In this document: piece by piece, positions 1 through 64,000 of the stretch
Layout of the letters: every line of letters starts with the position of its first letter
Position numbering within the stretch: the first letter of the stretch is position 1
Source: Chitinophaga pinensis
GTDB lineage: Bacteria > Bacteroidota > Bacteroidia > Chitinophagales > Chitinophagaceae
Reading direction: 5' to 3'
DNA: 64,000 bases
Assembly: GCA_945897185.1 (NCBI GenBank)
Contig: CAMDFC010000001.1
Location: forward strand, 58,448 to 122,447
Position numbers and translations under genes: made by a program
The notes under the pieces: generated by a model
Seen by the model: the letters and a program-made list of their open reading frames with translations, nothing else
Databases searched by the model: none
What the model was told of the DNA's origin: nothing

Positions 1-1062
1 AGTGATTTTTCTGCTTTGGATGGTACTAAATTACTGATCATCTTACTTGGCTTAATTATTGGTGCGGTATCCTTCTCTGGTAGTATGATTGCCTGGGGTA
101 AACTCAATGGTAAAATCAAAGATTTTGCTTTCGGTGGACAGCATATCATCAACCAGGTTATTTTGTTGTTGAATGTTGTTATTGCCGCATACATTATAAC
201 AGTTAGGCCAGAACAAACGCATGTGTTGTTTTATGTTATTGTTGCCTTATCTATTTTGTACGGGATTTTCTTTGTGCTTCCAATTGGTGGGGCTGATATG
301 CCAGTAGTTATTTCATTGCTCAATTCATTTACTGGTGTTGCTGCTGCTTGTGGTGGGTTTTTGTATGGAAATAAGGTAATGCTTACAGGAGGTATTCTTG
401 TAGGTGCTGCGGGTACATTGCTTACCATTTTAATGTGTAAAGCCATGAACAGGTCGCTTTTAAACGTGTTGATTGGATCTTTTGGAGGAAATAAAGCATC
501 CACAGCTGGCGCGGGTGTTGGAGTTAGTGGCTCTTACAAGGAGGTTACACTAAGCGATGCAGCTGTTGTAATGAGTTATGCTAACAAAGTGATGATTGTG
601 CCAGGTTACGGCTTAGCAGTTGCTCAAGCACAACACGTTTGTCACGAACTTGAAAAAGCATTAGAAGCAAAAGGTGTCGAAGTTAAATATGCTATTCACC
701 CTGTTGCAGGAAGAATGCCCGGTCATATGAACGTGTTATTGGCCGAAGCAGATGTGAATTATGAGAAATTATTAGAAATGGAACTGGCAAATGAGGAGTT
801 CAAAAATACCGACGTAGTACTTATCCTAGGGGCCAATGACGTTGTGAATCCTGCAGCTAAATCTGATCCTGCTTCACCCATTTATGGTATGCCTATTCTT
901 GAGGTAGAAGAGGCAAAGCATGTTATTGTAAACAAGCGAAGCATGAAACCTGGTTATGCGGGAATTGAAAATCAATTGTTCTTTCAGCCCAAAACATCAA
1001 TGCTATTTGGAGACGCTAAGAAAGCACTCCAAGACCTCTTGGCCGAAGTGAGGAGTATTTAA
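1..1062 (+). CDS. pntB: NAD(P) transhydrogenase subunit beta, 5'-truncated by window edge
   Basis: Open frame continues to base 1 upstream of the listed TTG start. Hydrophobic N-part plus C-terminal NADP-binding domain (VPGYGLAVAQAQHVCHELEKALEAKGVEVKYAIHPVAGRMPGHMNVLLAEADVNYEKL, LILGANDVVNPAAKSDPASPIYGMPILEV). Confidence 0.95.
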   Translation, partial: SDFSALDGTKLLIILLGLIIGAVSFSGSMIAWGKLNGKIKDFAFGGQHIINQVILLLNVVIAAYIITVRPEQTHVLFYVIVALSILYGIFFVLPIGGADMPVVISLLNSFTGVAAACGGFLYGNKVMLTGGILVGAAGTLLTILMCKAMNRSLLNVLIGSFGGNKASTAGAGVGVSGSYKEVTLSDAAVVMSYANKVMIVPGYGLAVAQAQHVCHELEKALEAKGVEVKYAIHPVAGRMPGHMNVLLAEADVNYEKLLEMELANEEFKNTDVVLILGANDVVNPAAKSDPASPIYGMPILEVEEAKHVIVNKRSMKPGYAGIENQLFFQPKTSMLFGDAKKALQDLLAEVRSI

Positions 1063-1211
1063 TCAAACTTATTGTTTCTTGAGTTTTCAAGAATGCATTG
1101 CTTATTTTTAAGCTGCTAAATTCTTGGTTTCGTCTCATATGTTTCAACCTTCTTTATGTGGTTTGAATTATTGAGGAACAACCATAGAATACAGCATTTA
1201 CAGCAACAAAT

Positions 1212-2576
1212 ATGGTTCTTAAAGAAGACTTCCTAAAATCAATCAATCATTGTACGGGCTTTGAGAGAGCGGCTTTGATAGAAGCACACCAACACAGTCC
1301 TTCTGTGTCTATTCGTTTGAATCCGGACAAAGTGGATCAGCATTCATTGGTTTTGGATGAAAATAATTTGTTGCTTGAAGTGCCTTGGTGTAGCAATGCT
1401 TTTTTTTTGAAAGAACGACCATCATTTACATTGGATCCTCTTTTTCATGCTGGTGCTTACTATGTGCAAGAAGCATCTAGCATGTTTCTTAGGCATGTGG
1501 TAAATGAAGTTTTGAAAGATGGAAAAGGAAATAAAGCGTTGGATTTGTGTGCTGCACCAGGTGGTAAAACAACATTACTTGCATCAATGCAGCAGTTTGG
1601 ACTGGTTGTTTCAAATGAAATCATTCAATCGCGTGTTGGTGTATTACAAGAAAACGCAATCAAGTGGGGCAATAAAAAAATACTTGTTTCCAACAATGAT
1701 CCTTCAGATTTTAAACGGTTATCAGGATTCTTTGATTTTGTGATGATTGATGCGCCTTGCAGTGGAAGTGGGTTGTTTCGCAAGGATGAAAAAGCCATGA
1801 AAGAATGGAATCCGGGCTTGGTAGATTTTTGCGCTGCAAGACAAAAACGAATTTTACATGCCGCCATTGATACTGTTGCAGAAGGTGGGTATTTATTCTA
1901 TTCTACTTGTTCGTTTTCAAGTGAAGAAAATGAGGATAATCTTGATTTTCTAATGGATACTGGCTTGTTTGAATCTGTAGATATACCTGTTGATGAAACC
2001 TGGGGTGTGGTTAGTTCTTGCTCATCCAAACATGGCGCAAGTGGATATCGTTTTTATCCAGATAAAGTAAGGGGGGAAGGTTTTTTTTGTGGACTGCTTA
2101 GAAAAACTAAGACACTAAATGCTGAATATATTGATTTGCCTTTACCGTTAGCGGCTTTTCAACCTAAGCTAAATATGAGCGATTGGGTAAAGGGGATTGA
2201 AAATTTGTTGCTTTTCAAAAAAGAAGAAGAGTTATTTGCCTTTGATCAAGCTTATGCACAAGAATTGGCACTATTGTCGAAACTATTGAGGTTAAGGAAA
2301 TCTGGTCTTCGAATGGGAGAATTGATTCGTGACGAATTTGTTCCAAATCATGAGTTAGCAATGTCTTCCATCCAATCTTTGAGTTTACCAAGTGTTGAAT
2401 TGGATCTTGCTCAATCGTTAAAGTATTTACGAAGAGAAACATTAGACCTGGATGTTCTGCAAAAGGGATGGACTTTGGTAAAGTATAAAAAAATATCTCT
2501 GGGTTGGATAAAAATCGTTCAAGGCAAGGCAAAGAACCATTATCCCTTAAACTGGCGAATCCTCATGCGGGGTTGA
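1212..2576 (+). CDS. RsmF/NOL1-NOP2-Sun family rRNA (cytosine-C5) methyltransferase
   Basis: LDLCAAPGGKTTLLA, IDAPCSGSGLFRKD and YSTCSFSSEENE motifs; C-terminal extension as in RsmF-like proteins. Confidence 0.9.
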   Translation: MVLKEDFLKSINHCTGFERAALIEAHQHSPSVSIRLNPDKVDQHSLVLDENNLLLEVPWCSNAFFLKERPSFTLDPLFHAGAYYVQEASSMFLRHVVNEVLKDGKGNKALDLCAAPGGKTTLLASMQQFGLVVSNEIIQSRVGVLQENAIKWGNKKILVSNNDPSDFKRLSGFFDFVMIDAPCSGSGLFRKDEKAMKEWNPGLVDFCAARQKRILHAAIDTVAEGGYLFYSTCSFSSEENEDNLDFLMDTGLFESVDIPVDETWGVVSSCSSKHGASGYRFYPDKVRGEGFFCGLLRKTKTLNAEYIDLPLPLAAFQPKLNMSDWVKGIENLLLFKKEEELFAFDQAYAQELALLSKLLRLRKSGLRMGELIRDEFVPNHELAMSSIQSLSLPSVELDLAQSLKYLRRETLDLDVLQKGWTLVKYKKISLGWIKIVQGKAKNHYPLNWRILMRG

Positions 2577-2669
2577 ACTTTTGTTAAAATTAGTTTTATA
2601 TCAATAAGGCCTATTCCCTTTTTGCTATCTTCGATAATATTGAATTATTTTGTAGTGTAAGTCTCTGAT

Positions 2670-3656
2670 ATGAAAGCAATACTCTTATCTATTTTTTTAT
2701 TTGTTTCTGGTGTTTTGAATGCGCAGCAAAATAAATTTATTGCACATTCAAACAACAATGGAATTTATATCGAGCATAAGGTAATGCCAAAGGAGAATTG
2801 GTATAGTGTTGGAAGGGCTTATTTTATCAGTCCCAAAGAAATTGCAAGTTTTAATGGACTTACACTTGAAAAGGGACTTACTATAGGGCAGTTGATTAAT
2901 GTTCCTTTGACTAGTGTGAATTTTTTACAATCTACAGCTGTATCTACCGGCGCACCTGTATATCATGTGGTACAGCCCAAAGAAGGGTTGTTGAGAATTG
3001 CGGGTACTTATGGATTAGATCTCAATGGGATAAAGAACCTAAATGGATTAAAGACAGATCAAATTGGTTTGGGATACAGTTTAATTGTTGGATATCTGGC
3101 TGCGGGTAGTACAAATGTTCCAGAACTTGTTACTGATGCATCCAAGACCAATAAGGTAGTGCCTGCAACAAAAGAGTTGACGGCAAGTGTTGTTACGCCA
3201 AAGGCTGAAGTGAAGTCTGTTCCTGGGTCTGACAAGACCAAGGAAAATGTGGTAATTCCTGTGGCAAAAACTGTAGAGCAGTCAACTCAGCCAAAGACGC
3301 AGACTCCGAGTACATTTGTAAAGACAGGGACTAGTTTTTTTGCTGGTGGCTTTGATCAACAAGCTAAAGAAAGTAAAGAACTGCGATTAGATAATCCGGC
3401 TTATGGTGTATTTAAAAGTTCAAGTGGATGGCAAGACGGGAAGTATTATCTGCTCATGAATGATGCTGTTCCAGGAACAATTGTTAAGATAGGTGCTGTT
3501 GAATCTGGGAAAACGATACATGCAAAAGTATTAGGAGCCGTTCCCCCGGGGAAAGAGAGTGAAGGTTTAGCACTTAGGTTAAGTAATGCTGCTGCAGCAG
3601 CGTTGGGCATGCAGGAGGGAGCTAACCTTTCTGTTTTTGTGATCTGGCATAAATAA
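2670..3656 (+). CDS. Secreted LysM-domain protein
   Basis: Signal peptide MKAILLSIFLFVSGVLNAQ; LysM-like repeats (HKVMPKENWYSVGRAYFISPKEIASFNGL; YHVVQPKEGLLRIAGTYGLDLNGIKNLNGL). Confidence 0.8.
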   Translation: MKAILLSIFLFVSGVLNAQQNKFIAHSNNNGIYIEHKVMPKENWYSVGRAYFISPKEIASFNGLTLEKGLTIGQLINVPLTSVNFLQSTAVSTGAPVYHVVQPKEGLLRIAGTYGLDLNGIKNLNGLKTDQIGLGYSLIVGYLAAGSTNVPELVTDASKTNKVVPATKELTASVVTPKAEVKSVPGSDKTKENVVIPVAKTVEQSTQPKTQTPSTFVKTGTSFFAGGFDQQAKESKELRLDNPAYGVFKSSSGWQDGKYYLLMNDAVPGTIVKIGAVESGKTIHAKVLGAVPPGKESEGLALRLSNAAAAALGMQEGANLSVFVIWHK

Positions 3657-3671
3657 CTTTATATTTAGATA

Positions 3672-5288
3672 ATGGATAATGTAAGACCTCTACAGTGGGC
3701 TCCCAGCTTACAGGCCTATAGTGGCCAATGGGATGACGCATCTGCAAGGCATCTGTTACGTCGAACTCATTTTGGTGTCAAATTAGCTGAACTTAAAACT
3801 GTCAAAGAGCTAGGATTGACAGCAACTCTTGATATTTTATTGAACGATCAACTAGCTCAGCCCTTACCTCCTATTAAAGAGTATAATCCTACTAATGCAA
3901 CTGTGCCTGATTTATTAATTGCAGGCGGACAAACATGGGTAAATGATCCTACAACAGATGGTACCATTAACTCATTAAGAAGATCCTCGTTCAAGAAATG
4001 GTGGGTTGGGCAAATGCTTAATCAGCAAATCTCTTTGCGCGAAAAGATGACCCTGTTTTTGCATAATCATTTTGCAACCGAAAGTGTTGATATTGGTAAT
4101 GCACAATTTTTATATAAGCATCATTCGTTACTTCGAAAAAACGCATTGGGTAATTTCAAGAATTTAGTAAAGGAAATTACTACTGATCCTGCCATGCTGG
4201 TTTATTTGAATGGCCAAAATAACAACAAGACTGCACCTGATGAAAATTTTGCACGTGAAATTCAGGAACTTTTTGTAATTGGAAAAGGCAAAGGTGCTGG
4301 TTTTAACGAGGCTGATGTGAAGGCGGCCGCCAGGGTGTTAACGGGTTGGAGAAATAATGCTGCTGAAATAAAATCCTTTTTTGACCCGAATAGACATGAT
4401 GTTAATGACAAGCAGTTTTCTGAGTTTTATAAAAGTAAAAAAATTGTAGGTAAAACAGGAGCAGATGCAGGATCAAATGAGCTGGATGAATTGATTGGTA
4501 TGTTATTTGAAACTGATGAAGTTGCTTTGTATTTATGTAGAAGAATTTATGTTTGGTTTATACATTATCAAATAACGCCTGAGATTGAGGAAGCAATTAT
4601 TGTACCTCTAGCACAAGTTTTCCGTCAAAACAATTATGAGATCAAGCCGGTGCTTAGATTGTTATTGGGAAGTCAACACTTTTTTGATCTAATGAATAGG
4701 GGATGTCAGATAAAAAGTCCGGTTGATATGCTCATTGGAATGCTCCGTGAAATGGAAGTTAAGTTTCCGGCTGATACTCAATATACCAATCAATATGGCT
4801 TATGGAATCAGCTTGTTAATTATTTAACGAATATGCAGCAGAACATTGGTGATCCACCTGATGTAAGTGGTTGGAAAGCTTATTATCAAGAACCAGGGTA
4901 CTATAAATTCTGGATCAATACAGATACATTGCCGAAGCGAATACAGTATTTGGATACACTTGTTGCTATTGGTTATACTTTTGGAGGATTCAAGATGGTT
5001 GTTGATGGCACAAGCTGGATTAAACTTTTTCCAAACCCATCCGATCCAAACAGTTTGGTTGAAGCATTGTGTGTTCATTTATTGGGTGTTGATATTTCTG
5101 CCTCACATAAAGCCCAATTAAAAACAGATATCTTGTTAGCTGGTCAGGCGCAAGATTATTATTGGACTGACGCTTGGGAATTGTTTATTGGAACACCATC
5201 AAATATGGCAAATACCAAGCATGTTTCAACAGCGGTAACAAATTTAATAAAATATTTGGTTGATTTACCGGAGTATCAACTTTGCTAA
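3672..5288 (+). CDS. DUF1800 family protein
   Basis: ARHLLRRTHFG, REKMTLFLHNHFATE, NFAREIQELFVIGKG, ARVLTGWR motifs; followed by a DUF1501 partner. Confidence 0.88.
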   Translation: MDNVRPLQWAPSLQAYSGQWDDASARHLLRRTHFGVKLAELKTVKELGLTATLDILLNDQLAQPLPPIKEYNPTNATVPDLLIAGGQTWVNDPTTDGTINSLRRSSFKKWWVGQMLNQQISLREKMTLFLHNHFATESVDIGNAQFLYKHHSLLRKNALGNFKNLVKEITTDPAMLVYLNGQNNNKTAPDENFAREIQELFVIGKGKGAGFNEADVKAAARVLTGWRNNAAEIKSFFDPNRHDVNDKQFSEFYKSKKIVGKTGADAGSNELDELIGMLFETDEVALYLCRRIYVWFIHYQITPEIEEAIIVPLAQVFRQNNYEIKPVLRLLLGSQHFFDLMNRGCQIKSPVDMLIGMLREMEVKFPADTQYTNQYGLWNQLVNYLTNMQQNIGDPPDVSGWKAYYQEPGYYKFWINTDTLPKRIQYLDTLVAIGYTFGGFKMVVDGTSWIKLFPNPSDPNSLVEALCVHLLGVDISASHKAQLKTDILLAGQAQDYYWTDAWELFIGTPSNMANTKHVSTAVTNLIKYLVDLPEYQLC

Positions 5289-5297
5289 ACGCAGTGT

Positions 5298-6872
5298 ATG
5301 AAAAGGAGAAGATTTATAAGAAATGTTGCCCCTGCAGGTTTTATGGTGCCTTCCTTTGTACAAGGGATAGGTTTCAGAGCATTTGACACCGGGCATACAT
5401 TTTTAAATCAGGTGCTTTTGCCTACTGGAGACAACGACCGGGTTCTAGTGATAGTGCAGTTAAATGGAGGCAATGATGGTTTGAATACGGTTATACCCAT
5501 AGATAATTATAGTAAGTATGTTAATGCACGGAAAAATATTTTTATTGAGGAGTCGAAAATATTGAAGCTCAGGGGACATGAACGTGTAGGGCTACACCCA
5601 GCAATGACAGGTATGCAGCAACTGTTTAATGAAGACAAATTGCATATAGTCCAATCTGTTGGGTATGCGCAACCTAACTTTTCTCATTTTCGTGCAACTG
5701 ATATATGGATGTCCGCTTCGGACAGTAAACAAGTTTTGAATTCAGGGTGGTTGGGGCGTTTTTTAGATGAAGCTTATCCAGGTTTTCCTGCTGGATATCC
5801 AAATGTAAACATGCCGGATCCATTGGCTATTCAAATTGGATCAGTTGCTTCATTAACCCTTCAGGGGCCAATACAGCCAATGGGTATGAGTATTTCAAAC
5901 CCTTCTAGTTTCTATAATTTGGTCAACAATATTGAAAGTCCAGCTCCCAATACATTGGCTGGAATGGAACTCTCTTTTATTCGAGAAACATCAAGACAAA
6001 CGCAGAAATTCTCAGAAGTTATCAAGGCGGCCAACGCAAAAGTGATTGTTCAAAATCCATATCCAACAGGAAATACATTGGCTGATCAACTCAAGATAGT
6101 AGCGCGACTAATTAAGGGTGGACTGAAAACAAAAATTTACATGGTGAATTATGGTGGGTTTGATACACATGCCAACCAAGTTGAATCTGGCAACAATGGA
6201 TCAGGAACTCATGCAAGATTGTTGGGAAATGTGAGTTCGGCCATCAAGGCATTTATGGATGATTTAGTTTATTTAGGCATTGATGACCGCGTACTTGGAA
6301 TGACATTTTCAGAATTCGGAAGAAGAATTTTGAGTAACGCTTCTCGTGGAACAGACCATGGTGCAGCTGCGCCTCTTTTTATTTTTGGTTCTCGTGTTCA
6401 AGGTGGAATATCAGGCAGTAATCCAATCATTCCTACAAATGCAGGAGTGGGCGATAACATTCCTTTTCAGTATGATTTTAGAAGTGTTTATGCCAGTATA
6501 CTTTCCAATTGGCTTTGTGTGGATGATGGGATGTTGAATACAGTTTTGTTAAAGAATTTTCAAAACCTACCATTGACAAAACTTGGAACCTGTTCTGTGC
6601 TTAAGCCTGTAGGCGATCCAGAAAATTTGTTAGTGGTTTATCCCAATCCATTTCATAAATTAATTGCTATTCAATTCAAAACAATAGGAGGACATACTTT
6701 GCTTCAAGTGCTTGATGGAGCAGGGCGATTGGTTAAAATAGTATATGATAAAGAAGTGGCTGAAGGAACCTACCGAATCGATTTCGATGGAGAACATCTG
6801 CCTCCTGGAATTTATTATGTACGTTTGCAGAATCAACTCATCCAACAGGTCAAATCTATTTTGAAGGTCTAA
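5298..6872 (+). CDS. DUF1501 family protein with C-terminal T9SS sorting domain
   Basis: MKRRRFIRNVAPAG start, VIVQLNGGNDGLNTVIP, SEFGRRILSNASRGTDHGAAAPLFIFG; C-terminus VYPNPFHKLI...GIYYVRLQNQLIQQVKSILKV is T9SS type A-like. Confidence 0.9.
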   Translation: MKRRRFIRNVAPAGFMVPSFVQGIGFRAFDTGHTFLNQVLLPTGDNDRVLVIVQLNGGNDGLNTVIPIDNYSKYVNARKNIFIEESKILKLRGHERVGLHPAMTGMQQLFNEDKLHIVQSVGYAQPNFSHFRATDIWMSASDSKQVLNSGWLGRFLDEAYPGFPAGYPNVNMPDPLAIQIGSVASLTLQGPIQPMGMSISNPSSFYNLVNNIESPAPNTLAGMELSFIRETSRQTQKFSEVIKAANAKVIVQNPYPTGNTLADQLKIVARLIKGGLKTKIYMVNYGGFDTHANQVESGNNGSGTHARLLGNVSSAIKAFMDDLVYLGIDDRVLGMTFSEFGRRILSNASRGTDHGAAAPLFIFGSRVQGGISGSNPIIPTNAGVGDNIPFQYDFRSVYASILSNWLCVDDGMLNTVLLKNFQNLPLTKLGTCSVLKPVGDPENLLVVYPNPFHKLIAIQFKTIGGHTLLQVLDGAGRLVKIVYDKEVAEGTYRIDFDGEHLPPGIYYVRLQNQLIQQVKSILKV

Positions 6873-6873
6873 T

Positions 6874-7758
6874 ATGTCTTATAATTCTTCTTTGTTGTAT
6901 CGTTTACTTGTACCCAAGCCCATTCGCACAAAAATATTGTTGTCGCGTTTACAGAAAGAAATACCTGCGTATCATGAAGCTTCAATTGGTTTCAAAGAAG
7001 ACCAAGAGCGAAAGGAAGTTGTTGATTATGTGCGCAATCACGGTGTTCAAATTTTCCCATACCACTTTACTAAAAACTATAAGCAAGAAGAAATTCAAGT
7101 ATATCATGATGATGAGTGTGGTATGTATTTTGTTTTACAAGAGTGTAAGCGTCTTTACTTCAAAAAAAAGTGGTCGGTCAATAGAATTAAAAAATCACTC
7201 CATGATTTAACCTTGGAGCAGGATGAAATGAGTCCACATCGTTATTTATCAAATGATTTTGATCTGGATGAAAACGACGTACTGGCTGATTTTGGTGCTG
7301 CAGAAGGTAACTTCACACTCGCAGTAGTCGATCGCATCAAGAAAGCCTATTTGTTTGAATGCGATCCTGAATGGATTGAGGCGCTCGAGATGACCTTCAG
7401 GCCATGGAAGGACAGGGTAGAAATAGTCCCAAAATTTGTTTCTGATAAAAATGACGAGCAGCACTGCTCTGGGGATGTTTTTTTCAATGACAAAGAAATT
7501 AGTTTTTTAAAAATTGATGTTGATGGTGGAGAAAGAGGGTTGCTAAACGGGTTTAAGAAAATTCTACAGCAAACAACAAACATGAAGATTGCTTTGTGTA
7601 CATACCACCAACACAATGATGAGCAAGAGTTTACGGAAATGCTAACACAAATGAATTATAGTGTTACTCCATCCAGGGGGTATATGATTTTTCATTATGA
7701 TAAAAAAATCAAATCCCCATTTATACGACGCGCTTTGATTAGGGCTCAAAAAAACTGA
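6874..7758 (+). CDS. FkbM-like SAM-dependent methyltransferase
   Basis: VLADFGAAEGNFTLAVVDRIKKAYLFECDPEW; ISFLKIDVDGGERGLLNG resembles FkbM methyltransferases. Confidence 0.65.
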   Translation: MSYNSSLLYRLLVPKPIRTKILLSRLQKEIPAYHEASIGFKEDQERKEVVDYVRNHGVQIFPYHFTKNYKQEEIQVYHDDECGMYFVLQECKRLYFKKKWSVNRIKKSLHDLTLEQDEMSPHRYLSNDFDLDENDVLADFGAAEGNFTLAVVDRIKKAYLFECDPEWIEALEMTFRPWKDRVEIVPKFVSDKNDEQHCSGDVFFNDKEISFLKIDVDGGERGLLNGFKKILQQTTNMKIALCTYHQHNDEQEFTEMLTQMNYSVTPSRGYMIFHYDKKIKSPFIRRALIRAQKN

Positions 7759-7759
7759 C

Positions 7760-8308
7760 ATGAATTGGAAGCTGCTCAAGTCTGAATACTTATTTAAGGA
7801 CCTCTGGTTTACAGTTAGAAAAGATACTTGTGAAAGAAAAGGGGGACAATTGGTTGACCCATATTATGTTTACGAATTTCCAGAATGGGTTACAGCCGTG
7901 GCACTAACCGAAGAGGGGGACTTTATTTTTGAAAGACAGTATAGGCATGCAGCAGGGCAAACCATGCTGGAAATTCCCGGGGGATGTGTAGATCCTCAAG
8001 ATTTAAATTTAGAATCGGCTATATCAAGAGAACTGAAGGAGGAGACTGGTTATGTATTTAATGAATATCACTATTTGGGTAAGACTTCTGCCAATCCTTC
8101 CACCCACAACAATTGGATGCATTTTTTTTTAGCTACAGGAGGCAAGAGGGAAAGCGAACAAGAGTTGGATCCCAATGAGGAGATTGAAATTTGTTTACTC
8201 AAATTAGATCAAGTGAAGGACTTATTGAGAAACCAAGAAATTATGCAAAGTATGCATGTGACCGCACTTCTTTATGCCCTAGAAAAGTTAGGAGAGTTAA
8301 AGTATTAA
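7760..8308 (+). CDS. NUDIX hydrolase (ADP-ribose pyrophosphatase-like)
   Basis: Nudix box: GGCVDPQDLNLESAISRELKEETGY. Confidence 0.88.
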   Translation: MNWKLLKSEYLFKDLWFTVRKDTCERKGGQLVDPYYVYEFPEWVTAVALTEEGDFIFERQYRHAAGQTMLEIPGGCVDPQDLNLESAISRELKEETGYVFNEYHYLGKTSANPSTHNNWMHFFLATGGKRESEQELDPNEEIEICLLKLDQVKDLLRNQEIMQSMHVTALLYALEKLGELKY

Positions 8309-9606
8309 ATCAATCTTTTTCTGTCTACTTCACCAACAACAAAAATGCTGCCACAGACTATAACAATGTCTCCCTCTTTTGCTCTTTCTTTAAATGTTGA
8401 TAGGGCTTCATTTACATTGATGTAGACATCTCCCTTCAGTCCGTAATTTTCTGCAATTTTTTTCAGCTCATCAGGATCCATAGCTCTTGGTAAATTGGCT
8501 TTAGTAAAAGCATAGTTTGCATGCATAGGAAGCAAAGACATTACTTCATTCACATCTTTATCTGAAGACATCCCAATAACCATATAGAGGTTTTTGAATT
8601 TGAATCTATTGAGTTGTTCGATCATTTTTTGCATTCCATCCCCATTGTGCGCTACATCAAGTATAATTAATGGGGAGGTTGAGATGGTCTCCCATCTACC
8701 ATGCAAACTGGTATTGTCTATGACATTTGTAATTCCGTTTTTTATCGCAATTTCATCCAATGACCATCCCTTCAAGTTCAATTGATCAACTGCGGTTCTG
8801 ACTGTCCGTATATTTTCTTGTTGATAGCTACCTGCTAAGGGACAGGTATAGTTATACTGAGACTGATTGATTAAGCTGGTTATTTCTATGGTTAACTTAC
8901 TTGGGTTCTGCTCTAGTATTTTTGTGCTCCACTGTTGATCGGCATAGATGATGCGAGCATCCATAGCAACTGTTTTTTCTTGAAACACTGTTTTTGTTTC
9001 CAACTGCGTTTTACCAATAACTACTGCAGTTTCTTTTTTGATAATACCTGCTTTTTCAGATGCAATCTTTTCTAGCGTATTGCCAAGAATTTGTACATGG
9101 TCATAGCTAATATTGGTGATAATCGATAGTTCCGGATAAATAACATTGGTGCTATCTAGTCTACCACCTAGACCGGTTTCGATTACTGCAATGTCTACTT
9201 TTTCCTTCGCAAAATAATCAAACGCCATACCAACCGTAACTTCAAAAAAAGAAGGTTCTATTTCTTCAATAAGCGGATTGATTTTTTCTGTAAAATCAAT
9301 AACCTCTTTTTCAGGAATCATTTCTCCATTAATTCGGATGCGTTCTCTAAAGTCTTCAAGGTGTGGGGAAGTGTATAAGCCTGTTTTGTAACCCGCCTCT
9401 TGTAAAATAGAGGAAAGCAAGTGGCTGACAGAACCTTTCCCATTGGTGCCTGCAATATGAATGGTTTTGAACTTATTTTGGGGATCTCCTAAAAATGAAC
9501 AAATGGCATAGGTATTGGCCAAGTCCATTTTCAAGGAAGCAGGTCCAGTTTTTAAAAACATAGGTAATTTTGTATACAGATATTCAAGACAAGCTTTGTA
9601 GTTCAT
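8305..9606 (-). CDS. folC: Bifunctional folylpolyglutamate synthase/dihydrofolate synthase
   Basis: IHIAGTNGKGSVSHLLSSIL, TSPHLEDFRERI, ETGLGGRLDSTN. Start chosen at MNYKACLEYLY rather than the longest ORF start at 9660. Confidence 0.93.
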   Translation of the reverse strand: MNYKACLEYLYTKLPMFLKTGPASLKMDLANTYAICSFLGDPQNKFKTIHIAGTNGKGSVSHLLSSILQEAGYKTGLYTSPHLEDFRERIRINGEMIPEKEVIDFTEKINPLIEEIEPSFFEVTVGMAFDYFAKEKVDIAVIETGLGGRLDSTNVIYPELSIITNISYDHVQILGNTLEKIASEKAGIIKKETAVVIGKTQLETKTVFQEKTVAMDARIIYADQQWSTKILEQNPSKLTIEITSLINQSQYNYTCPLAGSYQQENIRTVRTAVDQLNLKGWSLDEIAIKNGITNVIDNTSLHGRWETISTSPLIILDVAHNGDGMQKMIEQLNRFKFKNLYMVIGMSSDKDVNEVMSLLPMHANYAFTKANLPRAMDPDELKKIAENYGLKGDVYINVNEALSTFKERAKEGDIVIVCGSIFVVGEVDRKRLI

Positions 9607-9634
9607 GCTGCAAAGATATTGTATCTTCGAAACC

Positions 9635-10750
9635 ATGAGTATGTTGTTGTGGCTGCCCATGGTGGCGTTTTTCTTGGTTACCCTAATTCAGCTGTTTTAT
9701 TACCTCCGGTATTTCCGATTATTGGCTTTTTACAAGCCAAAAGATAAGGAATTTTCCTACGAGCATGCGGTAAGTGTAATTGTTTGTGCAAGGGATGAAG
9801 CGAACGAAATTGAGCAGAATATTCCTGGGGTACTGGCACAATCTTATCGAAGTACTCATGAAATTGTTGTTGTGAATGACAATTCACAAGATGACACCAA
9901 GTTTCTGTTAGAAGGACTTTACCGCGATTTCAAACAGTTGCATATTGTGGAACTTAAGCAGGAGGCGCTCCATATTCCCGGAAAAAAATTCCCGCTTTCT
10001 ATGGGCATTAAATCAGCCAAACACGAAGTGCTCTTACTTACTGATGCTGATTGTATTCCTGCTTCGGAGCATTGGATCAAAAACATGCAGGCTGCCTTTC
10101 ATTCAGGAATTGAAATTGTATTGGGCTACGGGGCATACAAAAAAGAAAAAGGTATACTTAACAGGATTATACGTTTTGACACTTTTCACACGGCATTGCA
10201 ATACTTGTCTTTTGCCATTGGTGGCATGCCATACATGGGTGTTGGTAGGAACTTAGCGTATAAAAAAGAACTTTTTTTTAAGCAAAAAGGGTTTGCTGCA
10301 CATCATCATTTACCGGGAGGGGATGATGACCTTTTTATAAATGGGTGTGCCAATAAGCAGAATACAACCGTGGTTCTTGATAAAGATGCATTTACCTATT
10401 CTACTCCTTCACGAAAATGGTCAGAATGGCTGTCTCAAAAAGAAAGACACAATGCCACAGGAAAGTATTACAAATCAGTTCACAAATGGGTACTCGGACT
10501 ATACATGGGTAGTCAATTTCTTTTTTATCCCTTGATGGTTGTTACATTATTTACTTTTGATTGGAAGTGGGTTTTGGGATTATTGATTATAAAACTATTA
10601 ATTCAAGGATTGGTTTTTTATAAATCAATGAAAAAATTGGGCGAATCAGACCTTTTTGTTTTTTTCCCATTTTTTGATATCTGGATGTTCTTTTATTATT
10701 TGATTTTTATGTCGTCAATATGGAAAACACCAAAGAACCATTGGACCTGA
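9635..10750 (+). CDS. Family 2 glycosyltransferase, membrane anchored
   Basis: VSVIVCARDEANEIEQNIPGVLAQSY...EIVVVNDNSQDDT, LLLTDADCIP, LPGGDDDLFINGCA; C-terminal TM segments. Start at MSMLLWLPM. Confidence 0.85.
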   Translation: MSMLLWLPMVAFFLVTLIQLFYYLRYFRLLAFYKPKDKEFSYEHAVSVIVCARDEANEIEQNIPGVLAQSYRSTHEIVVVNDNSQDDTKFLLEGLYRDFKQLHIVELKQEALHIPGKKFPLSMGIKSAKHEVLLLTDADCIPASEHWIKNMQAAFHSGIEIVLGYGAYKKEKGILNRIIRFDTFHTALQYLSFAIGGMPYMGVGRNLAYKKELFFKQKGFAAHHHLPGGDDDLFINGCANKQNTTVVLDKDAFTYSTPSRKWSEWLSQKERHNATGKYYKSVHKWVLGLYMGSQFLFYPLMVVTLFTFDWKWVLGLLIIKLLIQGLVFYKSMKKLGESDLFVFFPFFDIWMFFYYLIFMSSIWKTPKNHWT

Positions 10751-11367
10751 TTACAAAATATTTTTCTGATTTTTCACCAAGACAATTAGAGCAGTTTAAA
10801 CAACTCGCTCCAATTTACACTGAATGGAATCAACAAATCAACGTAATCTCTCGAAAAGACATTGAATCGTTGTATGAAAGACACGTTTTACATTCCCTTT
10901 CTATTGCAGCTCAATATTCATTTGTGCCAGGGTTGGAAATAATTGATATTGGCACTGGTGGAGGATTCCCAGGAGTTCCTTTGGCCATTTTTTTCCCTGA
11001 GGTACAATTTCATTTGGTTGATTCTATTGCCAAGAAGTTAAAAGTGGTAGATGCAGTGAAACAAGAACTTGGATTAGACAACTTGACATTCGAGCATACA
11101 AGAGCTGAGAATATCAAGGGTAGAAAATTTGATTTTGTTGTTTCTAGAGCAGTTGCTCCTCTCAAAGAATTATGGGCATGGGGGAAGCCGCTTATTATAA
11201 ATTCCAGGATGATGGAGGACTGCAAAAATGGTTTAATTTGCTTGAAAGGAGGTGATCTTACCCAAGAGATTGCTGATTCAATTTTACGACCACATATAAC
11301 CCCTATCCAAAGGATATTTCCTGAGCCTGTTTTTGATGAAAAATTCATTCTTTATGTCCCCGTTTAA
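10720..11367 (+). CDS. rsmG: 16S rRNA (guanine527-N7)-methyltransferase
   Basis: EWNQQINVISRKDIESLYERHVLHSLSIA, IDIGTGGGFPGVPLAIFFPEVQFHLVDSIAKKLKVV. Confidence 0.95.
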   Translation: MENTKEPLDLITKYFSDFSPRQLEQFKQLAPIYTEWNQQINVISRKDIESLYERHVLHSLSIAAQYSFVPGLEIIDIGTGGGFPGVPLAIFFPEVQFHLVDSIAKKLKVVDAVKQELGLDNLTFEHTRAENIKGRKFDFVVSRAVAPLKELWAWGKPLIINSRMMEDCKNGLICLKGGDLTQEIADSILRPHITPIQRIFPEPVFDEKFILYVPV

Positions 11368-11443
11368 CTTGGTGTTCTTTAGGGTTTTTGCACTAGCTTT
11401 ATTTTACAATTTTAAACCTAAAGCACCAACGGTTCTAACATTC

Positions 11444-11695
11444 ATGGATAACACCCCTGACAAAATAAAAGTCAGTATTGTTGAAGACAATCACTTTGTT
11501 CACAATGCAATCGAACAGGTTATTCTTAAATCTACAATTTGCTCAATTGCTGATGTTTTTACTTCTGGAGAAGATACCATGGAAGGGCTTTGTAAAAATC
11601 CACCTGATGTAGTCTTAATAGATAACGAAATGGGAAAAAATTCTGACATCATTGCTGTAAAGCATATAAAAGTGCGATTCCCAAGGTTAGTTTAA
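11444..11695 (+). pseudogene. Truncated response-regulator receiver domain
   Basis: VSIVEDNHFVHNAIEQVIL...PPDVVLIDNEMGKNSDIIAVKHIKVRFPRLV* matches a NarL-type receiver up to about alpha4, then a stop; no receiver end and no output domain. Confidence 0.65.
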
Positions 11696-12025
11696 TTGAA
11701 TAAGAAAATTCTTCAGGCTTTGGATTTTTAGTTTTGAATTCTCTAATAAATGCTGAAACTCGGTATTGTCTTTTGTGATTTCTTCCCCATTAATTTTCTT
11801 TTCGACAAGCGCAGTGTAACCAGCTAAAATTGATTCGAGTTCAAAAATCATGAAATTCGAACTGTTTTTGTGAATTAGAAAATTCAGTTCAGATAAGTCA
11901 TTGGTATTGGGCAGTTCAGAAAATAATTGCAAGAAATTTTCATAATCATTTATAAATACGGAAGTGATTCTTCTGTTTAATACAGCATCTTTACCAGTCA
12001 TGTTGTTAAGCCTATTGAAATACAT
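11687..12025 (-). CDS. Small HPt-like (histidine phosphotransfer) protein, tentative
   Basis: 112 aa helical protein with ELNFLIHKNSSNFMIFELESIL, resembling the HPt phospho-His motif (HxxKxSS). Converges on a receiver remnant. Start may be MTGKDAV at M9. Confidence 0.45.
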   Translation of the reverse strand: MYFNRLNNMTGKDAVLNRRITSVFINDYENFLQLFSELPNTNDLSELNFLIHKNSSNFMIFELESILAGYTALVEKKINGEEITKDNTEFQHLLENSKLKIQSLKNFLIQLN

Positions 12026-12074
12026 AATTTTAAATGGTTACTGTGAATTTAAAATAATTTTTTTTTAAAATCAA

Positions 12075-12102
12075 AAAAATTAAGTAGAAATACTTAATTT
12101 TT
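12075..12102. repeat. Perfect AT-rich inverted repeat
   Basis: AAAAATTAAGT-AGAAAT-ACTTAATTTTT, 11-bp arms, upstream of the HPt-like gene. Confidence 0.6.
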
Positions 12103-12210
12103 GTAAGTGAAAACCATTAATAAAGTTGTTTGGAGCGGCTTTTCTGTTGTTGGACAGCCTAATATTTCAATTATTTTTTCTCAAATCGTCCGGATTTTTA
12201 TCTTTGTCTA

Positions 12211-12237
12211 AGTATAGAAATTGCAAATTTCTATACT
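12211..12237. repeat. Perfect inverted repeat/hairpin
   Basis: AGTATAGAAATT-GCA-AATTTCTATACT, 12-bp arms with 3-nt loop, 16 nt past the stop of the minus-strand DUF2256-like ORF. Confidence 0.7.
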
Positions 12238-12253
12238 AAAGTGTTTGTCATTC

Positions 12254-12406
12254 CTAAGTATGATTATTATTTCTGCTTTTCCTACACTTGTCACTACAAT
12301 AAACTACCTCATTCCAATTCTTTTCCCATTTTTTTCTCCATTTAAAGGGTCTGTTGCAAACCGGACAAACCTTTTCGGGTAAATCGCTTTTCCTTTTCAT
12401 TTTCAT
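12254..12406 (-). CDS. DUF2256-like small zinc-ribbon protein (50 aa), absent from ORF track
   Basis: Hand translation: [50 protein letters not shown]. CPVCxRPFxWRKKW...VxYCSDxCR is the DUF2256 pattern. Confidence 0.85.
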
Positions 12407-12488
12407 TTTCGTTGTTTTGTAAAGTAGAAACGGATTTAATCTTTATTACTGATTTTTATCATTTTTTAACCTATTCCAAATCAGCGTA

Positions 12489-14120
12489 TTATTGCTTAAC
12501 CATTCTGTATTTATACACCTCACCTGTTATGGTAGTAAGAATAACCTGGTATACTCCTGCTGGCCATCCGTTGGCATCTAAGCTTATGTTGTTATTGCCT
12601 CTAAAAATATTTTTGAAGGTTTGAGTCATTGTTTTTCCATTGATTGCAATAACAGTTAATCGTATGCCCTGTGTTTCTTTAGATCGAATACTAATATTAC
12701 CGCTATTTCTAAATGGATTTGGAAATGCTTTGATGATGATGTTTTCATTGTTATCAGATGGCCAATCACCACAAGCCCCTTTGTTTTGTAAATTGAAATC
12801 TATCCATTCTGCCCTTTGTTTAATCCAGAGCTTCATGGTATTTTTTTCCTCTTCGTAGGAGCGAATAGGGTTGATTCCTCTCCACCAAGTATTGCCGTTA
12901 AGGTTCCATTTTGCAAAATGCCTAGTTCTCGCTTCAGTAGTAAGAACATCTGCTGAGTCAATCAGTTTGTTTATCCGTTGATCAGATAAAGTTGTTTTTC
13001 TTAGGTCTAACCACCTGCACCTTAATGAAGAAACAAATGAGGTGTCTAGCATGAGTCTATCCCACCAGAAAGGGATTAGGCCTGCTCCGTCACCCGGACA
13101 AACACTGTTGAATTTATAGGCCCATCCTGAAATTAGACTTCCTTCACAATAATCTGCATTTTTAAATGCAAGGTCGAAGTCCCATGCTGGACCTGCTTTT
13201 ATTCTGCCATCACCTACGTTTTTATTTTTATGGAAATAGCTGCTTAATCTATATCCGTCTATATTTCTGCTGAGTTCATTCATAATTAGAAAGTCGATGA
13301 AGCTATTTAGATCAGCATGTTTTCTCACTCCAAAAGACGGATCTTGAAAATTTGGACCAGCTAAAGTAGATTCAAAATCATCTACGGTTTGTTTGATAAA
13401 GTTTTTTTGTTGTGTAGTTATATCTAATACTTTTGGATAGACATAAGAAAATTGTCGCCTTGCCTGATTGGTTGCTCCTGGGGTTGGATAGCTCGATAAC
13501 CAGCCATTGGGTTCTTTATCTAAACTAAAAATATAGCCACCAGTAAGCTCTATTCCTGTATTGTCTGTTGGTAAGAGTTTACTAATATTAACCCTACTCG
13601 AGTCTCTTTTTATTTTTTCAGCAAGCAAGTAGATACCCTGGTATTCATTATTCAAGATCAATTCAACGTACCGTACCCTGGAAGCCCATCTTCCCATTTC
13701 CCTTGTAAGGGTATAGGCGAGGTAATTGCGCATCATGGTTTTGTCCATATACGGTGCATACAACACCCAATCACTTTCTGGGGGCATCCCAAGTAAAGGC
13801 GTGGGTACTTCTAATCCTGCTGCATTCCTCAACTCAATGTCGTACGACCTAAGCGGTTGTCCTTGCGATGATTGTCCCCTTAGTTCAATTCCAACTTTAC
13901 CATTGAACTCATTGGCCACATCAGTACTTTTATTTCTTTTCCCAAGGCCATTATAAACAATGGATAAATCGGCTGTAATTTTTGGATCATTTACGATTAC
14001 ACCACCTCGGGTATTTATCATTACCAATGGTAAATCGGTATCTAATGTTGTTGAGGTCTGGGCATTCAAAACAACTGTTAAGCCACAAATAACAAGAAGT
14101 AAAGAAAAAGGTTTTTTCAT
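12489..14120 (-). CDS. CotH kinase family protein with T9SS sorting domain
   Basis: IELRGQSSQGQPLRSYDIELR, LLGMPPESDWVLYAPYMDKTMMRNYLAY, GIYLLAEKIKRDSSRVNI, PAWDFDLAFKNAD; C-term AFPNPFRNSG...GVYQVILTTITGEVYKYRMVKQ. Confidence 0.9.
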   Translation of the reverse strand: MKKPFSLLLVICGLTVVLNAQTSTTLDTDLPLVMINTRGGVIVNDPKITADLSIVYNGLGKRNKSTDVANEFNGKVGIELRGQSSQGQPLRSYDIELRNAAGLEVPTPLLGMPPESDWVLYAPYMDKTMMRNYLAYTLTREMGRWASRVRYVELILNNEYQGIYLLAEKIKRDSSRVNISKLLPTDNTGIELTGGYIFSLDKEPNGWLSSYPTPGATNQARRQFSYVYPKVLDITTQQKNFIKQTVDDFESTLAGPNFQDPSFGVRKHADLNSFIDFLIMNELSRNIDGYRLSSYFHKNKNVGDGRIKAGPAWDFDLAFKNADYCEGSLISGWAYKFNSVCPGDGAGLIPFWWDRLMLDTSFVSSLRCRWLDLRKTTLSDQRINKLIDSADVLTTEARTRHFAKWNLNGNTWWRGINPIRSYEEEKNTMKLWIKQRAEWIDFNLQNKGACGDWPSDNNENIIIKAFPNPFRNSGNISIRSKETQGIRLTVIAINGKTMTQTFKNIFRGNNNISLDANGWPAGVYQVILTTITGEVYKYRMVKQ

Positions 14121-14248
14121 ATGAATATTCAGGTGCATATAAATTTAAATAGAGTTTGCTGATAAAAGCGCAATTGGGGGTGATTTTTCCTCAGATGACC
14201 ATCGTTGCAGTTGCTTTCGTATTTTTGAGGGCTCTCGACTATAAAAAG

Positions 14249-16840
14249 ATGTCAAAAATTATTCAGGATACTCCTTTGATGCAACAACATCGGGCAATCA
14301 AACAAAAATACCCCGATGCCATTCTCTTATTTAGGGTGGGAGATTTTTATGAAACCTTTGGAGAAGATGCTGTTCGTTCTTCAGCAGTGTTGGGAATAAC
14401 GTTAACCAAAAGAAACAATGGAGCAGCCTCTTCCTTGGAGTTGGCTGGTTTTCCTCATCATGCATTGGATACGTACTTGCATAAATTAGTGAAAGCGGGT
14501 TATCGCGTAGCCATTTGTGATCAGCTTGAAGATCCTAAAACTGCAAAAGGGATTGTAAAGCGTGGCGTTACAGAACTGGTTACACCAGGTTTGGCAACCC
14601 ATGATAGACTGTTAGAGCACAACAGTAATAATTTTTTAGCAGGAATCCATTTGGGTGAAAACACAAGTGGTATTTCCTTTCTTGATATATCAACTGGAGA
14701 ATTTTTTATTGCCGAAGGAGATCTTGATTATATAGATAAACTATTACAGACCTTTCAGCCAGCGGAAGTAATTTTTCAAAAAGGAAAGCAAGCATTTTTT
14801 ACGGAAAAATTTGGTAAGAAATTTTATTCCTATTGTCTAGATCCTTGGATTTTTGATTTGCGTTATGCCGAAGAAGCACTGCTCAGACATTTTGGAACAC
14901 ACTCACTTAAAGGTTTTGGTGTTGAGGATATGAGAGAGGGGATAGTTGCAGCTGGTGCAATTCTTCATTATCTTAATGATACGGCACATCCCAATAGCCA
15001 CCATATTGCCTCTATTCATAGAATCAATAGGGATGAGTATTTGTGGATGGATCAGTTTACAATTCGTAATCTTGAACTTCTTGGTTCACCTTATGAACAA
15101 GGGGCTTCATTGTTCAAGATTTTAGATACCACTACTTCGCCAATGGGAGCAAGGTTATTGAAAAGATGGATGCTCATGCCACTGGTTGATATTGTTAAAA
15201 TTAATGAGCGATTAGGCCTTACAGAGCAGATGATTATCCATGAACAATGGCGATTGAAATTACTACAGTGCATTAAATCATGTGGTGATATCGAACGCTT
15301 GGTGAGTAAATTACCTGCAAGAAAAATTGGTCCAAGAGAAATGTTACAATTGGCAAAGGGGCTTGCACAAGTACAAATGATAAAAGAATATGCCTCTGAG
15401 TTAGAAAATGATTTTTTACATCGATTGGCAGACAGTCTTAATGTTTGTAAATATATACAAGAGAAAATTTTCCTTCAAATTGCTGATTACGCTCCAGCTC
15501 AGACCACTAAGGGTGGATATATCGCTGCTGGGGTAAATGCCGATCTTGATCATTATCGAACCTTGTCTACAAATGGCAAACAGATCTTGGTTGAAATTCA
15601 ACAGCGGGAGGTTATAAACACTGGAATTTCTTCATTAAAAATAGGGTTTAATAATGTTTTTGGTTACTATCTTGAAGTAAGTAACACCCATAAAAACAAA
15701 GTCCCTATAGCGTGGATGCGTAAACAGACCTTAACCAACGGAGAACGTTATATCACTGCAGAACTTAAAGAGTACGAAGAAAAAATCATGGGTGCAGAAG
15801 ACAAAATTGCACAGTTGGAATCTATGATTTATGATCAACTCCTCACTGAGTTACAAGAGTATATTTTGCCAATGCAAAAAAACGCACAGGTGATTGCTGC
15901 CTTAGATTGTCTTTGTTCCTTTGCAGAGAATGCCATTAGAAAAAATTATTGCAAACCTATTCTGCATGAAGATGCCGAATTAGAAATCATCGGAGGTAGA
16001 CATCCAGTTATTGAATCCTTAATGATTCCTGGTGATCAGTATGTTGCAAACGATCTTTTATTGGATCAGGAGGACTGTCAAGTTATTGTACTTACTGGCC
16101 CTAATATGAGTGGTAAAAGTGCATTGCTTCGCCAGACTGCAATAATTACTTTGATGGCGCATATGGGTAGTTATGTGCCTTCTCAGCATGCCCGTATTCC
16201 AATAACGGATAAAATATTTACAAGGGTAGGTGCTTCTGATAACCTGAGTGGCGGTGAATCTACATTCATGGTAGAAATGAATGAGACAGCCAGCATCATC
16301 AATAATATCTCTTCGAGGAGTTTGATTATTTTAGATGAAATAGGCAGAGGTACTTCTACCTATGATGGCATATCTATTGCTTGTAGTATAGCTGAGTTTT
16401 TGCATGATGCCAAACAAAGACCCAAAACGCTTTTTGCAACACATTACCATGAGATGAATGAATTGGAAAAGCGGTTGTCTCGTATAAAAAACTTTCACAT
16501 TACCCATAAGGAAGTGGACAAAAAAATAATTTTTCTTCGCAAACTTGCATCTGGCGGGAGTACACATAGTTTTGGTATACATGTAGCAAGAATGGCCGGT
16601 ATGCCGCTTGCTTTGGTGAATAGAGCCGGACAATTACTTGCAGCGCTGGAGAAAAAACAAGCTCCTTCTGAGGTAATTAAAGAGCAGCAGGAAGCTTCAG
16701 GAATGCAACTCACTATTTTTGATACACATACGGAAGTATTTGAGGAGATTAGAAAAATGCTTGAGGCAATCGACATCAATAGCCTTACACCCGTAGAAGC
16801 ATTGGTGGCTTTGAGTGAAATCAAGAAAAAAATTAAATAG
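14249..16840 (+). CDS. mutS: DNA mismatch repair protein MutS
   Basis: TPLMQQHRAIKQKYPDAILLFRVGDFYETFGEDA, LTGPNMSGKSALLRQTA, ILDEIGRGTSTYDGISIA, FATHYHEMNELE. Start at MSKIIQDTPLM. Confidence 0.97.
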   Translation: MSKIIQDTPLMQQHRAIKQKYPDAILLFRVGDFYETFGEDAVRSSAVLGITLTKRNNGAASSLELAGFPHHALDTYLHKLVKAGYRVAICDQLEDPKTAKGIVKRGVTELVTPGLATHDRLLEHNSNNFLAGIHLGENTSGISFLDISTGEFFIAEGDLDYIDKLLQTFQPAEVIFQKGKQAFFTEKFGKKFYSYCLDPWIFDLRYAEEALLRHFGTHSLKGFGVEDMREGIVAAGAILHYLNDTAHPNSHHIASIHRINRDEYLWMDQFTIRNLELLGSPYEQGASLFKILDTTTSPMGARLLKRWMLMPLVDIVKINERLGLTEQMIIHEQWRLKLLQCIKSCGDIERLVSKLPARKIGPREMLQLAKGLAQVQMIKEYASELENDFLHRLADSLNVCKYIQEKIFLQIADYAPAQTTKGGYIAAGVNADLDHYRTLSTNGKQILVEIQQREVINTGISSLKIGFNNVFGYYLEVSNTHKNKVPIAWMRKQTLTNGERYITAELKEYEEKIMGAEDKIAQLESMIYDQLLTELQEYILPMQKNAQVIAALDCLCSFAENAIRKNYCKPILHEDAELEIIGGRHPVIESLMIPGDQYVANDLLLDQEDCQVIVLTGPNMSGKSALLRQTAIITLMAHMGSYVPSQHARIPITDKIFTRVGASDNLSGGESTFMVEMNETASIINNISSRSLIILDEIGRGTSTYDGISIACSIAEFLHDAKQRPKTLFATHYHEMNELEKRLSRIKNFHITHKEVDKKIIFLRKLASGGSTHSFGIHVARMAGMPLALVNRAGQLLAALEKKQAPSEVIKEQQEASGMQLTIFDTHTEVFEEIRKMLEAIDINSLTPVEALVALSEIKKKIK

Positions 16841-16863
16841 CGATTTGGATAAACTTTACTGAT

Positions 16864-17994
16864 CTACAATAGTTCTTTCAAATGAACTACCAAGTTGTCA
16901 ATTTCTTCAATCGTGTTGTATTTACTAAAAGAGAACCTTATTGTAGATTGCGGTTCTTTATTTAAGGCATTGATAACATGCGAACCCTGATTAGCACCGC
17001 TGCTGCAGGCACTACCGCCTGAGGCGCAAATATTTCTTATGTCTAAATTAAACAAAAGCATTTCGGATTTATCTGTGTGCGGAAATCCAACGTTCAATAA
17101 AGTATAAAGACTTTCGCCATCTGGATCGCCATTAAATACAACGCCAGTTATTTCAGTTGAAATCCTGTGCTTTAAATATTCTTTCAGTCTATGTATATGT
17201 TCTTTTTCTTTTTCTTGATTTTCAGATGTGATTTCTAATGCTTTTGCAAAGCCGATGATGCCATATACGTTTTCTGTCCCAGCCCTCATATTTCTTTCCT
17301 GACCACCGCCATGAATCAAAGGATGGATTTTATTTCTTCCGTTGATGTATAAAATACCAATCCCCTTGGGCCCGTGAAATTTATGACCAGATCCTGTAAT
17401 GAAATCGATATGTAATGCTGATAAGTTTATTGGGAAATGACCAACGGTTTGCACGGTGTCTGTATGAAACAAGGCTTGGTATTTTTGACAGAGTATACCT
17501 ACTTTCTGGATATCGGTAATATTTCCAATTTCATTATTGGCGTGCATTAAAGTAACGAGCGTTTTTTTATCACTCTCCTTTAGTTTGACTTCCAAATCAT
17601 TTAAGTCGACATGCCCATTGGGTAAAATATTCACCAGCACCAATTCGGCTTCGCCGAGCTGTGCAAGATGGTTGCATGTGTGCAATGTTGCATGGTGCTC
17701 AATTGCGGAGGTGATAATTCTTTTGCACTGCAATTCTCTTACTGAGGCAAATATTGCAGTATTGCTACTTTCTGTACCACCGCTGGTAAAAAAAATTTCT
17801 GAGGGGTGTGCTTGAAGGATTTTAGCTACTGATTTTCTTGACTTTTCAATGGCTATCCTAGTTTCTCTTCCATAGGAATAAATTGAAGAAGGATTGCCAA
17901 AGTGTTCAGTGAGGTATGGCAACATTGTTTTAACCACCTCAGGGTCAATCGGTGTTGTGGCCGCATTGTCAAAATAAATCCGAGAGGGCATCAA
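16864..17994 (-). CDS. Cysteine desulfurase (NifS/IscS family)
   Basis: IYFDNAATTPIDPEV, FTSGGTESSNTAI, GSGHKFHGPKGIGILYI, CASGGSACSSGANQGSHV. Confidence 0.93.
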   Translation of the reverse strand: MMPSRIYFDNAATTPIDPEVVKTMLPYLTEHFGNPSSIYSYGRETRIAIEKSRKSVAKILQAHPSEIFFTSGGTESSNTAIFASVRELQCKRIITSAIEHHATLHTCNHLAQLGEAELVLVNILPNGHVDLNDLEVKLKESDKKTLVTLMHANNEIGNITDIQKVGILCQKYQALFHTDTVQTVGHFPINLSALHIDFITGSGHKFHGPKGIGILYINGRNKIHPLIHGGGQERNMRAGTENVYGIIGFAKALEITSENQEKEKEHIHRLKEYLKHRISTEITGVVFNGDPDGESLYTLLNVGFPHTDKSEMLLFNLDIRNICASGGSACSSGANQGSHVINALNKEPQSTIRFSFSKYNTIEEIDNLVVHLKELL

Positions 17995-18028
17995 TACCTA
18001 CAATTTTTTCAAATATACGGAATAGATA

Positions 18029-19411
18029 CTACAGGGCTTCCTGTATATCTTTGATCAATTTTATGGCAATATTATTGGCGGTTGTTTCGAAATTGCTTTC
18101 TGCAATAACTCTAATAATGGGCTCTGTGTTGCTTGCGCGGAGATGAACCCAGTCTTTGTCGAATTCGATCCTCAAGCCATCAAGCGTATTGATTTGGTTG
18201 GATTTGTATTTTACCTTGATCTTCTCAAATATCATCGGCAAGTCAATTACACCGTCTAGTTCAATTTTATTTTTACTGATAAAATAGTCGGGGTAACTGT
18301 TTCGCAATTGTTTTACGGTTTTGCTGTTTTTTGCCAAATGGGTCAGGAAAAGAGCAATACCAATTAACGCATCTCTGCCATAGTGAAAATCCGGGACGAT
18401 GATACCTCCATTGCCTTCGCCACCAATCACAGCGTCAACTTCTTTCATTTTGGCAACCACATTTACTTCTCCAACGGCCGCAGGATGGTAAATGCCTCCG
18501 TGTTTTTCAGTAATATCTTTTAGGGCTCTGGTTGATGATAAATTACTAACCGTATCTCCTTTTCTCTTGCTCAATATATAATCTGCTACTGCTACTAGTG
18601 TATATTCTTCTCCAAACATGGAGCCGTCTTCACAAACGAATACCAAGCGATCTACATCTGGATCGACTGCTAAACCTAAATCCGCTTTATTGGCAATGAC
18701 GGCAGCCGATAAATCAGTGAGGTTTTGAGGCAGAGGTTCAGGGTTGTGCGCAAATTTCCCATTGACTTCTCCATTCAAAACCACAATATTTTCGGCGGCT
18801 ACCCCAAGCTTTTGTAGCAAGGCTGGCACAAAAATAGCACCACTGCTGTTAATGGCATCCACCACAATTTTGAAGTTTTTGTTTTTGATTGCTGCAGCAT
18901 CAACCAATGAATAAGCCAAGATTGCATCCAAGTGACGATCAGCATGATCTGGTTTATACGTGTAGGTGCCTGCATTTTCTACTCCGGCAAAATGAAGCAC
19001 TTCCTTGTCTGCATTATTTAAAATTTCAGCGCCTATTTCTGCACTAATGAATTCACCTTTGCTATTGAGTAGCTTTAATGCATTCCACTCTTTTTGATTA
19101 TGGCTTGCAGTAATGATAATGCCTCCAGCTGCCTTTTCCTCCACCACTTCAAATTCTACAGTTGGTGTTGTGGAAATGCCCAAATCAATTACATCGGCCC
19201 CGAGGGAAAGAAGTGTTTGTGTAACCAATTGAGAAACAATCGGCCCACTTATTCTCCCGTCTCTTCCAATGATGATTTTATTGTTACCTTGACTAATCGC
19301 CCATTGGCCGAATGCAGCTGTGTATCTTACCACATCCAATGGCGACAATGATTCCCCTGGTTTTCCTCCAATAGTTCCTCTAATTCCTGAAATACTTTTA
19401 ATTAATGCCAA
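18029..19411 (-). CDS. glmM: Phosphoglucosamine mutase/phosphomannomutase family
   Basis: ISGIRGTIGG, GIIITASHNQKEWNALKLL, DPDVDRLVFVCEDG, EGNGGIIVPDFHYGRDALIG, RASNTEPIIRVIAES. Confidence 0.88.
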   Translation of the reverse strand: MALIKSISGIRGTIGGKPGESLSPLDVVRYTAAFGQWAISQGNNKIIIGRDGRISGPIVSQLVTQTLLSLGADVIDLGISTTPTVEFEVVEEKAAGGIIITASHNQKEWNALKLLNSKGEFISAEIGAEILNNADKEVLHFAGVENAGTYTYKPDHADRHLDAILAYSLVDAAAIKNKNFKIVVDAINSSGAIFVPALLQKLGVAAENIVVLNGEVNGKFAHNPEPLPQNLTDLSAAVIANKADLGLAVDPDVDRLVFVCEDGSMFGEEYTLVAVADYILSKRKGDTVSNLSSTRALKDITEKHGGIYHPAAVGEVNVVAKMKEVDAVIGGEGNGGIIVPDFHYGRDALIGIALFLTHLAKNSKTVKQLRNSYPDYFISKNKIELDGVIDLPMIFEKIKVKYKSNQINTLDGLRIEFDKDWVHLRASNTEPIIRVIAESNFETTANNIAIKLIKDIQEAL

Positions 19412-19558
19412 AATAGCCTGTTTTTAGTACGGCAAACTTACAACAAAGCTCCGGCTATTGCAAGTTTGTGAAAGTTGAACCAAGAAAGATTTTTCATGTA
19501 AAAACATATTAATATAAAAAGACTTTAAACAGAGGGAAATACTATTTATTTTTACACT

Positions 19559-20164
19559 ATGCACTTTATTCAAGCAGAGGATTTAACCCTTTTGCAACAA
19601 TTACTTCATTTCGACTATGAAATGATGATTTATGTGAACAGGATTTGGGTTCATCCTGTTATTGATAATCTGGCGCTTTTCATGAGAGAATCCATTTTTC
19701 ATGTCCCACTCTATATTTTTATTCTCATCTATGTAATTCAGCGTTTAGGTGTTAAAGGGGTTTGGTGGTTTTTAGGCGCTATTTCAATTGTAGCAATTTC
19801 TGATTTGGTAAGTAGCCACATCATAAAAGATTATTTTGACAGGCCAAGACCCTGCAGAGATCCTATTTTAGTCCACCAAATAAGATTTTTAGCAAAATAC
19901 TGCGGTGCGAATGGCAGTTTTACCTCCTCACATGCTGTTAACCATTTCGCTTTTGCCTCCTATGCTTTTTTCACACTAGGAAAAACGAACAGATGGGTTA
20001 AGTATCTTTTCCTCTGGGCAGGTGCAATTGCCTATTCCCAGGTGTATGTTGGCGTGCATTTTCCGTCTGATGTACTATTTGGGGCTATCTTGGGGATGCT
20101 TTTTGGTTGGGGGGCTGCTCGAATAGCCAACCAGGCCTTATCTTTACATCAACCAAGTATATGA
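19559..20164 (+). CDS. PAP2-family phosphatase
   Basis: KDYFDRPRPCRDP, GSFTSSHAVNHFAFA, YSQVYVGVHFPSDVLFGAILG. Confidence 0.9.
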   Translation: MHFIQAEDLTLLQQLLHFDYEMMIYVNRIWVHPVIDNLALFMRESIFHVPLYIFILIYVIQRLGVKGVWWFLGAISIVAISDLVSSHIIKDYFDRPRPCRDPILVHQIRFLAKYCGANGSFTSSHAVNHFAFASYAFFTLGKTNRWVKYLFLWAGAIAYSQVYVGVHFPSDVLFGAILGMLFGWGAARIANQALSLHQPSI

Positions 20165-21462
20165 ATGATTTAATTATCCTGTTTCTTCTCATACTGATTA
20201 ATGGTTTTTTTTCCATGGCAGAAATAGCGCTGGTGTCGGCGCGAAAACCCAGGCTAGAAGGACAGGCAAACAAAGGAGATTTACGTGCCAAAAGAGCATT
20301 AACGCTAGCTCAACATCCAGACTCATTCCTATCTACAGTACAAATTGGAATTACTTTGATAGGGATATTTACGGGGGTGTTCTCAGGAGAGCGCATTGTT
20401 GATGATGTTGAAAGCTATTTTAAATTTTCACCTTCTGTTTCTGCCTACAGCAATGAGTTGGCAACATTTGCAGTAGTCATAGTTATTACTTTCTTCTCTC
20501 TTGTTTTTGGAGAGTTGATTCCCAAAAGAATTGGACTTTCCAATCCGGAAGGTATTGCAAAGTCAGTGGCTGGACCAATGCTGTTTATTTCAAGATTTAC
20601 TTATCCATTCGTCTGGTTGCTTTCTAAAACTTCCACCTTGGTTTTAAAAATGTTCAGACTAAAGCCGGATGAATCACAAGTGACTGAGGAAGAGATAAAA
20701 GCAATCATTAATGAGGGTACAGAACATGGGGCCATTGAAGAGACGGAACAAGAAATTATTCAACGTGTATTTCATTTGGGAGACAGGAACATCACTTCAC
20801 TCATGACCCATAGAAGTGATATCATTTGGTTCGATTTGCTGGATAATGAAATTAGCATTCGTGAAAAGATTCTTCAAGAACCTCACTCCGTTTATCCTGT
20901 ATGCGACAGGACAATAGACAATATCAAGGGTATTGTATCCATAAAAGACATGTATGTCAATCCAGACGATATATCCTTTAAGGAAGTGATGGAAATACCG
21001 CTATTTGTGCCGGAGAATATCAGTCCCTATCAATTGCTAGAAAAATTTAAACAATCCAAAATTCATACCAGCTTCGTAGTAGACGAATACGGCTCCTTAA
21101 TGGGTCTTGTTACCTTAAATGATATTCTAGAAGCTATTGTAGGTGATCTCCCTCAACTTGATTTACAAGATTATGAAATCACTGAACGAGAAGACGGCAG
21201 TTACCTGGTGGATGCACAAATTCCATTTTATGATTTCTTAACCCGCTTCGAGAAAGCAGATTGGATGAATGAAGGTGAACAAGAGTTTGACACCTTGGCT
21301 GGGTTTATTTTACATCAACTAGAACGTATTCCTTCTACAGGAGATCAGTTTGAATGGAAAGGATTTACTTTCGAAATAATTGATATGGATGGGCATCGAA
21401 TTGACAAGGTGCTTGTAAAAGTGTCTGAGAAACTTCGTAGTGAAATGCAAGAAGAAGAATAA
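20161..21462 (+). CDS. Hemolysin/CorC-type (CNNM + CBS) membrane protein
   Basis: MNDLIILFLLILINGFFSMAEIALVSARKPRLE, GELIPKRIGLSNPEGIA, HRSDIIWFD..., SFVVDEYGSLMGLVTLNDILEAIVGD. Start taken at 20161. Confidence 0.92.
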   Translation: MNDLIILFLLILINGFFSMAEIALVSARKPRLEGQANKGDLRAKRALTLAQHPDSFLSTVQIGITLIGIFTGVFSGERIVDDVESYFKFSPSVSAYSNELATFAVVIVITFFSLVFGELIPKRIGLSNPEGIAKSVAGPMLFISRFTYPFVWLLSKTSTLVLKMFRLKPDESQVTEEEIKAIINEGTEHGAIEETEQEIIQRVFHLGDRNITSLMTHRSDIIWFDLLDNEISIREKILQEPHSVYPVCDRTIDNIKGIVSIKDMYVNPDDISFKEVMEIPLFVPENISPYQLLEKFKQSKIHTSFVVDEYGSLMGLVTLNDILEAIVGDLPQLDLQDYEITEREDGSYLVDAQIPFYDFLTRFEKADWMNEGEQEFDTLAGFILHQLERIPSTGDQFEWKGFTFEIIDMDGHRIDKVLVKVSEKLRSEMQEEE

Positions 21463-21464
21463 CC

Positions 21465-22253
21465 ATGATGGATCTTTCTCTAAAAACAAAAATAGCACTG
21501 GTATGTGGAGGCTCGCAAGGTATAGGGAAAGCCATTGCTATTGAATTGGCCAACTTAGGTGCAACTTGTATTTTACTTGCTAGAAATGAAGCCGCCTTGC
21601 TAGCAGCAGTGGAAACACTTTCTAAAGAAAACGGACAACAACACCATTTTTTTGTTGTTGATTTTACCAACCTGGATGCAGTTCGTGAAATGGCAAATCA
21701 ACTTTCAGAAAAGTTTAGCATTGATATCTTGATAAACAATACAGGCGGACCCTCAGCCGGCCCCATAGCAGCGGCAGATCCAACAGTTTTTGAAAATACA
21801 TTTCGCCAACATTTAATTTGTAATCACCTATTTGCTCAAGCCGTAATTCCTACAATGAAATCAAAAGGTTGGGGTAGAATCATCAACGTGATTTCTACTT
21901 CAGTCAAAATTCCAATTAATAATCTTGGTGTTTCCAATACCATAAGGGCTGCAGTTGCTTCCTGGGGAAAAACTTTATCAAATGAGCTTGCTCCTTTTGG
22001 CATCACAGTAAATAGCTTACTTCCTGGATTTATTTCAACCTCAAGGTTGGATGCAGTTGCAGAAAGTTTTGCAGCTAGTGCAGGTGTTTCTATTGAATCA
22101 ATGGTTGAAAGCATGAAAAATTCTGTACCAGCCAAAAGATTCGGATCTCCTCAAGAAATAGCCGTTGTTGCTGCTTTTGTTGCTTCTCCGGCAGCTTCGT
22201 ATCTTAATGGAATTACCATACCAGTGGATGGTGGTAGAACCGGGACCATTTAA
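21465..22253 (+). CDS. SDR family oxidoreductase
   Basis: ALVCGGSQGIGKAIAIELA, LINNTGGPSAGP, INVISTSVKIPI, PVDGGRTGTI. Confidence 0.9.
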   Translation: MMDLSLKTKIALVCGGSQGIGKAIAIELANLGATCILLARNEAALLAAVETLSKENGQQHHFFVVDFTNLDAVREMANQLSEKFSIDILINNTGGPSAGPIAAADPTVFENTFRQHLICNHLFAQAVIPTMKSKGWGRIINVISTSVKIPINNLGVSNTIRAAVASWGKTLSNELAPFGITVNSLLPGFISTSRLDAVAESFAASAGVSIESMVESMKNSVPAKRFGSPQEIAVVAAFVASPAASYLNGITIPVDGGRTGTI

Positions 22254-22264
22254 AACCAATAAGC

Positions 22265-23518
22265 ATGGAACTAAGTAAAAAATATGCAGATTTGCTCGAT
22301 AAAGATGATGTGTTGAGTAGTTTTAGAAACAAGTTTATTATCCCGGAAAAAGAAGGAATTCAACGCACCTATTTCTTGGGAAACTCATTGGGTTTGCAAC
22401 CTAAAACCACTTCCAATTCCATCGATTATATTTTACACCAGTGGGGAAATGAAGGGGTTGAATCTTTTTTTAATGGAGAGCGTCCTTGGATGGATTTGCA
22501 TGATCAACTGCTTGGCCCTCTCTCACAAATTGCAGGTGCTCAAAAACAGGAAATCAGTGTAATGGGTCAGCTTACAATAAATATCCATCTGATGTTTGTC
22601 AGTTTTTTTAGGCCAGAAGGGAAGCGTCACAAAATGTTGGTAGAAGCCAAGGCTTTTCCAAGCGATCAGTATGCCTTCACCTCTTATCTTGAACATTTGG
22701 GATTGAATCCAGCAGATCATCTTATTGAAATACAACCTCAAAAAGAAAACAGTGCCATACAGGATGAGGACATCATTGCTGCAATTGAAAAACATGCAGA
22801 TGAAATTGCATTGGTTTTTATTGGAGGCGTCAATTACTATACAGGTCAATTATTTGACCTGGAAAGAATTGCCAAAGCCGCAAAGTCGGCAGGAGCAATG
22901 ATAGGATACGATCTTGCACATGCCATCGGTAATGCAGAATTGAAGTTACACGAATGGGGTGTTGATTTTGCTTGCTGGTGTTCATACAAATATTTGAATG
23001 GGGGACCGGGTGCCGTTGGTGCAATCTTTGTACATGACAACCATTTGCATAACAAGCAAATAAGCAGACTTAATGGATGGTGGGGATACAAAAAAGAAGA
23101 GCGTTTCAAAATGCATAAATTGTTTAACCCGGCGCCAGATGCAACAAGCTGGCAATTGGGAACACCATCTATGATTCTCTATGCTTGTCTTAAAGCATCT
23201 CTTCAAATTTTTGAAGAAGCAGGGTGGAAGGCGGTCCTTGAAAAACAAGCGAAAATTAGATCCTTCTTGGCTTTATCAATTAAAGAGTTAAAGTCGCCAA
23301 TTTTCACCTGTCTCACCCCAGACAAAAGAGGTTGCCAGGTTTCTCTTTTGTTTCATGAAAAAGGCAGACAAGTATACGACCGCCTATTTGAACAAGGGTT
23401 CATGGTAGATTGGAGAGAACCCAATGTAATCAGATTGGCTCCTGTACCTTTATATAATTCTTTTAACGACATCTGGAAATTTCATCATTCGATGAAAGAA
23501 ATTCTTGCCTCAGTATAA
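22265..23518 (+). CDS. kynU: Kynureninase
   Basis: TYFLGNSLGLQPK, RPWMDLHDQLLGPLSQIAGA, GYDLAHAIGNAELKLHEWGVDFACWCSYKYLNGGPGAVGAIFVH, LNGWWGYKKEERFKM. Confidence 0.95.
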   Translation: MELSKKYADLLDKDDVLSSFRNKFIIPEKEGIQRTYFLGNSLGLQPKTTSNSIDYILHQWGNEGVESFFNGERPWMDLHDQLLGPLSQIAGAQKQEISVMGQLTINIHLMFVSFFRPEGKRHKMLVEAKAFPSDQYAFTSYLEHLGLNPADHLIEIQPQKENSAIQDEDIIAAIEKHADEIALVFIGGVNYYTGQLFDLERIAKAAKSAGAMIGYDLAHAIGNAELKLHEWGVDFACWCSYKYLNGGPGAVGAIFVHDNHLHNKQISRLNGWWGYKKEERFKMHKLFNPAPDATSWQLGTPSMILYACLKASLQIFEEAGWKAVLEKQAKIRSFLALSIKELKSPIFTCLTPDKRGCQVSLLFHEKGRQVYDRLFEQGFMVDWREPNVIRLAPVPLYNSFNDIWKFHHSMKEILASV

Positions 23519-23538
23519 ATTGATAATTCCTATCTGGT

Positions 23539-24345
23539 ATGAATAGAAAAGAATTGGTTGAGCAGATAAAACTGAAGAAAAGCTATCTCTGCGTTGGATT
23601 AGATACAGATTCTGTAAAAATACCTGCACATCTACACAACGAAGAAGATCCGATTTTTGCTTTCAACAAAGCCATCATAGACGCAACCTTACCCTATTGT
23701 GTTGCCTATAAAATCAATACCGCCTTTTACGAAGCACAGGGTCTGAAAGGCTGGGCAGCATTGGAAAAAACGGTGAACTATATTCCTGCTTCGCATTTTA
23801 AAATTGCTGATGCCAAGCGTGGCGATATTGGAAATACTTCTACGCAATACGCCATAGCATTTTTGAAGCAATTGCCTTTTGATGCAATCACCATTGCGCC
23901 CTATATGGGTGAAGATAGTGTGAAGCCTTTTCTTCAGTTTGAAGGGAAGTGGGCAATAGTATTGGGACTCACCTCAAATTCAGGAGCACATGATTTTGAA
24001 TTGAAAACATTAGAAGGCGGGGAAAGACTTTATGAGAAGGTCATTAGGACAGTCGCTTCATGGGGCACACCTGAAAATTTAATGTTTGTAGTTGGTGCAA
24101 CACGCGCTGATGAATTCATTAATCTGCGTTCCATTGCTCCCGATCATTTTTTCCTGGTGCCCGGTGTAGGTGCACAAGGGGGAAGTTTAAATGAGATATC
24201 GCAAAAAGCAATGAACAAAGAAGTCGGTTTGCTGGTCAATTCCAGTAGAGATATCATTTTTGCTTCGAGCAAAGAAGACTTTGCTTCAGCTGCTGCTGCA
24301 AAAGCCAAATCCTATGCTGAAGAAATGGCCTTGTTTATTCCTTAA
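23539..24345 (+). CDS. pyrF: Orotidine 5'-phosphate decarboxylase (type 2)
   Basis: [57 protein letters not shown]. Confidence 0.94.
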
Positions 24346-25003
24346 CCATAGCGCTACTGAGTTTTTCAGCCCATCGCGTATACTCTTTTTTGGATGGATG
24401 TAGTTTGTCTTCTGCTACCAGACTTAAATCTTGCTTTACTTCTCGGGTGCCAATAGTGATTTCAATGTAGTGTACTTTATGTTTTTCTGAAGTTTTCTTA
24501 TTCATAACATTGAAATGATCAATCTCACTGGCAATTTTAGCTCGATCTCTTCTTTCTGCAAAAGGTGTTGCTCCCCAATCGGGTATGCTGAGTACAAAAA
24601 CATGCTGAGGTTTGTCTCCTGCAAATTGAATAGCTTGTAACATCAGCTGCTCAAACTCTTTTTGATATGTAGCAATATCTCTTCCCCTGTATTGGTTGTT
24701 TACGCCAATCAGTAGACTTACATAATCGTAATTGCTTTTTAAAGTCCGCTTTGTTATAGCATCCATTAGTTCGTCGGTAGTCCACCCCGTCTTTGCTACA
24801 ATCTCAGGATCTGCAATAGACATTCCTTTTTTTCGCAGTAAATCGACTGTCTGGTGTGGAAAATTATCTTCAAGCGGTAAGCCTTCGCCAATCGTATAAG
24901 AATCGCCCAACGCCAAGTAGGAATAGTTTTGCTGTGCAGTTGTTTCCATTATACTCATGAGGTAAAAGCTAAGAAATAAAAAGATATAACGCAAGTTTTC
25001 CAT
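24335..25003 (-). CDS. SGNH/GDSL hydrolase, secreted
   Basis: [45 protein letters not shown]. Confidence 0.88.
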
Positions 25004-25061
25004 ACAGGTTCAATTTAACCATTTTGGCTTTATCTTTAAGCATAACCGAAATTAACTGCTC

Positions 25062-27527
25062 ATGAAAAGATTGGTATTACTCCTGGCTATGCTTTTGTCT
25101 GTTTGCCTGGTCTCAGCCCAGCAAACCTATCATCAAAAAGCAAATTATGATTTGGCCTCTAGGTTTTCTCCAAAGAAGTTGGAGAAAATGATTTTTTCAA
25201 CTGCTGTTGATCCACACTGGACAAAATCTGGAAATAAGTTTTGGTACATGTATGAAACAACTGCGGGTAAAAAATGGGTAGTGGTTGATCCAGTAAAAAT
25301 GACAAAAACGGCCATGTTCGATAACGATAAATTGGCTGCAAACCTAACACGTATTGTAAAGGATCCTTTTGATGGCAAACACCTGTCTATTGAAAACCTG
25401 AAGTTCGTTCGCGATGACAATTGGATTCGCTTCGAAGTAAAGAGCAGTCTAGAAGTTGAAAAGAAAGATTCAACTAAAAAAGCAAATGCAGCAAAAGAGA
25501 AAAAGGTTTTTTATTTCGAATACCATATCAGCGCAGATTCTTTGGTGGAGTTGAAAGACCATAAAAAGCCTGTTGCTAAACCCTCTTGGGCAAATGTTTC
25601 TCCTGATCAAAAATGGGTTGTATATGCAAAGAATTTCAACCTCTACCGCATGGATACAGCAAACATGAGAAAGGCAGCACTCAACGATCAGGATAGTACT
25701 ATTATTGAAGAACAACTGACAAAAGACGGTATTCAATATTATGGTTTTGGAGAAGGATTTGGAGAGAGTAACGTAGAGCAACTCGCGAATGCAAAAAAAA
25801 GAAAGTCAGTTCCTGTACTTTGGTCACCTAATTCTCAACAGTTTGTGGTGATGAGAACAGACAGCAGAAAAGTGAAAGACCTTTGGGTGATAAATAGCAT
25901 TGCAGAGCCACGTCCGACCTTAGAGACTTACAAATACCACATGCCAGGTGAGAAAGAGGCGCCTGTGAGAGAGATGTATTTGTTTGCCGTTGCTGATAAA
26001 AAAATACAGCGGATTGGTCTTGAATTGTTCAAGGATCAGGAAGTAGCAGCATGGCCAGCAGAAATGGAAAAGAAAATGCGCGATGAAGAACACAGGCCAC
26101 TTAAATGGTTAGGAGACGACAATCGTTTTTATTTCAGCAGGACAAGCAGAGACCTGAAGAAAGTTGATATGTGTTCTTACGATATCACTTCTTCAAAGGT
26201 GAATGTGCTTGTAGAAGAACGTCTAAATACCTATATCGAAATAAGGAAACCCGTTTTCTTTAATAATGGAAAAGAGTTCATTCACTGGAGCGAGCAAGAT
26301 GGATGGGCGCATTTATACCATTATGATGCTGACGGAAAGCTAAAGGGTCAGGTAACTAGTGGACCATGGCATGTGGAAGAAATTGAAGGTTTTGATGAAA
26401 AAACCAAGACCGTTTATTTTACTGCAAATGGAAAAGAAGCAGGAGAAGATCCGTACTATCTTCATTTTTATAAATCAGGTTTAGACGGAAGTGGCGTTAA
26501 ATTATTGAACACAGGAGATTTTGACCATGCTGTGGTATTGGATGACGCTAAGAAATTCTTTGTCAATAACTCATCAAGAGTAAATACTGCACCTGTTTCT
26601 GCATTGTATGATGCCAATGGAAAAAAGGTAATGGATTTGGAAAAGACAGACCTCACTTCCTTGATGCAAGCCGGATATAAGTTTCCAGAACCCTTTACAG
26701 CCAAAGCGGACGATGGCATCACAGACTTGTATGGTGTAATCTACAAGCCATTTGATTTTGATTCAACTAAGAAATACCCCATCATCGCATACGTATATCC
26801 TGGTCCACAAACTGAATCAGTCAACAAAGCCTTTGGCCGAAGCATGGATCGTATTGATAGATTAGCGCAGTTTGGTTTTGTGGTGGTCACCTTGGGAAAT
26901 AGAGGCGGACATCCTTCTCGTTCAAAATGGTACCATAACTACGGTTACGGTAACCTGAGAGATTATGGATTGGCTGATAAAAAAACAGTGATTGAGCAAT
27001 TGGCGCAAAAGCATAAATATCTAGATGTAAGCAGGGTGGGTATCCATGGGCATTCAGGTGGTGGTTTTATGTCGACTGCCGCGATGTTGGTGTATCCTGA
27101 TTTCTTTAAAGTAGCGGTTTCTTCTGCAGGCAATCATGAAAACAACATTTACAACAGGTGGTGGAGTGAGAAGCACCATGGTGTGAGAGAACAAATCACT
27201 GATAAGGGAGATACTACTTTCTTGTATGCAATTGAAAAGAATTCTGAACTTGCTAAAAACCTGAAAGGAAGATTGATGCTTTCAACTGGAGATATTGATA
27301 ATAATGTGCATCCAGGAAATACAATTCGTATGGCCAATGCACTTATCAAAGCCAATAAGAGATTTGATTTGGTGGTATTACCTGGACAAAGACATGGTTA
27401 TGGAGATATGACTGAATACCATTTTTGGTTGATGGGTGATTATTTCAGCAAATGGTTATTGGGTGATTTTTCACAGTCAGTTGATATCATGGAAATGAAT
27501 CGAGATATGCCACAAAACAAGAAATAA
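25062..27527 (+). CDS. S9 family prolyl oligopeptidase/dipeptidyl peptidase IV-like
   Basis: Signal peptide; GIHGHSGGGFMSTAAMLVYP (Ser), GDIDNNVHPGNT (Asp), GQRHGYGD (His). Confidence 0.92.
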   Translation: MKRLVLLLAMLLSVCLVSAQQTYHQKANYDLASRFSPKKLEKMIFSTAVDPHWTKSGNKFWYMYETTAGKKWVVVDPVKMTKTAMFDNDKLAANLTRIVKDPFDGKHLSIENLKFVRDDNWIRFEVKSSLEVEKKDSTKKANAAKEKKVFYFEYHISADSLVELKDHKKPVAKPSWANVSPDQKWVVYAKNFNLYRMDTANMRKAALNDQDSTIIEEQLTKDGIQYYGFGEGFGESNVEQLANAKKRKSVPVLWSPNSQQFVVMRTDSRKVKDLWVINSIAEPRPTLETYKYHMPGEKEAPVREMYLFAVADKKIQRIGLELFKDQEVAAWPAEMEKKMRDEEHRPLKWLGDDNRFYFSRTSRDLKKVDMCSYDITSSKVNVLVEERLNTYIEIRKPVFFNNGKEFIHWSEQDGWAHLYHYDADGKLKGQVTSGPWHVEEIEGFDEKTKTVYFTANGKEAGEDPYYLHFYKSGLDGSGVKLLNTGDFDHAVVLDDAKKFFVNNSSRVNTAPVSALYDANGKKVMDLEKTDLTSLMQAGYKFPEPFTAKADDGITDLYGVIYKPFDFDSTKKYPIIAYVYPGPQTESVNKAFGRSMDRIDRLAQFGFVVVTLGNRGGHPSRSKWYHNYGYGNLRDYGLADKKTVIEQLAQKHKYLDVSRVGIHGHSGGGFMSTAAMLVYPDFFKVAVSSAGNHENNIYNRWWSEKHHGVREQITDKGDTTFLYAIEKNSELAKNLKGRLMLSTGDIDNNVHPGNTIRMANALIKANKRFDLVVLPGQRHGYGDMTEYHFWLMGDYFSKWLLGDFSQSVDIMEMNRDMPQNKK

Positions 27528-27561
27528 GCAAATCGCTGCTTTACTTGTTATCTTTGCAGGG

Positions 27562-28503
27562 ATGAAACCATTGGTCTTATCCCTGCTTTTTTTTTGTCTC
27601 TCCAGTGCTTTATTTGCCCAGGATAGAGATACACTTGTGTCTATGGGAGGAAAGCAGGTTACACTTACTCCAGTTGTTATAAGAAAAGGAACCAATGTGC
27701 CTGGATTTATAAAACGTGTGGAGGAAGATTCTACATTCTACAAAGCCTTCAAGAACCTTCGTGTGCTCAATTATAGTGCTACCAATGATGTTCGAATGTT
27801 TGACAAGAAAGGAAGGGTGAAGTCGAGTTTATTCAGCAAAACAAAACAATGGGCTGCAAATGGTTGTAGGGTTACCCAGGTGTTAGAAGAAAAAGTTACC
27901 GGAGATTACTATGATGAAAACCTCAATCCAAATTATTATACTGGAGAGCTTTATGCTTCTCTGTTTTTTTCAAGGGATACTTTATGCGGACAAACCAATG
28001 TGATCAGTGATATTCAGCGATCAATTAAGGGTAAACGGGGGTTAGATAAAAGGAAAGAGCAACTGAAGATGTTGTTTTTCAATCCAGGGAAAGACATTCC
28101 AGGAATTCCTTTAATGGGAAACAAGGTGCAGGTTTTTGATGATAAGCACAGTGATTTATATGACTTCTCAGTTGATATTCAAGAATACAAAGGCAAAACC
28201 GCCTATGTATTTACGCTAAAAATAAAAGAGGGTTTGTCTGTGTTTAAAAGAGATGATGTTGTTATTGATGAGATGACCACCTGGTTTGATTACAGCAGTT
28301 TTGAAGTGATGGAGCGTGATTACAAAATGACCTACAATGCTGGTGTATATCGCTTTGATGTAACGATGCACGTTGAAATAGATAAGTTTGGTGAATTTCT
28401 TTATCCCAAATTAATAAGATACGATGGAAGCTGGGGTGTCTTGGTCAAAGGGAGTGAACGTGGTTTATTTACAGCCACGCTTTATGGCCTTTCCGTAAAA
28501 TGA
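27562..28503 (+). CDS. Secreted protein of unknown function
   Basis: Signal peptide MKPLVLSLLFFCLSSALFAQ; no family motif recognised with confidence. Confidence 0.7.
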   Translation: MKPLVLSLLFFCLSSALFAQDRDTLVSMGGKQVTLTPVVIRKGTNVPGFIKRVEEDSTFYKAFKNLRVLNYSATNDVRMFDKKGRVKSSLFSKTKQWAANGCRVTQVLEEKVTGDYYDENLNPNYYTGELYASLFFSRDTLCGQTNVISDIQRSIKGKRGLDKRKEQLKMLFFNPGKDIPGIPLMGNKVQVFDDKHSDLYDFSVDIQEYKGKTAYVFTLKIKEGLSVFKRDDVVIDEMTTWFDYSSFEVMERDYKMTYNAGVYRFDVTMHVEIDKFGEFLYPKLIRYDGSWGVLVKGSERGLFTATLYGLSVK

Positions 28504-29558
28504 TTAATACTGGTATAGCCACGCCATTTCTCAATTACTTTTTTTAGGTCTTCAGCAAGTTCACTTTCAAACAACATTTCTTTTTCTGTTTCAGGATGAA
28601 TAAATCCTAATGTTTGAGCATGTAGTGCTTGTCTTTTACAAATATCAAAACAGTTGTCTACAAATTGCTTGTATTTGGTGAAGACAGTCCCTTTTAAAAT
28701 TCGATTACCCCCGTAGATCTCGTCATTAAAAAGCGAATGGCCAATATGTTGCATATGCACCCTAATTTGGTGTGTCCTGCCAGTTTCAAGTACGCATTCA
28801 ACGAGGCTTACATACCTCATGTTTTCAAGTACCCGATAATGGGTGATGGCCTCTTTGCCTTGGTCGCCTTCCGGAAAAACATCCATTAATTTTCTTAAAC
28901 GGGTATGTCTGGCGATATGTCCATTGATGGTTCCACCAGTTTCATCAAAATTACCCCAGACCAAGGCAATGTATTTTCGCTGCACCGTATGGTCGAAGAA
29001 TTGTTTTGCCAATTTAACTGCAGCCAATTCTGATTTTGCAAGTACAATCAAGCCGCTTGTATTTTTATCAATCCGATGGACCAACCCAAAGCGAGGAAGT
29101 TTGGATTCATCCAAATCGGGTTGTTGTTTTTTTAAATGCCAGGCAACACCATTAATCAATGTCCCACTAAAATTTCCTGCACCTGGATGGACCACCATTC
29201 CTGCAGGTTTGTTGATTACCAAAACGTGGTCGTCTTCAAATACGATATTCAGGGGAAGTTCTTCAGCAATGATTTCGTAGGTTACCGGGTCTGTATCTGA
29301 ATAGAATATGATTTGGTCTTCTGGTTTTACTTTGTAGTTGGATTTTATTTTTTGGCTATTGACCAGCACCATACCATTGTCAATGGCATTTTGGATTTTA
29401 TTTCTGGAAGTGTTTACAACTTTATGGAGTAAGAATTTGTCTATGCGTAGAGGTTCTTGTCCTTTGTCCACAACCAAAGTAAGCCGCTCGTAGAGTTCTT
29501 CAGAATTTAATTCGTTGTTTTCTTCAATATGTAGATCTTCTATTTCCTCCTGCGACAT
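28482..29558 (-). CDS. RluA/RluD family pseudouridine synthase
   Basis: S4-like N-term; HRIDKNTSGLIVLAKS, ALVWGNF, LETGRTHQIRVHMQHIGHSLFNDEIYGG. Start at MSQEEIEDL. Confidence 0.95.
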   Translation of the reverse strand: MSQEEIEDLHIEENNELNSEELYERLTLVVDKGQEPLRIDKFLLHKVVNTSRNKIQNAIDNGMVLVNSQKIKSNYKVKPEDQIIFYSDTDPVTYEIIAEELPLNIVFEDDHVLVINKPAGMVVHPGAGNFSGTLINGVAWHLKKQQPDLDESKLPRFGLVHRIDKNTSGLIVLAKSELAAVKLAKQFFDHTVQRKYIALVWGNFDETGGTINGHIARHTRLRKLMDVFPEGDQGKEAITHYRVLENMRYVSLVECVLETGRTHQIRVHMQHIGHSLFNDEIYGGNRILKGTVFTKYKQFVDNCFDICKRQALHAQTLGFIHPETEKEMLFESELAEDLKKVIEKWRGYTSINHFTERP

Positions 29559-29606
29559 TATACTTATTTTTGCAAAGTTAATTGATTGTTCACCAATAGC
29601 TTCCAG

Positions 29607-30305
29607 ATGCGCCAAGATGTACATTTTAGAGATTTGGGTATTGTAGAATATGGTGAGGCTTGGCAAATACAGGAGGCTTTGTTAAAGGCCAGTACATCAA
29701 TAAAATCAAGGCGGGTGAAGGGAGAAACAACCGAAGAGACGGAACACCATCTACTATTTTGTGAACATCCACCCGTATACACCTTGGGGAAAAGTGGTGA
29801 TGAGGCGCACATCTTGATTTCGAAAGAGGAGCTTTCCCAAAGGAATATTGCCTATTATCCAACAAATAGAGGCGGGGATATTACGTTTCATGGTCTTGGT
29901 CAGGTTGTAGGGTATCCTATACTTGATCTTGAGAAATATTATACAGACATTGGCAAGTATTTAAGGTCGTTGGAAGAGGTAATTATTTTAGTGTTAGCAG
30001 AATACGGACTCAAAGGTGATCGTAGTCCGGGTGAAACCGGAGTTTGGCTAGACCCTGATAATAAAATGAAGGCCCGAAAAATCTGTGCTTTGGGTGTACG
30101 TTGTAGCAGGTGGGTAACCATGCACGGATTTGCTTTGAATGTAAACACGAATTTGGATTACTTTACCTTAATTGTTCCTTGTGGTATAGCTGATAAACAA
30201 GTAACCTCTTTGGAGAAAGAATTGGGAAGAATTGTTGAAATGGAAGAAGTGAAGAGGCGGATTAAAGAAAAGTTTTCTCTTGTTTTTGAATGTAATCTTA
30301 TTTGA
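29607..30305 (+). CDS. lipB: Octanoyltransferase
   Basis: CEHPPVYTLGKSG, TNRGGDITFHGLGQVVGYPILDL, GLKGDRSPGETGVWL, CALGVRCSRWVTMHGFALNVN. Confidence 0.96.
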   Translation: MRQDVHFRDLGIVEYGEAWQIQEALLKASTSIKSRRVKGETTEETEHHLLFCEHPPVYTLGKSGDEAHILISKEELSQRNIAYYPTNRGGDITFHGLGQVVGYPILDLEKYYTDIGKYLRSLEEVIILVLAEYGLKGDRSPGETGVWLDPDNKMKARKICALGVRCSRWVTMHGFALNVNTNLDYFTLIVPCGIADKQVTSLEKELGRIVEMEEVKRRIKEKFSLVFECNLI

Positions 30306-31197
30306 TATCTGAAGGGATATAAAATCTATTTTTCTCTCTTAATTTTCCGGCTTCGTATAGTTCGTATTTGAACCAGCCGCTTTTATAGAAATTCGACCTG
30401 TCTATAAGCAACAGCGGTTCTTTGATGTTTTTCATCTCAAAGACAGGCATACCTTCTTTGGTATAGACATGCATGCTGAATCTCTTTTTATGTACATCAG
30501 GCAATGCAATCACGAGGTTACCTTCGTTGTTGGTAAAAATGAATGCTGAGGGGTTAAAAAAATCTTCTTTTGTTGTATTCTCTATTTTGAGAATTGGCTT
30601 TATCACTTGGTCTACATAGCGAATGATTTTCATTGCTTTTTCTGGGTTTGCTTTGAATACGCTGTCTATTTTTTTTAAAATAACAGAGTCTGATTTTAAT
30701 GCCTTTTTAAGGTCAGTTGCAAGCGTAGAATTTGATTTGATAATGCTATCCAATTGCGTTGCAGAAATCATTTTATTCTCGATCTCTTTTTTATCTGCAT
30801 ACTTCTGATCTGTGTTTTTGATTTCTATGCTGGGTTTTTTAGGTGCAGTGAACATATACCTGCTGCCAGACCGCAAATAAAATATTCGGTAATAATAATT
30901 TTCGCTGTTTGGTTTTTTATATGCAAATCCGTTGGTGATTGCACCCGGGTCTGGCATAGTTACAATTGAGCGGAACCCACCTATAGAGTCTTTTGATTGT
31001 TGTATGATAAGCTGAGCGATGTCGTTGTAAGGATTGACCCAGCCAATTATGATTGCCCCGTTATTTACCTGTACTGTAAAGTTTGGCAAACTGTCTTGTG
31101 CATGGGTCGTTATGACCAATGAAAACAAAACGGGAAGGATGGCGGCAGCAAGCTTGGGTCTGAAGGAAACCATTGAAACAAAGTTAACAAGGTTCAT
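30298..31197 (-). CDS. Secreted protein of unknown function
   Basis: Signal-like N-term (AAAILPVLFSLVITTHAQ) followed by FN3-like IIIGWVNPYNDIAQLIIQQS; no confident family. Confidence 0.6.
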   Translation of the reverse strand: MNLVNFVSMVSFRPKLAAAILPVLFSLVITTHAQDSLPNFTVQVNNGAIIIGWVNPYNDIAQLIIQQSKDSIGGFRSIVTMPDPGAITNGFAYKKPNSENYYYRIFYLRSGSRYMFTAPKKPSIEIKNTDQKYADKKEIENKMISATQLDSIIKSNSTLATDLKKALKSDSVILKKIDSVFKANPEKAMKIIRYVDQVIKPILKIENTTKEDFFNPSAFIFTNNEGNLVIALPDVHKKRFSMHVYTKEGMPVFEMKNIKEPLLLIDRSNFYKSGWFKYELYEAGKLREKNRFYIPSDIK

Positions 31198-32088
31198 TCA
31201 AAAAATAAGTTCCTTCTTTTTGAGCGATCTGTTGCCCTGCAATCCGCCGCTGTGGACCAATAATACTTTTGACCCTTCAGGAAATTGGTTATTCATTAGC
31301 ATCTTATCAAAAGCATATGCTAGTTTTCCTGTATAAACGATATCGGTTGGAATTTGATGCTCTTCATAAAATGAATTCATGAACTGGAGCAGGTCTGGGG
31401 TTTTTTTTGCAAATCCTCCAAAGTGGTAATCATAATTCAGTTGAAAAGATTTTTCTGCTATTTCAGTTTCAAATAGCAGTTGCTTGATTTCATTTTCTAT
31501 AGAGTAATTGTTTTTTAAGGCAGATACCAAGATTAACTTCTGGTGTTGTTGTAGTGTGAGTATCAAGCCTGCCCCCATGGTACCAGAGCCTGCTGATGCC
31601 ATGATGATGTTATAGTTTCCGGCCTCATTAAATGACAAAATTTCTTTTGCTCCCAGTGCACCGGTTCTTCCATAACCACCATAAGGAATGATTAGACTTT
31701 CTGGTTTGTTTGATTCTTCGCAGTCGATTTGCAAAGCATCAAATTTTTCTCTTGTTATAAATTTCAATTCCATGCCATAGTGTTCACAATCCAGTAAGGT
31801 ATCTGAGAACCGGGGAGGTCTTTCTCCCCTAACATAGCCAATTGATTTTAGTCCATTTTCCTTTGCCATAAATGCCGTTGCCACCAAATGATTGGAGTGG
31901 GGGCCCCCAAAACTGACGATTTCTTCTTTTTCTTGATTTAGTGCTTTTTCAATATAATATTTGAGTTTATAAATCTTATTACCAGAAACTACAGGGTGCA
32001 ACAAGTCTAGGCGCAATACAGCAGCTGTAATTCCCCGTTTCTTTATATAGGTATTAGAGATTTCTTGTATTAAAATATTATCTGTCAT
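31198..32088 (-). CDS. PLP-dependent ACC deaminase/D-cysteine desulfhydrase family
   Basis: LRLDLLHPVVSGNKIYKLKYYI (PLP Lys), SFGGPHSNHLVATAFMA, YGGYGRTGALGAKEI, SAGSGTMGAGLIL. Confidence 0.88.
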   Translation of the reverse strand: MTDNILIQEISNTYIKKRGITAAVLRLDLLHPVVSGNKIYKLKYYIEKALNQEKEEIVSFGGPHSNHLVATAFMAKENGLKSIGYVRGERPPRFSDTLLDCEHYGMELKFITREKFDALQIDCEESNKPESLIIPYGGYGRTGALGAKEILSFNEAGNYNIIMASAGSGTMGAGLILTLQQHQKLILVSALKNNYSIENEIKQLLFETEIAEKSFQLNYDYHFGGFAKKTPDLLQFMNSFYEEHQIPTDIVYTGKLAYAFDKMLMNNQFPEGSKVLLVHSGGLQGNRSLKKKELIF

Positions 32089-32158
32089 ATGCTTTACGAA
32101 GTTCGTATTTTGATGCTTTGTTTTTTAAATCTAATTTTGCGGACTAAACATTTGTTAG

Positions 32159-33058
32159 ATGAAACCAACACTAATGATTCTGGCTGCGGGTATGGCCTCA
32201 AGATATGGAGGAATGAAACAGATAGAGGTATTTGGACCGGACGGCGAAACAATCATGGACTATTCCATCTATGATGCAATTAGGGCGGGTTTTGGTAAAG
32301 TGGTATTTGTAATCCGTGAAGAGTTTTCAGAGCAATTCAAGGCAATTTTCGAGCCTAAATTGACAGGGAAAATTGAAACGGCCTATGTGTACCAGCATTT
32401 GGATTCCCATCTTGGTGATTATGTTAGACATGATAGCAGAACAAAGCCATGGGGAACGGCACATGCAGTCTTATGCTCAGCAGATAAAATTGCAGAACCC
32501 TTTGCAGTTATCAATGCAGATGATTTTTACGGTAGAGATGCTTTTGAGAAAGCATATGATTTTTTGGTTAGAGGATGTACTGCAGAGAACTATGCAATTG
32601 TAGGGTATCAACTAACGCAGACTTTATCGAGTCATGGAACGGTAAACAGGGGAGTATGCAGTGTAAATGAAGAGGGTAATTTGACGGGTGTTGTTGAAAG
32701 ATTGAATATATCAGAAAAAGAAGGTGCCATCTTTGCTGAAGACGGGTTTGAACCCAACCAGTTGAGCGAACAAACAATCGTATCGATGAATTTTTGGTGC
32801 TTTCACCCATCTGTTTTTCAATATTCTTCGAAACTTTTTCACGACTTTTTACAAGAAAGAGGTGCTGAAGATAAATCTGAATTTTTTATTCCACTGGTTG
32901 CTGATCGATTTATGAATGAGGGCGCTGGGAAAGTAGAGGTTATACCTACCACAGCCATCTGGTTCGGTGTTACCTATAAAGCAGATGCACCAGCTGTTAG
33001 GGCGGCTATCGAAAATTTACTTTCAACAGGAGCGTATCCTTCAGGTCTTTGGAAATAA
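32159..33058 (+). CDS. Sugar-phosphate nucleotidyltransferase family protein
   Basis: LMILAAGMASRYGGMKQIEVFGPDGETIMDYSIYDA; INADDFYGRDAF. Confidence 0.85.
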   Translation: MKPTLMILAAGMASRYGGMKQIEVFGPDGETIMDYSIYDAIRAGFGKVVFVIREEFSEQFKAIFEPKLTGKIETAYVYQHLDSHLGDYVRHDSRTKPWGTAHAVLCSADKIAEPFAVINADDFYGRDAFEKAYDFLVRGCTAENYAIVGYQLTQTLSSHGTVNRGVCSVNEEGNLTGVVERLNISEKEGAIFAEDGFEPNQLSEQTIVSMNFWCFHPSVFQYSSKLFHDFLQERGAEDKSEFFIPLVADRFMNEGAGKVEVIPTTAIWFGVTYKADAPAVRAAIENLLSTGAYPSGLWK

Positions 33059-33077
33059 GGAGATGTATTACAGTCGA

Positions 33078-34181
33078 CTAGCTTAATACAACTTTCACCA
33101 TGTAAATATGGTCTTGTACCTTCTTTGCTTGTTCTGGCTTTGAAGCACCTTTAAGTGTAGAAGCTGCTTTCAAATTGATGTTTTCGTCTTTATCCGATTT
33201 TTTAATTTCATCTACTAGGCTATATATGTATTTTGCCTTGGTAGCAAACACAACACCGTTTGCGGATGCTTGTCTTGCATTGAGAATTCCAATCACTTCA
33301 CCACTTTTATTGAAGACCGGACCACCACTGTTTCCGGGGTTGGCCGTGATGGTAATTTGGAAGGACATGGTATCTCCTTGTAAGCCAGATTTCGCACTTA
33401 AATAACCTTCGTCGTATACAATTTCATCTTTAGGGAATCCCATTGTAAATACAGACTCCGCTAAATCAGTTTTAGATTTTCCTATTCCGTAAGGAAGTTG
33501 TCTCAGTCCCTTGAAGTCTTCATCGGTAATCTTGAGGATCGCAATATCCGTGGTGAGGTCAACTTTGATGATTTCAGCCAAATAATCAATGCCTTCAATG
33601 CTTTGAACAAAAACTCTTTTAGCCCCTTTTACAACGTGTGCACTGGTTACCAAATAACCTTTCTGGTCCACCATAAAACTGGTGCCACCAAATTTAACGT
33701 CTGCTCCAGGTTCAATCTTGGTTTTGAAATTATTGATTTCTGCACGTTGGTTGCTGGATTGTTTTTCGAGGTTGCTTACTTTTCTACGAAGTTCTTCAAT
33801 GTCTCTAATTGGACGATTTGGCGTAAAAAAGGTGATTATACCACTGATGAACAAGGCGGTTATGCCAGCAATGGAAGCAGCCACGGCAACAACCCTGCGG
33901 TATTTATTCCACATGTTAATTATGCGCGTACCTGCACTTAATTGCAATTCTTTGATTTCGCCGTTTTCTTGAAGTGTGTGGTGGCTATCATAAAGGTTAG
34001 ACTTAAACCTCCTCAATTCGCCATACCGGCCCATTTCTTCAAAAAAGAAATGGTACTCTACAACCGATTGGTCTAGCTCAGCGTTGTTTTTACGCGCTTC
34101 TTCAAATGCCATTTTTTCCTGAGCATCCATCTCCCCTTTGAGGTATCTTTCTACAACTTCAGCAATCTGTGATTGGTCCAT
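33078..34181 (-). CDS. Anti-sigma-like N-terminal domain + TM + coiled coil + trypsin-like (HtrA/S1C) protease fusion
   Basis: Cytosolic N-term (ERYLKGEMDAQEKMAFEEARKNN), TM RRVVAVAASIAGITALFISGIITFF, coiled coil, catalytic VTSAHVVKG (His), TTDIAILKI (Asp), NPGNSGGPVFN (Ser). Starts 8 nt after the ECF sigma stop. Confidence 0.85.
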   Translation of the reverse strand: MDQSQIAEVVERYLKGEMDAQEKMAFEEARKNNAELDQSVVEYHFFFEEMGRYGELRRFKSNLYDSHHTLQENGEIKELQLSAGTRIINMWNKYRRVVAVAASIAGITALFISGIITFFTPNRPIRDIEELRRKVSNLEKQSSNQRAEINNFKTKIEPGADVKFGGTSFMVDQKGYLVTSAHVVKGAKRVFVQSIEGIDYLAEIIKVDLTTDIAILKITDEDFKGLRQLPYGIGKSKTDLAESVFTMGFPKDEIVYDEGYLSAKSGLQGDTMSFQITITANPGNSGGPVFNKSGEVIGILNARQASANGVVFATKAKYIYSLVDEIKKSDKDENINLKAASTLKGASKPEQAKKVQDHIYMVKVVLS

Positions 34182-34189
34182 TTTTAGAG

Positions 34190-34753
34190 TTATCCGTTTT
34201 TATATTGAGCGAAGAACAGTTTTTTTAACCTCACGAGGCATTTATATTTCTGGTTCTTTGCATTGTCTGCGTTGGTGTACCCAAAAAAACCTGCTATTTC
34301 ATGCATATTTTTTTGGTGAACATAGTAAGCTTCAATTAGGCTCTTGCAAGGTTCTCCAATTTTCCCCATGGATGTTCTCATGTTTTGGTACTGCAAGCTC
34401 AGTTTTTCATGATCCTCCAAGTCTTCCTCCACCGAAACCACTTTGTCAAAATTCTCAACCCTTGATTCAATTCTTCTGGCATATTGCAACTTCTTTAACC
34501 AAAGTCGCCTGCAAACAGAATAGAGGTAGGTCCGAATTTGACAGGTCAACTCAAAATCCTGCTGCTTTGCCTTTTCATAGAGCACAATCATGGCTTCTTG
34601 GAAAATATCCCGGGCATCATCTTCCGTTCCATTGTTGTTTACAACAAAATTTTGAATGAGTGTGTAGTTTTCACTGTAAACCGACTCAATCGCCTTCTTG
34701 TCGTTCTTGCCAATGGCCCTAAAAACCGATAACTCCTGATCTTGAATTGCCAC
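34190..34753 (-). CDS. ECF-type RNA polymerase sigma factor
   Basis: ENYTLIQNFVVNNNGTEDDARDIFQEAMIVLYEK (sigma2), CRRLWLKKL, CKSLIEAYYVHQKNMHEIAGFFGYTNADNAKNQKYKCLVRLKKLF (sigma4). Longest ORF starts at 34798; the shorter GTG start at 34753 is preferred because a promoter-like motif lies inside the N-terminal extension. Confidence 0.85.
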   Translation of the reverse strand: MAIQDQELSVFRAIGKNDKKAIESVYSENYTLIQNFVVNNNGTEDDARDIFQEAMIVLYEKAKQQDFELTCQIRTYLYSVCRRLWLKKLQYARRIESRVENFDKVVSVEEDLEDHEKLSLQYQNMRTSMGKIGEPCKSLIEAYYVHQKNMHEIAGFFGYTNADNAKNQKYKCLVRLKKLFFAQYKNG

Positions 34754-34763
34754 AATACAGTTA

Positions 34764-34794
34764 TTTAATACCTGGGTAGGCTTTTTTGTAACCC
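34764..34794 (-). promoter_or_regulatory. Candidate ECF promoter, sigma-gene copy
   Basis: Minus strand GGGTTACA(34794-34787)-N15-GTATTAAA(34771-34764); both blocks identical to those on the divergent side. Confidence 0.6.
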
Positions 34795-34825
34795 ACAAAG
34801 CAACAAAAAAAAATCTTTTAATTAC

Positions 34826-34855
34826 GGGTTACATTCTTTTACTTTGCGTATTAAA
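34826..34855 (+). promoter_or_regulatory. Candidate ECF promoter, lipoprotein-gene copy
   Basis: GGGTTACA(34826-34833)-N14-GTATTAAA(34848-34855), 39 nt before the lipoprotein ATG. Confidence 0.6.
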
Positions 34856-34894
34856 GAAACAATTATTTAATTTAACATTCAAAAACCCAAAAGA

Positions 34895-35074
34895 ATGAAA
34901 AAGTTTTTCGCAATCTTGGCTATCGTAGCCCTAGCATCATGTGGTGGTGCTTCTGAAGCTCCAGCTGCTGACTCAACTGTTGTTGAAGCTCCTGCAATGG
35001 ATTCTGCTGCTCCTGCAATGGACACTACTGCTCCAGTTGTTGATACAACTGCCGCTGCTACTGAAGCTAAGTAA
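34895..35074 (+). CDS. Small Ala/Pro/Asp/Thr-rich lipoprotein (59 aa), absent from ORF track
   Basis: Hand translation: MKKFFAILAIVALASCGGASEAPAADSTVVEAPAMDSAAPAMDTTAPVVDTTAAATEAK*. Lipobox-like LASC; followed by a terminator. Confidence 0.88.
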   Translation: MKKFFAILAIVALASCGGASEAPAADSTVVEAPAMDSAAPAMDTTAPVVDTTAAATEAK

Positions 35075-35103
35075 GCTTTTTTTCATATGGCAAGCAATCG
35101 TTG

Positions 35104-35137
35104 AAGTCGTTCCGTTTTCACGGAATGACTTTTTTTA
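35104..35137 (+). terminator. Intrinsic terminator after lipoprotein gene
   Basis: AAGTCGTTCCG-TTTTCA-CGGAATGACTT (one G-U pair) followed by a T tract. Confidence 0.8.
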
Positions 35138-35214
35138 TTTAGTTGAAAATCAACTACTTGCCATATTCCCTATTTTATCTGCCCCATTAAAGTTACCTTT
35201 GCAAAAATAGTAGT

Positions 35215-36897
35215 ATGAGTTTTGAAGCGTTAGGCATTGAAGAGTCGTTGTTACAAAGCATTCAAGCCCTTGGGTTTGTAGACCCAACCCCCATTCAGGA
35301 AAAAGCAATTCCAATATTATTGAGCGGCACCAAAGATTTTGTTGGTCTAGCTCAAACAGGAACTGGTAAAACTGCTGCATTTGGTTTGCCACTGTTACAG
35401 TTGGTTGACGAAAAATCAAATCACCCACAGGCCTTGATCGTTTGTCCAACACGTGAACTTTGCATGCAAATCACGAAAGATTTGTTCAGTTTTTCAACCA
35501 AGAAAAAATCAATTAAGACGGTCGCTGTTTACGGAGGTGCGTCAATTGGTGAGCAAATTCGCGATCTTAAAAGAGGAGTACAAGTTGTGGTGGCTACTCC
35601 GGGTAGGTTAATTGACCTAATAGAAAGGAAAGCCATCAACCTAAATAACATAAGTTATATTGTCTTAGACGAGGCGGATGAGATGTTGAACATGGGATTC
35701 CGTGAAGACATCGAGTTTATACTGGGCAATACGCCCAATAGAAAAAGTATTTGGCTATTTAGCGCAACCATGCCCTCGGAAGTAAAGCAAGTGAGTAAGC
35801 GTTTTATGAACTCACCCGCTGAAATTACAATTGGTAAGATGAATGCTGCAAACGCAAACATCGATCACCAATATTATGCCACTTCAGGTATAAACCGTTA
35901 CCAAACTTTAAAGCGAATCATTGATTTCAATCCTGGAATCTATGGTATCATTTTTACCAGAACGAAAGCGGATGCCCAAAGTGTTACTGAATCATTAATT
36001 AGAGAGGGTTACGATATTGAGGCACTTCATGGAGATTTAACACAGGTTCAACGTGATAAGGTAATGGCCAGGTTCAGAGAGAAAAGTCTTCAAATGATTG
36101 TTGCAACTGATGTTGCTGCTCGTGGTATTGATGTGAAAGACATCACGCATGTTATTAATTTTGAACTCCCAGATGACCCTGAAGTATACACCCATAGAAG
36201 TGGTAGAACAGGTAGAGCTGGAAAAAATGGTGTATGCGTTTCTATTGTTACCCAAAGAGAAGCACACAAGCTTCGTCAGATTGAAAGACTGATCAACAAC
36301 AAATTCCATAAAATGGATATTCCTTCAGGCAAAGATGTTTGTAGGAAACAATTCTTTCATTTTATCGAAAAAATGTTGAACGCCAATATTAGCCACGGAG
36401 AATACGAAACCTATCTTCCTCTTTTAAAGGAGAAATTTGCTCACGTGGAGAAAGAAGAAATTTTACAAAGAGTTGCTGCCTTGGAATTTGATAGGTTCCT
36501 TCAGTACTATGAAAATGCAGCAGATCTGAATGCAAGAGACGACAGAAGGGCTGAGCGTGGACCGAGAGAAGCATCCGGACAAGGCCGAACAATCCAACGT
36601 GATCGTGGTGAACGCAGCGGTGGTGGTGGATCTGGTGCGGGTTACACAAAACTATTTATCAACCTGGGCACCAAAGACGGGTTTTACAAGGCCAGTTTTC
36701 TTCAATTTATTTTAGACATGAGCGACCTGAAAAAAGAAGTCTTGGGTAAAATCGACATGAAAGAAATGAACAGCTGGGTTGAGATCGAAGGTGGCGCAGC
36801 ACCTCAAATGCTCAGATCAATAGATGGAAAGAAATTCAAAGGCAGAAAAATAAGGATGAATGAAGCCGATGGATTTACATCTCGAAACAGATATTGA
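35215..36897 (+). CDS. DEAD-box RNA helicase with DbpA-type RNA-binding domain
   Basis: GLAQTGTGKTAAFGLPL, VLDEADEMLNMGF, LFSATMP, HRSGRTGRAGKNG; C-term GTKDGFYKASFLQFILDMSDLKK...GRKIRMNEADG. Confidence 0.95.
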   Translation: MSFEALGIEESLLQSIQALGFVDPTPIQEKAIPILLSGTKDFVGLAQTGTGKTAAFGLPLLQLVDEKSNHPQALIVCPTRELCMQITKDLFSFSTKKKSIKTVAVYGGASIGEQIRDLKRGVQVVVATPGRLIDLIERKAINLNNISYIVLDEADEMLNMGFREDIEFILGNTPNRKSIWLFSATMPSEVKQVSKRFMNSPAEITIGKMNAANANIDHQYYATSGINRYQTLKRIIDFNPGIYGIIFTRTKADAQSVTESLIREGYDIEALHGDLTQVQRDKVMARFREKSLQMIVATDVAARGIDVKDITHVINFELPDDPEVYTHRSGRTGRAGKNGVCVSIVTQREAHKLRQIERLINNKFHKMDIPSGKDVCRKQFFHFIEKMLNANISHGEYETYLPLLKEKFAHVEKEEILQRVAALEFDRFLQYYENAADLNARDDRRAERGPREASGQGRTIQRDRGERSGGGGSGAGYTKLFINLGTKDGFYKASFLQFILDMSDLKKEVLGKIDMKEMNSWVEIEGGAAPQMLRSIDGKKFKGRKIRMNEADGFTSRNRY

Positions 36898-36903
36898 TAT
36901 TTT

Positions 36904-36934
36904 TTTGAAAAACGTTCAATGTTTCTTATATTTG
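36904..36934 (+). promoter_or_regulatory. Bacteroidetes-type promoter for aromatic operon leader
   Basis: TTTG(36904-36907)-N19-TATATTTG(36927-36934) fits TTTG/TAnnTTTG; expected start site is around 36938-36941. Confidence 0.75.
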
Positions 36935-36939
36935 CATAG

Positions 36940-37014
36940 ATGATTACGAACAGAACTCCCTACTTCTTTTATTTTTATTACTACTTTACCAGTGGTACGG
37001 GAACTGCTTGTTGA
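36940..37014 (+). CDS. Phe/Tyr-rich attenuator leader peptide (24 aa)
   Basis: ATG ATT ACG AAC AGA ACT CCC TAC TTC TTT TAT TTT TAT TAC TAC TTT ACC AGT GGT ACG GGA ACT GCT TGT TGA = MITNRTPYFFYFYYYFTSGTGTAC*. Nine consecutive aromatic codons upstream of pheA. Confidence 0.9.
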   Translation: MITNRTPYFFYFYYYFTSGTGTAC

Positions 37015-37045
37015 AAAGATAATAAATAACCAATCAACATAAGTG

Positions 37046-37073
37046 TCCCGGCTAACCACCGGGATTTTTTTTT
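37046..37073 (+). terminator. Attenuator terminator upstream of pheA
   Basis: TCCCGG-CTAACCA-CCGGGA-TTTTTTTTT, ending 2 nt before the pheA ATG. Alternative pairing with 36992-37002 forms an antiterminator. Confidence 0.9.
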
Positions 37074-37075
37074 AA

Positions 37076-37972
37076 ATGGAGGGCATGAAAAAAGTACAAG
37101 GGAATAGGGAGACAGCCTGCCTGCCGGTAGGCAGGGGAACAGCAAATAGTCTGCCTGTAGCAATTCAGGGCTATGAGGGTAGTTTCCACCAAGTGGCGGC
37201 AAGAAGCTTTTTTGGTAAGCAAGTTGAAATTCTACCTTGTGCAACTTTTACGGAAGTTATAAAAGAGGCATCTAGTAAAAAAAATACAAGAGGTGGTATT
37301 ATGGCCATCGAAAATTCTATCGCTGGCAGCATTCTTCCAAACTACAACTTGTTGCAAAAGTCTAATCTCTATGTTTCAGGTGAAGTGTATCTTCAAATAG
37401 ACCAGCACTTGATGGTTAATCCCGGGGTAAAAATTTCAGACATCAAGGAAGTGCATTCTCACCCAATGGCACTTTTGCAGTGCACTGGATACCTGAATAA
37501 ACATGCTTGGCGTTTGGTAGAAACGGAAGACACGGCATTGAGTGCGAAGCATGTGCACCAACGAAAAAGCAAACATATTGCTGCTGTTGCAGGTAGTTTG
37601 GCTGCGGAACTCTTTGGTTTGAAAATTATTTCTCCTAGTATTCACGACGTAAAAAATAATTACACCCGTTTTTTGGTGCTTCAGCAAAAAGAAACGGAAG
37701 TAGAGGGGGCTAATAAGGCTTCTATAAATTTCCATACCGATCATGCCAAAGGTAGTTTGGCCAAAGTTTTGTCGCTTATTGCAGACGCTGGAGTTAATCT
37801 AAGTAAACTACAATCTTTTCCAATTGCAGGGAGTCAGTTCAAATACGGGTTTCATGCAGACTTAGAATTTGATCACCTGAATCAATATAACGATGTGATG
37901 AAAGAACTAAAAATGCGCACAGCCTTCCTGAGGGTATTGGGTGTGTATAAAAAAGGAAAATTCAATAAATAG
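37076..37972 (+). CDS. pheA: Prephenate dehydratase (with ACT domain)
   Basis: VAIQGYEGSFHQVAARSFFG, GGIMAIENSIAGSILPNYNLL, VHSHPMALLQCTGYL, KNNYTRFLVL; ACT region KGSLAKVLSLIADAGVNLSKLQSFPI. N-term extension overlaps a palindromic repeat. Confidence 0.93.
   Translation: MEGMKKVQGNRETACLPVGRGTANSLPVAIQGYEGSFHQVAARSFFGKQVEILPCATFTEVIKEASSKKNTRGGIMAIENSIAGSILPNYNLLQKSNLYVSGEVYLQIDQHLMVNPGVKISDIKEVHSHPMALLQCTGYLNKHAWRLVETEDTALSAKHVHQRKSKHIAAVAGSLAAELFGLKIISPSIHDVKNNYTRFLVLQQKETEVEGANKASINFHTDHAKGSLAKVLSLIADAGVNLSKLQSFPIAGSQFKYGFHADLEFDHLNQYNDVMKELKMRTAFLRVLGVYKKGKFNK
37116..37135. repeat. Near-perfect GC-rich palindrome inside pheA N-terminal extension
   Basis: CCTGCCTGCCGGTAGGCAGG; symmetric apart from one G/T wobble position; in-frame translation ACLPVGRG, reverse strand CLPAGR. 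Confidence 0.75.
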
Positions 37973-37975
37973 GAT

Positions 37976-39163
37976 ATGATAAAAGTTTCATCAAGATTGG
38001 ACGGTATAGGTGAGTACTATTTCTCTTCTAAATTGAGAGAGATTGAGGAATTGAATAAAGCCGGTCATCAGGTTATCAACTTGGGTATTGGGAGTCCTGA
38101 TTTGCCTCCACACCCTTCAGTTATTGCAGCGCTGCATGAGGAGTCATCAAAAGCCAACACACATGCATACCAATCCTACAAGGGCACCCCAATTTTAAGA
38201 AATGCAATTGCGGCCTGGTATAAAAGATGGTATCATGTGGATGTAGATCCCAGTGCAGAAGTATTGCCATTGATTGGTAGTAAAGAAGGGATTATGCATA
38301 TCTGTATGACATTTTTAGAGGAAGGTGATGCTGCGTTGGTGCCAAACCCTGGCTACCCAACCTACACCAGTGCAGTCAAATTGTCTGGTGGTAAAGTATT
38401 GCCTTACGAATTACAAGAAAAAAACAATTGGCATCCTAATCTTGATGAGTGGAAAAAAACAATTGATGATCACCAAGCTTTGGGTAAAGGGAAAGTAAAA
38501 TTAATTTTCCTGAATTACCCGCACATGCCTACGGGACAATTGCCTGATGCCGACTTATTAAAAGAAATTGTAGCATTTGCAAAGACCGAACAAATTCTTT
38601 TGATTCACGATAATCCTTACAGCTTTATTTTAAATGAAGCTCCATTCAGTTTATTGTCTCTAGATGAAACAAAGGAAGTGGTGGTTGAACTGAACTCGCT
38701 TAGTAAGTCGCACAACATGGCAGGTTGGCGTATTGGAATGATCGTGGCTTCTGCATCTCATGTAGATGCCATCTTGAGGTTCAAGAGCAATATGGATTCT
38801 GGTATGTTTTTGCCGGTACAAATGGCTGCGGCAAAAGCATTGGAGCTGGATGCGTCTTGGCACAGTGAAGTAAATAGTGTCTACAAAGAGCGTAAAGAAA
38901 TTGCTTGTGAACTACTTGATTTACTTCATTGTACGTACTCAAAAAATCAGGTAGGTATGTTTGTTTGGGCAAAAATTCCGGATACGTATAAAACTGGTTT
39001 TGAATTAAGTGATGCGGTGTTATACAAAGCCAATGTGTTTATTACGCCTGGAGGAATTTTTGGAAATGCGGGTGATGGGTTTGTACGTATAAGTCTATGT
39101 AGCAAGAAGGAAGTTTTGTTGCAAGCTATTGAAAGAATAAAAAATAAGTTAGGATTCGCATAA
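37976..39163 (+). CDS. PLP-dependent class I/II aminotransferase
   Basis: VINLGIGSPDLPPHPSVI, YQSYKGTPILRNAIAAWY, NPGYPTY, LNSLSKSHNMAGWRIGM. Confidence 0.92.
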   Translation: MIKVSSRLDGIGEYYFSSKLREIEELNKAGHQVINLGIGSPDLPPHPSVIAALHEESSKANTHAYQSYKGTPILRNAIAAWYKRWYHVDVDPSAEVLPLIGSKEGIMHICMTFLEEGDAALVPNPGYPTYTSAVKLSGGKVLPYELQEKNNWHPNLDEWKKTIDDHQALGKGKVKLIFLNYPHMPTGQLPDADLLKEIVAFAKTEQILLIHDNPYSFILNEAPFSLLSLDETKEVVVELNSLSKSHNMAGWRIGMIVASASHVDAILRFKSNMDSGMFLPVQMAAAKALELDASWHSEVNSVYKERKEIACELLDLLHCTYSKNQVGMFVWAKIPDTYKTGFELSDAVLYKANVFITPGGIFGNAGDGFVRISLCSKKEVLLQAIERIKNKLGFA

Positions 39164-39181
39164 TCGTTAACAGAGGAACAG

Positions 39182-40027
39182 ATGAAAAAAAACTTTGCAA
39201 TTGTTGGTGTTGGATTAATTGGTGGGTCTTTTGCATTGAAATGCAAGGGCAAGGGACTGTCTCACAGGATTTATGGTGTTGATAATAACCCTACGCATTC
39301 AGTTCAAGCAATTGGACTTTCACTTGTAGATGAAATGACTGATTTGGAAACTGCAATTGCAAATGCCGATGTAGTTGTGATCTCTATTCCGGTGAATGCA
39401 CTTGCTGATTTGCTTCCAAAAATTTTAGACTTGGTAGATGAACAAGTGGTTATTGATATGGGATCAACAAAACGACATATTGGCGCTGTGGTAGAAGCAC
39501 ATCCAAAGCGGGGGAGGTTTGTAGCTGCTCACCCTATGTGGGGTACTGAATATTCTGGCCCAACTGCAGCAGTAGAAAATGCTTTTGAAAACAAGGCGGT
39601 CATCTTGTGCGATCTCGAAAAAACAGATGCTGATGCAGTTTCAATTGCTGAAGAAATTTTCACAACGATGCAGATGAGAATGATACAAATGAATGCAAAT
39701 GACCACGATCTTCATGCTGCTTACGTAAGTCATATTGCACACATCACTTCATTTGCCCTCGCTAACACTGTATTAGAAAAAGAAAAAGAGGACAACGCAA
39801 TTTTTGAAATGGCGAGTGCCGGATTTGAAAGCACGGTTCGTTTAGCAAAGAGTAATCCAGCGATGTGGACACCCATCTTGATGCACAACCGAGAAAATGT
39901 ACTGGATGTTTTGAATGAACATATTTCCCAACTTAAAAAATTCAAGTCTTGCCTTGAAAAAGAAAATTGGGAATACTTAAATGAATTAATGTCTAGCGCA
40001 AACCAAATCAAAAGAATTATTCAATAA
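39182..40027 (+). CDS. tyrA: Prephenate dehydrogenase
   Basis: FAIVGVGLIGGSFALKCK, DMGSTKRHIGAVVEAHPKRGRFVAAHPMWGTEYSGP, DHDLHAAYVSHIAHITSFALA. Confidence 0.93.
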   Translation: MKKNFAIVGVGLIGGSFALKCKGKGLSHRIYGVDNNPTHSVQAIGLSLVDEMTDLETAIANADVVVISIPVNALADLLPKILDLVDEQVVIDMGSTKRHIGAVVEAHPKRGRFVAAHPMWGTEYSGPTAAVENAFENKAVILCDLEKTDADAVSIAEEIFTTMQMRMIQMNANDHDLHAAYVSHIAHITSFALANTVLEKEKEDNAIFEMASAGFESTVRLAKSNPAMWTPILMHNRENVLDVLNEHISQLKKFKSCLEKENWEYLNELMSSANQIKRIIQ

Positions 40028-40060
40028 AATAACACACTCAAAATCTATTAATTTTATATC

Positions 40061-41152
40061 ATGGAAAATTTAGCCGCCTCACAAAAATCAGCCGTACAGA
40101 CTGCATGGGGAAAACGCCCCCTCATTATTTCTGGTCCTTGTAGTGCTGAAACCGAGGAGCAAGTAATTGAAACAGCTCAACGATTGGCCAAAACAGGCAT
40201 GGTAAACATGCTCAGGGCGGGTATCTGGAAACCAAGAACGAAACCGGGTATGTTTGAAGGTGTTGGTGCTAAAGGGTTGCCTTGGTTGCAACAAGCAAAA
40301 AAGTTGACTGGCTTGCCAACAACAGTTGAAGTAGCAACAGGTAAGCAAGTTGAGGATGCGCTCACGTTTGATGTTGATGTACTTTGGGTTGGCGCTAGAA
40401 CTACCGTGAATCCATTTAGTGTTCAAGAAGTGGCCGATGCCCTTCGTGGTGCAAACGTTCCTGTAATGATTAAAAACCCCATCAACCCAGATATAGAATT
40501 GTGGCAAGGTGCTGTAGAACGAATTTCTAGAGCGGGCATTAAAGAGATAGGATTGATTCACCGCGGTTTTTCATCCTATGGCAATACAGAATTTAGAAAT
40601 GCACCTATGTGGCATTTGGCCTTGGAAATGAAACGCAGAATGCCAGGGATGTTGATGGTAAACGACCCTTCGCATATTTGTGGCAGAAGAGATATTCTCC
40701 AATCTACAGCTCAAAGAGCAATAGACCTTGATTTTGACGGCTTGATGATTGAAAGCCATATTGACCCAGATAATGCATGGAGTGACGCAAAACAACAAAT
40801 TACACCAGAGCGATTGGGTGAAATGTTAGAAGCAATCAGTTGGAGAAATGAACATGTTCCTTCCCCTTCTTTTCATGCGGCTCTAGATAAATTGCGTGAA
40901 CAAATCAACCACATCGATGATGAATTAATGCAATTGATTTCTCAAAGAATGTTTATAGCAGAACAAATTGGGACTTACAAAAAAAACAACAACGTAACTA
41001 TTTTTCAGCAAAGCAGGTGGAATGAAGTGCTTGAAAAAGCAATGGCAAAAGCTTCAAGAATTGGGTTAAGCGAAGAATTTATCACACGCTATATGGATGC
41101 TATCCACATGGAAAGCATCAATAGGCAGAACCAGATCATGAATAACGACTAA
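40061..41152 (+). CDS. Bifunctional DAHP synthase/chorismate mutase
   Basis: LIISGPCSAETEEQV, LRAGIWKPRTKPGMFEGVG, NDPSHICGRRD; C-term LDKLREQINHIDDELMQLISQRMFIAEQIGTYKKNNNVTIFQQSRWNEV chorismate mutase. Confidence 0.94.
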   Translation: MENLAASQKSAVQTAWGKRPLIISGPCSAETEEQVIETAQRLAKTGMVNMLRAGIWKPRTKPGMFEGVGAKGLPWLQQAKKLTGLPTTVEVATGKQVEDALTFDVDVLWVGARTTVNPFSVQEVADALRGANVPVMIKNPINPDIELWQGAVERISRAGIKEIGLIHRGFSSYGNTEFRNAPMWHLALEMKRRMPGMLMVNDPSHICGRRDILQSTAQRAIDLDFDGLMIESHIDPDNAWSDAKQQITPERLGEMLEAISWRNEHVPSPSFHAALDKLREQINHIDDELMQLISQRMFIAEQIGTYKKNNNVTIFQQSRWNEVLEKAMAKASRIGLSEEFITRYMDAIHMESINRQNQIMNND

Positions 41153-41157
41153 TTTTT

Positions 41158-42201
41158 ATGATAAAAAAGACATACAAATTTTCAAGTGCTAACGTAGATG
41201 TATACTTTGCTGCAGCATTCAAACAGCTTAATAAAGTTATCGATCAAAAAAAAGCCATTCTCATCACTGATGAAAATGTGTTTAAAGCCCATAAGTCCAA
41301 GCTTAAAGGCTGGAATGTGATTACGCTAAAGGCGGGTGAGCAATTTAAAATACAACCAACAGCAGATGCTATCGTTGAGCAGCTGATTGCATTTCAGGCA
41401 GATCGATCATCCATTTTGGTTGGTGTTGGTGGTGGTGTAATTACTGATTTAACAGGATACGTTGCATCAATTTACATGCGTGGAATTCAATTTGGATTTG
41501 TTCCTACAAGTTTGTTAGCCATGGTGGATGCATCAATTGGAGGGAAAAATGGAGTTGATGTTGGCGAATACAAAAATATGGTTGGTGTAATCCGGCAGCC
41601 TTCTTTTTTATTTTACGATAGTGATTTTTTATCTACGTTGCCTGAACAAGAATGGTCAAATGGATTTGCTGAAATCATCAAACATGCTTCCATACTTGAC
41701 AGTGCTTTATTTGCGCGCTTAGCCAAAATGAATTTGGCTCAGCTGCAAGCGGATAAAAAACTACTGGATCTACTTATTCGAAAGAATGTGGAGATCAAGT
41801 CTTCAGTAGTAAAGAATGATGAATTTGAAAAAGGGGATAGAAGATTGTTGAATTTCGGACATACACTTGGGCATGCATTAGAAACTCAATATGAACTTTC
41901 ACACGGACAAGCAATTGCTTTGGGTATGGTTTTTGCTTGTTGGTTATCCAATAAATTATTGGGTTTTAAATCTGAATTAGATGTTGAACAGCTGTTGGTC
42001 CAATACGGATTGCCTACCCGTGCTGCTTTTGATGTGAATCGTGTTTTTGAAATATTTAAAATGGATAAAAAAAGGACTACAAAAAATATGCGCTTTGTCT
42101 TGCTTTCCGCCATTGGTAAAGGCCGCGTTGTTGAGTTGCCACTCACCGAATTAAAGAAACATTTGGTTGCGTTCAATCGATTAAACAAAACGCAAAAATG
42201 A
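41158..42201 (+). CDS. aroB: 3-dehydroquinate synthase
   Basis: LVGVGGGVITDLTGYVASIYMRGIQFGFVPTSLLAMVDASIGGKNGVDVGEYKNMVG, RRLLNFGHTLGHALE. Confidence 0.96.
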   Translation: MIKKTYKFSSANVDVYFAAAFKQLNKVIDQKKAILITDENVFKAHKSKLKGWNVITLKAGEQFKIQPTADAIVEQLIAFQADRSSILVGVGGGVITDLTGYVASIYMRGIQFGFVPTSLLAMVDASIGGKNGVDVGEYKNMVGVIRQPSFLFYDSDFLSTLPEQEWSNGFAEIIKHASILDSALFARLAKMNLAQLQADKKLLDLLIRKNVEIKSSVVKNDEFEKGDRRLLNFGHTLGHALETQYELSHGQAIALGMVFACWLSNKLLGFKSELDVEQLLVQYGLPTRAAFDVNRVFEIFKMDKKRTTKNMRFVLLSAIGKGRVVELPLTELKKHLVAFNRLNKTQK

Positions 42202-43478
42202 TTATAACAATACATCCTTCTTCGGTTCATGGAAGTATAAGAAGTCCGCGTTCTAAAAGCGACATGCAAAGGGCATGTGCAGCAGCATTGTTGCATAAGG
42301 GTACAACAACCATTCAAGATCCTGGCCGAAGCAACGACGATCTGGCAGCACTTGATGTAATAATCAAGTTAGGAGCATCTCTAAAAGATGAAGGTGATTT
42401 CATCACTATTTCCAGTAACGGTGTGAATCCAAAAAATAATCAAATTGATTGTGGAGAAAGTGGTTTGGGTATAAGGATGTTTACGCCCATTGCTGCTTTA
42501 TCTGCACTTCCACTTACCATTCAAGGAACAGGCTCTTTGGTTAGTCGTCCAATGGATTTTTTTGATCAAATCTTTCCTCAATTAGATATTTCGATAACAA
42601 CACGTGAAGGAAAACTTCCCTTGCAAGTAAAAGGCCCCTTGGTGCCTAAAGACATTCAGGTAGATGGCAGTTTAAGTTCTCAGTTTTTAACTGGTCTGTT
42701 GATGGCCTATTCAGCGAGCAATGCAACAGGGGTAACCATAACAGTACATGATTTAAAGAGTAAACCCTATATCGATCTTACCTTACGTGTGCTAAAAGAT
42801 TTCGGCATGAAACTACCCTTGGTCAACAACCATGAGCAATTTGAGTTTTCTGCAGAACAACACCAGCAGCCAGTTGGGAACATAAATTACAAGATTGAAG
42901 GTGATTGGAGTGGCGCTGCTTTTTTGTTTGTTGCTGGTGCCATTTCAAATCCCATTACGATTGAAGGCATGCGCTCAGATTCTGTTCAAGCCGATATTAA
43001 AATAGTAGAAGCAATTAGAGATGCAGGAGCTAACTTGACTTACCATGATGGAAAATACAGTGTTGGTCCTGCCCAACTCAAGGCTTTTGAATTTGATGCA
43101 ACAGAATGCCCAGATCTTTTCCCGCCTTTGGTTGCATTGGCATCCTATTGCGATGGAATTACAAGAATCAAGGGTGTCAATAGATTGGCACACAAGGAGA
43201 GCAACCGTGGATTATCTTTAAAGGATGTTTTTGGTAAGATGGGTATTCAGGTTGAATTGGATGAAAATTGGATGCTGGTGCATGGCGGTAAACAAGTACT
43301 TTCCGCACAAGTGCATTCACACCACGATCACCGAATTGCGATGGCAGCAGCAATAGCTGCCTTGGGGGCATCCGGACCAATCATTATTGAAGCAGCGGAG
43401 GCCATCAATAAATCATATCCTGAGTTTTATAACCACTTAAAAAGCCTAGGTGTTCAATTAGAAACAGAAACCAATTAA
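42198..43478 (+). CDS. aroA: 3-phosphoshikimate 1-carboxyvinyltransferase
   Basis: GSIRSPRSKSDMQRACAAALL, DCGESGLGIRMFTPIAAL, LSSQFLTGLLMA, HDHRIAMAAAIAALGA. Confidence 0.95.
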   Translation: MIITIHPSSVHGSIRSPRSKSDMQRACAAALLHKGTTTIQDPGRSNDDLAALDVIIKLGASLKDEGDFITISSNGVNPKNNQIDCGESGLGIRMFTPIAALSALPLTIQGTGSLVSRPMDFFDQIFPQLDISITTREGKLPLQVKGPLVPKDIQVDGSLSSQFLTGLLMAYSASNATGVTITVHDLKSKPYIDLTLRVLKDFGMKLPLVNNHEQFEFSAEQHQQPVGNINYKIEGDWSGAAFLFVAGAISNPITIEGMRSDSVQADIKIVEAIRDAGANLTYHDGKYSVGPAQLKAFEFDATECPDLFPPLVALASYCDGITRIKGVNRLAHKESNRGLSLKDVFGKMGIQVELDENWMLVHGGKQVLSAQVHSHHDHRIAMAAAIAALGASGPIIIEAAEAINKSYPEFYNHLKSLGVQLETETN

Positions 43479-43487
43479 ATTCGTAAC

Positions 43488-44483
43488 ATGAATCAGTTTG
43501 GCAAACTTTTTACAATCAGCATCTTTGGCGAATCACATGGTGAAAGTGTGGGTGTTGTTATTGATGGTTGTCCGGCTGGCATGCCCATCTCGGTAGAAGA
43601 TTTTATTGAGGACACTGAACGTAGAAAGGGAGGCATGCAAAAAGGGACTACCCCAAGGCAGGAAGAGGATCTTCCCTTGTTTAAGAGTGGTGTATTTAAT
43701 GGGAAAACAACAGGTGCACCATTGACCTTGCTTTTTGAAAATAAAAATACCCGCTCAGGTGATTATGAAAAACAAAGAGCAGTACCAAGACCAGGTCATG
43801 CTGATTTTGTAGCGAATAAAAAATTTGGAGGCTTTGAGGATTATAGAGGCGGCGGTCATTTTAGCGGTCGACTTACCCTATGTTTGGTGGCTGCAGGTGT
43901 AGTGGCAAAAAAAATGTTAGCGCCTTTAAAAATAGTTGCTACCATCACTGCCATCGGGGGAGAAACTGATGTTGAGCAAGGTTTGCAAAAAGCGATAACG
44001 AATAAAGATTCGGTTGGCGGTATTGTAGAATGTAGGGTAGCCAATTTGCCAATCGGACTTGGAGAACCATTTTTTGATTCAGTAGAATCACTCATTGCCC
44101 ATGCAGTTTTTGCCATACCCGCTGTTAGGGGAATTGAGTTTGGTACAGGTTTCAAGGCTGCTGATATGTTTGGGATAGACCACAATGATGCAATTGAAAA
44201 TGGCGATGGTAAAACAATCACCAATCATGCAGGTGGTATTGTTGGTGGAATTACGAACAGCAATGAATTGGTATTTAGAATTGCGATAAAACCTACTTCC
44301 TCTACCCCTAAGGAACAGCAGACATACAATTGGGAAACAGATCAAGTTGATGGTTTTGCAGTAAGGGGGAGACATGATTTGTGTATCGCCTTGCGCGTTC
44401 CTCCAGTATTGGAAGCAGTTACTGCCATAACATTAGCAGATCTGATGCTGCGCGAACAAAGAATTAAAAGAGTATATTCATAA
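43488..44483 (+). CDS. aroC: Chorismate synthase
   Basis: FTISIFGESHGESVGVVIDGCPAGM, RPGHADFVANKKFGGFEDYRGGGHFSGRLT, RGRHDLCIALRVPPVLEA. Confidence 0.97.
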   Translation: MNQFGKLFTISIFGESHGESVGVVIDGCPAGMPISVEDFIEDTERRKGGMQKGTTPRQEEDLPLFKSGVFNGKTTGAPLTLLFENKNTRSGDYEKQRAVPRPGHADFVANKKFGGFEDYRGGGHFSGRLTLCLVAAGVVAKKMLAPLKIVATITAIGGETDVEQGLQKAITNKDSVGGIVECRVANLPIGLGEPFFDSVESLIAHAVFAIPAVRGIEFGTGFKAADMFGIDHNDAIENGDGKTITNHAGGIVGGITNSNELVFRIAIKPTSSTPKEQQTYNWETDQVDGFAVRGRHDLCIALRVPPVLEAVTAITLADLMLREQRIKRVYS

Positions 44484-44487
44484 AATT

Positions 44488-44787
44488 ATGCCAATCATTT
44501 ACCATATTACTACTTCCTCCGCTTGGGATAAAGCAAAATTAGAGGGAGCTTATACTGCGCCATCATTAACAAATGAAGGTTTCATTCATTGCAGTCACGA
44601 AGAACAATTAGCGGATGTAAAGCAGCGTTATTACCAAGGGACTACAGATCTTGTATTGCTAACAATAAATACTGATTTACTGTCTAGTCAATTTATTTTT
44701 GAGTGGTCACCTTCCGTGCAAAATACCTTTCCGCATGTATACGGACCAATCGATTTAAGTGCAGTTGTGGATGTGAAATCCTATTAA
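44488..44787 (+). CDS. DUF952 domain protein
   Basis: YHITTSSAWDKAKLEGAYTAPSLTNEGFIHCSHEEQL...FPHVYGPIDLSAV. Confidence 0.85.
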   Translation: MPIIYHITTSSAWDKAKLEGAYTAPSLTNEGFIHCSHEEQLADVKQRYYQGTTDLVLLTINTDLLSSQFIFEWSPSVQNTFPHVYGPIDLSAVVDVKSY

Positions 44788-45635
44788 TTTATTCCTAATT
44801 CCTTACCGGCACATTTTCCACCCAACTCCAATACAAGATAGGGCTGTTCCATATCTCGTGCAATTGAAATGAATTCATTTACATCTGCAGTATTAAATGC
44901 AAACAGATCATAGTGGCAGGGAACAACAAAGGGGATCTTGCATTTTTTTGCAAGTGTAACTGCTTCTTTGGCATTTAGATTTCCAGCTACTTTTCTTGCA
45001 GGGTCATTGCCATTAATTGGTAATAAGGCAAGCTGTGGTTTAAAGTCTATGATTAATTCTTCTAAACCTTCATAGTATAAAGTATCTCCACTATGGTAAA
45101 TTTTATATGGACCAATTTGAATAAAATAGCCCAGGTATAAACATTGACCTTTTTCGTTTCTATCGATTCTGTTGTGTGAAGCAGGGATTGCTATGAAACT
45201 GAAATCACCTTCCGTATAATTTTCACCATCATTCAATCCAATTGGCTTTTGAAAATCCATTTTTAAACGGGTAGTCACAAATTCCCTATTGGCCTCTGGA
45301 ATGATTAATTTACATGCCGGGTTGTTCTTTAATATAGGGATAAGGGTCTCTGCATCTAAATGATCAGTATGGTTGTGGCTTGATGTCATAAAATCAATAG
45401 TGGGTAGCAAGGCAGGATCTATTACCAATTCACTGATACGCTCATGCGGTTTCTCCGTGTCTTTGTATTTTAGTGTCAACGAATCTGAAAGATAGGGGTC
45501 GATCAATAAGCGCTTGCCTTGGTATTGAATTAAATAACCGCTTTGTCCCAGCCACCAGATGTGCATATCGGTAGATGCTTCATGCTGAAGTATATCAGCT
45601 AAAAGAGATTTGTCTTTGCGTTGTGCTTTAATCAT
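44784..45635 (-). CDS. MBL-fold metallohydrolase (UlaG-like)
   Basis: WWLGQSGYLIQYQGKRLLIDPYLSDS, TSSHNHTDHLDAETL, YHSGDTLYYEGLEELI. Confidence 0.88.
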   Translation of the reverse strand: MIKAQRKDKSLLADILQHEASTDMHIWWLGQSGYLIQYQGKRLLIDPYLSDSLTLKYKDTEKPHERISELVIDPALLPTIDFMTSSHNHTDHLDAETLIPILKNNPACKLIIPEANREFVTTRLKMDFQKPIGLNDGENYTEGDFSFIAIPASHNRIDRNEKGQCLYLGYFIQIGPYKIYHSGDTLYYEGLEELIIDFKPQLALLPINGNDPARKVAGNLNAKEAVTLAKKCKIPFVVPCHYDLFAFNTADVNEFISIARDMEQPYLVLELGGKCAGKELGIN

Positions 45636-45639
45636 GGAC

Positions 45640-46659
45640 TTATCTCATTTGGCGAGCACCTTCAACCATATTTACCAGCTTTTGTTTCGCCGCCCATCTT
45701 GCAGTTTGGCTCAAACCACAATCTGGTGCAACAGAAAGTTTTTCTGCCGGCACAAATTGCAAGCATTTTTTGATGCGTTCTTTCACATCAGCAACAGTCT
45801 CAACATAATAGTTTTTTACATCGATGATGCCAACAGATACATCCATCTTTTCTGCGAAGTTGGCGAGCAGTTCGATTTCTGCAAATTCGCGATTGGCCAT
45901 TTCAATGTGAATTTCATCAACATTCAAATCAAGAAAATCTGGAAGCATCGGTTTTAGACTTCTATAACCAACTGGTCTTCCTTTGAAATTGCCAAAGCAA
46001 AGGTGTGTAGACAGTCTACATTTGCCCTGTATAGTTGAAACAGTATTGTTGAATATTTCTACAAATTTTTTCGTGTCTTCTTTGTAGGCATAACAACTCA
46101 TGGAGGGTTCATCCAAGGTAATCTCTGTGCAACCTGCTGCAATAAGGGCCTCCAATTCTTTTTTAATGATAGGGGTTAATGCAGCTGTGATTTCCCACCT
46201 GTCTTTGTATTGTTTGTTTGGCAACAATCTTCCACTTAAAGTATATGGACCAGGTAAGCTACATTTCAAAACAGGCCCTGCTGGTGCTAGTTTTTTTAAA
46301 CGAAGAAACTCTTTCACTGAACCTAATCCATTTGGTGCAACCAATTCATCCACGATGCTGTGTTTACCACGTTGATCATGTGCGGGGGGACCAAATTTTC
46401 TTGTCTCGTTATGGTTGGGTTGTATGCCTTTTATAAAGCCATAGAAAGAAAGATTAAAATCAAATCGGGTTTGTTCGCCATCAGTAATTACATCAAGTCC
46501 TGCATTTACTTGATCGTGAATTGCAGCAACAACTGCATCTTCTGCCATTTCTTCAATGTCTGCTGCGCCAAAGGCGGATAAATGTTGTGTAGAGAATTCT
46601 AACCATCCTGGAAAAGGGTAACTTCCTACTACAGTCGTTCTGATTGGAATGGGTTGCAT
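45640..46659 (-). CDS. MetE C-terminal-like (core-MetE-type) methyltransferase
   Basis: RTTVVGSYPFPGWLE, VITDGEQTRFDF, ITLDEPSMSCYA, LSTHLCFGNFKG, SVAPDCGLSQTARWAAKQKL; only the C-terminal catalytic module is present. Confidence 0.85.
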   Translation of the reverse strand: MQPIPIRTTVVGSYPFPGWLEFSTQHLSAFGAADIEEMAEDAVVAAIHDQVNAGLDVITDGEQTRFDFNLSFYGFIKGIQPNHNETRKFGPPAHDQRGKHSIVDELVAPNGLGSVKEFLRLKKLAPAGPVLKCSLPGPYTLSGRLLPNKQYKDRWEITAALTPIIKKELEALIAAGCTEITLDEPSMSCYAYKEDTKKFVEIFNNTVSTIQGKCRLSTHLCFGNFKGRPVGYRSLKPMLPDFLDLNVDEIHIEMANREFAEIELLANFAEKMDVSVGIIDVKNYYVETVADVKERIKKCLQFVPAEKLSVAPDCGLSQTARWAAKQKLVNMVEGARQMR

Positions 46660-46667
46660 AAGGGTAT

Positions 46668-47438
46668 TTAAAATTTATATAGTTGGGTTAATCTTATTGC
46701 ATGTTGGTCGTAAGCGGATTCAAATAACCGAACAGCTTCTTCCGCGCCTACCACATTTGCAGCCGAAAGAACAGTTGGTGGATGGCCAGCTTCAGTTAAT
46801 AGTGCGGCAACCCTGGCTTTGATTGAGTTGATGATCAATACACCTCCTAATGTTGAACCTGGAGCTACGGGTGTAGGGAGATTTTCAATGGCTATCATGG
46901 CATCTCCTATCGGAGCTCCTGTGTCAATGATAAGATCAGAGAAGTCACTTAGTTTTTTTCCATCTTCTCTTTTGCTTTTACTGGCCGCAGCGTGCTCTTT
47001 AGTTAGGATGCTAACTACTTTTATATTTTTCCTTTGAAACAAGTCCGCCATTTCAATAGGTACAATATTGGTCCCACCCGAAGAAATGATCAGGGCGGTA
47101 TCCTCTTCTTGTAATGTAAAATTTCTGAGAATTCTTTCTGCAAATCCAGATACGTTTTCTAAGAACATCGCCTGTCTTTGTCCATTGGCTCCTACAACAA
47201 GGTTGTGAAAGGTAAGCGACAGTTCAACTATGGGATTGAAGCCTGGGAAAGATCCATAGCGTGGCCACATTTCTTCTACCATAATGCGGCTATGGCCTGA
47301 GCCAAAGACATGCACCATTCTTCCTTCTAAAATTGTTTTTGAAAACCATTGGGCTGCTGTTTCAATTTCAGCTGATTGTGCCTCAATTACATCACAAATG
47401 GTTCTGCTTTTATCGATGTATTTTTTTATTTCATCCAT
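46668..47438 (-). CDS. SIS-domain sugar isomerase-like protein
   Basis: VHVFGSGHSRIMVEEMWPRYGSFPGFNPI, ALIISSGGTNIVPIEMA. Start at MDEIKKYIDKS. Confidence 0.85.
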   Translation of the reverse strand: MDEIKKYIDKSRTICDVIEAQSAEIETAAQWFSKTILEGRMVHVFGSGHSRIMVEEMWPRYGSFPGFNPIVELSLTFHNLVVGANGQRQAMFLENVSGFAERILRNFTLQEEDTALIISSGGTNIVPIEMADLFQRKNIKVVSILTKEHAAASKSKREDGKKLSDFSDLIIDTGAPIGDAMIAIENLPTPVAPGSTLGGVLIINSIKARVAALLTEAGHPPTVLSAANVVGAEEAVRLFESAYDQHAIRLTQLYKF

Positions 47439-47457
47439 TGTTAACGCTTTCAATTTG

Positions 47458-48234
47458 TTAGGCGTGCTGACCCTCTGAGACCGACCATCCTCCGTCAATA
47501 CAAATATTTTGTCCGGTTATAAAATTGGCTTGATCAGACAGCAATAAAGTTGCCATTGAAGATAAGTCATTTGCTTTTCCAATCCTTCCCCCGTCTAAGG
47601 GTTGTTTTGTTTTTATGTAGTCCATTATTGCTCTATTTTCTGTCGCTCTTTTAGACATGGGTGTTTCTACCAGTCCAGGTGAAATTACATTGATCCGAAT
47701 ATTTTCACTTGCATAATGAGCCGCAGCAGCAGTAGAAAGGCCTATGATGGCTGATTTTGCTGCCGCATACGCATGCGTTGAAAAAAAACTTGGAGCAGGG
47801 TGGCTGGCTAGAACAGATGCTAGATTTACAATAGCTCCTGCTTTTTTGTGATTTAAAAAATATTGAATGGCCGCTTTATTGGATAGCATTACTGATGTGG
47901 CATTGAGTTCAATTGTTTTTTCCCAGCCTTCCAAACTCATTTCATGCAACGGTCCGTCACCAAAAGATCTTCCGCTTCCTCCTGCCACATGAAAGAGTCC
48001 GTCAAAACCCTTATAAGTATCCGTACACATTTGAATGGCTTGAAGAATAGTTTCTTCTTTTCTTGCATCGGCATACAAGGTGGTTAAGCCTTCTATTGAT
48101 TCATTGTTTGATTCATTTTCTTGCTTGCCAATGCTTAGCACTTGTGCGCCTTCTTCAATAAATTTTTGTACTGCCATCCAGCCAATGCCTGAAGTGCCAC
48201 CAACAACAATTATTTTTTTATCGCGTAGTATCAC
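47458..48234 (-). CDS. SDR family oxidoreductase
   Basis: IIVVGGTSGIGWMAVQKF, LFHVAGGSGRSFGDGP, YAAAKSAIIGLSTAAA, NICIDGGWSVSEG. Confidence 0.9.
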   Translation of the reverse strand: MILRDKKIIVVGGTSGIGWMAVQKFIEEGAQVLSIGKQENESNNESIEGLTTLYADARKEETILQAIQMCTDTYKGFDGLFHVAGGSGRSFGDGPLHEMSLEGWEKTIELNATSVMLSNKAAIQYFLNHKKAGAIVNLASVLASHPAPSFFSTHAYAAAKSAIIGLSTAAAAHYASENIRINVISPGLVETPMSKRATENRAIMDYIKTKQPLDGGRIGKANDLSSMATLLLSDQANFITGQNICIDGGWSVSEGQHA

Positions 48235-48934
48235 GTGTAATTTTTTTCAATTGTTTGAAACTAAAATCCAATACATCGTATTCGTCTCCATTGGGCCAAT
48301 AATAATGCCACCATTCTGTATCGAATTTAATGAAGCCGTTTTTTTCCATCAGCTCCCTTAAGAATTCTCTGTTGTTTTTCTTTGATTCACTCAATGTTGG
48401 AAAACCATGAAAGGCTTTTTCTGAAAAATCATCATAGCCGGTAGGCATGTCTATCAGTTCTCCGGTCTTTAAATTGTAGAGCGTAAAATCAATTGCAATT
48501 CCCCTGTTGTGTCCGCTTCCCTTGGAAGGATTGGCGACATATCTTTCATCTTTGATCAGTTCCCAAAAACGGACGGTAACGTGGTAGGGACGAAAGGCAT
48601 CCCAGACCAAGATGCCCATTCCTTTTTCATTGAGTTCTTTTGCTACCCGTGCCAATGATTCGGCAGGTGCTTTTCTGAGATAGGTCGTTTGGGTATTAGA
48701 ACGGTAGAGACGTACCCCTGTAAAATTATTTGTAGTGGCGTAGCGGAGGTCGTATTTGATATTGGGGACAATCGACTTCAATTCAACCATTTCCAGTTGG
48801 GGGTTTTTATTAATGGCAGCAATAAGATCTTTGGGGTCATTTACAATTTTTAACTTGTCCTGTGCCGATACAGAAGCAAAAAGTATGCAAGAGATAAGGA
48901 GAAACAAGAATCTATTTGGCTTTAGTAATTTCAA
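48218..48934 (-). CDS. M15 D-Ala-D-Ala dipeptidase (VanX/DdpX-like), secreted
   Basis: NIKYDLRYATTNNFTG, LVWDAFRPYHVTVRFWE, SGHNRGIAIDFTL, EWWHYYWPNGDEYDVLDF. Confidence 0.9.
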   Translation of the reverse strand: MKLLKPNRFLFLLISCILFASVSAQDKLKIVNDPKDLIAAINKNPQLEMVELKSIVPNIKYDLRYATTNNFTGVRLYRSNTQTTYLRKAPAESLARVAKELNEKGMGILVWDAFRPYHVTVRFWELIKDERYVANPSKGSGHNRGIAIDFTLYNLKTGELIDMPTGYDDFSEKAFHGFPTLSESKKNNREFLRELMEKNGFIKFDTEWWHYYWPNGDEYDVLDFSFKQLKKITRDTTR

Positions 48935-49134
48935 AGTAAATCTTTGAGGAATTTCATAAAGACACTAAGATAATAAGAAAGAGGTGGAATTGTATTTTCT
49001 TCTATTGGCTTATAAAATTATTAATTTAAAAATGTGTAAATATATGATTTACAATAAAATGTATAATTAAATGATTGATTTTAACGCTAAAAACTGGTAT
49101 TTTTAGCATATTTAAGGTAAATTTATCTCCCCTA

Positions 49135-49569
49135 ATGCGGATTTTCAAAAACACCATATTGATTCATAACCTCCTGGTTCTTGCATTGTTATTGCCAGTC
49201 TTGGGTGTCTTTGGTCAGAAAAAAAATTACAGAAACATACCTGTAGTGGATACTGCTATTGGCAATGCCAGTTTCTATTCCGATAAATTTATTGGGAAAA
49301 AGACTGCCAATGGGGATGTGTTTACTCAAGAAAAGCTAACATGTGCGCACAATACCTATCCATTGGGGTCTAAAGTAAGGGTAACCAACCTAAAAAATGG
49401 AAAATCGGTCATTTTAAGGGTAAACGACAGGCTACATCACCGAAATCCTCGTTTGGTCGATCTTACAAGGGCAGGAGCCACCAAATTGGGCTTTAAAAAG
49501 GCAGGAATCATCAAAGTTAAAGTTGAGCTGGTTAAGCCCGAAAAAGAAAACTTGCCCAAAAGCCAATAA
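49135..49569 (+). CDS. RlpA-like double-psi beta-barrel protein
   Basis: GNASFYSDKFIGKKTANGDVFTQEKLTCAHNTYPLGSKVRVTNLKNGKSVILRVNDR. Start at MRIFKNTI. Confidence 0.88.
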   Translation: MRIFKNTILIHNLLVLALLLPVLGVFGQKKNYRNIPVVDTAIGNASFYSDKFIGKKTANGDVFTQEKLTCAHNTYPLGSKVRVTNLKNGKSVILRVNDRLHHRNPRLVDLTRAGATKLGFKKAGIIKVKVELVKPEKENLPKSQ

Positions 49570-49627
49570 AAATTTTAACTTTCAACCTTCAGGGATTATT
49601 TTTGTTGTACTCAAAACATTACTGTTT

Positions 49628-50227
49628 ATGAAAAGGATATTTCTAATCGTTTTAATCGCTATTTCTTTTACAGCCTTAAATGCCCAGGATACAAAGAACA
49701 TGTATACCAAGGGAAAAACTTTTGGATTGCAATTCACACTGCATGACTACAAAACTGCCAGCGAAATTAGGAATGGTGGAATGAGTCAAGTGTTAACAAA
49801 ACAACAGTGGAATAAGTTAAGCAGGATGAGACCTGGAATCGCTGTAAATTATACAGAGGGTTTAAATGATAATTTTGATGTTAATGCGAGATTTGGTTTT
49901 TCATATTTGGAATATCAATTGACCAACAAGCCCTTCGAAAGAAGTGTTGGTTCTAAGCCTTATTTTGAAGGTGATGTAAATTTATTTATGAAGTTGACTT
50001 CAGATCAGTATTTCGTATCACCGTTTTTATCTCTTGGTGCTGGTGCATCAGTATGGAGAGGTTATTATGCAGCGTACATACCAGCAGGTGCTGGTCTTCA
50101 GCTGAACTTGTTTGATCAAACATTCTTTATTTTACAAGCGCAATACAGAATGCCGGTCACTGTAAATGCATCTCATAATTTATTTTATAGCTTTGGTATC
50201 CAAGGAACCTTGGGTGGCAAAAAATAA
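49628..50227 (+). CDS. Outer-membrane beta-barrel protein of unknown function
   Basis: Signal peptide MKRIFLIVLIAISFTALNAQ; alternating beta-barrel pattern, C-term NLFYSFGIQGTLGGKK. Confidence 0.65.
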   Translation: MKRIFLIVLIAISFTALNAQDTKNMYTKGKTFGLQFTLHDYKTASEIRNGGMSQVLTKQQWNKLSRMRPGIAVNYTEGLNDNFDVNARFGFSYLEYQLTNKPFERSVGSKPYFEGDVNLFMKLTSDQYFVSPFLSLGAGASVWRGYYAAYIPAGAGLQLNLFDQTFFILQAQYRMPVTVNASHNLFYSFGIQGTLGGKK

Positions 50228-50244
50228 ATTTAATTTATAAATTG

Positions 50245-50273
50245 AAAAGGCCATGATTGAATCATGGCCTTTT
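50245..50273. terminator. Bidirectional intrinsic terminator
   Basis: AAAAGGCCATGAT-TGA-ATCATGGCCTTTT, 13-bp perfect stem between convergent genes. Confidence 0.92.
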
Positions 50274-50274
50274 T

Positions 50275-52680
50275 TTATTGCTCTTTTTTCCCAAATACTC
50301 TTTTCAAGAAGCCCTTTCGTTTTGCACTTGTATCTTTATCGACGGGAGGTTGATTCGTTTCTTTTGCTGGACCAGCTTTGGGCATTTCTTTTGGTTTGTT
50401 GGTTTCTTCAAACTTCTTTGACTCGGTTACCACTTTTTCTCTTCCATCGCTGATTGGTATTTCAATGTACTCATTTGCATTATATCCCTCTTCACCTTCA
50501 GCAGGCAAGAGTTCTTCCGATTCTTGAATTTGGTTGTAATCAAATATAATTTCGTTTTGCATGTTTGCAGGAGGGATATAAGCTGCCCCTGGGTCAATAT
50601 TTAAGCTTTTGTCGTTGAACACTTGTTGGTAATAATAGGCCCAAGCAGGCATCGCCATTTGTGAACCACCTGCGGTATATAACATTCTCAGAAAAGGATC
50701 GTCACAGCCTACCCAAACGCCGGAGAGTAGTTGCGGACTAAATCCAATAAACCAGCCGTCTGCATTGTCGTTTGTGGTTCCTGTTTTACCCCCTAATTGT
50801 CCGGGTACACTATACGCCCCTCTCAAAGCCCGCGCTGTACCAAAATCAACCACGCCTTGTAACATTTTAGTCATTACAAAAGCTTCACTTTCGCTAATTA
50901 CTTCTTTGGTCTCAGCCCTAAAAGAAGCCAATACATTTCCATTTCGGTCTTCAATGCGACTGATGAAATTGGGTTTCACATTGAAACCCCTACCTGGAAA
51001 CATGCTAAAGGCTTGCACCATTTCAAATAAAGACAAATCCGCAGACCCCAAGGCAATAGATGGGTAAGGTGGAATGGGATTTACAATGCCGCATTGTTTT
51101 GCAAAATCGATCGTTCGCTGTACACCAAGTTGGTTGATGAGATGAACTGCTGCTGGGTTTTTTGAAAATGCGAGACATATGGCCATTGGACCACCTGAAC
51201 CGTCAATCATTTTGCCTCCCATATCAATCGGACCTCCAGGCATGTTTGTTTCTGGCGTATAGCCATTCATTACGCCCAAAGTGTACAAGATTGGTTTAAA
51301 TGTTGAGCCAACTTGTCTTTTGGTTTTGACGTTAACGTGGTCAAATTTATAGCGTTTAAAGCTACTGCCACCAACCCATGCTTTAACATCACCTGTCAAT
51401 GGATCCATAGACAACAACCCAATCTGCATGATTTGCTTGTGGTATCTTATTGAGTCTAGGGGAGACATGGTGGTATCTTTTTCCCTATTTGCATTCCATG
51501 CAAACACTTTCATTCTGATGGGCTCTAAAAAGGATTGTCTGATTTCCTCATCTGTTAGTCCATCTTCTTTTAAATTTCTCCACCTGTCCGTTTGCTTCAT
51601 CGCATTATCCAAAATCGCTTTCCCATCCTTTGTCTTCCAAACTGAACCATCTTTGATGTTGTATTGGCTATTGAAGACTTTTTGCAAATTTTGCATGTGT
51701 CTATATACCGCCACTTCTGCATATTCCTGCATTTTGGGGTTGATGGTAGTGAAAATTTTTAAGCCATCTTTGTAAATGTCATAGGGTTCCCCTGTTTTTG
51801 GATTCTCGTTTTCTTTACACCAGTTTTTTATTTCGTCTCTGAGTACTTCTCTGAAATAAGGTGCAATACCCGCATTCTCATCTAGTTTGAGGTACTTCAA
51901 TGCAATTGGCGCAATCTTGAGTGCTTTGGCCTCTTCTTCACTTAAAAACTCATTTCTTACCATTTGCTCCAACACCGTATTTCTTCTTGCCATGGCTGCC
52001 TTAGGATTTCTTCTTGGGTTATACCTTGTGCTGCCTTTGAGTAATCCAATAAGCACCGCTGCTTCTTCTATCTGTAATTGGCCTGGTTCTTTTTGAAAAT
52101 AGGTTTTAGCTGCATTTCGTATTCCATAGGTTTCATCACCGTAGTTGACCATATTCAAATACAAGGTGATAATTTCCTCTTTTGTGAAATTTCTTTCTAA
52201 GCGAATGGCCACAATCCACTCTTTTAATTTTTCAATTAATCGAGTAACACTTTTGCTACTTTGTTGTCCAAGTAACGCTTTTGCCAACTGTTGTGTAATT
52301 GTGCTTGCACCACCTTCGCTGCCTAAAAACACTACTGCCCTCAACAAGCTTTTAATATCAATACCAGAGTGTTCGTAAAACCTTTCATCTTCTGTAGCAA
52401 TCAATGCCTTGGTAACATTGGGGGAAATGTCTTGGTATTTTACATTTATCCTGTCTTTCAAGTAGAATTTTCCCATCAAGGTTCCATCATCCGCATATAT
52501 TTCGGATGAGGACAGCATAGATGGATTTTCAAGCTCTTCTATCGAAGGAAGTTTTCCAAATAAGCCCAAATAAATAACCAAGATCAGCAAGATTGCCGCA
52601 GCCCAGCCATAGAGGAATATTTTCCAAAAGATGCTGACAGGTTTCTTCGTTTCGCTGCTCTTTTTTGGGTTCATGCTCAT
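50275..52680 (-). CDS. Class A penicillin-binding protein (PBP1A-like)
   Basis: ALIATEDERFYEHSGIDIKSLLRA, GGASTITQQLAKALL, RQVGSTFKPILYTLGV, GGKTGTTNDNADGWFIGFSPQL. Confidence 0.95.
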   Translation of the reverse strand: MSMNPKKSSETKKPVSIFWKIFLYGWAAAILLILVIYLGLFGKLPSIEELENPSMLSSSEIYADDGTLMGKFYLKDRINVKYQDISPNVTKALIATEDERFYEHSGIDIKSLLRAVVFLGSEGGASTITQQLAKALLGQQSSKSVTRLIEKLKEWIVAIRLERNFTKEEIITLYLNMVNYGDETYGIRNAAKTYFQKEPGQLQIEEAAVLIGLLKGSTRYNPRRNPKAAMARRNTVLEQMVRNEFLSEEEAKALKIAPIALKYLKLDENAGIAPYFREVLRDEIKNWCKENENPKTGEPYDIYKDGLKIFTTINPKMQEYAEVAVYRHMQNLQKVFNSQYNIKDGSVWKTKDGKAILDNAMKQTDRWRNLKEDGLTDEEIRQSFLEPIRMKVFAWNANREKDTTMSPLDSIRYHKQIMQIGLLSMDPLTGDVKAWVGGSSFKRYKFDHVNVKTKRQVGSTFKPILYTLGVMNGYTPETNMPGGPIDMGGKMIDGSGGPMAICLAFSKNPAAVHLINQLGVQRTIDFAKQCGIVNPIPPYPSIALGSADLSLFEMVQAFSMFPGRGFNVKPNFISRIEDRNGNVLASFRAETKEVISESEAFVMTKMLQGVVDFGTARALRGAYSVPGQLGGKTGTTNDNADGWFIGFSPQLLSGVWVGCDDPFLRMLYTAGGSQMAMPAWAYYYQQVFNDKSLNIDPGAAYIPPANMQNEIIFDYNQIQESEELLPAEGEEGYNANEYIEIPISDGREKVVTESKKFEETNKPKEMPKAGPAKETNQPPVDKDTSAKRKGFLKRVFGKKEQ

Positions 52681-52725
52681 AGGGTAAAACTAAAGAAAAG
52701 CGCTGTCTTAAAGGGAAAGGAAATC

Positions 52726-55700
52726 TTAAAATTTTCCAGGTAATTGGCGTTGGAGGAAACGCAGGTATTCTTCAATACTTTTATCTTCCATCATTTTCTT
52801 GAGGTTCTCAGGGGAAACAATGATGAATTTATATTTGTCGGCTTGCAGCCAAGGGAATATTTCTCTGCTGGCAATAGGTGCTGTTTTTTCAAAATAGCTG
52901 AGTGCATCCGCAGCATTTTGGAAAACACTTATCAGGATATAAGGGGTATTACCAACGTTGTTATTCTGTATGTTTAGGCTATTGGTGGAATAGCGCTCAG
53001 CATGGTACCTGGTCAATGCTCTTTTTGCTTCATTCACATAAACCACATCTACATCTTTTAAAATCATCATGATCGCATAGGGGTCGGTAGGCGAGAAGGT
53101 AAAGCGTTCTTCTTTCTTTTCTGCTACAGGTGCTCTAAACTGGGTAGTATCTACTTTCCCTTTTTGCTTTATGGGCATTGCAATTAAGCGTGTTGGTTCT
53201 TCTTTTTTTGCCAGGCTTTCTTTGTTCTTGGGAAGTGGTCTGTCATCTATCCAAGCAAGGCTATCTTCCTTTACTCGGGTTATTTGCATTGAATTGAGTT
53301 CAGTTTCAATTTCAGTCCTTCTGGCAACAACATCAGCAATCGATTTTGCTTTTTCAGCAAGTACAGATTTGGGAAAGCGTTCAATTATTTTATTGAGTGT
53401 AATAATGGCTTGTTCATCACTTCTGTTTTTTATATAATAAATTGATTCAATATAGAGTAACTGAGCGCTCCAGTTATTTTCTCCATAGGTTTGATCTGCC
53501 TTTTTCTTTTCATTCAAGGCGGTTTCAAATTTCCCCGCAAGAAAAAGGTCATAAATTTCTGCATAGGTTTTATCTATGGATGCTTGGGTTAATTCCTTTT
53601 TCTTACTTGCCGCAAGCGGGTCGCTTATCAGCTGTGCATTTTTGCTGGTTGGAAATTCTTCAATCAGTTTCTCTTTGTAGAAGGAGGATTGAGCAATATT
53701 TTTTAATTGTGCGTAGCAAAATGAAAGATTGAAATATGCATTGGCAAGAAGCTCAGTATCTGCTTCTTCGCTTAAACTTTTTTCGTACCAAAAAATTGCA
53801 GATGCCCAATCTCCTAGTTTATCCTGAAATACATTTCCCATTTTTGCATAAGCTTCGTTTCTTTTAGCACTCGACAACAGCTGTTGTTCTTTGGTGATGG
53901 GAAGATTTTTGGCTAAGCTTTCAATAGACAAGACTGGTGCGGCTTCTTGTTGAACAACTATTCTTCTTGCGCCATCTTGTCCCCGCTGTGAAACCATCTT
54001 TGTTCCATTGATTGCTACCAGCCTTCTCCAGTTGTCGGCATTTTGTCTTGAACCCCATTTAGATTTAAATCCAGTCTTTCCTTGTGCAATTAAAGTGGCG
54101 TTATTAAAATACCATTCTCCTTTTGGCTGATTATTGTTAAATATATTTCCTGCATTTGGATCTGGTAACCCATTTCTTTGGCCCCTGCCACTCGCAGCCA
54201 AATTGGTGGTTGAATTTTCTTCTTCCTCATCCAGGGCTCCCTGCTCTTTTCTTAACTTTTTCAGCAATGCTTTTAAATAGTCGTCTCTTTCTTTTGGAGG
54301 CATGTTGGCAATGGCTTGTAGACTGTCCTCTTCCTCTAAGATGGTTTGCAGCGCCACCAATTCATTGGATATGCTTTTCTTCAATTTTATTTCTTCCTCT
54401 ACCAATGGCGAAACCACACCCAAGCTATCATAATACGTATTTGCAAGTTTGTAGTTTTTTTCTGCAAAAGCCAGGTTGGCTATTTTGAGGTTGTTATTTG
54501 TTTTCGCATTCGGATCATTTGAATTGCTTTCATTACTTTTTAACAAGAGTTCAATAGCCGTTTTTCTATTGTTTCTTCCTAATTCCATTTCTGCAGCAGC
54601 GTCATAAATGATCGATTGATAGGAGAGGTACTTTTCACGTTTTGCCATTTTTAAGAGGAGGTTCACCTGTTCCTCTGTTCTTTTTTGTAGGTCTGCTTCA
54701 TTAGAAACAAGTGCAACTTGGTAGATCCTGGCATAGGCCTCCATAATTGGGTCTGTGGTTATGGAAATGGCTTTATTAAAAAATGCATCAGCTTCTTCCT
54801 TGACTTCTATTTTGCTTTTTAATTGGGCAATTAAGAAATAACGCCTAGACCGTTCAAGACTGTTGTTTGTAGCATCTATTGATGCTTCAAGGTAATGGAC
54901 GGTTGAATCGTATTGGTTATTTTTTAAAAACCAGATGGCTTTCTGTTCTGCCAAACCATCCTTTAATCTTTTTGGAAAATGTTTATCACGGTATAACGTT
55001 TCAATCAATCCCTTTGCTTCGTCTTCATTTCCCTGCTCCAGTAAAGTGCGTACAATCCAGAGTAGGGCATCATTTCTGGCAGATGGTTGCGCAGAAAAGC
55101 CGGTTTCTTTGGTAGAAACGGTGTAAATATTTCCAGATGAATTGAGGTTGGAGCCAATTGTTTTTTCTAGACCAGACTCCTCTTTTGTTCTGGGTTGAAA
55201 AGTGTAGTTGATGTATTGGAAAACATCATAAGCAGAATCAAATTTCTTTTGGTAGAAATAAGCTTGCCCCATTAATAGATAAAGGTCATCCACCCAATCA
55301 TTTCTCAAGTCGTGTAATAGAATTCCATTATTCGCTTTGTGTATAATAGAGTCCAGTTCTTGTTTTTGTGTTGCAGTTTGATCTAGACTGTAGTTGTAAA
55401 ATCCAATTAATTGAGTGAAAGTATCTTTGTGTGCTTGTTTTGCAGAGGCAATTACATCCTGAAGTTTGTTGTTGGCGTTGAAGTAAAAGTTGTAGTGCGC
55501 CACTACATTTTCTTTCATTCTTTTAACAGGATTGATTTTTTTATCAGGGGTCATTTCTGATTTCAATTTCCTGTTTTCGAAGGCCTTGGGCTTTTTTAGG
55601 TCGTATGTTAGATTCAGTTGTGCCACTAAAGTTTGGGTAAATAGCATAGTGATGGTAGAGAGCACAATCTTGCGTAAAATGAAGGCGATATGACCAACTG

Positions 55701-55797
55701 GTTTCTGCACGGATTGTAAAACTACGGTTAATCCCCCTATTTTAAAAGGGGTTGATTTACGAATTAACACTAACTTTAGGGCCATCAAGTATTCCTT
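52726..55797 (-). CDS. T9SS PorW/SprE-like TPR protein
   Basis: NVVAHYNFYFNANNKLQDVIASAKQAHKDTFTQLIGFYNY..., TPR-like repeats, C-terminal FILVSVFQNAADALSYFEKTAP-type tail. Exact start uncertain. Confidence 0.8.
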   Translation of the reverse strand, partial: KEYLMALKLVLIRKSTPFKIGGLTVVLQSVQKPVGHIAFILRKIVLSTITMLFTQTLVAQLNLTYDLKKPKAFENRKLKSEMTPDKKINPVKRMKENVVAHYNFYFNANNKLQDVIASAKQAHKDTFTQLIGFYNYSLDQTATQKQELDSIIHKANNGILLHDLRNDWVDDLYLLMGQAYFYQKKFDSAYDVFQYINYTFQPRTKEESGLEKTIGSNLNSSGNIYTVSTKETGFSAQPSARNDALLWIVRTLLEQGNEDEAKGLIETLYRDKHFPKRLKDGLAEQKAIWFLKNNQYDSTVHYLEASIDATNNSLERSRRYFLIAQLKSKIEVKEEADAFFNKAISITTDPIMEAYARIYQVALVSNEADLQKRTEEQVNLLLKMAKREKYLSYQSIIYDAAAEMELGRNNRKTAIELLLKSNESNSNDPNAKTNNNLKIANLAFAEKNYKLANTYYDSLGVVSPLVEEEIKLKKSISNELVALQTILEEEDSLQAIANMPPKERDDYLKALLKKLRKEQGALDEEEENSTTNLAASGRGQRNGLPDPNAGNIFNNNQPKGEWYFNNATLIAQGKTGFKSKWGSRQNADNWRRLVAINGTKMVSQRGQDGARRIVVQQEAAPVLSIESLAKNLPITKEQQLLSSAKRNEAYAKMGNVFQDKLGDWASAIFWYEKSLSEEADTELLANAYFNLSFCYAQLKNIAQSSFYKEKLIEEFPTSKNAQLISDPLAASKKKELTQASIDKTYAEIYDLFLAGKFETALNEKKKADQTYGENNWSAQLLYIESIYYIKNRSDEQAIITLNKIIERFPKSVLAEKAKSIADVVARRTEIETELNSMQITRVKEDSLAWIDDRPLPKNKESLAKKEEPTRLIAMPIKQKGKVDTTQFRAPVAEKKEERFTFSPTDPYAIMMILKDVDVVYVNEAKRALTRYHAERYSTNSLNIQNNNVGNTPYILISVFQNAADALSYFEKTAPIASREIFPWLQADKYKFIIVSPENLKKMMEDKSIEEYLRFLQRQLPGKF

Positions 55798-55801
55798 ATA
55801 A

Positions 55802-56197
55802 ATGAGTGAAACCATCAACCAAAGCAGGTTCAAGAGACTCTCCAATCGATACCGTTTGGTGGTGATGAACGACCATTCTTATGAAGAGGTAGTCACATTC
55901 AAAATAACCCGTTTGGGTGTGTACATTGCATCCTGTTTTGTATTTGTGCTTTTAGTGGGACTAACTACAGCCCTTATCAGCTTTACACCGCTCAAATACT
56001 ATATTCCTGGATATGGTAGTCAATCGGAGAGAAGGGAGCTGACCAAATTAAAATTGCGGACGGATTCTCTTGAAAAGCAGATTTTATACCGAGAAGCCTA
56101 TTGGGAAAATATAAAGAATGTTTTATCCGGCAAGGCTGAATTGATCTTAGATACGGCTGTTATTTCTATCCCAGATTTGGAACAAACCCTGGAGTAA
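55802..56197 (+). CDS. Small membrane/coiled-coil protein resembling the N-terminus of Bacteroidetes M23 peptidases
   Basis: SNRYRLVVMNDHSYEEVVTFKITRLGVYIASCFVFVLLVGLTTALISFTPLKYYIPGYG + coiled coil; stops without a peptidase domain. Confidence 0.6.
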   Translation: MSETINQSRFKRLSNRYRLVVMNDHSYEEVVTFKITRLGVYIASCFVFVLLVGLTTALISFTPLKYYIPGYGSQSERRELTKLKLRTDSLEKQILYREAYWENIKNVLSGKAELILDTAVISIPDLEQTLE

Positions 56198-56201
56198 TAA
56201 A

Positions 56202-56441
56202 TTGGGTACTATGTCAATCATCAATAAGAACAAAGATAAAGGGCAATCAAGTGTTTCTGCCATGCGTTATTTGGGATTGGCTTCACAACTTTTTATTTCT
56301 ATTGGTGTTGCACTTTGGTTGGGATGGAAATTAGATGGTTTTTTTTCATTTCAATCTCCATGGCTTATTTGGATTTTACCTTTGGTCGTGGTTGTATCTT
56401 TGCTCATCAAAATCATCATTGATACAAACAAAAAAAAGTAA
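56202..56441 (+). CDS. AtpZ/AtpI family protein
   Basis: AMRYLGLASQLFISIGVALWLGWKLDGFF...PWLIWILPLVVVVSLLIKIIIDTNKKK. Confidence 0.8.
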   Translation: MGTMSIINKNKDKGQSSVSAMRYLGLASQLFISIGVALWLGWKLDGFFSFQSPWLIWILPLVVVVSLLIKIIIDTNKKK

Positions 56442-56828
56442 ATGAATCTTCGAAATTCCCTTCGTCCAATTTGGTTATTGTTTATAGGGATCAATTTTTT
56501 GGGTTTGGTATTTTACAAACAGCTTAAAACCGTTGGTGTGAATACGGATGTTTTTCTAGCTGGGCATGTCTTTGTTTTTACATTGACCATAATTTCATTT
56601 TACCTATTGAATAAGGGTTTAAATGCCAAGACTACATTTAATTTCATGTCTTCTGTCTACGGGTCTTTTTTGATGAAACTGGTATTCGGCGCAGCTGCAG
56701 TGGTAGGTTATGTTATGTATGCTGGAGAAGAAAAAAACCTCCCTGCCGTTTTTGCAAATTTATTTCTCTATTTGTTTTATACTTTTCTTGAAATGAGGGG
56801 CTTGCTGGAAATCTCGAAGAAAAAATAG
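56442..56828 (+). CDS. Four-TM membrane protein, AtpI-like
   Basis: Hydrophobic protein immediately after the AtpZ-like gene (0-nt gap). Confidence 0.5.
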   Translation: MNLRNSLRPIWLLFIGINFLGLVFYKQLKTVGVNTDVFLAGHVFVFTLTIISFYLLNKGLNAKTTFNFMSSVYGSFLMKLVFGAAAVVGYVMYAGEEKNLPAVFANLFLYLFYTFLEMRGLLEISKKK

Positions 56829-56830
56829 TC

Positions 56831-57451
56831 ATGTCTAAAGCGCAGGCACCTCTACAATCACTTAACGATTTTATCCCGGAAGGTGCTTACCCCATGGTTG
56901 AGCCTTATTTGTTGCATTATAAAGTGCACTTAACCATTACTAAGTCGCGCTCCTCTGTTTTGGGGGATTATAGAAATGCACATGCAGATAAAGCACATCG
57001 AATCAGTGTGAATGGCAACCTCAATCCATATGCATTTTTGGTAACCCTGCTGCACGAGTTGGCACACCTTATCACATTTATTCGTTTCGGCCATCGGGTT
57101 GATGCCCATGGAAAAGAATGGAAGCAACAGTTTTCTGAGTTGTTAAAACATTTTCTTGAGACGTCTTTATTTCCAATTGATATTCAGAATCAATTGATGC
57201 AATCCTTAACTAATCCGGCTGCTAGCTCTTGCGCCGATGTCAATTTATTGCGCGTGCTTAGAAAGTATGATCCAAAGAAAGAAGGTCATTTTTTGGTAGA
57301 AGAACTACAAGTGGGTTCAGAATTTATGATAAAAGGGGGCAGGAAATTTCAACGTGGAGAACGTGTAAGAAAACGTATTAAAGCAACCGAAATTACAACC
57401 GGAAAAGTGTATTTGTTTAGTCCCGTTTATGAAGTAAAGGTAACAAGCTGA
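56831..57451 (+). CDS. SprT-like zinc metalloprotease domain protein
   Basis: LVTLLHELAHLITFIRFGHRVDAHGKEWKQQF. Confidence 0.85.
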   Translation: MSKAQAPLQSLNDFIPEGAYPMVEPYLLHYKVHLTITKSRSSVLGDYRNAHADKAHRISVNGNLNPYAFLVTLLHELAHLITFIRFGHRVDAHGKEWKQQFSELLKHFLETSLFPIDIQNQLMQSLTNPAASSCADVNLLRVLRKYDPKKEGHFLVEELQVGSEFMIKGGRKFQRGERVRKRIKATEITTGKVYLFSPVYEVKVTS

Positions 57452-57955
57452 TCAAAGCAGTTTACACATCCAAACAGAACAACCATGATGTCCAGTATTT
57501 CCCATGGGTCCGTTTAGGTATTCAAAACCGAATTTCTCATAAGCAGTAATTGCGCGTTTTAATTCTGGCATGGTTTCCAGGTACATTTTTTTAAATCCGC
57601 TTTGTTTGGCTACTTCGATCGATTTATTGATGATTGCAGCACCTATTCCTTTTCCTCTGCTTTCAGGTAACAAATACATTTTCACTAGCTCACAAGTATC
57701 TTCTGGTAGTCCATCACTGTGAAAAAATCCTCCACCTCCAAGTAGCTCTCCATCCTGCTCTGCAATAAAATAACCAGCACCTTCTGCCTCAAACAATTCA
57801 AACAGATGGTCTGTGGTAGAATCATAGTAGACTGTGCCTGGTTTATTGGCACCAAATTCTTCTAGTGTGGATCTAATAATTTTTGCAATCAGTGGGTTAT
57901 CTGCTTGCGCTATGGGTCTAATGGTAAATGACTGATCTTGTTCTTGCAATGCCAT
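57452..57955 (-). CDS. GNAT family N-acetyltransferase
   Basis: GYFIAEQDGELLGGGGFF, CELVKMYLLPESRGKGIGAAIINKSIEVAKQSGFKKMYLET. Confidence 0.9.
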   Translation of the reverse strand: MALQEQDQSFTIRPIAQADNPLIAKIIRSTLEEFGANKPGTVYYDSTTDHLFELFEAEGAGYFIAEQDGELLGGGGFFHSDGLPEDTCELVKMYLLPESRGKGIGAAIINKSIEVAKQSGFKKMYLETMPELKRAITAYEKFGFEYLNGPMGNTGHHGCSVWMCKLL

Positions 57956-57995
57956 ACCGTAAAATTAGAAAAAGAACAGCATTGAAAATGATAAA

Positions 57996-58937
57996 CTACT
58001 TACTGTTTTTGATCATTTGGTTCATCACATCCAAATGTGGTAATGTGATCACAGAGAGGAAGATAAAAATGACGGGTAGCGGGTCTGAGGTGATGCCTGC
58101 AATAGACCAAAGAAAAGAGGTAACCACAAAAAATAGCGCTGCCAAGATGGTCATTGGCATTGTTCTTCTCCACATGCCTATGGCATCCATTTGCTTGTGG
58201 TTTTGTTGTGATTTCAAAAAAGTAAAAATCATTTCAAAAGACCTGATCGCATGCCAACCACCAAAGTAAAGTGCAAAAGAAGGTAACAAAGGCAGGTAAA
58301 CGCCAATAACAAGAATGGCAATAAGGTTTAACAAGGTCAAAACTGAGAACTGTTTTGAATTGTTGAAGTGACTGAAAAAACTCAGCATAAATACAAGACT
58401 ACCCAAGCCAGATAAAACATATGATTTTTCAATACAAAGGTAATTCCAAGAAGAAATAACGACAGCTGAATTGGAAGTTATGCGGAGGAGTATTATTTCT
58501 GTCTCTTTTTGATGGGTAAGTAAAATAAGAAGCAATACAAAACATCCCCAGAGGAAGCGGTTAATGTTCCATAGCCATTCTTTTTTCGAATTGGGGATAT
58601 CGATTTCTCCAAAATGCCATGCAGAGATCACAAGGAATAGCAATAAGCTGAAAGCTGGGAAAAACACCCAGCAGGTGGCATAGAATAGGATTGCAACAAG
58701 GTATTTAAATAAGAAGTGTGTGAATTGAAACTTCTTGCCACTTATCGTATCATTTACTTTGGCAACAATATGATCTAACGCACCATGCGGAATGCCTGTG
58801 AGTGCAATCATGCCTACAAAATAGGCTACTTGAATTTCAAATGGGATAGCACCGCTAATTTCTTGCCAGAAAACCAATACCAATCCCAGGATTGCATTAA
58901 GCCAAGTAAGGTTCGAGAATGATATAAAACGGTTCAA
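57996..58937 (-). CDS. blh: Brp/Blh family beta-carotene 15,15'-dioxygenase (retinal synthesis)
   Basis: ALTGIPHGALDHIVAK, LVISAWHFGEID, YFGGWHAIRSFEMI, LPHLDVM; next to rhodopsin gene. Confidence 0.92.
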   Translation of the reverse strand: MNRFISFSNLTWLNAILGLVLVFWQEISGAIPFEIQVAYFVGMIALTGIPHGALDHIVAKVNDTISGKKFQFTHFLFKYLVAILFYATCWVFFPAFSLLLFLVISAWHFGEIDIPNSKKEWLWNINRFLWGCFVLLLILLTHQKETEIILLRITSNSAVVISSWNYLCIEKSYVLSGLGSLVFMLSFFSHFNNSKQFSVLTLLNLIAILVIGVYLPLLPSFALYFGGWHAIRSFEMIFTFLKSQQNHKQMDAIGMWRRTMPMTILAALFFVVTSFLWSIAGITSDPLPVIFIFLSVITLPHLDVMNQMIKNSK

Positions 58938-58966
58938 CGAGTAACATTTTGGAATAAAATAAAAAT

Positions 58967-58996
58967 AAAAGGCCTATGTATTCACATAGGCCTTTT
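58967..58996. terminator. Intrinsic terminator between rhodopsin and blh
   Basis: AAAAGGCCTATGT-ATTC-ACATAGGCCTTTT, 13-bp perfect stem. Confidence 0.92.
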
Positions 58997-59015
58997 ATTT
59001 AATATGCGAGACGTT

Positions 59016-59747
59016 TTATTTAGATTCAGAACGGCTTAGTGCATAGATTACAAGACCGAAACCAATCTTGTTAACAGCATCACCAATGTTGTAGATGATG
59101 TCCATGTTCAATCCGCCAATGCCCAATGACTCAGCAGACATACCAAATAGACCACCTGGAGTACCTACGATGTAACCCAAAGGATAGATAGCCCATCCTA
59201 CAAGTACAAACCATCCAAGTGTTTTGTTTGCCTTAGCAACGGCTGGAGATGCAGCAGTAGCAAGTTTTGCAACTTCGCCAAACCATACAAGATATACTAT
59301 GTAGAAGTATGCAGCACCGCTGATTACTCCCCAAAGAACACTCTGGTCGCTGTAAATGGTTTCACCGAAGTATCCGGCAACCAACATTACAACTGAAGCA
59401 AAGATCAATTTCCACAACAATGAGGTTGTACCACCAGACTTTTTAGTAATCAAGTAGAACTCAACGCACATCAAAGGAACAGTCAATAACCAATCAACAT
59501 AACGGAAGAAGGTTGGAGATGCGCCATCATTCTCGAGGTTGTAACCTCTCATGTAATAATAGTGAACTGCTGCAATGAACGTGATCAAACCAGATACTAG
59601 CACAGATGTACGCCATGCTTTTTCAGTGTTGCTCAATTCAAAGAAAAAGAAAACAGAAGCGGCCATCATGGCCATTGTGCCAATAAAAAACGTAAAGGCA
59701 ACATAGTTGTCTGCTGCGATGGCAGCGTCTAAGAAAAATGGACTCAT
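59016..59747 (-). CDS. Proteorhodopsin, light-driven proton pump type
   Basis: Helix C RYVDWLLTVPLMCVEFYLI gives D85/T89/E96 (DTE); H62 in AAVHYYYMRGY; retinal Lys K227 in NIGDAVNKIGFGLVIY; Met93 at the spectral-tuning site. Confidence 0.97.
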   Translation of the reverse strand: MSPFFLDAAIAADNYVAFTFFIGTMAMMAASVFFFFELSNTEKAWRTSVLVSGLITFIAAVHYYYMRGYNLENDGASPTFFRYVDWLLTVPLMCVEFYLITKKSGGTTSLLWKLIFASVVMLVAGYFGETIYSDQSVLWGVISGAAYFYIVYLVWFGEVAKLATAASPAVAKANKTLGWFVLVGWAIYPLGYIVGTPGGLFGMSAESLGIGGLNMDIIYNIGDAVNKIGFGLVIYALSRSESK

Positions 59748-60095
59748 TGTGTATAGTTTTGGTTAATAAAAGAAAAAATTAAATTAGTGCTATTTCATTC
59801 ACCTCAAAGTCAGATAAACCAGCTAGCAATAAATTTGTAAGTTTAAGTTATAAAAATTATTTAACAAAACAAGTATCTTTTTTTAAAGTATGGCCTACTG
59901 TTTTTAATTAAAAAATTGATTATCAGTATTTTGTGATTAAATTTTAATCTTTTCCAGTTCCTTTTTTTTATTCGATTTCATTCATAAAACGGAATAGAGC
60001 AGTTTTTCTCTTACTTACTTTTGATCTAATCACGAAAATTTTAGCGATTTTATTATTTTTATATCTCACTTGCCTTAACTCTTCCAATTTTTTTT

Positions 60096-62669
60096 ATGGG
60101 TATTAATTCTTCATCTGAACTCTCAAGGTTCAACAACGAAGTTGGTATTCGTTACCAGCTCTACAATAGTCTATTTACTTCCTTGCCTTTTCACCGCATT
60201 GAAAAGACCGGAATGCTGCTTTCGTTGTTGCAATCCAATTGTGAGGATGGTTTTAAAAAGAAATGGAGTCCGCAACAAATACTGGAAGATTTTTTTTCGC
60301 GTCATACTTCATACACCAACGAGCAACAACAACTCGATTTGCTTTTTAGGTTTGTTCAGTATGTAGAGCGGCAAGTTGTACTTTTTGATGCGCTGGAAGA
60401 TGCAGCTTTTTCTAAGCTGAACGATTTGAATGGAATAGGCACTTTAAAAAATCTTGAGACACAGGTAGTACAAAACAACAAACAAGAATCACTCAAAGAA
60501 AAATTAAAAGATTTCTGTGTGAGGCTGGTGCTTACAGCTCACCCAACACAGTTTTATCCAGGTTCAGTGCTGGGTATCATCAATGATCTTTCCAAAGCGA
60601 TTGCAGAAAATAATTTGAATCAAATCAATATTTATCTTCAACAGTTGGGTAAAACCGCATTTTTCAAAAAGCAAAAGCCAACGCCGTTTGATGAGGCAGT
60701 CAGTTTGATTTGGTATTTAGAAAATGTATTTTATCCGGCAATTGGAAAGATTTCCATATCACTTGCTGCACAATACAATGAAGCGTATGATCCCGCACAC
60801 CTGTTGATCAACATGGGTTTTTGGCCGGGTGGCGATAGAGATGGAAATCCTTTTGTAACAAGCGATATTACCTTAAAAGTAGCAGATGCATTGCGTGGAA
60901 GCATCATCAAATGCTATTATCTGGATATTCGCAAATTGCGGAGGCGACTTACATTTGAAGGAGTAGAAACCATGTTGCAAGACCTGGAAAAGAAGTTGTA
61001 TAATAATTTGTTTATACCTGGTTACAAAGGAGAGCTCACCCAAAATGAGGTGTTGGAAACATTGCTACAGATTAGAGAGTTGATTGTGTACAACCACAAT
61101 GGACTCTTCCTGAATTTGGTAGATGCTTTGATACATCGCGTGCAATTATTTGGCTTGTATTTTGCATCCTTAGATATAAGACAAGACAGTTCAGTGCACA
61201 CTGCAGTAATAGAAGAAATCTATAAAGTAATTAACCATGCAGATTATGTAGGATTAGATGATGAAGCTAAAATTCAATGGCTTTCAACAATGGATGCATC
61301 TGGAATAGATGTTGAACAGTTGTCTCCGATTGCAAAAGATACACTTGCAACCGTACGCGCAATCAAAGAAATTCAGGAACAAAATGGACGTCCTGGTTGT
61401 AACCGATACATCATCAGCCAATGCAAAACTTCTGTCCATTTATTGGAAGTATTTTCACTTTTTGTCTGTTCCGGTTGGAAACGCAATGCAATTTCAGTAG
61501 ATGTCATTCCCTTGTTTGAAACCATTGAAGACCTCAGTAATGCAGCAGCTGTAATGCAAGAATTGTACAATTTTCCATTGTATCGTGAGCACATAAAGCG
61601 CAGGGGCAATAAACAAACTGTGATGTTGGGTTTTAGTGATGGAACAAAAGACGGTGGATACTTGATGGCCAACTACAGTATTTTTCACGCCAAACAAACA
61701 TTGACGGCTGTTTCTGCAAAATACCAGATTGATGTGGTGTTTTTTGATGGTAGAGGCGGTCCACCTGCTAGGGGTGGAGGGAAGACGCATAAGTTTTATG
61801 CATCTATGGGAAGTGATATTGCGAACAATGAAATTGAGCTTACGGTTCAAGGTCAGACAGTGAGTTCAAACTTCGGTACCATCGAAGCTGCGCAGTTCAA
61901 TATTGAACAATTAATTCATGCGGGTATAGGAAATGGGTTGTTTTCTGACGGGTCGAGCACCTTTAGTGGGGAAGAGCAAATTATTTATGCGGAGTTGGCA
62001 AAAGAAAGTTTCGTTGCATATGGGAACCTCAAGTCGCATCCCTATTTCATGGATTATTTATACCATGTAAGTCCACTTAGGTTTTATGCAGAGACCAATA
62101 TTGGTAGCAGACCTGCAAAAAGAGGTTCAGGAAATAAACTCACCCTACAAGATCTACGGGCAATTCCTTATGTTGGTGCCTGGAGTCAGATGAAACAAAA
62201 CGTGACAGGCTATTATGGTGTGGGATCAGCATTGCAAGCTATGGAGCTCAAAGGGCAAATGACAGAATTAAAGGCACTGTATATAAGATCTTCTTTTTTC
62301 AGGACATTAATTGACAATTGTGAGATGGCGATGAAAAAATGTTTTTTCCCCCTAACGGCATTTTTAGCCGACCATCCGCAATATGGGGAACTTTGGAGAA
62401 GTATTGAAAGTGAGTACAATCTCACCCGAAAATATATTTTGATTTTGTCTGGTAAAACTGATTTGATGAGCGACTATCCAATTGAACAGATTTCTATTCA
62501 GACTAGAGAAAAGATTGTTTTGCCTATAGCCACGATTCAGCAATACGCGCTTACCAAAATAAGGGACATAGAAGAGATGAACCTTCCCTCTAATTTAAAG
62601 AGCAGTTATGAGAAACTGATTATGCGTTGCTCTTTTGGGATCATCAATGCGGGTAGAAATTCAGCGTAA
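60096..62669 (+). CDS. ppc: Phosphoenolpyruvate carboxylase
   Basis: VLTAHPTQFYPGSVLG, GFWPGGDRDGNPFV, LDIRQDS, MLGFSDGTKDGGYLMANYSIF, FFDGRGGPPARGGGKTH. Confidence 0.95.
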   Translation: MGINSSSELSRFNNEVGIRYQLYNSLFTSLPFHRIEKTGMLLSLLQSNCEDGFKKKWSPQQILEDFFSRHTSYTNEQQQLDLLFRFVQYVERQVVLFDALEDAAFSKLNDLNGIGTLKNLETQVVQNNKQESLKEKLKDFCVRLVLTAHPTQFYPGSVLGIINDLSKAIAENNLNQINIYLQQLGKTAFFKKQKPTPFDEAVSLIWYLENVFYPAIGKISISLAAQYNEAYDPAHLLINMGFWPGGDRDGNPFVTSDITLKVADALRGSIIKCYYLDIRKLRRRLTFEGVETMLQDLEKKLYNNLFIPGYKGELTQNEVLETLLQIRELIVYNHNGLFLNLVDALIHRVQLFGLYFASLDIRQDSSVHTAVIEEIYKVINHADYVGLDDEAKIQWLSTMDASGIDVEQLSPIAKDTLATVRAIKEIQEQNGRPGCNRYIISQCKTSVHLLEVFSLFVCSGWKRNAISVDVIPLFETIEDLSNAAAVMQELYNFPLYREHIKRRGNKQTVMLGFSDGTKDGGYLMANYSIFHAKQTLTAVSAKYQIDVVFFDGRGGPPARGGGKTHKFYASMGSDIANNEIELTVQGQTVSSNFGTIEAAQFNIEQLIHAGIGNGLFSDGSSTFSGEEQIIYAELAKESFVAYGNLKSHPYFMDYLYHVSPLRFYAETNIGSRPAKRGSGNKLTLQDLRAIPYVGAWSQMKQNVTGYYGVGSALQAMELKGQMTELKALYIRSSFFRTLIDNCEMAMKKCFFPLTAFLADHPQYGELWRSIESEYNLTRKYILILSGKTDLMSDYPIEQISIQTREKIVLPIATIQQYALTKIRDIEEMNLPSNLKSSYEKLIMRCSFGIINAGRNSA

Positions 62670-62685
62670 GTGATGGATCTAGAAA

Positions 62686-63177
62686 TTAATCCACTATCAC
62701 TAAGGCCAGGTAGGTGAGCATGAAGAAGCTGACGATTCTATCTGCTGGCGCAAGACCATTCCAATCATTGCTTTGCCACATACTAAACCATTCACCGCCA
62801 ATTACTGTAAATCCAATAAACCAAAGAAGAATGCCTAAACTAACGCCAATATAGGCGTTCTTTTTCGCAAGGTTAAATTGGTCTGCATTGTTTTTCCTCT
62901 GCAGATAGATTTGAATGGCACTGGTGATGAAAAAATAAGCCATAGTAATTTCGAGCGTAATAATTAAGATATAGGCGATATGGTGAATGGTATTGTTTGT
63001 GATTGATCTGTATTTTACAGTGCTGTTTTCGAAAATGCTGTCCATGCTGAGTACATGTTTAACAAATTCAAAATTGGTGCTGTAGTCTGTAAGGTTGCTA
63101 AAGGCAATGATAAGGGTCAATAGTCCAGACCCTAAAACAGCAAAAAAAACACCAGATCTCTTATGAAGTGTTGCCAT
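62686..63177 (-). CDS. DUF2165-like small integral membrane protein
   Basis: LIIAFSNLTDYSTNFEFVKHVLSMDSIFENSTVKYRSI...GFTVIGGEWFSMWQSNDWNGL. Confidence 0.8.
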   Translation of the reverse strand: MATLHKRSGVFFAVLGSGLLTLIIAFSNLTDYSTNFEFVKHVLSMDSIFENSTVKYRSITNNTIHHIAYILIITLEITMAYFFITSAIQIYLQRKNNADQFNLAKKNAYIGVSLGILLWFIGFTVIGGEWFSMWQSNDWNGLAPADRIVSFFMLTYLALVIVD

Positions 63178-63325
63178 TTGTCAATTTTTTAAACTTCCCC
63201 CGTGGAAAATATATAATTATTTACCTAAGATAAGTATAGTTGATCTTTTATAGATAATCAGTAATTGTATGGGTTTTTCTAAAAATGACTATTTATCTTT
63301 AACTTCATCTTACAAACTACCCGTT

Positions 63326-63649
63326 ATGAAAATTTTTGTTGCCGGACTCCCTTATGATCTCGATGATGCTGAATTGATGGAGATTTTTGAAAAATTTGGA
63401 GAAGTTAAATCGGCCAAGGTTGCTATAGATCGTGAAACTGGCAAAAGCAGAGGGTTCGCTTTCGTAGACATGCCCAACAAAGAAGAGGCTATGCAGGCTA
63501 TTGAAAACCTTAACGACATCTCTCTTGGCAAAAAGCCGATGGTAGTAAAAGCTGCAGAGGAAAGGCCTTCAGGTGGTGGTGGAGAGAATCGTTCTTCAGG
63601 ACCTTCAGGTGGTGGTGGATTTGACAGAAGACCTCCAAAAAGGTTTTAA
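63326..63649 (+). CDS. RRM-domain RNA-binding protein with Gly-rich tail
   Basis: MKIFVAGLPYDLDDAELMEIFEKFGEVKSAKVAIDRETGKSRGFAFVDM...GGGGENRSSGPSGGGGFDRRPPKRF. Confidence 0.95.
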   Translation: MKIFVAGLPYDLDDAELMEIFEKFGEVKSAKVAIDRETGKSRGFAFVDMPNKEEAMQAIENLNDISLGKKPMVVKAAEERPSGGGGENRSSGPSGGGGFDRRPPKRF

Positions 63650-63727
63650 ACAAAATTTACTGGGTTTCCTCTATTCCATTATCTTTCCAATTCTATATTC
63701 TATGGGCCGACAAATCAAAACTAGCTC

Positions 63728-64000
63728 ATGTACAAATTTATTACCACGCTTTTTTTATTTTTATCTATTTGCAGTGCTAGCGCACAGGTAAATCTGATCA
63801 ACACTAGTACCATTTATTCTCAGAATTTTAATTCTTTAAATGTAAGAGGTGCCAGTTCTGTATTACCCTTGGGATGGTCAATTTTAGAGATTGGGGCAAA
63901 TGCAAATACATCAATCACAGCCAATGCTGGAACTTCCACTACAGGGGATACCTATAGTTATGGGACGGGAACAGCTACAGAAAGGGGCTTAGGTATGTTG
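63728..64000 (+). CDS. Secreted protein, 3'-truncated by window edge
   Basis: MYKFITTLFLFLSICSASAQVNLINTSTIYSQNFNSLNVRG... open to window end; signal peptide. Confidence 0.75.
   Translation, partial: MYKFITTLFLFLSICSASAQVNLINTSTIYSQNFNSLNVRGASSVLPLGWSILEIGANANTSITANAGTSTTGDTYSYGTGTATERGLGML

Follow-up and report, generated by a model that had tools for sequence, protein, structure and literature searches.

The locus between an ECF sigma factor gene and a divergent small lipoprotein gene of Chitinophaga pinensis raises the question of which factor reads the bipartite motif that it carries, in two oppositely oriented copies, and which genes that motif controls. In the window, the whole stretch of 64,000 bp that was analysed, the same two 8-mers were found on both strands with near-equal spacing, exactly at the positions claimed in an earlier note: on the minus strand GGGTTACA-N15-GTATTAAA spans 34794-34764, and on the plus strand GGGTTACA-N14-GTATTAAA spans 34826-34855. 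These two are the only matches in the window even when gaps of 10-20 are allowed, none of 100 dinucleotide-preserving shuffles of the window gave any match, and within the 2.29-Mb genome they are again the only exact copies, while the reversed control pattern gave 0; the judgement of that note that a chance origin is unlikely is thus upheld. The box pattern is present as it was described, but GTATTAAA is better given as GTATTAA; the conserved core is one base shorter for each box. The predicted sigma-side promoter (34764..34794, minus strand) consists of the -35 box GGGTTAC (34794-34788), a spacer of 16 and the -10 box GTATTAA (34771-34765), and the predicted lipoprotein-side promoter (34826..34855, plus strand) of GGGTTAC (34826-34832), a spacer of 15 and GTATTAA (34848-34854). 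With a probability of about 0.9, the two GGGTTAC-N15/16-GTATTAA elements represent divergent -35/-10 promoters of this ECF sigma, which would direct the expression of its own operon, the lipoprotein and a few unlinked genes.

The sigma factor gene (34190..34753, minus strand) was confirmed by a profile match above cut-off (TIGR02937, E 8.6e-14), Pfam detecting region 2 alone (Sigma70_r2). In the protein model, helices at 19-93 and 108-186 form the sigma2/sigma4 fold, for which SigL, sigma-E and AlgU were the best Foldseek matches, together with SigW, and this composition of sigma2 and sigma4 domains only, joined by a short linker, is that of the ECF (group IV) factors. The classical description of ECF factors includes AAC in the -35 and CGT in the -10 of their promoters (PMC8103513; PMC3426412), but the defining features were later narrowed to the sigma2/sigma4 architecture (PMC8103513). 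Unlike canonical ECF/anti-sigma operons (PMC8103513), the present boxes GGGTTAC and GTATTAA contain neither AAC nor a conserved CGT, the base before GT being unconserved. The earlier note had placed the sigma gene beside the motif, which holds for the gene itself; its listed open frame from TTG 34798 would swallow the motif, and the orthologs point instead to GTG 34753, a probable start located 11 nt past the -10 box. When the reading frame is followed from the -10 at 120 ortholog loci with a good motif, the start codon met first is GTG at 113, TTG at 5 and ATG at 2, in most cases at a distance of 9-13 nt from GTATTAA. Transcription by ECF sigma factors usually starts 5-8 nt after the -10, and therefore the predicted leader of the sigma mRNA is only a few bases long; judged from the sequences, the mRNA is probably nearly leaderless throughout the family.

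For 123 loci with an ortholog of the sigma (protein identity 36-100%), the upstream regions were then aligned. Relatives of the sigma are present in 76 of 99 related genomes; they belong to the Chitinophagaceae, among them Segetibacter, Ferruginibacter, Terrimonas, Flavihumibacter, Hydrotalea and Lacibacter. Autoregulation from a bipartite promoter is usual among ECF sigmas (PMC8103513; PMC3426412). A promoter-like motif, GGGTTAC-N15/16-GTATTAA with at most 2 mismatches, is kept upstream of the sigma gene at 120 of the 123 loci; a good site was missing at two sigma orthologs (L129 and L130) of the early set. The -35 box GGGTTAC hardly varies among these 120 loci, with 1.9-2.0 bits per column, and the -10 box GTATTAA is conserved at 1.6-2.0 bits, while the spacer is far less conserved (0.05-1.0 bits), its length being 15 in 66 loci, 16 in 52 and 14 in 2. 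Region 4 of the sigma is likewise almost invariant (FGYTNADNAKxQKYKCLxRLKK), as would be expected with a fixed -35. At 113-114 loci the divergent copy is retained as well, again within 2 mismatches; its spacing is 15 in 90 and 16 in 24, and the lipoprotein frame begins 25-45 nt past this copy at nearly all loci. Lack of conservation at orthologous loci had been named beforehand as the observation that would count against the promoter assignment; both copies are kept across the family.

At our locus this divergent target is a small Asp/Thr/Ala-rich lipoprotein of 59 aa (34895..35074, plus strand) with the lipobox ...LASCGG, and a Cys at the lipobox position is present in all 113 ATG-initiated frames (113/113) that follow the divergent arm. 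Its similarity to PG1828_fam_lipo (E 2e-8, 34.8 bits) stays below the NCBIfam cut-off of 50. Just past the gene, a hairpin followed by a T run (35100-35136, CGTTCCGTTTTCACGGAATGACTTTTTTT) is likely to be an intrinsic terminator.

On the genome scale, GGGTTAC-N14-16-GTATTAA is carried by 115 of 147 family genomes, with at least about 150 matches family-wide as compared with 30 in all for the reversed control. By contrast, among 23 genomes of the same order without a sigma match, the motif was found in 1, as a single match, and a phylum-wide sample gave matches in 16 of 198 genomes. Outside Chitinophagaceae, genomes with multiple matches are nearly confined to a second family of the same class; in all 5 of its genomes that were examined, a motif immediately precedes the gene for a sigma ortholog (44-50% identity). 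This second family also includes tandem paralogous lipoprotein genes, each with its own promoter copy (L258 1613-2273, L259 1193-1537). Speaking against the assignment, one genome of the genus (G005, an assembly of 580 contigs) is without a close sigma ortholog, yet a distant CBM-like gene of this genome is preceded by a site with 1 mismatch. The genome scan, which the earlier note had proposed, thus revealed that the motif co-occurs with the sigma, and it added further recurrent targets.

For identification of these targets, 40 extra family matches were examined. The recurrent unlinked targets are a 96-aa AMPK1_CBM/CBM48-like protein (match to AMPK1_CBM, E 9.6e-8), a secreted protein of about 145 aa and small lipoproteins, each preceded by one copy in one orientation, in which the spacing of the two boxes is fixed; some other matches belong to the sigma gene itself, where the partner arm is weakened, and about a fifth of the matches examined fall within reading frames and look like chance. 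Within the genus, the motif is located at a near-constant 18-26 nt before the ATG of the CBM-like gene, often with the -10 variant GAATTAA, and the orthologs of this target with a clear start use ATG, in contrast to the GTG of the sigma. In the own genome, ATGTTAC-N15-GTATTAA lies 21 nt before the start of the CBM-like gene (G000:C43:5035-5063) and is a probable third target. A 2-mismatch scan of this genome was at chance overall (22 matches versus 29 for the reversed control), and of its matches the C43 site alone has support, on account of its orthologous position; no homolog of the secreted protein of about 145 aa was detected in the own genome. Its recurrence at other genes suggests that the motif marks a small regulon, not mapped before, which the sigma would activate along with its own gene.

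From the arrangement of the two arms, a dimeric DNA-binding regulator could also be considered, with the inverted pair TGTAACCC...GGGTTACA as its operator and not as two sigma sites. In favour of this reading, the -35 blocks do make an inverted repeat, and the distance from GGGTTAC to GGGTTAC clusters: it is 30-34 bp at the majority of loci and 41-44 bp at some 17-19 others, with none at 35-40. These distance classes, between which at least 6 changes took place on the sigma tree, look like a helical-turn preference. The separation of the two -35 boxes, however, ranges from 30 to 501 bp across loci while the box-to-box spacing within each arm stays at 15/16, GTATTAA is nearly as conserved as GGGTTAC, and at the unlinked targets only one oriented copy is present, with the spacing of its two boxes fixed. 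We therefore rejected the inverted-repeat operator, which we consider extremely improbable. The plus-strand copy might alternatively be an ordinary primary-sigma or TAnnTTGY promoter with TTTTACTTTGC in the spacer: the spacer element TACTTTGC (34840..34847, plus strand), close to the Bacteroidota -7 boxes (PMC9723704), fits TAnnTTGY, and TTACTTTG, read one base shifted, is one mismatch from TAnnTTTG (PMC9723704), so that an exact sigma-A box in the plus arm was rejected by base count. This element is unconserved, being TACTTTG in 17 of 25 close relatives and TACTTCG in the remaining 8, and the wider family is without such a box while GGGTTAC and GTATTAA stay, which makes this explanation highly unlikely; TACTTTGC may add basal activity in this subclade. 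The fixed box spacing, the variable arm distance, the single directional unlinked copies and the co-occurrence with the sigma thus favour promoter elements of the present ECF sigma over both explanations.

That another ECF sigma of the same genome reads the motif, with the present sigma gene merely as one of its targets, is conceivable inasmuch as the specificities of ECF sigmas can overlap and several ECF candidates are present per genome, but from genome to genome, and also in the second family, the motif goes with this sigma, and region 4, like the -35, hardly varies, for which reason we regard such an assignment as very improbable. The claim of the earlier note that these are the -35/-10 elements of this sigma, with autoregulation and a divergent target, is accordingly supported computationally by the family conservation and the motif-sigma co-occurrence.

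The gene 8 nt downstream of the sigma (33078..34181, minus strand) encodes a candidate membrane anti-sigma with a helical N-terminal region, for which the model is of moderate confidence only, one likely membrane segment and an HtrA/DegS-like serine protease domain. The protease domain was detected by the profiles Trypsin_2 (E 3.9e-23) and degP_htrA and by fold matches to MucD, DegS and HtrA1, and the catalytic triad H182, D212 and S285 is invariant among 26 orthologs. The trypsin-like fold with a His-Asp-Ser triad agrees with the HtrA/Deg proteases, but the C-terminal PDZ domain of that group gave no Pfam match, and the protein ends about 40-50 aa past the protease domain. In nearly all orthologs the partner has the same architecture and adjoins the sigma gene, start and stop often overlapping. 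From this position and layout we infer an anti-sigma fused to a protease, whose protease domain could be the site-1 protease for the partner itself or for a neighbouring molecule.

In the circuit that we propose, the free sigma would transcribe its own operon leftward, consisting of the sigma gene and the membrane protease-fusion gene, and the small surface lipoprotein rightward, and it would act at unlinked loci on the 96-aa glycogen-binding-like protein and, in relatives, on the secreted protein of about 145 aa and further lipoproteins; its release would probably proceed via the membrane partner and the HtrA-like protease domain. As a wider proposal, made tentatively and as possible rather than probable, this may be a compact envelope-stress circuit of Chitinophagaceae, in which anti-sigma and site-1-like HtrA protease are combined in one polypeptide, and an atypical promoter with a nearly leaderless, GTG-started mRNA controls small lipoproteins and a glycogen-binding-like protein.

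This organization resembles RpoE-RseA of E. coli (PMC8103513) in the sigma2/sigma4 sigma beside a membrane partner, here a candidate one, in the bipartite promoter with a spacer near 15/16 upstream of the sigma gene itself, and in the envelope proteins among the predicted targets. It differs in that DegS and RseA of E. coli are separate proteins, whereas the partner here bears the HtrA-like protease domain in the same chain. As with the ECF41 group (PMC3426412), a group-specific -35 emerged from the aligned upstream regions of orthologous sigma genes, and the targets are few; the ECF41 promoter, TGTCACA-N16-CGTC, is different in both -35 and -10, and ECF41 has as its own feature a fused C-terminal extension thought to be its regulator (PMC3426412). 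Among Bacteroidota, alternative sigma promoters are also represented by SM6 (CGT box) and SM5 (TAnnTTGY) of Flavobacterium psychrophilum (PMC9723704), one of these classes including an ECF/anti-sigma pair (PMC9723704), but their -10 sequences are unlike the present one, and the SM6 targets are type IX secretion genes (PMC9723704) in place of lipoproteins and CBM-like proteins. In the literature searched, among which the largest ECF classification was not included, we found no published description of a GGGTTAC/GTATTAA promoter, and no ECF regulon or ECF promoter for Chitinophagaceae. This family of Bacteroidota is large and lives in soil and freshwater; with a promoter for which any genome can be scanned, the unnamed small lipoproteins, the CBM48/AMPK1_CBM-like protein and the secreted protein become a single regulon that is open to testing, and the clear pairing between sigma region 4 and the -35 should be useful for the prediction of ECF specificity. 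In contrast to the paired motif, the sequence TTACCTTTGC at 35194-35210, upstream of the DEAD-box helicase gene, carries an exact TAnnTTTG primary-sigma box.

Follow-up and report, generated by a model that had tools for sequence, protein, structure and literature searches.

Leader-peptide attenuation is a classical mechanism. The leaders of the E. coli ilvGMEDA and thrABC operons are multivalent, that is, codons for more than one end product stand in a single leader, and leaderless trpL attenuators exist in Sinorhizobium and in Actinobacteria. Bacteroidota mostly lack Shine-Dalgarno sites. Among the Bacteroidetes, the Bacteroid-trp motif (RF01692) is listed as a cis-regulatory RNA motif (Weinberg 2010, PMC2864571). 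The 2021 transcriptome of Flavobacterium psychrophilum gives, in its main text, strong indications of attenuation by leader peptides ahead of amino-acid operons, and describes a structured element without an Rfam match before pheA in this species and other Flavobacteriaceae (PMC9723704). A comparative survey, that of Lopatovskaya et al. (2010), is cited in PMC4833913. In the open-access literature we met no account of a regulator of aromatic amino-acid synthesis from Bacteroidota, and no description of a Phe + Tyr code, its antiterminator or a class-wide spread. The sequence-only reading of the present locus was aware of no described joint Phe/Tyr leader over a whole shikimate operon in the phylum; the feature had not gone wholly unnoticed, as the F. 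psychrophilum element shows.

The window, i.e., the whole 64-kb stretch of DNA analyzed here, comes from a genome assembly of 2.29 Mb (98% complete); among named organisms, those nearest to it by PheA belong to the Chitinophagaceae. We consider it very probable that the segment before its pheA gene acts as a ribosome-mediated transcription attenuator responsive to the supply of both charged tRNA-Phe and charged tRNA-Tyr. Four features of this class of regulator are found, as follows: a leader ORF with many codons for the pathway's products, a terminator before the first structural gene, the cognate biosynthetic operon downstream, and, from covariation and folding, an antiterminator that takes up the 5′ arm of the terminator and would be masked by a ribosome at the leader stop codon. 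The leader is an ORF of 24 codons, from ATG to TGA, with nine Tyr/Phe codons in a row. Both lie exactly where the sequence-only reading had put them, as does the terminator with its T9 tract, which is also recovered by a terminator scan; the assignment of the seven downstream genes holds as well. Coordinates are collected in Table 1.

Table 1. Features of the leader region and the aromatic operon, in window coordinates.
Feature	Position	Strand	Basis
Bacteroidota-type promoter	36905..36934	+	TTG 36905-36907, 19-nt spacer, -7 box TATATTTG 36927-36934
Leader-peptide ORF, MITNRTPYFFYFYYYFTSGTGTAC and stop	36940..37014	+	sequence; homologous ORFs in 107/107 Chitinophagaceae loci
Regulatory codons, nine consecutive Tyr/Phe (Y F F Y F Y Y Y F)	36961..36987	+	sequence
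Antiterminator, outer 5′ strand CGGGA plus ACT	36998..37005	+	fold; covariation with terminator 5′ arm
Antiterminator, inner 5′ strand TGTTGA, containing the leader stop codon	37009..37014	+	fold; G-C / A-U switch
Antiterminator, inner 3′ strand TCAACA (37034-37039) plus AGT (37042-37044)	37034..37044	+	fold, covariation
Intrinsic terminator, GTCCCGG / loop CTAACCA / CCGGGAT + T9	37045..37073	+	sequence, terminator scan, fold
pheA, prephenate dehydratase (ATG 37076 or 37085)	37076..37972	+	
PLP-dependent aminotransferase	37976..39163	+	sub-threshold to every subfamily shown
tyrA, prephenate dehydrogenase	39182..40027	+	
DAHP synthase / chorismate mutase fusion	40061..41152	+	
aroB, 3-dehydroquinate synthase	41158..42201	+	
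aroA, EPSP synthase	42198..43478	+	
aroC, chorismate synthase	43488..44483	+	

The proposed mechanism is as follows. Transcription would begin at or beside the leader AUG, and the leader would be translated while the RNA is being made. When Phe and Tyr are both plentiful, the ribosome would reach the stop codon and cover CGGGA and UGUUGA, so that the terminator forms and the operon is off. When either amino acid is scarce, the ribosome would stall within the nine-codon run and leave CGGGA and UGUUGA free to pair with UCCCG and UCAACA. This pairing would remove the terminator 5′ arm, and RNA polymerase would read through into pheA-AT-tyrA-DAHPS/CM-aroBAC.

The segments up to the terminator 5′ arm, the arm common to both structures, make up one antiterminator hairpin, CGGGA-ACU...UGUUGA // UCAACA..AGU.UCCCG, with a folding energy in the window of -14.6 kcal/mol versus -11.2 kcal/mol for the terminator. 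The sequence-only reading had paired CGGGA (36998-37002) with TCCCG (37046-37050) and GTGGT (36992-36996) with ACCAC (37055-37059). The former helix is well supported. The latter shows no significant covariation in its columns and was rejected as a conserved helix. Use of the terminator 5′ arm stands, and the rest of the antiterminator is the inner helix UGUUGA:UCAACA plus ACT:AGT, not GTGGT. Folded as a whole, the region does not surpass shuffled sequences in stability (z = -0.42), and the evidence therefore comes from comparison, not from thermodynamics.

Relatives were searched for a short ORF with at least 6 Phe/Tyr in 12 residues upstream of pheA. Among Chitinophagaceae loci with enough sequence, such a leader is present in all 107, 106 by automatic search and the last, L109, with a GTG start, by inspection; some of these loci represent the same genome twice, and 87 elements are distinct. 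The usual layout in the family places the ORF between a TAnnTTTG promoter box and the terminator. Named genera with the leader include Pollutibacter, Foetidibacter, Terrimonas, Pinibacter, Ilyomonas, Ginsengibacter, Flavihumibacter, Hydrotalea, Ferruginibacter, Flavitalea, Filimonas and Niastella. For the class as a whole, a PheA match was found in 87 of 290 genomes, and 60 regions were drawn from those 87 genomes plus order-level PheA matches. The leader lies 130-350 nt upstream of pheA in 40 of these 60 sampled loci (17 family codes), and the other 20 have no leader ORF directly upstream. Controls gave 1/107 (Chitinophagaceae) and 1/60 (class) on reverse strands, 1.3% and 1.7%, respectively, in shuffles, and 1/59 and 0/59 in neighboring 400-nt windows. 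The leader peptides themselves diverge widely, e.g., MSQINTYFRFYFSFYFSNRPGLLLLTAN, MKRFNTYFWFYYYFFKALPGFERVAVCC and MTTHIYFYFNFYFADPAKRG, and the Phe/Tyr density is kept. Among the class loci where pheA lacks a Phe/Tyr leader directly upstream are L127, L134, L131, L137, L147, L155-L159, L162-L166, L168 and L169. An additional locus, L105 (JADCRZ010000042.1), is titled Williamsia sp., an actinobacterium, yet its pheA and leader are typical of Chitinophagaceae, and this MAG is therefore probably mislabelled or contaminated.

Codon usage within the runs indicates what is being selected. TTT, TTC, TAT and TAC together occur 1096 times, TTG once and TTA never. U-richness would admit TTR codons, and their near-absence therefore argues that the amino acids, not U-richness, are under selection. 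Both Phe and Tyr are present in 127 of 127 runs, with at least two of each in 126. No Phe-only or Tyr-only leader was found among the 127, and the same search would have detected one. A genome-wide search with an 18-base Phe/Tyr codon pattern gave matches about as frequent as its reversed control, and the pattern was dropped as a specific detector.

The comparisons also point to selection at the level of the RNA. In the outer helix of Chitinophagaceae, the pairing positions -2 and -3, counted from the GGG, covary with the terminator (C-G/G-C and G-C/A-U, respectively), with permutation p values of 0.0014 (-2) and <0.0002 (-3). Outside the family, pairing of the leader tail with the terminator arm beats shuffles at p ≤ 0.05 in 20 of 35 elements and at p ≤ 0.01 in 13 of 35, for a combined p of about 4e-20 that, like the Fisher values, ignores relatedness among the elements. 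The outer pairing recurs with sequences often unrelated to CGGGA, as in L126, L129, L154, L160 and L117; examples are AACGAGG:CCTCGTT (L154), GAGACTTT:AAAGTCTC (L126) and GGCAGG:CCTGCC (L160). In the inner helix, GTTG is found with CAAC in 46 elements and GTTA with TAAC in 17, and the mixed combination in none. On the PheA tree this helix changed at least four times, both sides always together; the strongly supported branches hold one independent pair, of four pairs in all, and no p value is therefore drawn from a phylogenetic sign test. Where the reading frame continues past this point, as in L021 and L027, the nucleotides TTGTTGA are kept though they encode Leu-Leu/Thr; that is, the RNA, not the peptide, is conserved. 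Conservation of the aromatic run and covariation of the competing stems, the two comparisons for which the sequence-only reading had called, thus both bear it out, the latter in the outer CGGGA:TCCCG helix as well as in the inner one.

The geometry of the element agrees with a ribosome-operated switch. In 67 of the 87 Chitinophagaceae elements, 11 nt separate the end of the run from the antiterminator GGG, which is the right reach for the edge of a ribosome. A simple equilibrium folding model was used that makes RNA available for pairing from 15 nt past the A-site codon. In it, a modelled ribosome on run codons 1-6 of the window leader gives an antiterminator probability of 0.83-0.97, and one that has reached or passed the ninth run codon gives a terminator probability of 0.97-0.98. 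For the window, the model agrees with the earlier proposal that a ribosome at the stop would mask the antiterminator and one stalled early would leave it free. Across relatives, the terminator probability shifts by more than 0.2 in 38 of 87 family elements and 8 of 38 class elements, and in none in the wrong direction. Since only these elements respond at equilibrium, the switch must need co-transcriptional order or pairing that the model underrates. Ribosome-free window RNA prefers the terminator (0.74), and termination may therefore also occur when the leader is not translated. By eye, CTCCC at 36956-36960 can pair with the GGGA of the antiterminator strand, a possible protector fold that is seen in the window's species and, only in part, in close relatives; it is not general in Chitinophagaceae and for that reason forms no part of the proposed mechanism. 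Such a protector may explain the ribosome-free preference for the terminator, promoting termination of an untranslated leader.

The promoter upstream of the leader is a match in a sequence scan, located between the helicase gene and the ORF, and five bases separate the end of its -7 box from the leader AUG. In F. psychrophilum the -7 box sits at -12 to -5 (PMC9723704, main text); by analogy, transcription would start at about 36939. In 80 of the 87 distinct Chitinophagaceae elements, a TAnnTTTG box (6/6 or 5/6) precedes the leader start by 3-9 nt, and on the strength of this box the leader mRNA in the family is probably nearly leaderless. In other families the best promoter box is commonly 15-35 nt from the leader start. 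Leaderless mRNAs (<10 nt) are a small minority, 5.5% in Flavobacterium (PMC9723704, main text) and about 3.7% in Bacteroides (PMC7366714).

These data bear on simpler accounts of the region. The hairpin might be only the terminator of the upstream DEAD-box helicase gene, and the Phe/Tyr ORF a chance product of U-rich DNA. The helicase gene does end at 36897, only 42 nt before the ORF; U-rich promoter and terminator DNA readily encodes Phe and Tyr, and the codon pattern mentioned above matches elsewhere in the genome at its control frequency. Chance is nonetheless hard to reconcile with a leader found in 107/107 and 40/60 loci versus 1-2% in controls, with codon-level selection, with a covarying alternative helix, or with a promoter-like site between helicase and ORF. 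Because the leader is conserved, this account is refuted as a full explanation, and we give it next to no credence; the terminator may also end helicase transcripts.

No more credible is an arrest peptide, where the nascent leader peptide or a bound ligand, not scarcity of charged tRNA, would stall the ribosome. Aromatic-rich nascent chains can interact with the ribosome tunnel, and a C-terminal T-G-x-G-x-x-C pattern looks kept in the genus. Yet Phe and Tyr swap freely, the N-terminus is unconserved, and the C-terminal pattern gives way to other residues in leaders that keep the RNA segments. Sensing of a single amino acid in practice, either Phe or Tyr, with the other's codons neutral, deserves a little more weight, given that TTY and TAY are one mutation apart, but we regard it as unlikely: 126 of 127 runs class-wide retain two or more codons for each of the amino acids, and one-sided leaders failed to appear in a search able to find them. 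The preferred reading is therefore an attenuator that responds to shortage of either amino acid.

The operon under this proposed control apparently holds the only DAHP synthase of the genome. PF00793 has two matches genome-wide, the operon's DAHPS/CM fusion and a 272-residue protein, L211, which from its size and family is probably the related KDO-8-P synthase, and PF01474 has no match in the whole genome. The core pheA-aminotransferase-tyrA-DAHPS/CM is present in most families examined; some families retain just pheA-AT-DAHPS/CM or pheA-DAHPS/CM. The aroB-aroA-aroC block follows the core in 3 of 3 Chitinophagaceae loci examined (L171-L173) and was found in the same order in none of the other families examined. 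A palindromic repeat, CCTGCCTGCCGGTAGGCAGG, lies inside the 5′ end of pheA (window 37116-37135), where its translation is ACLPVGRG. The 17-base core of this repeat is listed six times in the genome, its reversed control not once, which suggests that an interspersed palindromic repeat was inserted into the pheA coding sequence.

Taking the comparisons together, we suggest, with reasonable though lesser confidence, that a bivalent Phe/Tyr attenuator is old and widespread in the class Bacteroidia, that in Chitinophagaceae it governs the sole DAHP synthase, together with the greater part of the shikimate pathway, by way of a near-leaderless transcript, and that some lineages carry it in tandem. 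Two Phe/Tyr leader ORFs precede pheA at about 315-325 and 170-190 nt in L117 and L119 (family code f68), and at 351 and 198 nt in L132 (family code f19); each ORF is followed by a terminator-like hairpin, and these are apparently double attenuators. As the same arrangement stands before pheA class-wide, these bacteria probably switch the pathway on when Phe or Tyr runs short. If so, a sensor of either amino acid on the operon with the only DAHP synthase found in the genome would explain in outline how one transcription unit can serve two end products. The predictions are concrete and can be checked in the cultured genera Niastella, Terrimonas and Flavitalea; the element would offer a short, well-defined switch for the study of leaderless translation coupled to transcription, and would add an RNA family outside present Rfam coverage.

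Other leaders occur in the same genome. At L208 (contig C52), 143 nt before hisG, a leader reading MLMTNHIHHHHNLPNG and stop lies right behind a TAATTTTG box and is followed by a terminator-like hairpin; judged by its sequence, this is a His attenuator of the same layout as the Phe/Tyr leader. At L209 (contig C4), 168 nt before trpE, an ORF reading MKISNTNNGWHIIPLKG and stop, with a single Trp codon, is followed by GGGCT and then by the terminator AGCCCCGAAATTTCGGGGCT and a T run, possibly a one-Trp attenuator.

With respect to known families, the window scores 17.5 bits against Rfam RF01859 (Phe_leader), where the cut-off is 55; the best relative, L048, reaches 49.8 bits, and 0 of 118 genomes of the class sample exceed the cut-off. 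Filing the element under Phe_leader was rejected on these scores, and weak matches to the model occur all over Bacteroidota genomes. No T-box riboswitch or other Rfam cis-regulator has a gathering match in the 64-kb window. The Bacteroid-trp motif is likewise a Bacteroidetes cis-regulatory RNA but differs in that RF01692 has no match in the window or the leader region. The Flavobacteriaceae pheA 5′ element shares gene and phylum with the present one, whereas the main text of its description includes no Phe/Tyr code, antiterminator or distribution beyond the family (PMC9723704). The E. coli pheA attenuator (pheL) is alike in its short leader with a Phe run, its exchange of antiterminator and terminator, and the pheA gene downstream; here, in contrast, the run mixes Phe and Tyr, the operon comprises seven aromatic genes, and the leader starts beside the promoter. 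With the trpL attenuators of Sinorhizobium and Actinobacteria it has in common an amino-acid operon and a leader peptide made from a (near-)leaderless transcript, but those concern Trp and other phyla, whereas this one concerns Phe/Tyr in Bacteroidota, and its leaderlessness is suggested by the promoter box only. Finally, as in the E. coli ilvGMEDA and thrABC leaders, several products of a shared pathway are coded in one leader, Ile/Val/Leu or Thr/Ile there and Phe/Tyr here.
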